33,398 nucleotides of DNA from a virus, in the IMG/VR virus record IMGVR_UViG_3300017726_000034, positions 1 through 33,398 of that record. One strand, written 5' to 3'. Both the position numbers and the translations under genes were made by a program. A model generated the notes under the pieces. It was not told the DNA's origin. It searched no databases and was given only the letters and a program-made list of their open reading frames with translations. Positions 1 to 33,398 of the stretch are shown piece after piece (position 1 is the first letter of the stretch; every line of letters starts with the position of its first letter).

Positions 1-22
1 ACATCTTTCGGCACACCCAAAG
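1..22. repeat. Left copy of 22-bp terminal direct repeat (circular overlap)
   Basis: The first 22 bases are identical to the last 22 (33377-33398). The portal reading frame passes through the join without a frameshift. This fits the k-mer overlap left at the ends of a circular assembly. The real virion DNA may be circularly permuted or have cohesive or redundant ends elsewhere; the repeat itself is too short to be a T7-style terminal repeat. Confidence 0.93.
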
Positions 23-1445
23 AGTCCACGATATGATTTACCAGCCCATCTGGGTTGAGGTGGTCACCAACTGGCAGCGATTGTGCAAGGGGTAGAAGTA
101 TCTCCAAAGCCTTCATCGTGCCATTCAGACTGCTGGACTTCTGTGCGCGTGCCAGTGGCGATACATATTCAATGTCTACGTCCCTGCCTTGCAAAGCCTC
201 TGGCGGCACCGCAAGCATGTCGTTGCGCAACATAAGCGCAAACACACGGTCAATCATGGGACGCAGCATCTCATTCATCAAACGCCCTAGAACCGGCCCT
301 ATAACGCGCATACGCTCCTCTTGGCGCTGCACTACCTCAGTAGCCGTCATGTTAGGCGTAGAGGCCGACAGAAGCTGATCTACATAGAACGCAGAGCGGA
401 TGGCACCACGGCGCTGTTCTTCCATCTGCAGGCCAATAGGAATGTTTGCGCCAGTATTGAGTGGCGTAATGGTATCCCTTGTGCCACTCCTGAAGAAGTT
501 GAGGCCACCTGGCTGCGTGCGGATAGGGAGAAGGAACCCGTCATCAGGAACAAGTAGCGGAGGATCTATTTGTTTCTGCGCAGCTTGGATAATGGTTTTT
601 GACATCAAGTTAATCATCTTAACGTCAGGCAACGCCACCATCGCAGGTGACCGTCCCATTACCTCCCCAGTTGCCTTGAGAAAGCGCGGGACAATGTACG
701 GAAACTCTTGGAAGCCGCTGATCGCAATCGGCATTTTGGTTTCCATACAAATATAGACTGATGCAAACGGCATATTTTTGTTGTCGCGTTTGGTCGTGTC
801 ACGATCATCGCGCGGCATAACAGCATGCAGCAGCGTTACCTCTTCATCTGGCTTTTTCTCGAATGTGCGCTGGATAAACTTGCCTACGTTTTCCAACCCA
901 AAGCGTTGCACAGCTTGCCGTGCAGGGATCTTGTACTTACGGAACACAGTATCAACCAAGCCAAACTGGTCTTCCGCAACGTAAAACTCTGAGATATGGC
1001 GCGTGCTAAACCGCAAGTTCTCGCCATCCATCTCCACAAACATACAGCCGGTGCCAAAGACAACGAGATCTACATACAGTTCGTGTACCTCAGTCTCAAA
1101 GTTTGACTGATTGAACGCCCTGATCATACGCTTGCTGCTGTCTTCTAGCCAACGCTGCACCATGTCATCACGGCTAATGTCAGGATCTTTCATCGCAAGG
1201 TGAAACCACGGCGTAGCGCCGCTGGTAAGCATCCCATGCAGTGAAGCAGACAGAAGGTCTACAGCCTGTAGTGCGGTGCCATCAAAGATAAGCTCCATAC
1301 GCTTTTCGCCGCGACTACGCTTGCGCACAATGTCGGCTTTGCGTGGCAGCATGTAATCTGCCAGTTCTTGGTAGTGCGTATCCCAATTATCTCGACGACT
1401 TTCAAGATAATCAAAACGAGCTACAAGTTCTTTGATGTCGTCCAT
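1..1445 (-). CDS. Portal (head-tail connector) protein, N-terminal ~481 residues
   Basis: This is a T7 gp8-like head-tail connector: the dodecameric ring at the capsid vertex through which DNA is packaged and ejected. The ATG at 1445-1443 follows an AGGGGGC ribosome site and lies one base after the stop of the upstream small gene. The frame stays open to base 1 and continues at 33376, ending at a TAA at 33225-33223. That gives 532 residues, close to T7 gp8 (536). The N-terminus (MDDIKELVARFDYLESRRD, then YQELADYMLPRK) and the later MTATEV and ...QRQEERMRVIGPVLGR segments are typical of the family. The C-terminus is glutamine/alanine rich. It sits between the terminase and scaffold/capsid genes, as expected. 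Confidence 0.95.
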   Translation of the reverse strand, partial: MDDIKELVARFDYLESRRDNWDTHYQELADYMLPRKADIVRKRSRGEKRMELIFDGTALQAVDLLSASLHGMLTSGATPWFHLAMKDPDISRDDMVQRWLEDSSKRMIRAFNQSNFETEVHELYVDLVVFGTGCMFVEMDGENLRFSTRHISEFYVAEDQFGLVDTVFRKYKIPARQAVQRFGLENVGKFIQRTFEKKPDEEVTLLHAVMPRDDRDTTKRDNKNMPFASVYICMETKMPIAISGFQEFPYIVPRFLKATGEVMGRSPAMVALPDVKMINLMSKTIIQAAQKQIDPPLLVPDDGFLLPIRTQPGGLNFFRSGTRDTITPLNTGANIPIGLQMEEQRRGAIRSAFYVDQLLSASTPNMTATEVVQRQEERMRVIGPVLGRLMNEMLRPMIDRVFALMLRNDMLAVPPEALQGRDVDIEYVSPLARAQKSSSLNGTMKALEILLPLAQSLPVGDHLNPDGLVNHIVDSLGVPKD

Positions 1446-1446
1446 A

Positions 1447-1659
1447 TTAGCCCCCTAGCAGGGTTGGGGTTTGCCCTGACTGTACTTGTTCGCCCAAGGC
1501 ACCGGCCACAACAGTAGCGCCACGCCCCTTACGCTGGCCTGTAGCTTGACGTAGGGACTCAGAGGCCAATGCCTCTGCACGCTCGTAATCAACCTGTGCT
1601 GGCGGCTCTGGCGGCGGCGGGGGCGGTGGCATCGTTACCTTTGGGGTGAACATAGACAT
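1447..1659 (-). CDS. Small proline-rich virion-associated protein (candidate)
   Basis: A 70-residue protein with a run of seven prolines near residues 12-18, an Ala/Glu helix, then a basic stretch (RKGRG) and a Thr-Leu-Leu-Gly-Gly end. Small phage proteins with a proline run, an alanine-rich helix and a TLLG-type end are common next to portal genes, and T7 has a small tail/ejection protein (gp7.3) in the same place. The link to gp7.3 is by position and composition only. It ends two bases before the portal start, so translation is probably coupled. No catalytic motif is visible. Confidence 0.75.
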   Translation of the reverse strand: MSMFTPKVTMPPPPPPPEPPAQVDYERAEALASESLRQATGQRKGRGATVVAGALGEQVQSGQTPTLLGG

Positions 1660-1668
1660 CAGCTACTC

Positions 1669-2442
1669 CTACGATAAACGTCCAGAACCGGATGGTGCTG
1701 TTACTCTTGGGCCACGCAGCAATACCCCGTAGCCAGTTTTAAGAGAACCTGCCCCGGCAACTCTTGTGCGTCGAGTTTCACCTCTGCCTCGACCTCGATC
1801 TGCGGCTCCCATGAGGGTCCTATCGTCAGGCACAAACTCTTCAGTTACTTCTGGCGTAATTTCTGGCGTTCTTGTGCTATCTACGCCCATTGCACCAAAC
1901 ATGGGCTGAATATTCGCAGCAGCGCCAGGAGCTTCTTGTCCCTGCGGTGTAACTCCGCGAGTTATGAAGGTGCCAGTAGGACTAAGGCCAAACTGCGGTG
2001 TGCCACCAGCCTTCAAGTCGGCAAGCTGGCGTTCAATATTCATACGAGAGACGGCACCAAGGAACCCAGGCAAGGTTTGTTCTTTGCGTTTTTCAAGTTG
2101 CTCAATCGCCATTTGCCGCTTACCCGCCTCTGGGTCACCAGAACCACCTTGGCGGCGTGAGATCAAAGTCTCAAGCTCCTCCTGTCTAGAAGCCTCTGCA
2201 CGCTGCACACCAGTTCTCGTAAGCACGCCCCCACCAGAGGTATCGCGCACAATATCACCGCCGCCGGTTACATAGGACTGATCGCCACTTACGAAAGATG
2301 CACGCCGCAATCGCTCTTCTTCACGCTTTCTAGCGCCTGACATGCGTGTTGCATCTGTGCGTGAGCCAGCAGCCTTGCGTGGATCTGCATAAGGATCTCT
2401 GCGAGGTTCTGCGTCTACACCGCCGCCACCACCGGAACCCAT
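1669..2442 (-). CDS. Hypothetical low-complexity late protein
   Basis: A 257-residue protein that I do not recognise. It starts MGSGGGGG, has an Arg/Glu-rich segment (about 35-45), several Gly-rich stretches and an Arg/Gly-rich C-terminal third (GRGRGETRRTR near 225), so it is probably largely disordered. A GGAG site lies seven bases before the ATG, and the start is one base after the stop of the acyltransferase-like gene. Its place between terminase and portal suggests a minor virion or assembly protein, but no function can be read from it. Confidence 0.75.
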   Translation of the reverse strand: MGSGGGGGVDAEPRRDPYADPRKAAGSRTDATRMSGARKREEERLRRASFVSGDQSYVTGGGDIVRDTSGGGVLTRTGVQRAEASRQEELETLISRRQGGSGDPEAGKRQMAIEQLEKRKEQTLPGFLGAVSRMNIERQLADLKAGGTPQFGLSPTGTFITRGVTPQGQEAPGAAANIQPMFGAMGVDSTRTPEITPEVTEEFVPDDRTLMGAADRGRGRGETRRTRVAGAGSLKTGYGVLLRGPRVTAPSGSGRLS

Positions 2443-2443
2443 A

Positions 2444-2860
2444 TCAATTCTCCTTCAAGCTATGAAAGCCGATTTTGCCTGTTTCAGTACGCAGCCAATA
2501 GCAATCACTATATCCCATTTCGATAAATGTGTCTTTTAAATACCTGCAACCAGCTTTTACGCTTTGAAAGCCACCGAAAGCAATAAAATCCACGACCCAA
2601 GGGCTGTCGCCGCAACCACGGAAGCCAGATGACGGGAACTTGCCGGTGCGCACATATACGTCTATGTGGTGCATCTCAGGAAAAGCCCATGTTGCAAACA
2701 CATACGGAAAGCCTGTTTCATCTTCGATGATGAGATAGTTACCTAGAGCCAGCGGCGGTTCAATAAACTCTTTGATGTCCTGATCACTATAGTCTTGGTG
2801 ATAATGACTAATCGTCATTATTTCCCTAGCTGTTCTGTAGTGGTGCAGGTCAACTATCAT
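2444..2860 (-). CDS. HlyC-like toxin-activating acyltransferase family protein
   Basis: A 138-residue protein that aligns by eye with HlyC, the lysine acyltransferase that activates RTX toxins (GNAT fold). His21 followed 21 residues later by Tyr42 reproduces the spacing from HlyC catalytic His23 to its Tyr. The block FPYVFATWAF corresponds to HlyC YPVAYCSWA. GDSPWVVDFIAFGG (Asp91) corresponds to GDRKWFIDWIAPFG with catalytic Asp92. The end, WLRTETGKIGF, matches the RVDPKTHVGKV region. The ATG overlaps the terminase stop (ATGA). A second ATG at 2818 (Met15) has a better ribosome site (AGGGA) and also keeps His21. No RTX toxin is encoded here, so the substrate is unknown; a virion or host protein is possible. 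Family call fairly sure, role unknown. Confidence 0.78.
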   Translation of the reverse strand: MIVDLHHYRTAREIMTISHYHQDYSDQDIKEFIEPPLALGNYLIIEDETGFPYVFATWAFPEMHHIDVYVRTGKFPSSGFRGCGDSPWVVDFIAFGGFQSVKAGCRYLKDTFIEMGYSDCYWLRTETGKIGFHSLKEN

Positions 2861-4143
2861 AGCGTAAACGGATTGTAGTCGTTCATTGCCATCTGTTGCG
2901 GAGGCTTTGTGAAATTTTGTTTGTTCTCCAGCCCAACAGCCAAATACCTAAACGCATCCGCAGCGTGACTCGTGAAATCATGGCGCGGGTGATCTCTGAA
3001 AACTTTTTTGCGTTCATCCCATTCCTGCCTGTACTGCCGTAGCATTTCTACGCCATCATTACACTTATCTCTGTCAAAAAAGCATTTTGGCATCATCATG
3101 CGTGCAGCATTGATACCGTCAGCTATTTTCATTTTAGGGACAACACGAAAGCGGATGCCGAGACTAAACGCAGTCTCAAGCCGTGACTTGCCGCTACCTA
3201 GCTCTCTTACTTCGATATCGTGCGGAGCGAGGTGATCACCGTAGTGATAATCTTTTTGGCGCAAGACATCAGCGTAGTGATCCAGCCCAACACCACCGTT
3301 CTCATAGTAATCAATGATGTTGATAGAGCCGCCACGAAAGACTTGAGCAAACCATATAGCTGTTGAGTCATTTATACCCAGATCCCAGGCTGTATGCACA
3401 GGATAAGCAGGATCATACGGAACCCTTGTGATCCTTCCAGTATCATCGGCATCAGCCAGCAGTTTTCCATAGTAGGCACCAATGATAGCAGCAGTGAACG
3501 AACATTCATACTCTTGCTCGTATTGCTCTGGCGTCATCTGTGCCTTCGCTGCATCAAGCTCCTCTGCCTTTACCAAACCACTTTCAGAGGCTTTCACAGT
3601 CTTGTGATACCATTGATCAGAGCCATTGGCCGTCTCAGCCTTGGCCTGTTCCAATAGATCAAAAAAATGATTATGTCCGGCTGGGGTGCCTAGAAATACA
3701 GCCGCACCCTCTCTGTCGGACAGTGCCGGTCTCACAACCTCCCCCCATACCCTTGGGTTTTGCATCCCAAACTCGTCGAATACGCACAGATCCAGATAGA
3801 TGCCGCGCAAGCTGTCAGGGTTTTCAGCAGACAACAGCATCAACCTGCCGCCATTAGGGAGGTCTACACGCAGTTCAGTTTCATTAAACTTCACGCCAGG
3901 GATCACAGACGCATAATACTTCACATAATCCCACGCAATACGCTTTGCTTGTGTAAAAGTAGGCGCTACAAACGCCACACGCGGTCTAGGAAGTTCACAA
4001 GTAAGGGCATGCTTAATAAGATGATTAACAGCCCATACCGTCTTGCCAAACCTGCGGTGCATCACAAGCACGTTCCAACGCTTTACGCTGACGTGCATCT
4101 CAGCCTGTAAGTCTCTTGGCTTGTAAGGGATCTTAACTTGCAC
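2857..4143 (-). CDS. terL: Terminase large subunit (packaging ATPase/nuclease)
   Basis: The DNA-packaging motor, 428 residues. The ATPase domain shows a variant Walker A (HRRFGKT, 29-35), Walker B (CVFDEF, 120-125) and a coupling motif LGTPAG (151-156). The C-terminal RNase H-like nuclease domain shows the first acidic residue in AWDLGIND (Asp254), a middle candidate near Asp309, and the last in HAADAFRY (Asp396). It overlaps the small subunit gene by 11 bases and the acyltransferase-like gene by 4, so the three are translated from one message. It cuts and pumps genome concatemers through the portal. Confidence 0.97.
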   Translation of the reverse strand: MQVKIPYKPRDLQAEMHVSVKRWNVLVMHRRFGKTVWAVNHLIKHALTCELPRPRVAFVAPTFTQAKRIAWDYVKYYASVIPGVKFNETELRVDLPNGGRLMLLSAENPDSLRGIYLDLCVFDEFGMQNPRVWGEVVRPALSDREGAAVFLGTPAGHNHFFDLLEQAKAETANGSDQWYHKTVKASESGLVKAEELDAAKAQMTPEQYEQEYECSFTAAIIGAYYGKLLADADDTGRITRVPYDPAYPVHTAWDLGINDSTAIWFAQVFRGGSINIIDYYENGGVGLDHYADVLRQKDYHYGDHLAPHDIEVRELGSGKSRLETAFSLGIRFRVVPKMKIADGINAARMMMPKCFFDRDKCNDGVEMLRQYRQEWDERKKVFRDHPRHDFTSHAADAFRYLAVGLENKQNFTKPPQQMAMNDYNPFTL

Positions 4144-4522
4144 TATCGCTCTCCCAAACGATACGCACCGTGCCGTCCGACACCTCTACACCAGCACGGT
4201 TCTTCACATCACCATACTGATCAGGCATGACCTTGCCCACCTTCCATCTAACATGAAGAGCATAGTCTCTTAACACATTAGGATCATACTTCTTAGAACC
4301 GGTAAGCTGCTGCTGGTACATAACCTCGACATCCTCCAATGCCTTCTCCGCACTCTGCTGCTGCGCAGTACGAATAAGATTACTTAACTCAGCATCCTCC
4401 CCCATCTTCTTATACAGTACCGATCTACTGATCCGCGCCTCTTTGCATGCACTGACAAGGCTATGCCCTTGCATCACTAACTCCGCAACGCTCTCTGCCT
4501 TGCTCTGCGTTAGCCTAGCCAT
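4133..4522 (-). CDS. terS: Terminase small subunit
   Basis: A 129-residue protein with an N-terminal helix-turn-helix (about residues 8-40, SLVSACKEARISRSVLYKKM), a charged central helix, and a C-terminal segment with HVRWKVGKVMPDQYGD resembling the RW...P..YGD signature of many small terminase subunits. It would recognise the packaging site and regulate TerL. The ATG has a strong CAGGAGGAAAC site. It is the first gene of the leftward late block, so the late promoter should lie in the non-coding region just upstream (4523-4890). Confidence 0.88.
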   Translation of the reverse strand: MARLTQSKAESVAELVMQGHSLVSACKEARISRSVLYKKMGEDAELSNLIRTAQQQSAEKALEDVEVMYQQQLTGSKKYDPNVLRDYALHVRWKVGKVMPDQYGDVKNRAGVEVSDGTVRIVWESDSAS

Positions 4523-4800
4523 GTTTCCTCCTGACTGTGTGTGGGATAGGTGTAATTAACACATGTATAGAGTGGCCGCGCCGACGGGGGTGCATGGGGT
4601 CGCGGCACTCCCCCCTACCCTGTCGCCACACTGCTATGCCGGCCATGCGTCGCTGGCATTGCTCCGCGTCCTTGTCTTTGTTGTGCGTGCATGCGTTGCG
4701 CAAACCGCACTCATTCCACGCAATCACAAGCCAATGCTCTGCCCTGTCATGCTGTCCTTATATATAGGCGTCGCCGCATGTGCCTTGCCGTGCTGTGCTA
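4523..4800. other. Non-coding GC-rich divergent control region; candidate packaging site or late promoter region
   Basis: About 370 bases separate terS from the first plus-strand gene. Next to terS is a short inverted repeat GTGT-N5-ACAC (4550-4562). A GC-rich stem follows around 4585-4613 (GGGGGTGC facing GCACTCCCCC with one bulged base), then many GCATGC-like words, CATTGC/CAATGC words (4656-4662, 4732-4737) and TATATATA at 4759-4766. On the minus strand this last box reads TATATATAAGG and could be the -10 of the late promoter, but I see no matching -35. Packaging sites often lie in or beside terS. I see no convincing gene here. Confidence 0.5.
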
Positions 4801-4803
4801 GGA

Positions 4804-4858
4804 ATATTTCATAAATATCATTTTTCCTGTTGACAGTCTATTATGCCATTGGTAGGGT
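4804..4858 (+). promoter_or_regulatory. Operator palindrome plus promoter of plus-strand operon 1
   Basis: ATATTT-CAT-AAATAT (4804-4818) is a palindrome. Eleven bases further lies a perfect -35 TTGACA (4830-4835), then 17 bases and a weak -10 TAGGGT (4853-4858). The first gene starts at 4895 with AAGGA at 4881-4885. The same arrangement, with the same 11-base gap, recurs at 7395-7450, so the palindrome is probably a regulator's binding site. The -10 is poor, which suggests activator help or control. Confidence 0.65.
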
Positions 4859-4894
4859 TCCTTATCACTAGCAACCAACAAAGGATCAAACATT

Positions 4895-5137
4895 ATGCAA
4901 CGCGCAGTTTTTCACAGACACCCTAAGACCATTGCCAAGCTGCAAGCTATCGTCTTTTCCATTCTTGTCATTGCCAGCGTTAGCGTTGGCCTTGCTGGCG
5001 CACTAATCATGCAAACGATACCGCATGACCAGATAGGCTTTTACCTTGGCATGGGGCTGGCAGCAGCTGGCTTTGTGTCGTTCTTTTGGTCACTCGTTGG
5101 CCTTGTCATTAATCTTGTTGAATATCAGGGGGCGTAA
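4895..5137 (+). CDS. Small membrane protein, two transmembrane segments
   Basis: An 80-residue protein with a basic N-terminus and two hydrophobic spans (about residues 17-39 and 48-73), joined by a short loop (MQTIPHDQ). The family is not recognised. It is the first gene of the operon, 60 bases downstream of the TTGACA box, with AAAGGATCA as ribosome site. Size and topology would fit a holin, a superinfection-exclusion protein or another inner-membrane early protein; position away from the lysozyme makes holin less likely. Confidence 0.75.
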   Translation: MQRAVFHRHPKTIAKLQAIVFSILVIASVSVGLAGALIMQTIPHDQIGFYLGMGLAAAGFVSFFWSLVGLVINLVEYQGA

Positions 5138-5139
5138 CC

Positions 5140-5328
5140 ATGACACGCAATGAAGCAATCAAAGCAATAGTGCATCTTGAAACAACTGCCGAATATTATT
5201 GCGCCGAAGGCAGCAAGCGACAGCGCAATTACTTAACCGACGCCTATGTCCTGCGCATGCAACAACAACCACCGGAAACGCGCAAGTTATATGAATTGCA
5301 ATCTATTTTACGCATGGCGCGTACATAG
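5140..5328 (+). CDS. Small hypothetical protein
   Basis: A 62-residue soluble, mostly helical-looking protein (starts MTRNEAIKAIVHLETTAEYY; basic and Gln-rich middle). Not recognised. It starts two bases after the previous stop and has a GGGG-type ribosome site. Its TAG stop (5326-5328) supplies the first base of stem II of the hammerhead ribozyme that follows, so a terminating ribosome would cover part of the ribozyme. Confidence 0.65.
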   Translation: MTRNEAIKAIVHLETTAEYYCAEGSKRQRNYLTDAYVLRMQQQPPETRKLYELQSILRMART

Positions 5329-5391
5329 GCCGAAACATGGCGCGGCACCGTCGCGCTATGTCTGACCGGTAATGCCGGCACTGATGAGGCC
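5328..5391 (+). ncRNA. Type II hammerhead self-cleaving ribozyme
   Basis: All invariant hammerhead core nucleotides are present. Reading 5' to 3': stem II strand GGCC (5328-5331), GAA (5332-5334), stem III of ten pairs (5335-5344 with 5352-5361, one G-U wobble, 7-base loop) closed by the required A5335-U5361, then cleavage nucleotide C5362 in a GUC triplet. Stem I follows (UG and CCGG, 5363-5369, pairing CCGG and CA, 5375-5380; bulged A5365; UAAUG loop), then CUGAUGA (5381-5387) and the second stem II strand GGCC (5388-5391), giving the standard G-C pair next to each core strand. The open stem is II, so this is type II. An extra U-A and A-U pair (5325-5326 with 5393-5394) may extend stem II past one mismatch. 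It is in sense orientation in operon 1, 63 bases upstream of the next start codon. Cleavage would give a downstream mRNA with a 5'-hydroxyl and a stem I hairpin at its end. Confidence 0.93.
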
Positions 5392-5397
5392 CATCAG
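5381..5397 (+). promoter_or_regulatory. Alternative hairpin that would sequester the ribozyme core
   Basis: CUGAUG (5381-5386) is perfectly complementary to CAUCAG (5392-5397) across a five-base loop AGGCC. This six-pair local hairpin uses the catalytic CUGAUG and places the stem II strand in the loop, so it is mutually exclusive with the active hammerhead. It could make cleavage conditional, or be fortuitous. Confidence 0.5.
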
Positions 5398-5424
5398 CAA
5401 CCCATGACAAAAAAGGATCAGATC

Positions 5425-5727
5425 ATGGAACACTCACACGAAACCCGCGAATTGTACCTGTACGCATTGAATGATGCCGATCTGTACCGGCAGCAACGCG
5501 AAATCATAGAAAAGAACCTTCAAAAGCGTTTTGATGCTGGCACATACAACCGCACCAAGGCCGTGCAGCTTTGGACATACTTTGCCAACAATGCCGCCAA
5601 GAAATACCACAAGGATTTCTGCGGCAACGGCAAATGGTATCAGATGTTCGGCGTCATGGATCGTCTTAACATGGCGATATTGTGCGAGGAAGAGCACTTT
5701 GAGCTTATGAAAGTGAGGGCAGACTGA
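5425..5727 (+). CDS. Hypothetical protein, first gene after the ribozyme
   Basis: A 100-residue, probably helical protein (MEHSHETRELYLYALNDADL; aromatic-rich YFANNAAKKYHKDFCGNGKWY in the middle). Not recognised. I chose the ATG at 5425 because AAAGGATCA (5412-5420) lies five bases before it; this motif precedes several genes of this phage. An in-frame ATG at 5404 has no such site. Its mRNA would begin at U5363 after hammerhead cleavage, giving a 62-base structured leader. Confidence 0.75.
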   Translation: MEHSHETRELYLYALNDADLYRQQREIIEKNLQKRFDAGTYNRTKAVQLWTYFANNAAKKYHKDFCGNGKWYQMFGVMDRLNMAILCEEEHFELMKVRAD

Positions 5728-6008
5728 TGGCACGCAGAACCAAAAAGCAAATTCTCTTGGGCATGATCGAGGGCAAGCTGGACGAACTCAATACCAAGCT
5801 TGGAAGGCCCACAGAAGCCTACACTCTGCGAGACGGTAAGTTCCGAGCAAACGTAGGCGTCTACCACCTCTCCGGCGCTTATGGCGGCTGGAACGTGCAT
5901 AAGATGGTCAGTGAAGGCGGTGGAGTGTCCGAGCCTTTCGGGCATGGTCACGTTAGCAAGCGTCAGCTTTATCAGCGCATCCTCGACAACTTCCATTCAG
6001 CAGACTAG
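5727..6008 (+). CDS. Hypothetical protein
   Basis: A 93-residue protein with a basic start (MARRTKKQ), a helical segment (LLGMIEGKLDELNTKLGRP) and a Gly/Tyr-rich second half (YHLSGAYGGWNVHKMVSEGGG). Its ATG overlaps the previous stop by one base (TGATG), indicating translational coupling. The GAYGGWNVHKM/GGG pattern may suggest a small nucleic-acid-associated protein, but I do not recognise the family. Confidence 0.75.
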   Translation: MARRTKKQILLGMIEGKLDELNTKLGRPTEAYTLRDGKFRANVGVYHLSGAYGGWNVHKMVSEGGGVSEPFGHGHVSKRQLYQRILDNFHSAD

Positions 6009-6019
6009 GGGGCAGAGCA

Positions 6020-6139
6020 ATGAACGACCTATGGTTCTGGGTGCGCGAGATATTCGCCAGCATTCTATTCTTTCTGGCAATGGCGCTTGTGTGCGTCCTG
6101 ATGGTTCTGGTGTTTCCAGACCCGACACTGTGGGGGTGA
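6020..6139 (+). CDS. 39-residue single-pass membrane peptide
   Basis: ATG at 6020 preceded by a GGGGG run at 6008-6012, stop TGA at 6137-6139. The product starts MNDLWFWVREIF and has one strongly hydrophobic span (about residues 11-32), ending in FPDPTLWG. It lies exactly between two genes in tight array and has its own ribosome site, which supports a real gene despite its size. Function unknown. Confidence 0.6.
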   Translation: MNDLWFWVREIFASILFFLAMALVCVLMVLVFPDPTLWG

Positions 6140-6141
6140 TC

Positions 6142-6345
6142 ATGTGGGTTGTCTTCTATACAGAGCGGCGCGGCACTGGTGAGCCGTGCCAGCTATGGGC
6201 ACCGGGCGTCTATCTCTATGACCACTGGGAAGTGTGCGAGACAGAGACAGAGGCAGCGCAACGCTATGCTGACCTACTGGAACGCGACACGACGCACAGC
6301 GCGGGGATTGGCCCCATCACAATAGGCACTGACCATTGGTGCTGA
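6142..6345 (+). CDS. Hypothetical protein
   Basis: A 67-residue protein starting MWVVFYTERRGTGEP, with a WAPGVYLYDHWEVCETETEA segment and a His/Trp/Cys end. The ATG at 6142 lies two bases after the previous stop and is preceded by GGGGGTG. A longer frame from 5881 overlaps two other genes and is rejected. The pattern looks like a small compact alpha/beta protein; no family recognised. Confidence 0.65.
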   Translation: MWVVFYTERRGTGEPCQLWAPGVYLYDHWEVCETETEAAQRYADLLERDTTHSAGIGPITIGTDHWC

Positions 6346-6364
6346 AAGAGAAAGGATCAGAGAA

Positions 6365-6610
6365 ATGAACGCGAAACATCTAGCCAAATATAGCTTTGCC
6401 TGTAGCTACATTGGAAACGTATTAGGCGAGGCAACAGCAGTATCAGAGGAAGGCGCAGCATGGGCAATCGGCAAGGATTACGTTGTGTGGCTTAACATAG
6501 AGAAAGAGGGGATCAACGTGCAGATTTACGACGATTGGGATATGCCGGATCGGCTCTATCAAATCTTTGGTTATTGCCAGTATCAGGGCATAGCTTGCCA
6601 CATCATCTGA
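6365..6610 (+). CDS. Hypothetical protein
   Basis: An 81-residue protein (MNAKHLAKYSFACSYIGNVLG), mixed alpha/beta in appearance, with IEKEGINVQIYDDWDMPDRLYQIFGYCQ in the second half. Not recognised. The ribosome site is a GAAAGGATCAGA cassette, which also follows this gene at 6607-6626. Confidence 0.7.
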   Translation: MNAKHLAKYSFACSYIGNVLGEATAVSEEGAAWAIGKDYVVWLNIEKEGINVQIYDDWDMPDRLYQIFGYCQYQGIACHII

Positions 6611-6629
6611 AAGAGAAAGGATCAGAAGA

Positions 6630-6821
6630 ATGTCACAGTTTAGCTTTGAGGATGATGTTGTCTGCCACACATGCGGATCGGATCACATCCATATCAATAT
6701 GTTCTATCAGGTATGGAGCAGAGAGTGGCACGGCGACCCCAACTGCGAGGTATGGTGCAACAAGTGCGGCATAGAAACCGGATGGATACCGCGCAAAGAA
6801 TTTGAAGAAGACGAGACATGA
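6630..6821 (+). CDS. Small zinc-ribbon protein
   Basis: A 63-residue acidic protein with Cys12-X2-Cys15 and Cys43-X2-Cys46, a typical pair of knuckles for a single Zn2+ site, plus His residues between. Preceded by AAAGGATCAGAAGA. Small zinc ribbons in early phage operons often bind nucleic acid or modify host transcription, but no specific role can be assigned. A second, unrelated zinc-ribbon gene ends operon 2. Confidence 0.75.
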   Translation: MSQFSFEDDVVCHTCGSDHIHINMFYQVWSREWHGDPNCEVWCNKCGIETGWIPRKEFEEDET

Positions 6822-6828
6822 CAGAGAA

Positions 6829-6862
6829 ATGGCGGGGGAAAGGATCAGCAAACCCCCGCCAT
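6829..6862 (+). promoter_or_regulatory. Perfect 10-bp hairpin with Shine-Dalgarno motif in loop
   Basis: ATGGCGGGGG (6829-6838) pairs perfectly with CCCCCGCCAT (6853-6862). The 14-base loop contains AAAGGATCAG, the same ribosome-site cassette found ahead of other genes in this operon. No T-run follows, so it is not a classical terminator. It separates the zinc-ribbon gene from the XRE gene (6884) and could attenuate, protect the 3' end, or bind ribosomes non-productively. A 17-codon frame starts at its first ATG (6829) and ends at 6882. Confidence 0.7.
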
Positions 6863-6883
6863 CACTAGCCAGAGGAACATAGC

Positions 6884-7066
6884 ATGACAGCAGAACAATT
6901 CAAAGCCGAAAGGCAGAGCCTTGGCTTATCACAGGCGGCAATGGCAAAGCGCCTCGGCGTTAGCTTACAGGCCGTTTACTACTACGAGACAGGACGGCGC
7001 AAGGTGCCGCAGCCTGTGGCTTTGCTGATAGCTTGCCAGAAAGAGCAAGGCAATGAATCAGCATAG
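6884..7066 (+). CDS. XRE-family helix-turn-helix regulator (small)
   Basis: A 60-residue protein that is almost only the HTH: LGLSQAAMAKRLGVSLQAVYYYETGRRKVP (about 13-42) is a textbook XRE/Cro fold with the second helix QAVYYYETG. It has no dimerisation or cleavage domain, as in Cro-like proteins. It is near the end of operon 1 and overlaps the next gene by 14 bases. It is a candidate binder of the ATATTT/AAATAT palindromes at 4804 and 7395, which would make operon 1 autoregulated. Confidence 0.88.
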   Translation: MTAEQFKAERQSLGLSQAAMAKRLGVSLQAVYYYETGRRKVPQPVALLIACQKEQGNESA

Positions 7067-7250
7067 GCCGGAGATGTTTTACTATCTCATGGATAGCCTA
7101 GAATTAAAGCTGGGCCACCTACTAGCAGAAAAAGAGTTAGGCAGCATCGACCAGCAAGAGTTCAACAGGATATGCTTCATCCATGACGCTTGCTTGATGT
7201 TTCTTAATCAGGAGCTAGGCAATGAGGAAAAGAGAGGGGGCGGCGCATAG
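7053..7250 (+). CDS. Hypothetical protein, last gene of operon 1
   Basis: A 65-residue protein (MNQHRPEMFYYLMDSLELKLG), likely two helices around an acidic turn (ELGSIDQQEF), with a Glu/Lys/Gly-rich tail. Not recognised. The start lies within the XRE gene, preceded by AGAGCAAGG. Its stop codon sits inside a weak GGGGCG/CGCCCC hairpin (7237-7257). Confidence 0.65.
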   Translation: MNQHRPEMFYYLMDSLELKLGHLLAEKELGSIDQQEFNRICFIHDACLMFLNQELGNEEKRGGGA

Positions 7251-7394
7251 TCGCCCCTTAGCAATGCCGCGCGTAGCAATGAATGCTATGCGAAGCACTA
7301 AGCAATGCCTTTTTTTTATATATAAAAGGGATAGCATGCTGCATTGCCCCGCTTGCTAGGCGATGCGCCGTATGCTGCGCAGCAATGCTTAGAA
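7251..7394. other. Non-coding region with GCAATG repeats and AT palindrome; candidate origin
   Basis: This 236-base gene-free stretch (to 7486) has GCAATG words at 7261, 7276, 7302 and 7382 and an inverted copy (GCATTGC) at 7341-7347. Eight T residues (7310-7317) run into a perfect 14-bp palindrome TTTTATATATAAAA (7314-7327). Iterated words beside an AT-rich segment are what a replication origin looks like, but the words are short and no initiator gene is seen. The layout (TATATATA, then GC-rich words, then AT palindrome and TTGAC) parallels 4656-4835. Confidence 0.4.
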
Positions 7395-7450
7395 GATATT
7401 TCCTTAAATATCATGGATCGTGTTGACTGGCAAGCCCATCGAAATATTTC
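7395..7450 (+). promoter_or_regulatory. Second operator-promoter unit, rightward
   Basis: GATATTT-CCTT-AAATATC (7395-7412), then exactly 11 bases from the AAATAT box to TTGACT (7423-7428), then 16 bases and TATTTC (7445-7450), which lies in the palindrome GAAATATTTC (7441-7450). This copies the unit at 4804-4858. A transcript from here would run antisense through the minus-strand cassette before reaching operon 2. A further related box, AATATTGGAATATC, spans 7475-7488. Confidence 0.5.
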
Positions 7451-7486
7451 AGTATCCCACACCCTAGGCACCGTAATATTGGAATA

Positions 7487-7873
7487 TCAGAAGGGAATCG
7501 CCTCGCGCACGATGTAGAACCACGTTGGCAGAGAAACCAGCACCGTTGCATCTGTGCCGGTAAACTCAAGGTTTACATGGCGCAGGTATAGCTTGCACAC
7601 AGGATCTTGGCGGTCGTACTTGTAGATCAGCAGCGGAGAAAGGTCGCCAGCAGCGTTCACAGCTTGCTGCCACCATGCGTCAGCCCCGCCATGTGGCCCT
7701 GTGGCATACCGTTTACATTCGATTGACCAGTAAGGGATGAGGATATCAGCACCGCCCTTCTCTTGATATTGAGAGAGGTTGCGCCGCACGTTCTCATAAC
7801 CCAGGTGGTCTTTGATCTCATTGCAGCACCATCTTTCGAATTGACTGCCTTTGTTGCGTTGCATCTTGCTCAT
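7487..7873 (-). CDS. PD-(D/E)XK endonuclease, Holliday-junction resolvase-like
   Basis: A 128-residue nuclease with motif RNKGSQFERW (Glu13), RRNLSQYQEKGGADI (Asp43) and IECKR (Glu52, Lys54): the E...D...ExK pattern of archaeal Hjc-like and phage PD-(D/E)XK resolvases. A conserved Gly-Gly-Ala-Asp precedes the core strand. It may resolve branched recombination intermediates, complementing the nuclease and annealing protein of operon 2. Its start is adjacent to the previous stop (TAA then ATG). It is the last gene of the three-gene leftward cassette. Confidence 0.87.
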   Translation of the reverse strand: MSKMQRNKGSQFERWCCNEIKDHLGYENVRRNLSQYQEKGGADILIPYWSIECKRYATGPHGGADAWWQQAVNAAGDLSPLLIYKYDRQDPVCKLYLRHVNLEFTGTDATVLVSLPTWFYIVREAIPF

Positions 7874-8062
7874 TTATTTTAATGCGCCTTGCGCGTCTGT
7901 GTCAGCTTCAGAGAAGTATTCTTTCTCTTGCAAATAAAACTCACCAGAGCCGTCACATTCCCAGCAAATGTCTGGCACAACGTCACCCTCGTCCCATGTG
8001 GATGCTACGCGCACCCACCCAGAGCCATCACATTTGTGACATTTTTTCGGTAAAAAAGTCAT
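7874..8062 (-). CDS. DnaJ-type zinc-knuckle protein
   Basis: A 62-residue protein with two CxxCxGxG knuckles, CHKCDGSG (Cys8, Cys11) and CWECDGSG (Cys33, Cys36), the cysteine-rich module of DnaJ. There is no J domain, so it is not a DnaJ co-chaperone proper; such stand-alone knuckles are common in phages and may bind zinc, unfolded protein or nucleic acid. It overlaps the repressor gene by 35 bases. The C-terminus is acidic, ending ADTDAQGALK. Confidence 0.82.
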   Translation of the reverse strand: MTFLPKKCHKCDGSGWVRVASTWDEGDVVPDICWECDGSGEFYLQEKEYFSEADTDAQGALK

Positions 8063-8231
8063 TGGGCTTCACCTGTCCTTCTGTGGCTAGAAAGATCCGG
8101 CGCATCGTTTCTGCCGATGGATAACGGTTGCCATCTACAATCCGGCAGATAGCAGCGCGGCTCATGTTGCAGCGCCGTGCAAACTTGGCCTGACTAATCT
8201 TCTTTGCTTTTAGGTACTCAGATAAGGTCAT
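8028..8231 (-). CDS. XRE-family repressor-like protein
   Basis: A 67-residue HTH protein: KKISQAKFARRCNMSRAAICRIVDGNRYPSAETMRRI (about residues 10-46) is an XRE domain with recognition helix SRAAICRIVDG. It is transcribed away from operon 2 across a short region with overlapping divergent promoters, the arrangement of a phage repressor gene. No C-terminal autocleavage domain is present. The start codon falls at the predicted transcription start of its promoter and lacks a Shine-Dalgarno sequence, so the mRNA may be leaderless, like lambda cI from PRM. Confidence 0.86.
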   Translation of the reverse strand: MTLSEYLKAKKISQAKFARRCNMSRAAICRIVDGNRYPSAETMRRIFLATEGQVKPNDFFTEKMSQM

Positions 8232-8236
8232 ATTTT

Positions 8237-8279
8237 TTTCTACTACACTGTTGACACCGGGTCAACCGGTATGCAATAG
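8237..8279. promoter_or_regulatory. Divergent overlapping promoters with inverted-repeat operator
   Basis: The run TTGAC-ACCGG-GTCAA-CCGGT (8251-8270) contains two interleaved inverted repeats (TTGAC/GTCAA and ACCGG/CCGGT). Each TTGAC arm is also a -35. Rightward: TTGACA (8251-8256) with a weak -10 such as TGCAAT (8272-8277). Leftward: TTGACC (8265-8260), 17 bases, TAGAAA (8242-8237). The leftward start point would fall at about 8230, in the repressor ATG. A dimer bound here would cover both -35 boxes. Confidence 0.68.
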
Positions 8280-8319
8280 AGGGGATAGTAACACAAAGAA
8301 AAGCACAAGGAAGCACACA

Positions 8320-9213
8320 ATGCCTCACGAAACACCAGCCTACCGGCAAGAGTTCGGCGCAAAGCACGACAGTGCATCTGGTGCCACACAGGACAAATGG
8401 GAGTTTGTTCTCAAGCTCTACTGCCGCCACCTTGGAGTGAAGCTGCCAATGGCAGCGCGTCCCATGTGCGGGATCGTGGTGCAGGATGGTGCCAACCTTA
8501 TTCTAGGGCTGGACAAGTATCAGCCGATGGTCGGTCAGCAAGATGGCATGGATCAGGCTAAGGCCATCGCTCAGACAATGGAGCGGTACAACAACTATCA
8601 GCCGCGCAAGTGGGATGGCGGCAAGGACGCCGAGGAGTTCGAGGCGTTCAAAGACTATATCCCTGACATGATACTGCACGCTGTTGAAGGCGTGCGTGAG
8701 CGGTTCAAGACCGCCAACATGATAGAAGGCGAGTATCAACGCTGGCTAGAAGAGCCGCGCCTTGATGTGCCTATCATGCTTTACCAAGATTATTCCGGCG
8801 GTGGCATACAGTGTGATCTGAAAGCCAAGCCGCCCTTGCGCAACCCACCTAAGAAGGACGGCACCCGCTCGTGGCGCGTACCCAAGGTGGAAGGTATCAC
8901 GCCCACAGCGCAGCAACAAATTCAGCAAGCTGTCTACAACAAAGCAACTGGTGAGCCACCGTCACTGCTGTATGTCAGTGCGTCAGGTTACTACATAGCC
9001 GACGCCGACAACTGTGACTTGCTCAAGCCAGAGGCTTTGGAGAAGGCATACGCTGAAGCAGTGCGGTCATGGCAGATCAGTCAAAACCTGCTGAAAGCCG
9101 CACACGGATCATGGCGCAACCTGGCTGGCCTCGTGCAGCCAGACTTTAACGAGATCGCAAGGCGTCATGGCCCAAGTATCGTAGACGTAGCCAATCAACT
9201 ATGGAGGTTTTAA
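8320..9213 (+). CDS. RecB/Cas4-like PD-(D/E)XK exonuclease
   Basis: A 297-residue protein. Residues 149-168 carry a nuclease core pattern (DVPIMLYQDYSGGGIQ, then Asp166-Leu-Lys168), and QQAVY (202-206) matches the QxxxY motif of RecB-family nucleases, followed by LLYVSASGYY. It likely degrades one strand of duplex DNA to give single-stranded DNA for the annealing protein encoded later in the operon. I chose ATG 8320 because AAGGAAG (8307-8313) precedes it; an upstream TTG (8251) is part of the -35 box. First gene of operon 2. Confidence 0.8.
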   Translation: MPHETPAYRQEFGAKHDSASGATQDKWEFVLKLYCRHLGVKLPMAARPMCGIVVQDGANLILGLDKYQPMVGQQDGMDQAKAIAQTMERYNNYQPRKWDGGKDAEEFEAFKDYIPDMILHAVEGVRERFKTANMIEGEYQRWLEEPRLDVPIMLYQDYSGGGIQCDLKAKPPLRNPPKKDGTRSWRVPKVEGITPTAQQQIQQAVYNKATGEPPSLLYVSASGYYIADADNCDLLKPEALEKAYAEAVRSWQISQNLLKAAHGSWRNLAGLVQPDFNEIARRHGPSIVDVANQLWRF

Positions 9214-9440
9214 TGGCTAAGACAGGACGCCCTAAGGCGAAAGTAAGCATCACGTTTTCTGAGGAAGAGCTTCAAACGCTGTTGGACAGCTTGAACTTCA
9301 ACCTTTGTATTAGTGTCGGTGATTTGCACGACGACATGAGTGCGAACACAACGCGCCACATGGAGATATGTGCGAATGAATTGTTGCTGTTCGCAAGATT
9401 GCGTGACATTCGCGGCAAAAAGTATGGAGCCAAAGAATGA
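9213..9440 (+). CDS. Hypothetical protein
   Basis: A 75-residue protein starting MAKTGRPKAKVSITFSEEEL, with a basic Gly-Arg-Pro start like AT-hook or ribbon-helix-helix DNA-binding proteins, followed by two helices (TRHMEICANELLLFARLRDI). The ATG overlaps the nuclease stop by one base (TAATG), and GGAGG lies at 9204-9208. An upstream in-frame ATG at 9201 is part of the ribosome site. DNA binding is only a suggestion. Confidence 0.68.
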   Translation: MAKTGRPKAKVSITFSEEELQTLLDSLNFNLCISVGDLHDDMSANTTRHMEICANELLLFARLRDIRGKKYGAKE

Positions 9441-9676
9441 AGAAAGGAAAGCTCGACATCCCGACAGACTGGCCTCGGCCTTGGAAGGAGTTGGGTTTTG
9501 GCGAGTGGCGTTTGCTTGGTTATCGCGTCCTGATTTGGAAAAAGTACAAGCGACCCGCCAGCTTCAAAATCTATGGCTTTTCCAAAGGGCCATACCTGCG
9601 GATTTGGTACGGCAAGAATGTTTTGCATATGCAAACGCCGTTCAAGAAAACAAACAAGAAGTGGAACGTGACATGA
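9437..9676 (+). CDS. Hypothetical basic protein
   Basis: A 79-residue protein rich in Lys, Trp and Tyr (DWPRPWKELGFGEWRLLGYRVLIW when read across residues 11-34), beta-rich in appearance. Not recognised. It overlaps the previous gene by four bases (ATGA) and the next by four. The dense aromatic/basic content would suit a nucleic-acid-binding fold, but that is inference. Confidence 0.65.
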   Translation: MKKGKLDIPTDWPRPWKELGFGEWRLLGYRVLIWKKYKRPASFKIYGFSKGPYLRIWYGKNVLHMQTPFKKTNKKWNVT

Positions 9677-9984
9677 ATACAACCCCAGCCTTCAAACTGG
9701 TGCGCAGGGATGACCCTGCCACCAGCCACGACGCCGCAGAGAGCATCGATGCGACAGCGATGGAAAGCGTAGTAGCCGATGCAATCTGGGAGTTTGGTGC
9801 AGCAGGGTGCATTTCAGACGATGTGCTGAAAGCCCTGCCGCTGCACGGTTATAGCACCGTGACTGCTAGATACAAGCAGCTAAAAGAAAAGCGCATCATT
9901 TTTACAGATAGCACCAAGAGAAAGGGTGCGTCAGGCCGCAGCCAAATGGTCATGTGGCACAAGGAGTTTTATCATGCACAGTGA
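9673..9984 (+). CDS. Winged-helix-like DNA-binding protein
   Basis: A 103-residue protein. After an N-terminal segment with DDPATSHDAAES, residues about 38-85 look like a winged helix: AIWEFGAAGCISDDVLKAL, then STVTARYKQLKEKRIIF and a basic wing (TKRKGASGRSQ). Phage proteins of this layout (DPATS.DAA followed by a HTH) are widespread with unknown role. Start at ATG 9673 overlaps the previous stop (ATGA); a longer frame from 9340 runs through two other genes and is rejected. Confidence 0.72.
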   Translation: MNTTPAFKLVRRDDPATSHDAAESIDATAMESVVADAIWEFGAAGCISDDVLKALPLHGYSTVTARYKQLKEKRIIFTDSTKRKGASGRSQMVMWHKEFYHAQ

Positions 9985-10186
9985 ACCTGTTGATATCGGC
10001 ACACCGTATGTGACCCGCGAGGACATGCAAGACAGCATCAACGAGCTTTATGTGCGCGTGGATGAACTGCACAAGGCTGTCTATGAAAGCAACAACAGGG
10101 TCGCTGAAATGGAGAAGAGTTTGGCACTGTTTGTCCATCTAATCTCTGATAATCTAGGAGTTTCCCAAGGAGGCATGAGTGACTGA
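9974..10186 (+). CDS. Small coiled-coil protein
   Basis: A 70-residue acidic protein; residues about 17-58 (REDMQDSINELYVRVDELHK onward) form a likely coiled coil with hydrophobic heptads. AAGGAG (9961-9966) precedes ATG 9974. Its 3' end overlaps the annealing-protein gene by eight bases. Function unknown; perhaps an oligomerising accessory factor. Confidence 0.68.
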   Translation: MHSEPVDIGTPYVTREDMQDSINELYVRVDELHKAVYESNNRVAEMEKSLALFVHLISDNLGVSQGGMSD

Positions 10187-10799
10187 CCTGAAAGAAACTA
10201 TGGCTCTTGTCGCTGAGTTGAACGCTAGTCATGGCGTAACCCAGCGCGGCGGCAAGAAGTACACCCAGGTGGTGCATCGAATGGAAGCATTCCGCAAGAT
10301 GCACGGCACCGACTTTGGGGTGGACACACACATCTTGGTAGATGACGGCCAGCGTGTCGTGGTCAAAGCCAATATCACCAACATGGACGGCGCTGTAATT
10401 GGTTCCGGCATGGCAGAGGAGATCAGGGGGCAGGGCAACGTCAACAAGACAAGCGCCTTGGAAAACTGTGAAACGTCTGCTGTTGGCCGTGCCTTGGCAT
10501 CGTTGGGCCTAGCTGGCGGCGAGTATGCGTCAGCAAACGAGATGGATGGCGTGGGGAGAAAGGAAGAAGCTATCGCTAGCCTACCTCCGGCAAAGGAGCC
10601 GTCGCCTAACCTGTTGGAATTGCAGCAGCAAGCGACTGACTATCTGCCGCAGTTTGACATGAAGCAGATCACAGAATGGATGAACGCAGGGTTCACAAAG
10701 AAGTGGATGGACATTGCGAACAAAGAGTTCCCTGAGATCTTCCAAGACATCAAAGCAAAATGCCAAGCACGCATGAAGGAGCTAAAATCTGATGGCTAA
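10179..10799 (+). CDS. Single-strand annealing recombinase-like protein (Rad52/ERF-like)
   Basis: A 206-residue protein starting at GTG 10179, with AAGGAGG at 10167-10173. The N-terminal 120 residues carry a conserved pattern: KYTQVVHRMEAFRKMHG, a strand VVVKANITNMDGAVIGSGMAEE, then VNKTSALENCETSAVGRALA and LGLAGGEYASANEM. I know this pattern from phage proteins annotated as Rad52/ERF-type annealing proteins. The C-terminal third is helical. Placed between a RecB-like nuclease and an SSB-like protein, it probably anneals single strands in concatemer formation or repair. Fold assignment is from memory, not a search. Confidence 0.75.
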   Translation: MTDLKETMALVAELNASHGVTQRGGKKYTQVVHRMEAFRKMHGTDFGVDTHILVDDGQRVVVKANITNMDGAVIGSGMAEEIRGQGNVNKTSALENCETSAVGRALASLGLAGGEYASANEMDGVGRKEEAIASLPPAKEPSPNLLELQQQATDYLPQFDMKQITEWMNAGFTKKWMDIANKEFPEIFQDIKAKCQARMKELKSDG

Positions 10800-11139
10800 A
10801 CGCTATGACACAATCACCTACATCAAGCTGTTCCCTAACGCGGAGGGAAAGGGCAAGGCACAGTATAGCAATGGCAACTGGCAACCTTATTCAGCGGAGC
10901 AAAAAACTCCTGCGGATATCACCTTGCGAGAAGGCCAGCGCCACCAAGTCAGCCTGTTCCCCAACGAGGACGGCACTATCTCTATTCGCATCTCAAGAGT
11001 TACTGAATACCAAGGTGAGGACAGTATCTCTGACGGCATATCGCAGCCAGCTATGAAGCCTATTGGCAACGCGATCAGCCACAAGTATTCGGCACCACAG
11101 CCAAAGGCAGAGGACGATGACCCAGACATCCCATTCTAA
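10792..11139 (+). CDS. SSB-like protein with acidic C-terminal tail
   Basis: A 115-residue protein with a beta-rich N-terminal part (YDTITYIKLFPNAEGKGKAQY, ...SLFPNEDGTISIRISRVTEYQ), a Pro/Gln linker and an end in EDDDPDIPF. The acidic tip with terminal Pro-Phe is the hallmark by which SSB proteins recruit partners. It overlaps the annealing gene by eight bases. Role: coat single-stranded DNA during recombination or replication. Confidence 0.78.
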   Translation: MAKRYDTITYIKLFPNAEGKGKAQYSNGNWQPYSAEQKTPADITLREGQRHQVSLFPNEDGTISIRISRVTEYQGEDSISDGISQPAMKPIGNAISHKYSAPQPKAEDDDPDIPF

Positions 11140-11338
11140 GGCGCTTTTAAGCCCTCGTGAGGCGTCTTTGGTGCTGTTTGGCACCGATAGCAAGTCTCAG
11201 GTCAACATGCTGCGTACGATGCTCCACAGGGGCATTATCAAAGGCAAGCGTTTAGGGGGCCGCTGGTACATCACGATGCGTGAAATCGAAAGGATCACAG
11301 ATGGTGGAGCCGACTTTCCTGATTATTCCAAGAAATGA
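11117..11338 (+). CDS. Excisionase/MerR-like helix-turn-helix protein
   Basis: A 73-residue protein: LLSPREASLVLFGTDSKSQV, MLRTMLHRGIIKGKRLGGRW and ITMREIERI fit the winged HTH of excisionase-like proteins (HTH_17). Start ATG 11117 lies inside the SSB-like gene, preceded by GGCAGAGG. No integrase is encoded, so it may be a transcription regulator or DNA-bending factor rather than a true excisionase. Confidence 0.75.
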   Translation: MTQTSHSKALLSPREASLVLFGTDSKSQVNMLRTMLHRGIIKGKRLGGRWYITMREIERITDGGADFPDYSKK

Positions 11339-11522
11339 TGGTGTGGCGGTGTCGATTGACGGCACCATCCACCTCAAACAAATGAATGCAACGCAGATGC
11401 TAAATCTTGCTCTGCGTTGCCTCAATGCCGGACTGGAGATGAAGCGTGAAGAAGAGAAAGCAGCAAAAGACTGTGAGGGTCAGTCGCCCATTTCATTGCG
11501 CGAGGTGTCAGAAGGTCTGTGA
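11301..11522 (+). CDS. Hypothetical protein
   Basis: A 73-residue protein (MVEPTFLIIPRNDGVAVSID) with a beta-like first half and a helix (QMNATQMLNLALRCLNAGLEM), then a charged tail. AAAGGATCA (11289-11297) precedes ATG 11301; an in-frame ATG at 11280 lacks a site. It overlaps the HTH gene by 38 bases and the next by 77. Not recognised. Confidence 0.62.
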   Translation: MVEPTFLIIPRNDGVAVSIDGTIHLKQMNATQMLNLALRCLNAGLEMKREEEKAAKDCEGQSPISLREVSEGL

Positions 11523-11598
11523 TTACACTCAGCACAACTGGGTATCTCTTGCGTCACGCGAGGATATCTGCTGGAATTGCTACAAGGAGAAGAACTAG
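11446..11598 (+). CDS. 50-residue zinc-ribbon protein, overlapping gene
   Basis: GTG start at 11446 with GGAG at 11435-11438; stop TAG 11596-11598. The product has a very basic start (KKRKQQK), then CARCQKVC (Cys18, Cys21, Cys25), and ICWNCYKEKN (Cys42, Cys45): two C-X2-C knuckles. It overlaps the preceding gene by 77 bases in another frame and ends on the first base of the terminator stem. Conserved knuckles in this frame support it as real. Confidence 0.7.
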   Translation: MKKRKQQKTVRVSRPFHCARCQKVCDYTQHNWVSLASREDICWNCYKEKN

Positions 11599-11621
11599 GG
11601 GGGCCATGCCCCCCTTTTTTT
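11598..11621 (+). terminator. Strong Rho-independent terminator of operon 2
   Basis: GGGGGG (11598-11603), five-base loop CCATG, CCCCCC (11609-11614), then seven T residues (11615-11621). It separates plus-strand operon 2 from the convergent late block, whose last gene ends at 11620. It lacks a T-run in the minus direction, so late transcripts are not obviously stopped here. Confidence 0.92.
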
Positions 11622-11754
11622 AAGCCATGCGCGTCTTAGGTTTTTTCTTTTTCTTCTTCATCGCAATGGCTGTTGCTGCTTGCTTCTTCATCTTGGCAGA
11701 CTTTGGTGGACGGCCTCTGGTTGAACCGTAAGTACCCTTGCCCATTGGCATCAT
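11620..11754 (-). CDS. 44-residue Lys-rich protein
   Basis: Starts MMPMGKGTYGSTRGRPPKSA and continues with a lysine-rich helix (two KK runs and KKKKKK) to KTRMA. The GKGTYGS-GRPPK opening is common in tiny phage proteins of unknown role. AAGGAG precedes; the second ATG (11751) has the better spacing. Last gene of the late block. Its TAA lies in the terminator's T-run. Confidence 0.72.
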   Translation of the reverse strand: MMPMGKGTYGSTRGRPPKSAKMKKQAATAIAMKKKKKKPKTRMA

Positions 11755-11873
11755 GATCTCCTTTTCTTAGACGATATGATCTTCTTTTTAAGTGCTGGCG
11801 GCAGTGTCTTCTGCTTGGCCGTCAGCATACCGTTGCCATTCTTCTTCGCGGCCTTCTTCATTTTTCCCGGCAT
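11751..11873 (-). CDS. 40-residue basic protein
   Basis: Product MPGKMKKAAKKNGNGMLTAK, then QKTLPPALKKKIISSKKRRS. Start overlaps the previous stop by one base (TAATG) and its stop overlaps the next ATG. The LT-KQK-LPPALKK core is recognisable from small phage proteins of unknown role. Probably DNA- or virion-associated given its charge; unproven. Confidence 0.72.
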   Translation of the reverse strand: MPGKMKKAAKKNGNGMLTAKQKTLPPALKKKIISSKKRRS

Positions 11874-12184
11874 TATTTCTTCCCCTTCTTGGCTTTGTTG
11901 CGTTTGGAGATAGCTGCTGCCTTCTTCTTTGCGTCAGCCTTGCTGCTTGCACCCCATGCCCTGAGAGAAAGCAGGAGCCTGGTAGGTTTGCCCTTCGCAT
12001 CTCGTTCCGGCCCCCTCATGCCGCCCATACGCGCTAAGAAACTAGCCCTGCGCGGGTTGTCACCCTTCTTCACAGGTGCCTTAAGGTTCATACCCTGCTT
12101 GCGTGCAGAAGCCCTGCCCTTGGCGTTCAAGCCACCCTTCGGGTTCTTGCCAGCCTTGCGCTGCCATGCCGGTGTCTTAGCCAT
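11873..12184 (-). CDS. DUF6321-like basic phage protein
   Basis: A 103-residue, strongly basic protein. The pattern PAWQRKAGKNPKGGLNAKGR, then LKAPVKKGDNPRRASFLARMGGMRG, is the signature of a small family widespread in marine phages (DUF6321, from memory). C-terminal third is Ala/Lys rich and ends KAKKGKK. It overlaps the lysozyme gene by eight bases. Role unknown. Confidence 0.85.
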   Translation of the reverse strand: MAKTPAWQRKAGKNPKGGLNAKGRASARKQGMNLKAPVKKGDNPRRASFLARMGGMRGPERDAKGKPTRLLLSLRAWGASSKADAKKKAAAISKRNKAKKGKK

Positions 12185-12626
12185 CAGACAAAGCTCTCAT
12201 GCGTTTGACAAGCCTCTTGGCCCTGTTGGGAACCTGATCATGCCAGCGGCTGTCGACCATTTCTTCCGCAGCCCTGTTCCAATCTTTAGCATCAACACCG
12301 GCTTTCATGCCCTTAAATTTAGAGAGACGCGGCCTTCCCATATTAAACATCATATTCGCGATGATTAATTGGCAGTCTTCGGGTAAGTCATCAAAGTCTG
12401 GGTATAAAACTTTGCACTCATCAATCGTGACAGCGACATCAAGAGCAAATGCCTGACGCACACGCTCCTCAGAGACAGGTGTGCCAACAGGCTGACCGTG
12501 TTCTGGATCATCTTCTACTATCAGGTGGCCCAGACCAAAGGTGGGTAGAGCAATATGATCGAGGTACACTTCGTACTTGCAGCCCTCGTCCTCTGCAAGT
12601 TCCTGACGTAGCTTATCCTTGTTCAT
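12177..12626 (-). CDS. Endolysin: T4-type lysozyme (glycoside hydrolase 24)
   Basis: A 149-residue muramidase that cuts peptidoglycan at lysis. The catalytic triad matches T4 lysozyme spacing exactly: Glu14, Asp23, Thr29 (T4: Glu11, Asp20, Thr26) in EDEGCKYEVYLDHIALPTFG followed by LGHLI. The C-terminal lobe has MMFNMGRPRLSKFKGM and WHDQVPNRAKRLVKRM, typical of the family. No signal peptide or N-terminal anchor, so it needs a holin; the candidate lies upstream at 13330. Confidence 0.96.
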   Translation of the reverse strand: MNKDKLRQELAEDEGCKYEVYLDHIALPTFGLGHLIVEDDPEHGQPVGTPVSEERVRQAFALDVAVTIDECKVLYPDFDDLPEDCQLIIANMMFNMGRPRLSKFKGMKAGVDAKDWNRAAEEMVDSRWHDQVPNRAKRLVKRMRALSDG

Positions 12627-12763
12627 GCCTTGCGCTTCTTTTTTCCGTTACTCTTGCGTATCATGGACTCAAGAGTTTTGGCCTGACCGGCGTGCGCCTT
12701 TGAGGCACCGCGTAGCTTCTTAACCACCTGTTTAATCTTAGTTTTTTGCCGCTTGCCTATCAT
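12623..12763 (-). CDS. 46-residue basic protein
   Basis: Product begins MIGKRQKTKIKQVVKKLRGA and continues SKAHAGQAKTLESMIRKS to NGKKKRKA. One amphipathic helix with basic ends. Its stop overlaps the lysozyme ATG (ATGA) and its start overlaps the previous stop by four bases. The LRGASKAHAGQAKTL-type core is seen in small marine phage proteins of unknown role. Confidence 0.72.
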   Translation of the reverse strand: MIGKRQKTKIKQVVKKLRGASKAHAGQAKTLESMIRKSNGKKKRKA

Positions 12764-13023
12764 GCCCTACTCCTCTTTTTAGCTGCTTTTTTGGCTGTAG
12801 GCTTTTTCTTCTTACGGATCAGGTCAGCGTCAGCCTTGCGTGCGCCGCCCTTGCCGGTAGCAAAACTGCGCACTCTGCCAGCAGCCCATTGGTGCGCGGA
12901 AACCTTGGGTCTACTGCCGCTGCTGTAGTAGGCACCTAGACCTCTCTGATAGACCTTGCCGAGTGTTGACTTGGATATGCCAGACGATTTGGAATACTTG
13001 GCAACGGTGGCGGCTTTGCTCAT
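12760..13023 (-). CDS. DUF5824-like protein
   Basis: An 87-residue basic protein: SKSTLGKVYQRGLGAYYSSG, then SRPKVSAHQWAAGRVRSFATG and GGARKADADLI, then a Lys/Ala tail. This block is the signature of a small family (DUF5824, from memory) found in cyanophages and other marine phages. Overlaps neighbours by four bases each. Function unknown; the tail would allow DNA binding. Confidence 0.86.
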   Translation of the reverse strand: MSKAATVAKYSKSSGISKSTLGKVYQRGLGAYYSSGSRPKVSAHQWAAGRVRSFATGKGGARKADADLIRKKKKPTAKKAAKKRSRA

Positions 13024-13202
13024 CCTCGGCTCCTCTGCTTGCTAATCCTGTTCATCATAGCTGGCGTCAACTTGCCTTGCCTATAAAGACGCTGCGTGCG
13101 CTTAATCTCTGCCTCACGTTTTTTGGGGTTCTTGGCACCGCGCACATACTTCTTTGGCACGCCGCCCTTTGTCTTGGACACCTTTGCAAACTTGCGCTTC
13201 AT
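13020..13202 (-). CDS. Small basic conserved phage protein
   Basis: A 60-residue protein: KVSKTKGGVPKKYVRGAKNP, then KKREAEIKRTQRLYRQGKLT and PAMMNRISKQRSRG. Similar proteins (VPKKY-GAKNP-KREAEIKRT) occur next to DUF5824-like genes in marine phages. Four-base overlaps at both ends. No function known. Confidence 0.83.
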   Translation of the reverse strand: MKRKFAKVSKTKGGVPKKYVRGAKNPKKREAEIKRTQRLYRQGKLTPAMMNRISKQRSRG

Positions 13203-13333
13203 CGCTTTTTCTTTTTAGCTTGTTGGAAATTTTTCTTAGTTGGCGAACCTTTTTGCCCAACCTTACGCATTTTCTCACCACTGCCAGCTTTAATCCTCTT
13301 ACGCTTGGCGTGAATGTTTCTATACAAGCTCAC
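13199..13333 (-). CDS. 44-residue basic conserved protein
   Basis: Starts at GTG 13333, overlapping the holin stop (GTGA). Product VSLYRNIHAKRKRIKAGSGE, then KMRKVGQKGSPTKKNFQQAK and KKKR. The SLYRNIHAKRKRI-GSGEKMRKVG pattern is a familiar tiny phage protein with no assigned role. Part of the basic-protein cluster around the lysozyme. Confidence 0.8.
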   Translation of the reverse strand: MSLYRNIHAKRKRIKAGSGEKMRKVGQKGSPTKKNFQQAKKKKR

Positions 13334-13707
13334 TTTTTCAGCCCTTTCAAACCCCTCAGACCGAATGATGCGGCAATACTAGCATACATAGCCCATTGAA
13401 ACCAATCAGGGGTAGTTTCTAACGCGGCAAACCCACGTTCAACATAGGGCTGCAAGGGCGGTATGAAGCACATGCCTATGATAGCTATAAACAAAATCGT
13501 CCAGGCCTCGTCTTTCCAGCTATCCTTGCTGGCTTCAGCCATGATCTTTTCCCAGCCAGCTTCATGCGTGGCGGCGACCTTCATTACCTCTGCTTCAGCC
13601 TCTGCCTTGGCAACCTTGACTCTAGACTGCGCTGCCTTTTCGTCTGCCTTACCCTTGAGCCAGCCGCCGGCAAGGTCAGCAATGGCGGGTATCAATGCCT
13701 GTATCAT
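13330..13707 (-). CDS. Holin-like protein (3TM holin family type)
   Basis: A 125-residue protein. An N-terminal hydrophobic segment (MIQALIPAIADLAGGWLKG), a central charged helix (KADEKAAQSRVKVAKAEAEA onward, to KIMAEASKDSWKDE), then two membrane spans: AWTILFIAIIGMCFIPPL (about 69-86) and WFQWAMYASIAASFGLRG. The KDSWKDE.WT...IP.P......GF.ALE.TPDW pattern is that of phage 3TM holins. It would open the inner membrane for the lysozyme. The ATG at 13707 overlaps the previous stop (ATGA); an upstream ATG (13728) is less likely. Confidence 0.8.
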   Translation of the reverse strand: MIQALIPAIADLAGGWLKGKADEKAAQSRVKVAKAEAEAEVMKVAATHEAGWEKIMAEASKDSWKDEAWTILFIAIIGMCFIPPLQPYVERGFAALETTPDWFQWAMYASIAASFGLRGLKGLKK

Positions 13708-13883
13708 TCGTAATCCACCCTTATGCACATCATCTCTTGGTTGTCTGCACGCACGATATCATGCTCAATCTTTACGGCCTTGGAGTGGCACTGTTCAAGC
13801 GTATCAGCGTCAGTCAATGGAGAAACGGTGTAGTTAAATGGCGACACAGCAGTCACCAGTATGACGACCCAGACCGTATTCAC
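13704..13883 (-). CDS. Small exported or membrane-anchored protein
   Basis: A 59-residue product starting at GTG 13883: VNTVWVVILVTAVSPFNYTV, a probable signal or anchor segment, followed by a polar part with two cysteines (EQCHSKAVKIEHD, MMCIRVDYE). GTGA and ATGA overlaps on both sides support it. In a lysis cluster it could be a spanin partner or an antiholin-type regulator, but no lipobox is clear. Confidence 0.62.
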   Translation of the reverse strand: MNTVWVVILVTAVSPFNYTVSPLTDADTLEQCHSKAVKIEHDIVRADNQEMMCIRVDYE

Positions 13884-14086
13884 TTCTCAGATCCTAACCA
13901 CACAGCAAAAGCGCCTGTCATTGCACCAGTGACGGTCGCTGTTAGGGCTGTGGCCTGTGAAGTCATCGCATCAGGTGACAATGAAATGAACCATTCGATC
14001 ACACGGATGTACATAAACGTCATAGTGAACATCATAAAGCGCGGAAGTATCTTCCACGCTAGAAAGCGTTCCATAGTTACTTCCAT
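13880..14086 (-). CDS. Small two-span membrane protein
   Basis: A 68-residue protein: MEVTMERFLAWKILPRFMMF, then TMTFMYIRVIEWFISL (span 1) and SQATALTATVTGAMTGAFAV (span 2), ending WLGSEK. Found in many marine phages near the tail and lysis genes with no assigned role. ATG 14086 overlaps the previous stop (TGATG) and AAGGGAGA precedes; a longer upstream frame is rejected. A second holin or holin regulator is possible. Confidence 0.78.
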   Translation of the reverse strand: MEVTMERFLAWKILPRFMMFTMTFMYIRVIEWFISLSPDAMTSQATALTATVTGAMTGAFAVWLGSEK

Positions 14087-14517
14087 CACAGTCTCCCTTG
14101 ATGGTGCAGTATCAACACAAACAAAGCACCAAGCACCGCCAAACAACACAGAATAAACCCAGCAATAATAGTGCCTTCGATAATCTTCTTGCGCTTGTGT
14201 GCAGAGGCTATCTCTGCCTCTCGCCTAGCTATCCTAGCCTTTGCTTGGAAACGCTGCCAGTCGTGCCACAAGCCCGGTCTGCCCAAGATAATCATCATTT
14301 GTTTGAGTTCTTCTTCTCGCTCTTTGATCTGCTCAAGAGCCATAAACTCTTCGAGATCTGAGCCATTGCCCTTCTTGGCAGCTTTGGCTTGGAGCTTTTC
14401 TTTTGCACCTACAAACTCTGCAATTGCATTGCCAGCAGAAGCTATATCTTTGCCGTTGGATACAACTTGCTTAATAACAGCAAAGGCGGCATTAGCTGCA
14501 GCAAGTTCAGCAAGCAT
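14086..14517 (-). CDS. Coiled-coil protein with C-terminal membrane span
   Basis: A 143-residue protein. Starts MLAELAAANAAFAVIKQVVS, then a long charged helix with DLEEFMALEQIKEREEEL and GRPGLWHDWQRFQAKARIAR, and one hydrophobic span (about 114-136, GTIIAGFILCCLAVLGALFV) near the C-terminus. This family recurs in marine T4-like and T7-like phages as a hypothetical protein. A spanin-like role is possible from the coiled coil and lysis context, though the anchor is C-terminal, not N-terminal as in Rz. Confidence 0.75.
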   Translation of the reverse strand: MLAELAAANAAFAVIKQVVSNGKDIASAGNAIAEFVGAKEKLQAKAAKKGNGSDLEEFMALEQIKEREEELKQMMIILGRPGLWHDWQRFQAKARIARREAEIASAHKRKKIIEGTIIAGFILCCLAVLGALFVLILHHQGRL

Positions 14518-14705
14518 CAGTAAATCCTTACATCTTCATTTACCATTGTTGGCAAACAATAAGCAGTGATGTTGTTGCCTTGTTTGTGCAGCCGTTGTGC
14601 AAAGTACACGCAGTCATCAACACTGCGGAAATACATATCATTGCTAGTGAGCCGCTTACCCTCACCAACGCCTACATACACAAACAGCAAGAACACATGG
14701 ATCAT
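14517..14705 (-). CDS. Small secreted protein with two cysteines
   Basis: A 62-residue protein with a hydrophobic start (MIHVFLLFVYVGVGEGKRLT) that may be a signal peptide, then SNDMYFRSVDDCVYFAQRLH with Cys and AYCLP with a second Cys, suggesting one disulphide in the periplasm. Its stop and start overlap the flanking genes. Homologue-like sequences are familiar from marine phages, with no known role. Confidence 0.72.
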   Translation of the reverse strand: MIHVFLLFVYVGVGEGKRLTSNDMYFRSVDDCVYFAQRLHKQGNNITAYCLPTMVNEDVRIY

Positions 14706-14872
14706 CCATTCAGTATGATTCCCACCAGTAACAGAATTGTTGTGCCAGCAGTGCCAATCATGATGTGTTCGATGCGCTTAATACGCAGAATAGTTTCCTT
14801 CCACCTCTCAGAGCAGACAGCTTCATGAGTGTCGATCTGGGCCTGTACAGATGCGGCGGTGGGCTTGCTCAT
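14702..14872 (-). CDS. 56-residue tail-anchored membrane protein
   Basis: Product begins MSKPTAASVQAQIDTHEAVC and continues SERWKETILRIKRIEHIMIG with a C-terminal span TAGTTILLLVGIILNG. An N-terminal helix followed by a single membrane span is typical of haemolysin XhlA-like or small holin-associated proteins; I infer only this topology. ATG overlaps the previous stop (TGATG) and ATGA joins it to the next gene. Confidence 0.7.
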   Translation of the reverse strand: MSKPTAASVQAQIDTHEAVCSERWKETILRIKRIEHIMIGTAGTTILLLVGIILNG

Positions 14873-15060
14873 CACTCAGCGTCCGCAATGGTCAAGGTAC
14901 CGGCTGCGACCTGTCGCTGGATTTCGTCGTAGTCGGAGTTATTTGGGTCAATAGGCACAAACATTTCGACACCATTGATTGTCGCTTTAATAACTCCATT
15001 TGCAATTACAGAGCCGTCTGGTTCAGGAATATTTACATATTTAGCACTGGTTATATTCAT
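14872..15060 (-). CDS. Hypothetical protein
   Basis: A 62-residue acidic protein: MNITSAKYVNIPEPDGSVIA, then NGVIKATINGVEMFVPIDPN, and a helix ending LTIADAE. GGAG lies just upstream of ATG 15060; the upstream ATG at 15126 lies inside the fibre gene. Small proteins of this type (VPIDPNN-YDEI-RQVAAGTLTI) commonly follow phage tail-fibre genes and may be assembly helpers; unproven. Confidence 0.75.
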   Translation of the reverse strand: MNITSAKYVNIPEPDGSVIANGVIKATINGVEMFVPIDPNNSDYDEIQRQVAAGTLTIADAE

Positions 15061-15062
15061 GT

Positions 15063-16088
15063 TTACAACTCCGCAGCCGCAGTAAATTTGAAATCGTAAT
15101 AGCGTGATGTTCCGGTGACGGTACAAGTAGCAGTAAAATCTACTTTATTAGGAGCATTTGCTGCTGCTGATACGGGGTCAAATCCGTTCAAGTTTGTATC
15201 TGATACCGTAATGGTAGGGTTGGCTCTCATTTGTGGAATGAGAATATCTCTAGCATATGCAGTAGAATTTTCCGCATATCCCTGTTGATGCCTAAATCTG
15301 TCTGTTGTGTAGTCTTGAAAATACCTCTGACACCTAGCCAACTCATCGCCAAACGACCGATGCTCAAACGGCGTGGCAGAGCCGACCTCAAGCTGCACGC
15401 CGGTTAGCAAAAACTCGTTGGCAGTGTTGTCTGCAATATTTACAGTTTGACCGACTGCAATGTTTGCTGTTGTGCGTGTTGCCCAAGATGTAGCCAGAGT
15501 TCCGCTGGTGAAGCCAGAGCCAACCCCAAGCCACCAATTTACATACATCCCGACGCCATTATCATCGTTTATGACATCAGCCGTGTTACCTACAAAAGTA
15601 AGCTCTTTCTTTTCCCAACTATCGGCAGAATTGATTGTGAAGGTTTGGCAGATGTGCTTGTTTGCATCGCTTGCAATTAACTCAACAGCATATGTCCCAG
15701 TCTTGTTTGAACGGGCATAAAAAGACAACGTAATCTTTTTTGCTCCAGATGTGCCGTATTGCAGATGCTGTAAATTCTGCGCTTCTATTTTATGACTGAT
15801 AACAAGGAAATCGCCAGATGCAGGGGATGCGTCGGCGGTGGTGCAGTCAACCTTGTATGAATTAGCAAACCCATCAGGAGACGTTGACGATTGAGATATT
15901 GAATATGTTCCGATATTGCTAATACCTAATTCAAATCTATCTGGACCGCCAAATGTTGACGCAGTTTTCCCAGTAACGTCCCCGCGTTGATTTATAGATG
16001 CTGAACCATTAATGATAAGGTTCCTGCCCGTGATGCCACCGGCATCAGCCGCACCCGCGAGGTCTGCGAAATCTCTTGCTCTGCTCAT
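15063..16088 (-). CDS. Tail fibre / receptor-binding-type protein
   Basis: A 341-residue beta-rich protein. The start MSRARDFADLAGAADAGGIT with GRNLIINGSASINQRG, the jelly-roll-like middle (KKITLSFYARSNKTGTYAVE) and GSATPFEHRSFGDELARCQR with YFQ form a pattern shared by many marine phage fibre or appendage proteins. The middle resembles a carbohydrate-binding module; the C-terminal 90 residues are more variable in such families and may bind the receptor. Lies directly downstream of the main fibre gene. Confidence 0.85.
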   Translation of the reverse strand: MSRARDFADLAGAADAGGITGRNLIINGSASINQRGDVTGKTASTFGGPDRFELGISNIGTYSISQSSTSPDGFANSYKVDCTTADASPASGDFLVISHKIEAQNLQHLQYGTSGAKKITLSFYARSNKTGTYAVELIASDANKHICQTFTINSADSWEKKELTFVGNTADVINDDNGVGMYVNWWLGVGSGFTSGTLATSWATRTTANIAVGQTVNIADNTANEFLLTGVQLEVGSATPFEHRSFGDELARCQRYFQDYTTDRFRHQQGYAENSTAYARDILIPQMRANPTITVSDTNLNGFDPVSAAANAPNKVDFTATCTVTGTSRYYDFKFTAAAEL

Positions 16089-16327
16089 GCCGTGTACCCC
16101 TTGCCAGCAGTGATGGCAGCATTGACCGCCGTCATGTCCTCGTCGGTCCAGTAGTCCTTTGCCACCATCAGTTCCAAGTGTTCGACGTTGCGGTCTACAC
16201 AGCCCTGCCTGTCCGCTGCGTCGTCATCTGCCATAGTGTCACCAGCGATGATGGCGTTGATAAGGTCAACGCTATGACCCATAGCGGTGTAGTTATCTGC
16301 GATTTGTTCGCTAGTGATTTCGTCCAT
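16085..16327 (-). CDS. Small acidic protein between fibre genes
   Basis: An 80-residue acidic protein (MDEITSEQIADNYTAMGHSV; later HLELMVAKDYWTDEDMTAVN). Helical in appearance. Its ATG overlaps the fibre stop (TAATG) and its 3' end overlaps the next gene by four bases. Similar small acidic proteins next to fibre genes may be chaperones; I do not recognise this one with certainty. Confidence 0.75.
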   Translation of the reverse strand: MDEITSEQIADNYTAMGHSVDLINAIIAGDTMADDDAADRQGCVDRNVEHLELMVAKDYWTDEDMTAVNAAITAGKGYTA

Positions 16328-19300
16328 TAGTTTGCTCCTTCAAGTGTGGCTATACGTGCCTCAAGTTCTTGAATGGTTGCGACGAGTAGCGGCACCAGCT
16401 TTGACTGGTCAATGCCCTGATAGACAGGGTTGCCATCGTCATCGACTTCATTGTGTGTGCCTCTAATAGCTTCCGGCACAACGGTCTGCACTTCATGTGC
16501 GAGGAAACCGTCAATGGTAGTATCAGCATCTGCAATGAAGTTGAAGCGGACAGGGTTGAGTTGCTTGAGGCGTTCAGTTGCGCCTGTCATATCTACGACC
16601 GCTTCTTTTAGACGGTAGTCTGACGAGGTGTTGAAGCTGGTGGCACTTGCAGTTGTGCTGATGCTACCAACTTCAGTCCCGGCTGCATTTAAGAATCTAG
16701 CCGGTGTCGCTGCTGTGTCTATAGAAGGCTGGCATACAATTCCATATCCCCTACTCGCACCGAAACCAAAAATTCCCAACTTAGAGACGTTTGCAGTATT
16801 TGATGTGTCATCAATGCTCAGTAAGGCACCAGAACCAACGCTAGTGGTGCCAATCATAGACTTTCCATTGCCGTCAACAATGAATCTAGGATTACCATCG
16901 CCATCTGACAGCACGATGTTGTTGTTAGATGTGCGTATGTCTAGGCCACCGCTGTTGCCGCCATAACTGCCTAAAACCACATTCTTGGAGCCGGTGCTAA
17001 TAGAAAGACCCGCATTATGACCGACAAATGTGTTGTTGGTGCCGGTTGTCGTGTCACGTCCAGCCATACGGCCAAGAAATGAATTTGCTGTGCCTGTTGT
17101 CGCCTTCTCTCCGGCTTGATACCCCAGAAAAGTGCTTTCTGTTGCTGTCGTAACGCTATCTCCGGCGTATGCGCCGACTGCGGTGTTTTCTGTGCCGGTG
17201 GTGTTTGCGGTGAGTGCCTTATGACCCACTGCCGTGTTGTTGGATGCAGTAGTGTTGGCTTCAAGAGCCTCTCGCCCAACAGCCGTATTATCAGAGCCTG
17301 TTGTGTTAAGGCGCAGGGAGTTATAGCCAAACGCAGAGTTACTACCAGTTGTATTGGCAGCCAATGCGGATGAGCCAAATGCAGCACTCGCGTTGGCCGT
17401 GTTTGCGCTAAGTGCGTTGTACCCCATTGCGGCATTGCTATGGCCAGTGGTAGTTGCCGCAAGCGCGTTATAGCCAGCAGCAGTGTTGTTACTTGCGGTT
17501 GTATTTGATGTCAGCGCACCCGAGCCTAAAGCAGTATTGTTGCTGCCGGTAGAGTTAGCATCCATGTTGTTTTTACCAACAGCAACATTGTCATCGCCGG
17601 TAGTATTCGCAAGCAGTGCGTTTTTGCCGACTCCAACATTGTCCGACCCAGAGGTGTTAGCAGTCATTGCTGCGTGGCCGATTGCAGTATTCGCGTTCCC
17701 GCTCAAGCTGCCATCGTCAAGCGCAGTGTCACCCATTGCGACGTTCTGTGAACCTGTCGGATAATTGCCATCCAGCTTAATCGTGCCGCCATCAGCAGTC
17801 AGGTTCCCGCTAAAAGTAACATTGCCAGAGAACGTGCCGCCGTTGGTCTTGCTCACCATGTCAGCCGTGGTGAAGCTCTTGAACGCATAGATGTTGATAA
17901 GGCTGCCAGTCGCTGCGCCACTAGCCAGCACAACACTGGTGCCGTTTGTAGCAGTGAAGTCAGACGGGTCGAGGACGATACCGTTCATCACGACTTGCAG
18001 ATTGTCTGCCGTATAGGACAGCGTGGCGCTGTTGTCGTCAGAGCCGCTAAATGTGGTCTGCCCTGATGTTGCTGTGTACTCGTACAGGATGAGCGAGACA
18101 TTGCCAGCACTGGTGGCGGCAATCCAGTTGGCTCCGTCGTAAACTCGCATCTCATTGGCTGTGCTGTTGAAGTACAACGCGCCGGCAACCAGGGCATCAC
18201 CGTCATTATCGACTGTAGGGTTGCTGGTCTTGCTGCCGAGATAGGTGTCATCGAAGTTGTCAAACGCAGACGCGGCAGACGCAGCACTAGCCGCCGCAGA
18301 AGTCTGTGATGCAGCCGCAGCGGTAGCTGACGATGCAGCAGCGGTTTCAGAGCTTGCCGCATTGGTCGCGGATGTCGATGCCTCAGATGCTTTTGTTGTA
18401 GCCGTGGTGGCGCTTGTAGCCGCCTCAGACGCCTTTGTCGTCGCCGTGGTGGCAGAGTTGCCAGCATTGGTCTCGCTCGTGCCAGCAGCCGTCTCAGAGG
18501 CCGCAGCAGCCGTAGCACTTGCAGCGGCAGCAGTAGCCGATGTGGCCGCATTTGTTTCGCTGGTTGCCGCGTTAGTAGCCGATGTGGATGCTTCTGACGC
18601 CTTTGTTGTGGCAGTTGTGGCACTAGATGCAGCAGATGTGGCACTTGTAGACGCTTCAGAGGCTTTGGTGGTGGCCGTTGTGGCTGATGTCGCCGCGTTA
18701 GTCTCCGACGTTGCCGCAGCAGTTTCACTTGCAGCAGCCGCTGTTGCGCTAGAAGCCGCTGCTGTAGCCGATGACGCCGCCGCTGTGGCACTTGTCGTCG
18801 CTGACGCAGCATCCACAATCAGGTCGTACTTGGCGCTGTTAGCGTTAGTAGTAAGTGGCTGTGCGCCAGAGCTTGTGTGTTCTGTGTTTACAATGAAGAT
18901 GTTGTTTGTACTGGTGTCCTTGACCAGATCACGCACCTCATATGCAGTCGATGCAGCCCAATTGCCACGGAAGGTGCCGATCTCTTGTGTAACTTGGATC
19001 TCACCGCTGCTGTCAAAGGCAAGGATCTTGTTAGCGCGTTCAGTTGCCCCAACAGTAAACTCTGTTGAAGTCATTGTATTTGTTCTGGAAATCTTGATGG
19101 CGCGGTCTAGTTCTTCCTGCTGTTCTTGTGCAAGGAAGGTTAGCTTATCAAGCGCGTCTTCATGGGTAGCAGCAGGAAACGGATCGTTAGCTACATAGTC
19201 TGTAGTCTGCGTTTGCGCAGATGTGCGGCGCAACACAACAGTCTCACCGCTGGCCGGTATGTTACCGCCGGTAAAAACTACGTTGCCACCAGATGCGTTG

Positions 19301-19479
19301 CCGACATTTGTGACTGTGTAGTGGGTGGTCTTAGTCTTGACGGTTTCAGTGCCTGTCGCATCTGTACGGATGATAACCGTAATGTCGTCATCATCGAATA
19401 TCTTGAAGCCGTAAGCAAAGGTGTCATTAGAACCATTGCCAGAATAGCTGTTCTTGGTAGTGGTGCTGCTAACCGTCAT
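16327..19479 (-). CDS. Main tail fibre, T7 gp17-type N-terminus with S74 chaperone
   Basis: A 1050-residue fibre. Residues 1-150 match the virion-attachment domain of T7-like fibres (FAYGFKIFDDDDITVIIRTD, ...HEDALDKLTFLAQEQQEELD). About 225-405 is almost only Ala, Ser and Thr in heptad-like repeats (SATAAAS, TTKASEA). About 593-840 holds roughly 15 repeats of 16-17 residues of the type NTAVG..AL.ANTTG, like trimeric autotransporter head repeats. Residues 953-1050 are an S74 intramolecular chaperone (SDYRLKEAV; Ser953 begins the motif and is the expected self-cleavage site), with a final trimer coiled coil (LLVATIQELEARIATLE). The chaperone should trimerise the fibre and be released. Confidence 0.95.
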   Translation of the reverse strand: MTVSSTTTKNSYSGNGSNDTFAYGFKIFDDDDITVIIRTDATGTETVKTKTTHYTVTNVGNASGGNVVFTGGNIPASGETVVLRRTSAQTQTTDYVANDPFPAATHEDALDKLTFLAQEQQEELDRAIKISRTNTMTSTEFTVGATERANKILAFDSSGEIQVTQEIGTFRGNWAASTAYEVRDLVKDTSTNNIFIVNTEHTSSGAQPLTTNANSAKYDLIVDAASATTSATAAASSATAAASSATAAAASETAAATSETNAATSATTATTKASEASTSATSAASSATTATTKASEASTSATNAATSETNAATSATAAAASATAAAASETAAGTSETNAGNSATTATTKASEAATSATTATTKASEASTSATNAASSETAAASSATAAAASQTSAAASAASAASAFDNFDDTYLGSKTSNPTVDNDGDALVAGALYFNSTANEMRVYDGANWIAATSAGNVSLILYEYTATSGQTTFSGSDDNSATLSYTADNLQVVMNGIVLDPSDFTATNGTSVVLASGAATGSLINIYAFKSFTTADMVSKTNGGTFSGNVTFSGNLTADGGTIKLDGNYPTGSQNVAMGDTALDDGSLSGNANTAIGHAAMTANTSGSDNVGVGKNALLANTTGDDNVAVGKNNMDANSTGSNNTALGSGALTSNTTASNNTAAGYNALAATTTGHSNAAMGYNALSANTANASAAFGSSALAANTTGSNSAFGYNSLRLNTTGSDNTAVGREALEANTTASNNTAVGHKALTANTTGTENTAVGAYAGDSVTTATESTFLGYQAGEKATTGTANSFLGRMAGRDTTTGTNNTFVGHNAGLSISTGSKNVVLGSYGGNSGGLDIRTSNNNIVLSDGDGNPRFIVDGNGKSMIGTTSVGSGALLSIDDTSNTANVSKLGIFGFGASRGYGIVCQPSIDTAATPARFLNAAGTEVGSISTTASATSFNTSSDYRLKEAVVDMTGATERLKQLNPVRFNFIADADTTIDGFLAHEVQTVVPEAIRGTHNEVDDDGNPVYQGIDQSKLVPLLVATIQELEARIATLEGAN
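16960..17700 (-). repeat. Tandem repeats encoding fibre head-like motifs
   Basis: About 15 degenerate units of 48-51 bases encode NTAVG..AL.ANTTG in the fibre gene. Periodicity matches a beta-roll coil per unit. The units diverge in the positions between the conserved residues, so the array can change length by recombination while staying in frame. Confidence 0.85.
18260..18810 (-). repeat. Ala/Ser/Thr low-complexity repeats in fibre gene
   Basis: Degenerate 21-base units encode seven-residue repeats (SATAAAS, TTTKASE, ASTSATN). The composition suits a thin coiled or collagen-like shaft. The reverse strand is open for 317 codons here, but this is only a consequence of the biased repeat codons. 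Confidence 0.8.
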
Positions 19480-19535
19480 TTGTTTGCTCCAATCCGGCTA
19501 AATGTATCAGAAAACACTGATCCCCGAAAGATGCG

Positions 19536-22500
19536 TCAGTCCAAGTTGTCATAACGCGGTTGTATGTCCACAAGTTTGTTCATCGCGTTCTTGATGCCTA
19601 TGGCATTTTGCAGCGGTATGATTGAGTTCAGCGCACGCTGCTGCCCCTGTGACCATTGGTAGTCTGGGTTGATGATTGCCCTACTGGCACCAGACGCAAC
19701 AGTGTGTGCCTTTTGGGCCAGGTCAATCATTGGTACACCTGTCAGAAAGTTTGTCGCCAAACCAGATGACCGGCCATACGCAAAGATGGGGTCTTCTGTG
19801 TAAAAGGCTGCGCCGGTGTCTACCATTGCTGGAAGCAAAGCGGCCCAAGAACTGCGCTGGAACGCAGACAGCCCAATGTTTTTCATGCTCAAACGCTCGT
19901 CCAAAAACTCCCGCTTATCTTCACGGAACTGTGCGTTAAGTGATGTCTGTCCAATGTATGATGCGCCGGCAAAAAACACAGATGTCATCATGGCCGCATA
20001 CCCACGCACATCGTTAGCCTTCAAGCTATGCAAAGTTTGTTTGGCATGTGACACCAGCATAAATGTACGGAACTGCGTAAGCATTTTTCCCATAGTGGTG
20101 GTCATGTACCTGTTGAGGTTGCCGAGATCGTTTTGCTGGATGCTGCGTCTTGTCCAACGCGACACAGCTACAATAAAAGCATCCCTAGCTTCCTCATCAG
20201 TCCACTGCCCCATGTTGATCGCTTTGACCTTGCGATTGCGGAACATGGACGATGGCACCGTGACAGCATGTTCTTTAATCTGATCAAAGATCTTTTTAGC
20301 CATAGCCTCATCAACGCCCATGCCTGTCATGCGGCGCTGCAAAGCCTTGCTAAAACCACCTTTGAAAGACGCATCGACTATGGTCTGCACAGCCATCCGT
20401 CCTGCTGCACGCTCCAGTGCAAGCGTTACTGGTGCCATACCAGAAATATCGGCAACGATACGCTTGATAGGCTGTATGCCAAATGATGCTTTGTCGATGA
20501 AGTCGCCACGACCCATGACAAACATGTCTTGCGCATCGTACCGATTCATCGCTTGGTGAATTAGACGATCAGCACCGATGCCGGCAAACGCCTCAAGATC
20601 TCTAGCCACTGCATCTTCAAGCTCACCGCTTTTGGCACGCTTCACCATAGATCGAAACTCAGGCACAACCTGCATCAAGCCACGCACACCACCAATCGAC
20701 AGTGCGTTACCAAGCTCGGCAACCTGTGCAAAACCAACCTGGTTCATCAATCTGATAAAGTTGTAGTCTTGGAACAGACGCGCCAACCGTGCTGACGTTG
20801 CACCAGGATCTGTAACTAACGGCGATGATCTGCCGAGGATCATATTGTAAAGAACGTCTATGTTCTCTAGGTTGCCTTTGATTTTGTCTCCCGCGTCAGC
20901 ACCATATCTTGTGTCAGCCTCGTCTTTGATGGCCTTAACTAGTGCGTTGTAGTCGGCTTCTGATCTGATGCCCTTTTGCGCCAACGCGATGCGGCCTTCC
21001 ATTTGCGTGAGATATGAACTGAACACCTGTTCAGCGTCACGATCCATAAGGTCTTTGACGCGCAAGATGTTGCCATTATCCAAAGGTATTTCAGCGTTAA
21101 TATCTACTTTCAGTCTTTGTTTGGCGCGTGACGGCAACCCTGTGCGCGGCCTTTCAAACAACGACACCAACCTGTCAGCGGCGTCCGCATCAAGTATGTC
21201 TTCTTCAATAAGAATGTCGCGCAAGGTGTCTTTCTGATCAGCAGTGAACACCCTAGCCAACCCAGAGTCTAACCCTGCTTGTGCGTTACGCAGCTTCTTG
21301 ACCATTCTTGTAGCGATTTCGCCAGCTAGGTCTTCATCCAAACCCTCTGTGCCTCTAACAAGAGATGTTTTGAGCAAATCTACGACTTTATCTTCACCAT
21401 TTTCGACCATAACCCGCACTTTGTACGGACTCCAAAGGTGGGTAAAGTACGTTAGGTCTTCTGGAATATCATCGAAACCTTTGACGCCAGCCGCCTTGGC
21501 TCTGCGCAAGACATCACGGAACAATTCTGCTTGCCGTGTTGCTGCCCTAACCACCTGTGGGTGGTGCTGCAAGCCTGGGTTTTCGATAGCGTCAGCAACA
21601 AGCTCACCAAACTGTGCGCGGGTACTGCCAAACTGTCTTCTCAGATAACCAATACCCTCTGACTCTGCCCATTCGTTGAACGCAGGGCGATACACTTGGT
21701 AATATTTTGCATATCCAGCCTTCATCGCGTTTGTTTTGAGGATGTCTGCCGTAGACTGCATAAGCTCACCCTGCTGGTTGAAGCCAACAGCATCTTCAGC
21801 AAGCAGATGTCCTGCCTGACGCATTGAGTTTAGTTCATCAGCTTTTAGCTGACCTGAGATGTCAAATCGCAGCGGGATACGCCCACCAGCCATTGTTGCC
21901 ATAGAAGCAAAAGCCGGTTCACCGATTTCATTTAAGAAGTCATCTGTGCGCGTGGAAAGGTCTGGGATCTGCACCGAGATCGACATAGGGTTTTGCATCG
22001 CGCCAACGCCAGTGTCGAATGTGTCGAAAGCAGCCCTTGGGATCGCAGTCTGTTGTTCTGCTATACGACGCTGCACCACAGCACCAATATCAGCAACCTG
22101 TGCCTGTCTGGCTGACGCATCCACTACCGATAACGCAGCGTTAAACTCTTTCTGACTTTTGCCAAGTGCCGCACCTATGCCGCCACCCAGCACCAAACCA
22201 CCAGCCATGCCATAAAGTATGTCATATGGGTCTTTAACGGCGTTCTGAGACACCAGATACGCCTCTATGGCACCTGTGCTCACTGCACCACCAAAGGCAC
22301 CACGAAACGCCCTAGAAAGCCGCGTAGCCTTGTTGCCCCAGATAAGAGGTGCCGCCACACCTTCTGTCAAAACCGTTACGCCAATAGCTGCTGGATCAAG
22401 CATCGTTGCTACAACACGCAGCCCAACACCCGACCAGCCGTATTGCTGCAAAATCTCTTCGTTCTCCATAGAGATCATTACTTGTTCGCGAAGAGCTTCT

Positions 22501-23729
22501 GCGTGCGCAAGGCTAGTGGCCTCAAACAAAAAGTCCCGATACTCTTCGGGAATGTCTTTGACCAGCTTGTCGTAAGCGTCTTTCTCTAACTTAAAGTCTG
22601 GGTCAGGCGTAAATTCTTCGGCGTTTCTGTACACCCAAGACATGATGTTTTCTTCTGCAAACGCAGCCTTAGCAGCATCTCCAAAAGTCACATCTTCTCT
22701 AGCTTGTTTTTCTGCACGCTGTCGCAAAATGCGGGTCTCAGCCGTTTCTGGCTGTATCGGTGCGCGTGCCAACGGCGCTGCCTGTGGCTCTGCAACTTGT
22801 GGCTGCACAGCTTCTGGCGGCTGTATATCTAGGCTCGGCTCGTCTGTTTCTGGCCCACGCGCGGTTACCACAATGCCAGAGTCATCCTGCACAACATTGC
22901 CAGCCACTGCTGGCTTTTGCCTGTCTTCTATAAGGTTGCGATCTAAGCCAGACTCATCAAACTGCAACTCAGATTGCTGCGCCTCTTGTATCATGCTTGC
23001 TTGCAAAGCAATGTCAGACACAGGGCTGTCTTGTACTACAGCCGGCTGCTGCCGCTCTTCTAAAATCGCAAGATCTGTATCGTCTTCTTGAGCCGCGTCA
23101 GTCAGACGTTGCACACGCGCTGCACGTGCATCAGGTTCTGGCGGCACTACACTCGGCGTGTTTTCTGACGGTTGCGGTGAACCAGGAAACTCTTGTCCAG
23201 TGGGCAGATCATCTCTGCTTCTAAACTGAGCCGCTGCTGCTTCTTCTACACTAAACTCAGATGATGCTGCCGGTTGTTCCAGACTCACTTGCTGCATCGC
23301 GTCAGCAAGACGAGTTTCTTTTGGCATACTGACGGCAGACAGCTTTTGTGCCGTTTGCAACAGGTTAGGCTTGAGATACTGGCTGGCTACAGATTTCTTA
23401 TTCTCAAAGCTGACAAACGCCGACACAAGATCCGGCAGATCAGCCTCAGTGACTACATCCTTGCCCATCTTGCCTTTGACAAAACTAGCATATCTAGTAG
23501 TCGGGTTGTTGTCTGTAGGTGGAGCGTATTTATTGACGATCTGGTCAATGTCACCGTTGAACTGTGTAATCTTTGACCGCAGATCAATGAACAAAGCCCT
23601 CAAGCCCATTTCTGGGCTATCAAACACAACATACTTAGAGCCATCAGACGCGGTGTAAAACTCGCCAGTTTCTCCAGCATAATCCTGACCAGGCCGAATG
23701 TTTCCAGGATTGTTGTAAATCAGGCTCAT
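19536..23729 (-). CDS. Large internal virion protein (T7 gp16-like) with N-terminal hydrolase-like domain
   Basis: A 1397-residue ejection protein. Residues 1-115 (NNPGNIRPGQDYAGETGEF..., EMGLRALFIDLRSKITQFNG, KYAPPTDNNPTTRYASFVKG) form a domain found at the front of phage virion proteins that may degrade peptidoglycan. It replaces the lytic transglycosylase seen in T7 gp16. A Pro/Gln/Glu-rich linker (about 150-330) follows, then a long helical body with short hydrophobic stretches (for example PYDILYGMAGGLVLGGGIGA). By analogy it enters the cell envelope with the other internal proteins to make a DNA channel. It overlaps the next upstream gene by one base. Confidence 0.88.
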   Translation of the reverse strand: MSLIYNNPGNIRPGQDYAGETGEFYTASDGSKYVVFDSPEMGLRALFIDLRSKITQFNGDIDQIVNKYAPPTDNNPTTRYASFVKGKMGKDVVTEADLPDLVSAFVSFENKKSVASQYLKPNLLQTAQKLSAVSMPKETRLADAMQQVSLEQPAASSEFSVEEAAAAQFRSRDDLPTGQEFPGSPQPSENTPSVVPPEPDARAARVQRLTDAAQEDDTDLAILEERQQPAVVQDSPVSDIALQASMIQEAQQSELQFDESGLDRNLIEDRQKPAVAGNVVQDDSGIVVTARGPETDEPSLDIQPPEAVQPQVAEPQAAPLARAPIQPETAETRILRQRAEKQAREDVTFGDAAKAAFAEENIMSWVYRNAEEFTPDPDFKLEKDAYDKLVKDIPEEYRDFLFEATSLAHAEALREQVMISMENEEILQQYGWSGVGLRVVATMLDPAAIGVTVLTEGVAAPLIWGNKATRLSRAFRGAFGGAVSTGAIEAYLVSQNAVKDPYDILYGMAGGLVLGGGIGAALGKSQKEFNAALSVVDASARQAQVADIGAVVQRRIAEQQTAIPRAAFDTFDTGVGAMQNPMSISVQIPDLSTRTDDFLNEIGEPAFASMATMAGGRIPLRFDISGQLKADELNSMRQAGHLLAEDAVGFNQQGELMQSTADILKTNAMKAGYAKYYQVYRPAFNEWAESEGIGYLRRQFGSTRAQFGELVADAIENPGLQHHPQVVRAATRQAELFRDVLRRAKAAGVKGFDDIPEDLTYFTHLWSPYKVRVMVENGEDKVVDLLKTSLVRGTEGLDEDLAGEIATRMVKKLRNAQAGLDSGLARVFTADQKDTLRDILIEEDILDADAADRLVSLFERPRTGLPSRAKQRLKVDINAEIPLDNGNILRVKDLMDRDAEQVFSSYLTQMEGRIALAQKGIRSEADYNALVKAIKDEADTRYGADAGDKIKGNLENIDVLYNMILGRSSPLVTDPGATSARLARLFQDYNFIRLMNQVGFAQVAELGNALSIGGVRGLMQVVPEFRSMVKRAKSGELEDAVARDLEAFAGIGADRLIHQAMNRYDAQDMFVMGRGDFIDKASFGIQPIKRIVADISGMAPVTLALERAAGRMAVQTIVDASFKGGFSKALQRRMTGMGVDEAMAKKIFDQIKEHAVTVPSSMFRNRKVKAINMGQWTDEEARDAFIVAVSRWTRRSIQQNDLGNLNRYMTTTMGKMLTQFRTFMLVSHAKQTLHSLKANDVRGYAAMMTSVFFAGASYIGQTSLNAQFREDKREFLDERLSMKNIGLSAFQRSSWAALLPAMVDTGAAFYTEDPIFAYGRSSGLATNFLTGVPMIDLAQKAHTVASGASRAIINPDYQWSQGQQRALNSIIPLQNAIGIKNAMNKLVDIQPRYDNLD

Positions 23730-26626
23730 TATGGCACCTGTGCTGAGATTGTCGGCATAGGCGCTGCTTCTCCTGTTATTTCAAGAAGCTCACGAATAAT
23801 CCGCTCACCTTTGGAGTCTTCTGTTTGCTCTGCAATCACAGCTTCAGCAGCCGCTACATCTGACGGCATGATAGTTACGACATCACCAAACATGTATGGC
23901 TTTGCAAGGGACATCTGTTGCTCAGTAATTACACCAACGGCTATGTTCGCAGCAGTGTCCTTAACTTGTTGATTGACCTCATTCAGACGCGCCTTATCTG
24001 CGAGACCTTGATCAACGCTTGCCAGCTTTTCAAGCTCTCTGGTCGTCCAAGTAATCATGCCGACTACATCTGTTGTCGTCACTGTGCGTTTGTCATCAAT
24101 CGCAAACTGATCTCCGTCTTGTGTCATCATAACTGCCGGCACATTTACGCCGCTCAATGACATCAACGCCCAAACCCCAGAACCTGGGCTTGGCACCTCC
24201 ACCAAAGACAGATCATCAGCCTCTAAGTCATCATCTGAAATAATTGGCACACCAATCTTTTGTTTGTCACGGAACCGCAAAGCCTGTTCGACAGCAAGGT
24301 TGGCAAGCTGATTAATATTAGCGGGGGTGTTTGCTTGTTTGCGTGTTAGGATGCCGCGCACAAACACATGTGTTTCAGCTATGTCTTTTTTGGCAAGCTC
24401 AATAGCGTTTTCTACGTTGACGTTCAGTTTCACATAGTCCTTGACCCTTTGCTCCAGCAAAGTCTGGATTCCGGGGCCGTTTTGCACCTCTGTGGGGCCG
24501 TCAACAAACAGAGAGCCGATAAAGCCAGGTGACGCACTGTCCATGACATCTGCGGCGGCTTGCTCAATCTTTTTGTTCGTAACGCCAGAGATATCGACGC
24601 CGTTGAAGGCCGCTCTCGACACATTTACAATCGCACTATCAAACGTTTCAAACCCAAGCCTTGCATTGATGGCCTCAAAAAACGTGCGATCTTCCTTTGT
24701 TGTGTGGTTTTGCAACACGGCGGGATATCGCTTCATTGCGTTGAAGAAGTTTAGACCGCGCTGAACAGTCTCAAAGTCTGTTGTTCCAGCCTCTAGCACG
24801 CCACTGCGGCCCAAAGAACTAGCCTGACCCAAGCGGTTTTTATAGACCTCGTAGACTACGTTGTTTTTCTCAAGCATGGAGAACTTCATGCTCATTGAGT
24901 TTTGACCTGAGTCAACGGCTTCCTGATCAATCAAAGATATAGTTGCCGCAACCATTTTATTAGCGTCACTAGGCGTAAACATGTCTGCACGGAAGGTGCC
25001 GCTCTGAAGCTGCTTCACGCCTACACTAAACTTTGCGGTTTCGTTGATCTTCTTGTTAATCTCGTACCTAGCTCTTGAAATGGCGTTGAGCGTAGTGCTT
25101 GTGTTCGATGCAAGGCTTGAGTCTACGTTGTTTTGCAGACTGCCACGACCATCTAGATCCTGTGTCAGCAATGATTCAGCAGTATCCAGACGGCGCAACA
25201 TTTCTGGCACGTTGCTCAGGTCACCCTCTGTCAGTTTTCTACTCACACCATCAACAGATATGCTCGCAGAATTATATACAAGCGAGTCAACTTGCTCTGG
25301 CTTTAGCGATTTGTTGGCTAGTATTTCTGGGCGGTAAAAGCCTTGGAAGGTGCTAAACGCATCTTCCATAGTCATGTCGGCAGAAAGCACATCATTCATG
25401 CCTGAGACTACTCCGCGAGATGTAAGATCCTGCAATTGAGCCGCAGCCGTGCCAAGAACACTAGCGATTTCAACCTTTTTGCCGTTTGGCAGTTGAGAGA
25501 TATCAAACTCTACTACTTCGCCGTTTGTGCGTGTAATCGCAAAGTTTTTACCATCTGCTGCGTCTCGCGATGCTTGCTCTAAAGATGTGCGAGTTGTGTC
25601 GTCTGCAATCTCTGATATTCTGCCGGCCAAGGTATCAGTCAACTCACCAATTGCGGCGTTCTCAAATTTGAGACTAAGGCCAGCCATTGACAGTCTGGCA
25701 CTTTCTCCAAGATTAGTAGGGTCAATCGTTACATCCTCACCACCGATTTTTAGAGTAATTTCGGTGCCTGTAAGATATGCAGATGCTATGTCATCAAGCT
25801 GTTGAGGAGTTGCGATTTCAGCAATCCCCGCAAGATCCCCCTTGGCAGCATCTAAATTCTGAGCTTTGATGACATTCTTTTGCCCTGCAACATTGCCTAA
25901 CAAAGCTTGGAATGTTTTTGTTGGCAGGGTTTTGTCTGTCTTTAAGTCCTCTTGAATCGCGTCCAGATCACCTGTGGTAGTGGCTGCTTGAATTTTGTTG
26001 AAGTAATTACGAGAAGTCACAGCCAACTGCATACTGGTCTGCGTGTAATTAATCTTCAGACCATTAGCGATACCCTTGTTAATCTCTTCAACATTTTGTG
26101 TGAGAAGCTCTTGGTATCTTGGATCGGTAGGAGCCAAGGTGCCCATTTCAGCAATGTTGGCAGCAAGAAAATCGTTAGTTGCGTCAGACGATCTTGCCTG
26201 TCCACGGTTGAATGTATTTTGCTTGCCGGCAGCTAATTTGCCAGCCATCAAACGACTAGCCCTAGATGCGACATCAGCTTTTTGCTGTGTCGTTAGATTT
26301 GGTAAAGCATTGATTTTATTTAGTTGATCGTTTTGAAACTTGGTAAAGTTGTCGGTAAACACAGCCGTTTCTGTGTCTTGATTGTTTAGCAGAAAGTCGT
26401 CTGCCTCACCTTGGATGCGCGTAGCTTCTTCGTTAGCAACACGATCTGTTTCGCGCTTTTTTTCAGCCATCCCAAATTGGAACGCAATTTGACCGGCTTG
26501 ATCTGCAAACTGCGCTTGCGCACGACTTGCTGCCGTAAAAGTAGCCTGACTTGCGCGTGGCCCAGATTGACCTACGGCAAGCTCTACTGTCGGGCCTAGT
26601 CCTTTGTTGTACAGCGGGATGCGCAT
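23729..26626 (-). CDS. Internal virion protein (T7 gp15-like)
   Basis: A 965-residue, largely helical protein starting MRIPLYNKGLGPTVELAVGQ and GPRASQATFTAASRAQAQFA. Size, helical content and position between gp14-like and gp16-like genes match the T7 core protein gp15, which forms part of the ejection channel in the periplasm. No enzymatic motif seen. Assignment rests on position and general features rather than a diagnostic motif. Confidence 0.82.
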   Translation of the reverse strand: MRIPLYNKGLGPTVELAVGQSGPRASQATFTAASRAQAQFADQAGQIAFQFGMAEKKRETDRVANEEATRIQGEADDFLLNNQDTETAVFTDNFTKFQNDQLNKINALPNLTTQQKADVASRASRLMAGKLAAGKQNTFNRGQARSSDATNDFLAANIAEMGTLAPTDPRYQELLTQNVEEINKGIANGLKINYTQTSMQLAVTSRNYFNKIQAATTTGDLDAIQEDLKTDKTLPTKTFQALLGNVAGQKNVIKAQNLDAAKGDLAGIAEIATPQQLDDIASAYLTGTEITLKIGGEDVTIDPTNLGESARLSMAGLSLKFENAAIGELTDTLAGRISEIADDTTRTSLEQASRDAADGKNFAITRTNGEVVEFDISQLPNGKKVEIASVLGTAAAQLQDLTSRGVVSGMNDVLSADMTMEDAFSTFQGFYRPEILANKSLKPEQVDSLVYNSASISVDGVSRKLTEGDLSNVPEMLRRLDTAESLLTQDLDGRGSLQNNVDSSLASNTSTTLNAISRARYEINKKINETAKFSVGVKQLQSGTFRADMFTPSDANKMVAATISLIDQEAVDSGQNSMSMKFSMLEKNNVVYEVYKNRLGQASSLGRSGVLEAGTTDFETVQRGLNFFNAMKRYPAVLQNHTTKEDRTFFEAINARLGFETFDSAIVNVSRAAFNGVDISGVTNKKIEQAAADVMDSASPGFIGSLFVDGPTEVQNGPGIQTLLEQRVKDYVKLNVNVENAIELAKKDIAETHVFVRGILTRKQANTPANINQLANLAVEQALRFRDKQKIGVPIISDDDLEADDLSLVEVPSPGSGVWALMSLSGVNVPAVMMTQDGDQFAIDDKRTVTTTDVVGMITWTTRELEKLASVDQGLADKARLNEVNQQVKDTAANIAVGVITEQQMSLAKPYMFGDVVTIMPSDVAAAEAVIAEQTEDSKGERIIRELLEITGEAAPMPTISAQVP

Positions 26627-26637
26627 ATTAAATCCTA

Positions 26638-27093
26638 TTAAGCCATAAGTTGTGCAGAGCGAGATCCAGAGGTAAGCAAGGAACTATATGCTTGAGTTTG
26701 GAACGCCGCTGCCTGTGCAGCGCCACCAGCACGCGCTAACGCAGCTTCTGATGCCTTGTTCAAAGCATCAAAATCCGATGCGTACTGTATGTTTAGCGCA
26801 TCCATCTCAGTCTGAAAAAATGTATCAGCCAAGGCCAATAAAGGACTGCCGGTCATTTCTACACCGGATGCCGCCGTAGCTACTCTTTGCGCACCAGCTA
26901 AACGCTCAGAGTTTTTACGCATCACATTTTCTTGCTGCACTCTGCGGCGTTGCAGCATTACCAGTTCGTTTTCGGCAAGCTGTGCATTGTATTCGCCAGT
27001 TTGACGCGCAATACGAGCGGCTTGTTTATTGCCTTTGAACCCTACAATACCAGCTACTGCACTGGCACCTGCTGCGATTGCCATCGCATCCAT
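26638..27093 (-). CDS. Internal virion protein (T7 gp14-like)
   Basis: A 151-residue protein: MDAMAIAAGASAVAGIVGFK (hydrophobic, may insert in a membrane), then a long helix (ARIARQTGEYNAQLAENELV) with RRRVQQENVMRKNSERLAGA, and SGVEMTGSPLLALADTFFQT. This last block (SGV...GSP...L.DT....E.DAL.I.Y) is typical of gp14-like proteins in marine podoviruses. It would form an outer-membrane pore during DNA ejection. Confidence 0.86.
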   Translation of the reverse strand: MDAMAIAAGASAVAGIVGFKGNKQAARIARQTGEYNAQLAENELVMLQRRRVQQENVMRKNSERLAGAQRVATAASGVEMTGSPLLALADTFFQTEMDALNIQYASDFDALNKASEAALARAGGAAQAAAFQTQAYSSLLTSGSRSAQLMA

Positions 27094-27518
27094 TACATCA
27101 CCCTTGCATAACGATAATAATCTGAACCATCAGGCCCATATTTCCTCATTATACCCTCATTTTGAAAACCAAGCCATTCTGCGAACCTTTTAGCCTTTGC
27201 ATCCTTTACTGCGATGCTGGCCTGGATACGCTGATATTGATGCTCTTCCTGCATGTGATCGAATATATTGACCGTGTGCCGCGCTACAGTTCTGGGCCGC
27301 GCAAACGCTTCCTTGCCCAGAAGCAACCACGCTTCACCTACACCACTCCATATGTTGTGTACACCGCCTATGCCAAGCACAACATCTTCCTCAAAAAGTG
27401 TGTAGCCCCTAATATCTTTATGCTCAACTAATGCTTTGCGGCCATCCTCAGAAAGATCAAACATCAACTTAATGTGCTGAACATGCTCTTGTGCAAACGG
27501 CAAAAATCTAAGCATCAA
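27093..27518 (-). CDS. GNAT-fold T7 gp13-like protein
   Basis: A 141-residue protein with an acetyltransferase-like pattern: central strand (GYTLFEEDVVLGIGGVHNIW), then WLLLGKEAFARPRTVARHTV, helix and RIQASIAVKDAKAKRFAEWL GFQNEG split across the last motif. Lies exactly where T7 gene 13 is, next to gp14. In T7 gp13 is needed for internal-core assembly; whether it acetylates anything is unknown. It overlaps the tail tubular B gene by 11 bases. Confidence 0.85.
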   Translation of the reverse strand: MMLRFLPFAQEHVQHIKLMFDLSEDGRKALVEHKDIRGYTLFEEDVVLGIGGVHNIWSGVGEAWLLLGKEAFARPRTVARHTVNIFDHMQEEHQYQRIQASIAVKDAKAKRFAEWLGFQNEGIMRKYGPDGSDYYRYARVM

Positions 27519-29919
27519 ACGTGTTAGACCTTCTCATAATTGCAAGAATAGTCATGGGTAATGGTTGGGACTGCTGCACCACCACCCGCGCATCATTGTC
27601 GTAACCTGATGGGAACGAAATTTCTTTGTCGCCTGTAAACATAGGCACCGCTACATCCATTGCCATGCTGCTATCTCGAAACGGTATGCGGTCAAGATTG
27701 CTAGTATCGGGGCCGACCTCTGCACCTACACTGTTGAGAAAACGTGCCGTGACACCGTGGATACGCTTGATCTTGCCTTGCGATATCCCGTCATCTGCGC
27801 CGGCCTCTAGCCGCAGAGTCTCCACCAGCGAATTGTAAGTGTACCCAACAGACACTTTGGTCGAGCTACGATCTATAATGACCTTGCCACCAGATACGGT
27901 CTTGTCAGCGTGCGCAGAGCCATCAGCAAGGATCTGCACTGTCTCGCCTTCAAGGTGATTAAGACCGCTGATAGTGGTTGTTGCTGACCCGCTGTAGGTC
28001 AAGCCGCTGTCCAAAAAGAAAGCATCTGAGACATCAGTACCAAAACTGATTGGCTTGAGGAAACAAATGTGGCGCACCGTTGCGCTATTGATCGTTCTCT
28101 TTACAGACACATACACCTGATCTTCTGCACCGCTGGGGATAGCTGTGATGCTTTCTACCACCCCACTATCGCCTAATGGATGCTGGTGCCAGCCTACAGC
28201 GCCGTTGGCGCGGTCATAGGTCAGCCCTACAAGGGTGCCGTCGCTGTGGACAAACCAGAGGATAAGTTCTGGTTCTTGCTGCCACACCATGTCTGTGAGG
28301 CCACCACTAGCCACATGCTCTGCCAGAATCGTCAGATCAACGCCCAGCAAACCGTCTGTGTCTAAATCAAACGTGATCTCTTTGACCCGCTCCCCGCCCT
28401 TCTGGATAAGGATGGTACTGTTGCCGGCACGCAACGGACGGACATCAGATGAGCCAAAGGTAGTTTCTCGCAAAACATTGACGTTTGTGGGAGTGACAGG
28501 CTCTGCACCTGTGCCGCCTGACAGCGTAAACTCAGAGCTTGTAGTCAGAATCTGAAGGAACCGACCAGGCAGCAGGTGCTTGATTACGTTGACGCGATCT
28601 GACGCGATGGTGATGTTGATGGCATCGTCATCGTTTGTGCCTGGTGTTTGATTTTCAAAGTCAGCACTCTTTGAGCCAAAGATGGTCTGTGGTTGACCTG
28701 TAGTGCCGGCAAAGTACAACCGCTCTTCGTAGAACGCCACAGCCTTGGGAAACTTTTGATCTCCCCCAAAAGCCCCCAAAGACCAGCGAATGTTGGCATT
28801 GGTTGAACCCACAGCACTATCAGGCAAACGCGAGTTTCCAAATTGATCCTCATGCACATCTGCCGTAACGACAGTTGAGCTAGTGAAGCCTGTTATCTTT
28901 ACATGACCATGTGCGTCATGCAGGTATTCCCAATTAATAGTGCCATAGGTTTCTGTGCCTGTAAGATGCACAGGCGGTGTGTTGTTTGATGTCTGTGTGC
29001 TGCCGGTGACTTGCTTGTAAACATGCCCAGCGTTGCGTACCGTAGCGTTGTTTGCGTAGCTTGTGCTTGCCGCCCACGCATCATGTTCAATCTCAAGTAT
29101 TTCACGGAACCTGATCAATCGTCCGACATCGGCACTTTCAAACAATGCTGCGGACGCTGTAATTGTAATGCCAGTGCCAGTCGCCGCAGAGGCATATAGT
29201 GTGGTTGTCGTCTTGTTTTCGTCTAAATATGGGCCATCAATGAAGTCGATGTCAGTCAGTGTGAAGCTGGTTGATGTTGTGCGCGTTAGCTTGGCTGGCT
29301 CATGGTCTTTGTGAGCGAGAAACAACACATCCGCAGATTGCACATGATTTAGCTCAAAAATTTCTGTGACCGAATAGGTGGTGGTTACCTCGACAATCTT
29401 GCCTACAGCGCCACTACTTGTGTACGCATCAAACCCTGTGCCATTGATGCCCGACAGTTGGAAAGTGTTTGTTGTCTTGCCGGCCACCGTAAACTCACGG
29501 TTGTTTAGCTGCGTCATGCCAGCGACGTTGGTGATATACACACGATCACCATTGTTGAAGCCATGTGATGCAGCAGTAACGACTACAGGATTGGCTTGTG
29601 TGGCCGCTGTGATGGTCTTTGTGGATTCCGTTAAGATGCCGCCGTCTTTGAAGAACCGGATGTAGTTGGCACCAAACTCAAGCACATACGCTTGCTCGTC
29701 GCTAAACTCAAAGTTTACCAGCCTGACTTTGCCACCGTCCTTTGATGCACCCGCGTAATACGAACCAGGGCGGCGTGTAATGCCACCCTGCGGGAAACTC
29801 ACCATGTTGGTTAGTTCTTTTGCCGCCTCGTTGTATTTCTGTAGGTCTATACGGCCTTCAAGGCGAGGCGAAAACTCTCCGGCGCGGAAGTTAGTTATGA
29901 TAGTAGAAACACGCGCCAT
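27508..29919 (-). CDS. Tail tubular protein B (T7 gp12-like)
   Basis: An 803-residue nozzle protein. The N-terminus TNFRAGEFSPRLEGRIDLQK, then YNEAAKELTNMVSFPQGGIT and RRPGSYYAG is diagnostic for the gp12-like family of podoviruses. The middle carries FPKAVAFYEERLYFAGTTGQ, also conserved. A beta-rich hexamer is expected at the tail tip, where fibres attach and DNA exits. Located between tubular protein A and the gp13-like gene. Confidence 0.94.
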   Translation of the reverse strand: MARVSTIITNFRAGEFSPRLEGRIDLQKYNEAAKELTNMVSFPQGGITRRPGSYYAGASKDGGKVRLVNFEFSDEQAYVLEFGANYIRFFKDGGILTESTKTITAATQANPVVVTAASHGFNNGDRVYITNVAGMTQLNNREFTVAGKTTNTFQLSGINGTGFDAYTSSGAVGKIVEVTTTYSVTEIFELNHVQSADVLFLAHKDHEPAKLTRTTSTSFTLTDIDFIDGPYLDENKTTTTLYASAATGTGITITASAALFESADVGRLIRFREILEIEHDAWAASTSYANNATVRNAGHVYKQVTGSTQTSNNTPPVHLTGTETYGTINWEYLHDAHGHVKITGFTSSTVVTADVHEDQFGNSRLPDSAVGSTNANIRWSLGAFGGDQKFPKAVAFYEERLYFAGTTGQPQTIFGSKSADFENQTPGTNDDDAINITIASDRVNVIKHLLPGRFLQILTTSSEFTLSGGTGAEPVTPTNVNVLRETTFGSSDVRPLRAGNSTILIQKGGERVKEITFDLDTDGLLGVDLTILAEHVASGGLTDMVWQQEPELILWFVHSDGTLVGLTYDRANGAVGWHQHPLGDSGVVESITAIPSGAEDQVYVSVKRTINSATVRHICFLKPISFGTDVSDAFFLDSGLTYSGSATTTISGLNHLEGETVQILADGSAHADKTVSGGKVIIDRSSTKVSVGYTYNSLVETLRLEAGADDGISQGKIKRIHGVTARFLNSVGAEVGPDTSNLDRIPFRDSSMAMDVAVPMFTGDKEISFPSGYDNDARVVVQQSQPLPMTILAIMRRSNTFDA

Positions 29920-29920
29920 A

Positions 29921-30517
29921 TTAGAACCTGACGTTTAAGAAATCATCTGCCTGTATCTGGTCTGGGTAGCCTTCCATCGCGTCCATACCACGCGCTTCCT
30001 TCAAACGCTCATTGTATAGCGCCATGATGGCCTGTGAGACGCCGTTGCTACCTGTGATGGCGTATGCAGTCTCTCCCGCCAAACGGTGCGCTATGGTGCC
30101 TGAAAGCAGCGTATCAAACTCTTCTGTGTCTGTGATACGTGCGATGTAGGTGATCTTGCAGGTACTTTCATTGCTCAGAACCTTGCGACCTTCGATCTTG
30201 AACATGACGTTGCTGTCGTATGCAGCTAACTCGTTGTTGACGTTGCTGTTCCAAAAAGACAAAACCCGCAAGCAAAACGGATCTGTGGGCAACGTAAATT
30301 GATGATTGAAGCCAAATGCAGGGGCATCGCTGTCTTTTGCCAGTTCCTTGCGAGTGATTGCGCAGTTCCAAGGGTGCGCACGCAGGACATGATCCCTGAC
30401 AGTTTCAAAGCGCCTATTACACAAACGCGCTTCTTTGGAGTTTTCGGTGAGTGATGTAATAGTTGCTGCACCCAGCAAATCCATAGCTTCGTTACAGATA
30501 TCAACGACAGACGGCAT
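29921..30517 (-). CDS. Tail tubular protein A (T7 gp11-like adaptor)
   Basis: A 198-residue adaptor between portal and tail. VVDICNEAMDLLGAATITSL and ARLCNRRFETVRDHVLRAHP then WNCAITRKEL are the family's conserved start; FTLPTDPFCLRVLSFW follows. A 12-fold ring on the portal is expected. Ends one base before the tubular B start. It begins just after the hairpin at 30541-30559. Confidence 0.93.
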   Translation of the reverse strand: MPSVVDICNEAMDLLGAATITSLTENSKEARLCNRRFETVRDHVLRAHPWNCAITRKELAKDSDAPAFGFNHQFTLPTDPFCLRVLSFWNSNVNNELAAYDSNVMFKIEGRKVLSNESTCKITYIARITDTEEFDTLLSGTIAHRLAGETAYAITGSNGVSQAIMALYNERLKEARGMDAMEGYPDQIQADDFLNVRF

Positions 30518-30534
30518 CGCACACCTCTCAATGG

Positions 30535-30559
30535 AAAGAAGGGGCGGCGAACCGCCCCC
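30535..30559 (-). terminator. Terminator-like hairpin inside the late block
   Basis: On the minus strand GGGGCGG, loop TTCG, CCGCCCC (30559-30541 with one extra G) is followed by TTCTTTCC. It lies between the capsid/decoration genes and the tail genes. A partial terminator here would give more capsid than tail message. The U-tract is imperfect, so leakage is expected. Confidence 0.72.
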
Positions 30560-30565
30560 TCCATG

Positions 30566-31048
30566 TTAGTTCACAACGTAGTGAATAATGAACGACATAT
30601 CGCCGCCAGTTCCACCAGTTGCATTGAAGGTCACTGCTACATAGTAGTAGCCGCCTGGGTCAGCCGATGCTCCTGCGTTTTCCCAAAGCTGTGCGCCGAT
30701 AGTGTTAATATCAGCAGCTTCAGTGCGCAGGTCTGCAACCGCAGTCGTGCCATCAGCAACAGAAGTGGCGTAGAAATCTTCATCTACGACAGTGCCGTCA
30801 GTCTGATACAAGCCCACGTTGAAGGTACAGCTACCACCCAGCGCATCTGCTGCAACTGAAATTGCAGTGATAGACGCATTGGAAGGCAGAGGTGCCAGCA
30901 TGACGATATCGTTGTCAGTGCTGTCGCCAGCCGCCAGAGCAATACTACCCTGTGCAACACGCAGTACACCGTGAAGCTCGTGTGCCTCACTGAATACCTG
31001 CGGGGACGCTTCAAAGTTAGCGACCAGAGTCGAGTTCTTCGTAGTCAT
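30566..31048 (-). CDS. Putative capsid decoration or minor head protein
   Basis: A 160-residue beta-rich protein: TLVANFEASPQVFSEAHELH, LRVAQGSIALAAGDSTDNDI, TISVAADALGGSCTFN-like strands and a terminal GGYYYVAVTFNATGGT. Similar proteins lie directly downstream of major capsid genes in marine podoviruses and are usually virion components. It shares the capsid gene's upstream message and comes before the terminator-like hairpin, which suggests high expression. Confidence 0.72.
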   Translation of the reverse strand: MTTKNSTLVANFEASPQVFSEAHELHGVLRVAQGSIALAAGDSTDNDIVMLAPLPSNASITAISVAADALGGSCTFNVGLYQTDGTVVDEDFYATSVADGTTAVADLRTEAADINTIGAQLWENAGASADPGGYYYVAVTFNATGGTGGDMSFIIHYVVN

Positions 31049-31063
31049 GGTTTATCTCTCCTC

Positions 31064-31942
31064 TTAGTCTGGGGTTTCGTCACAGAAGATCTGCACAACC
31101 TTGTCTTCCTCCATGCGCACCGATCCGATGCTCATGCAGTAATAGACCTGAGTTGCGTATCCCTTGTCGGCGCGTTCATCAATGCGTGCGCTGATGTCTT
31201 TGCCAACACCAAGGGTCAGACCATCTTCAGCCCATGCAAAACACTTACGAATATCGTTAGAGTCCACGGACAGACGGTTGGACATGATGAATTGGAAGCC
31301 CATGAAGGTATCCAGATCACCTTGGACGAGAGCCTTTACAGTGTTGAAGTCGCTGCTGGTGACCGTTGTGTCGCCAAGAAGGTCTTCAATCTGCTTTGGG
31401 CCTACCGCGATATAACGCGGAATCGACGGATCAACGTCATTGAGATCCATCTTACGCTTTGCTTCACGCAGCTTGGCAAGAGTCAGACCGTCGTTGGACG
31501 ATGCGGAACCTACCGAGTTTGCTGTTGCGTCAAGCGTTGCGCTGCCAGAACCAGTCTCGCCAGTGTTGGCGGTGCCGGTTGCAGCAGTGATAATGACATC
31601 ATCCATCGCACGACCCATTGCTGCGGCAGCAGCGCGTGCATAGGAAGAGGTCGGGTCAATGAGCATACGTACCTTGTCCTGATCATCTACGAGATCTGCG
31701 TACTCATAGTCCGCAAGGCTCAGACGACGCCTGTCATGGGGTGTGTCCATCTGGGGGGTATCGGCATGGCGGCTGGTGCGCAGGGCAGCAGTAGCCGAAC
31801 CGATCTGGTCGATGAAGGCATTTTTACCAACAACATTCTCAACGCGAACCGCATCACGCAGACGGGAACCCATCTGCTGTGAAAGCATCTGCACGTTTGC
31901 AGAGTACTGTTGCACAAATGCCGTAGTGACTTGTGTAGACAT
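31064..31942 (-). CDS. Major capsid protein
   Basis: A 292-residue capsid protein of the Phage_capsid_2 type (HK97 fold expected). STQVTTAFVQQYSANVQMLS QQ continues to GSRLRDAVRVENVVGKNAFI, then SRHADTPQMDTPHDRRRLSL and YEYADLVDDQDKVRMLIDPT. These blocks are strongly conserved in the family. A very good ribosome site (TAGGAGG) precedes the ATG. Lies between a small gene after the scaffold and the decoration-like gene. Confidence 0.95.
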   Translation of the reverse strand: MSTQVTTAFVQQYSANVQMLSQQMGSRLRDAVRVENVVGKNAFIDQIGSATAALRTSRHADTPQMDTPHDRRRLSLADYEYADLVDDQDKVRMLIDPTSSYARAAAAAMGRAMDDVIITAATGTANTGETGSGSATLDATANSVGSASSNDGLTLAKLREAKRKMDLNDVDPSIPRYIAVGPKQIEDLLGDTTVTSSDFNTVKALVQGDLDTFMGFQFIMSNRLSVDSNDIRKCFAWAEDGLTLGVGKDISARIDERADKGYATQVYYCMSIGSVRMEEDKVVQIFCDETPD

Positions 31943-31963
31943 TGGTCTACCTCCTAACTACAG

Positions 31964-32200
31964 TTACATTTTGGCGATTTGCGGTGTGCTACCCTTGCGG
32001 ACACTCCTGGCCTTTTTGGCTGGCGTCAAGCCGCCGTCTTTCCGGCTGTCATCAGGACGACTTTCGACGCTACCCTGTGTTACCCAATCATAGTACATTT
32101 GTGCCATGTGGGCAGGATTCATGATATCACGTTGGGTGCCAAACTCAATGGCTATCCTAAGACACTCCAAACGTAGCTCAATTTGTTCCTCATCTGTCAT
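31964..32200 (-). CDS. Hypothetical protein between scaffold and capsid genes
   Basis: A 78-residue protein: MTDEEQIELRLECLRIAIEF then GTQRDIMNPAHMAQMYYDWV, followed by a disordered basic tail. Helical N-terminal half. Overlaps the scaffold gene by 11 bases. Perhaps an assembly factor; similar small proteins accompany capsid genes in related phages but I cannot name the family. Confidence 0.72.
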   Translation of the reverse strand: MTDEEQIELRLECLRIAIEFGTQRDIMNPAHMAQMYYDWVTQGSVESRPDDSRKDGGLTPAKKARSVRKGSTPQIAKM

Positions 32201-33035
32201 GGATCATGCTCATCAGTTCTTGCATGTGATTGATGGCATTTTGCCGTGCCGTGACATTCTTGCTGTCCCAATACGCATGACTCTTATCGTTCATGATTGC
32301 GTCAATTTCAGACTGCGCTTGCTTCGGTGTCATGCCATAGTTTGCAGACGCACCGTCAATGCTGTCTTCGCTGGTTACAGTAGACTTAAAGTCTGCCATA
32401 GCCGCGAAAGCCTTGATAAAGGCAGGATGGTTGCCAACCAAAGTGCCGTCTGACAACTGCATATCAAGGATGCCGTCACCAGCAAACTCACGCGCTGCAC
32501 CTGATGCAGCATTGAGCTTCGCATCATAGTTATTGCCCCACTCACGACGCAGTTCAGCTTCTGTGTTAGACGCCTGATCTGCCACTGTTTGCTGTATTTG
32601 CTCCGCAGAGTTAGACACAGTAGAACGATAGTATTCCAAAACGCCTTGTGCTTGTTGTGGCGTAAGACGCAATTGATGGGCGATATCTGCGTATTGTGAA
32701 GCAATGTCTTCAGTAATCACATTGCCATCTGCTTTGATTTCATAGCCACCTGGGGCCTCTGGGCGGCCAAGCCGGCCATAAATGTTGTCGAGATCTTCGT
32801 CTGTTGGGTTGATGGGCAGCGGGATTTTCTCCGAGCCAATCAATCTTTGTGCGTTGACGTATGAACGCGCTAGGTTTTCCACATCCTTGATAGGCCCAAA
32901 GCTAGGGTGTTCGCGGATATCCTCCGGTATCATGGTCAAGAAGTCGTTACCAGACCCGCCCTGCGCTACCTCTGCCGGTGTTTCCATCGGCGCAGCATCA
33001 GGCTGGGCTACCTGTTCAGCCACTTGTTCTGACAT
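32190..33035 (-). CDS. Capsid scaffolding protein
   Basis: A 281-residue protein: Gln/Pro/Ala-rich start (MSEQVAEQVAQPDAAPMETP), then FLTMIPEDIREHPSFGPIKD with VENLARSYVNAQRLIGSEKI, LGRPEAPGGYEI and a long helical C-terminal part. The IPEDIR...P.....D...LA.SYV.AQ..IG..K...P block is typical of podovirus scaffolds upstream of the capsid gene. It should guide capsid assembly and leave before packaging. Confidence 0.92.
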   Translation of the reverse strand: MSEQVAEQVAQPDAAPMETPAEVAQGGSGNDFLTMIPEDIREHPSFGPIKDVENLARSYVNAQRLIGSEKIPLPINPTDEDLDNIYGRLGRPEAPGGYEIKADGNVITEDIASQYADIAHQLRLTPQQAQGVLEYYRSTVSNSAEQIQQTVADQASNTEAELRREWGNNYDAKLNAASGAAREFAGDGILDMQLSDGTLVGNHPAFIKAFAAMADFKSTVTSEDSIDGASANYGMTPKQAQSEIDAIMNDKSHAYWDSKNVTARQNAINHMQELMSMIHDR

Positions 33036-33239
33036 TTAGTCCTCACTCATCATGTTGTAGATATGAAGGATTACTGCACGTTTGCCTTCTTCAAACGCTG
33101 TGGCATTTGCATCTCCCGCCACATAGCTTGAAGCACGCCAGTTACAGCGTGCCTCAAGATCTCGTAGTACCTGTTCACCAGCGTGATCACTAAACACGCC
33201 CTTGTACATCTCTCGCAGCTTCTTAACTTCCACCGCCAT
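33036..33239 (-). CDS. Bbp19-like small protein
   Basis: A 67-residue protein: YKGVFSDHAGEQVLRDLEAR, Cys-Asn, then SYVAGDANATAFEEGKRAVI and LHIYNMM. The pattern F....G..VL.DL...C.......D...TAF.EG.R...L.I resembles Bordetella phage BPP-1 Bbp19-type proteins (from memory). It overlaps the portal 3' end by 17 bases and is followed directly by the scaffold gene. Role unknown. Confidence 0.8.
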   Translation of the reverse strand: MAVEVKKLREMYKGVFSDHAGEQVLRDLEARCNWRASSYVAGDANATAFEEGKRAVILHIYNMMSED

Positions 33240-33398
33240 CGCTAACCATCCTCACTGCTTGTGCGGCCTGTGCAGCCGTATAAACGTCTTCTGCGCCTTG
33301 TTGACGCTCTAGCTCCGCTTGCTGTGCGGCGGCACGCTGCTGGCGCTGTTGATCGACCTGAGCTTGCGGCAACAGTACATCTTTCGGCACACCCAAAG
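33223..33398 (-). CDS. Portal protein, C-terminal part
   Basis: Continuation of the portal gene from the left end of the window; bases 33377-33398 repeat bases 1-22. From VPKD the frame continues VLLPQAQVDQQRQQRAAAQQ, then AELERQQGAEDVYTAAQAAQ and ends VRMVSDGGGS with TAA at 33225-33223. Gln/Ala-rich tails are usual for these portals. Confidence 0.94.
   Translation of the reverse strand, partial: LGVPKDVLLPQAQVDQQRQQRAAAQQAELERQQGAEDVYTAAQAAQAVRMVSDGGGS
33377..33398. repeat. Right copy of 22-bp terminal direct repeat
   Basis: Identical to bases 1-22. Removing one copy gives a 33,376-bp circle in which the portal gene is intact. Confidence 0.93.

Follow-up and report, generated by a model that had tools for sequence, protein, structure and literature searches.

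A predicted type II hammerhead ribozyme between phage genes, with a tail that may fold its core away

The function of hammerhead ribozymes in phages is still unsettled (PMC6155905). Perreault et al. showed in 2011 that examples of the type II hammerheads of bacteria and phages cleave, and already suggested that these ribozymes process transcripts into single-gene messages (PMC3088659). The phage DNA analysed here (the window, 33 398 nucleotides, IMG/VR record IMGVR_UViG_3300017726_000034) carries such an element between two small genes, and the bases that follow it are complementary to its catalytic core. What would a ribozyme do at this gene junction, and why is it followed by the complement of its own core?

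The marine phage is an HTVC010P-like podovirus, with a major capsid protein 71% identical to that of Pelagibacter phage HTVC010P. The GC content of the window phage is 50%, and for an HTVC010P-like podovirus of this composition the host is probably not Pelagibacter. No family of PHROG or Pfam was matched by genes 2 and 3, and blastn with the region and tblastn with gene 3 gave no match among isolate phages. The most likely start of gene 3 is ATG 5425, behind the AAGGA motif; it is preferred because the longer alternative, ATG 5404, is not conserved in the loci L005 and L012. The label of early operon, given in a preliminary description of the locus, is plausible from the position and the small-gene content; a scan of the plus strand upstream of gene 1 gave no sigma-70 promoter match. 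Further along the window are a putative phage endonuclease of the PDDEXK_15 family (7487-7873, minus strand; Pfam PF24608) and a 60-residue protein that looks, by eye, like a Cro/C1-type helix-turn-helix regulator (6884-7066, plus strand).

The element covers positions 5328-5391 of the plus strand and reads GGCC, GAAA, stem III hairpin, UC, stem I hairpin, CUGAUGA, GGCC (table 1). All hammerhead core bases are present in type II order (CUGANGA, GAA, A15.1-U16.1 and a cleavage base H17), with stems I and III closed and stem II open. Stem III has ten pairs when A15.1-U16.1 is included (5335-5344 with 5352-5361, one of them G.U), stem I is UG-a-CCGG/CCGG-CA with A5365 bulged, and the triplet at the cleavage site is GUC (5360-5362). 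Between its end and the gene 3 ribosome-binding site lie 21 bases.

Table 1. Features of the junction between genes 2 and 3 of the window, with the parts of the putative ribozyme and its tail.
Feature	Position	Strand	Remarks
Gene 2, upstream	5140-5328	+	62 aa; stop TAG 5326-5328, its G being the first stem II base
Stem II, 5' strand GGCC	5328-5331	+	C5331 is C11.1; stem II covaries in the class
Core GAA and A15.1	5332-5335	+	GAA 5332-5334; A15.1 is 5335
Stem III hairpin	5336-5360	+	5336-5344 with 5352-5360; loop 5345-5351
U16.1 and cleavage base C17	5361-5362	+	Predicted cut between 5362 and 5363
Stem I hairpin	5363-5380	+	5363-5364/5379-5380, bulge A5365, 5366-5369/5375-5378; loop UAAUG
Core CUGAUGA	5381-5387	+	U5385 is the free position 7
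Stem II, 3' strand GGCC	5388-5391	+	G5388 is G10.1
Anti-core tail CAUCAG	5392-5397	+	Can pair with CUGAUG 5381-5386; A5393 with U7, C5392 with G8
Ribosome-binding site AAGGA of gene 3	5413-5417	+	From sequence
Gene 3, downstream	5425-5727	+	100 aa from ATG 5425

An Rfam search with the element gave no match at the gathering score. The model Hammerhead_II (RF02276) scored 17.9 bits against a cut-off of 37, which is a detection threshold and not a defining feature of type II hammerheads. This silence means little, since the same model recovers 4 of the 39 structure-filtered hammerheads in ten loci; the window and every copy with an anti-core tail (see below) in these loci fall under its threshold. 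We take the low score as a weakness of the Rfam model. Type II hammerheads were gathered by pattern from viral contigs and also from genomes, with three real stems required, which left 581 non-redundant elements. A covariance model of 34 aligned hammerheads, with the window's own family excluded, recognized the window element with 55.2 bits (E 5.2e-14) and found no second match in the window up to E 10. Stems I and II covary across the 34 relatives, with all cells paired. With the same model, no hammerhead was found in three HTVC010P-like isolate genomes (HTVC010P itself in part only).

Six contigs carry the element at the orthologous place, with changes confined to the loops, the bulged A, the length of stem III, and position 7 with its partner in the tail; in L175, an A-U pair replaces the G.U of stem III. 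The element is thus almost certainly a type II hammerhead, its cleavage being predicted from the intact core. The preliminary description had placed a complete type II hammerhead between genes of one operon, in sense orientation. Each part that it named was recovered by our analysis, as was the position between two genes of the same direction, the model from unrelated phage hammerheads giving E 5e-14. The search with Rfam models that it proposed failed at the cut-off; it was the covariance model (55.2 bits) that succeeded. The core, which it expected to stay intact in close relatives, does so: the free position 7 alone varies, jointly with its tail partner. Blastn with the element returned only chance matches of 18-19 bases, and a match to the Rfam L17 leader (19 bits, cut-off 34.9) was dismissed as a chance overlap with GC-rich hairpins.

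About 90% of the collected phage type II hammerheads follow an open reading frame that stops at the ribozyme border (at least 50 codons, ending between 40 bases before and 12 bases after the border), most commonly with the last base of the stop codon as the first base of stem II. That the element sits on a stop codon was correctly described before; this placement, called notable there, is the norm of the class. In 129 of 131 loci with several copies, the copies lie on one strand; the median spacing is 543 nucleotides. Some phages have a hammerhead for each gene: in L530 (3035-6289), eight of type II separate successive small genes over 3.3 kb; some of these copies have an anti-core tail and others have none, and their shared leader ends in AGGAGAACCAC.

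Hammerheads nearly identical to that of the window follow genes of nine families and precede genes of five. In L175, L195 and L201 the gene in front is gene 2 and the genes behind are different ones, and in L002 and L003, where the gene 3 protein is 91% identical, the hammerhead is replaced by another sequence with inverted repeats. Unrelated neighbours, together with replacement beside gene 3, indicate that the element is tied to the junction between genes, not to any one gene. Distributed in this way, it has the look of a movable punctuation mark in polycistronic phage transcripts.

The bases CAUCAG directly behind stem II (5392-5397) are the reverse complement of CUGAUG in the core (5381-5386), a match that the preliminary description did not see. 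It places the window in what we define as the anti-core subclass: N'UCAG, 0 or 1 bases past a four-base stem II, with N' pairing core position 7. The resulting hairpin occupies C3-G8 of the core with a stem II strand in its loop; with C3-G8 paired and that strand looped out, it excludes the active fold. For a 131-base transcript, the predicted minimum-energy structure holds the anti-core hairpin and not the hammerhead. The tail is present in 49 of 478 sampled type II hammerheads (about 10%) and in 28 of the 81 whose stem II is GGCC. The motif UCAG is concentrated at a single offset, one base past stem II (41 copies, against 0-8 elsewhere). A second anti-core class, with UCAG beginning within stem II, was considered and rejected, since position 7 does not follow there (G with C7 in 7 of 12).

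Position 7 is the sole free base of the core. When this position and the tail base x of xUCAG were both left free, x was found to pair position 7 in 103 of 104 non-redundant hammerheads (U-A 50, C-G 49, U.G 4; one U-U), a count of sequences and not of independent events. C7 faces G in 49 of 49 cases, and U7 faces A 50 times, G 4 times and T once, across 15 different intervening stem II sequences. Where an extra tail base is present, it is a C opposite G8 in 20 of 21. Among near-identical copies, both bases switch together in all 43 pairs that differ at position 7 (again counted as sequences), and the two one-sided changes both give U.G. In relatives of the window, the core CUGACGA goes with the tail CGUCAG, and L449 and L487 differ by this double switch at position 7 and the tail plus one other base. 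Purines are common at position 7 in type II hammerheads overall and practically missing from the anti-core class, where A-U or G-C pairing would be possible.

The paired bases lie only 7-8 nucleotides apart and are tightly linked, so a count of sequences does not tell how many switches took place. There were at least two independent double switches (the window family; L449/L487), and probably more, because three loop I backgrounds of the window family, and paralogues in L498 and in L530, each show both states. The count of anti-core helices in the 34-sequence alignment is biased, its rows having been picked for the match. Outside hammerheads, the pattern CTGANGA-4-xTCAG gave mixed pairs (12 of 26 matching), a control in which some entries may be missed hammerheads or related copies. 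The claim therefore rests on the free-base scan and the joint switching.

These same data bear on two other readings. The first is an ordinary type II remnant that has lost its function, its tail matching by chance; the low Rfam score would suit it, but the core bases are all kept in relatives while the loops vary, and neither the single offset of UCAG (41 versus 0-8) nor the joint switching (43 of 43) is what chance would give. The covariation refutes it, and we attach next to no probability to it. In the second, the conserved inverted repeat CTGAY-N6-RTCAG serves as an operator in the DNA, or as a protein-binding site in the RNA, with no RNA fold acting on the ribozyme. The match is short, and a DNA palindrome would couple both bases too. 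Against this, the repeat lies on the core of the ribozyme, with the variable strand of stem II as its spacer, and the pairing extends to G8-C. Among 154 distinct elements, moreover, one-sided changes gave U.G six times and C.A never, which is expected of, and points to, pairing in the sense RNA. An operator or protein site is accordingly quite improbable. The anti-core pairing itself is, with little doubt, conserved. On the comparative sequence evidence, the RNA can either cut itself, as predicted, or fold its core away, and evolution has maintained the second fold. The ribozyme is of a known kind; the anti-core hairpin is new as far as we found, with no mention of it in the literature searched, many subscription papers lying outside that search.

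In most type II hammerheads, loop I pairs with the bases just 3' of stem II, which makes cleavage faster (PMC3088659). The tail might thus work within the active fold by pairing loop I, since the published pseudoknot sits at the same place (PMC3088659) and the window allows three pairs at most (AUG 5372-5374 with CAU 5392-5394). Matches of at least four bases between loop I and the tail are, however, depleted in the anti-core hammerheads (11%, against 22% when permuted) and enriched in those without the tail (48% against 17%). The pseudoknot is a feature of the majority of published examples and does not define the type. Moreover, the tail base goes by core position 7 rather than by the loop: in the window family, both states of position 7 and its tail partner are found with each of the loops UGAUG, UAUCG and UUAUG, so that the tail tracks the core. 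Loop I pairing is therefore a very improbable role for this tail. Depletion with the anti-core tail and enrichment without it indicate that the same stretch of RNA is put to one of two uses; the anti-core tail and the published pseudoknot are alternatives. L192 and L212 have no anti-core tail but a separate GC-rich hairpin (GCGCCCCUGGGGCGC and GCGCCGUGAGGCGC) immediately past stem II. The idea taken from these two, that all type II tails form a hairpin of some kind, was rejected (4.0%, against 5.8% of control stretches).

What, then, would the second fold do? We favour a model in which the ribozyme punctuates the polycistronic transcript and the anti-core hairpin locks the downstream product after the predicted cut, and rate its chances as about even. 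Stem II would close and the RNA would cut between C5362 and U5363, as the intact core suggests. Judging from the anatomy, the upstream message would then end in the stop codon and hairpin III with a 2',3'-cyclic phosphate, and the downstream message would begin with a 5'-hydroxyl and hairpin I; with a closed hairpin on either side of the cut (stems III and I), cutting and end capping would be one step. Finally, the freed core CUGAN of the downstream product would pair with the N'UCAG tail, holding the stem II strand in a short loop. Folding energies suggest that this would weaken rebinding of the upstream piece, make the cut one-way by stopping re-ligation, and give the message a 5' leader of two hairpins in front of the ribosome-binding site. 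For the 3' fragment, core pairing is predicted at 1.00 in the anti-core class and at 0.43 in the others. Native anti-core tails weaken the predicted association of the products by 1.7 kcal/mol, whereas the native tails of other hammerheads strengthen it by 0.8 kcal/mol. It is the core pairing near 1 and the affinity lowered by 1.7 kcal/mol that favour a role after the cut. Against locking stands the small share of sampled hammerheads with the tail (about 10%), since it shows that locking is not needed by all; nor does the element occur in the three HTVC010P-like isolates (of HTVC010P, in the part covered).

The folding energies speak against locking as well: in the window, nearest-neighbour energies, which leave out the tertiary contacts of the hammerhead, favour the hairpin over the uncut hammerhead by 3.0 kcal/mol. 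A hairpin favoured before the cut would better suit the main rival, an off-switch in which the anti-core hairpin disables the ribozyme in the uncut transcript until the state is relieved or set by another event, for example the end of translation at the overlapping stop codon, the action of a protein, or the speed of transcription. The minimum-energy structure predicted for the uncut RNA does contain the hairpin, and the hammerhead comes out worse by a median of 3.3 kcal/mol in the anti-core class and 1.8 in the others, although these energies, too, omit tertiary contacts. Stem II and GAA would lie under a ribosome that stands on the stop codon, and a stop adjoins the ribozyme in about 90% of cases; but stop codons adjoin tailless hammerheads as well, so that the two features are not linked, and the mixture of copies with and without the tail in one phage would be odd for a common control signal. 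We regard the off-switch as possible, though on the unlikely side. Less probable still is a natural bistable hammerhead, in many phages, whose core has evolved to switch between cutting and self-masked states as set by termination at the overlapping stop codon. If this were true, message cutting would depend on how the upstream gene is translated.

Whichever role applies, the anti-core tail is a specific structure, backed by covariation, that any account of phage hammerhead function must explain. Most of the phage hammerheads tested here, moreover, escape the Rfam type II model. The window element resembles published type II hammerheads in its core, its open stem II and its closed stems I and III (RF02276), and in lying between small phage genes, with several copies flanking single genes (RF02276; PMC3088659). 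It differs from them in its tail, which complements the core and covaries at position 7, whereas theirs is described as forming a pseudoknot with loop I that promotes cleavage.

In phage T7, the host protein RNase III cuts the polycistronic early mRNA between genes and leaves hairpins on the new ends. The arrangement proposed here is similar, with a polycistronic transcript cut between genes and hairpins left on the ends; unlike in T7, the RNA would cut itself, giving 5'-hydroxyl and cyclic phosphate ends. In viroid RNAs, alternative folds silence hammerheads, the competitor being the long rod-like fold of the circular RNAs. As there, a competing structure would mask the core outside the cleavage step; unlike the viroid rod, it would be a local hairpin of five or six base pairs in DNA phages, made of the core and the five or six bases that follow.
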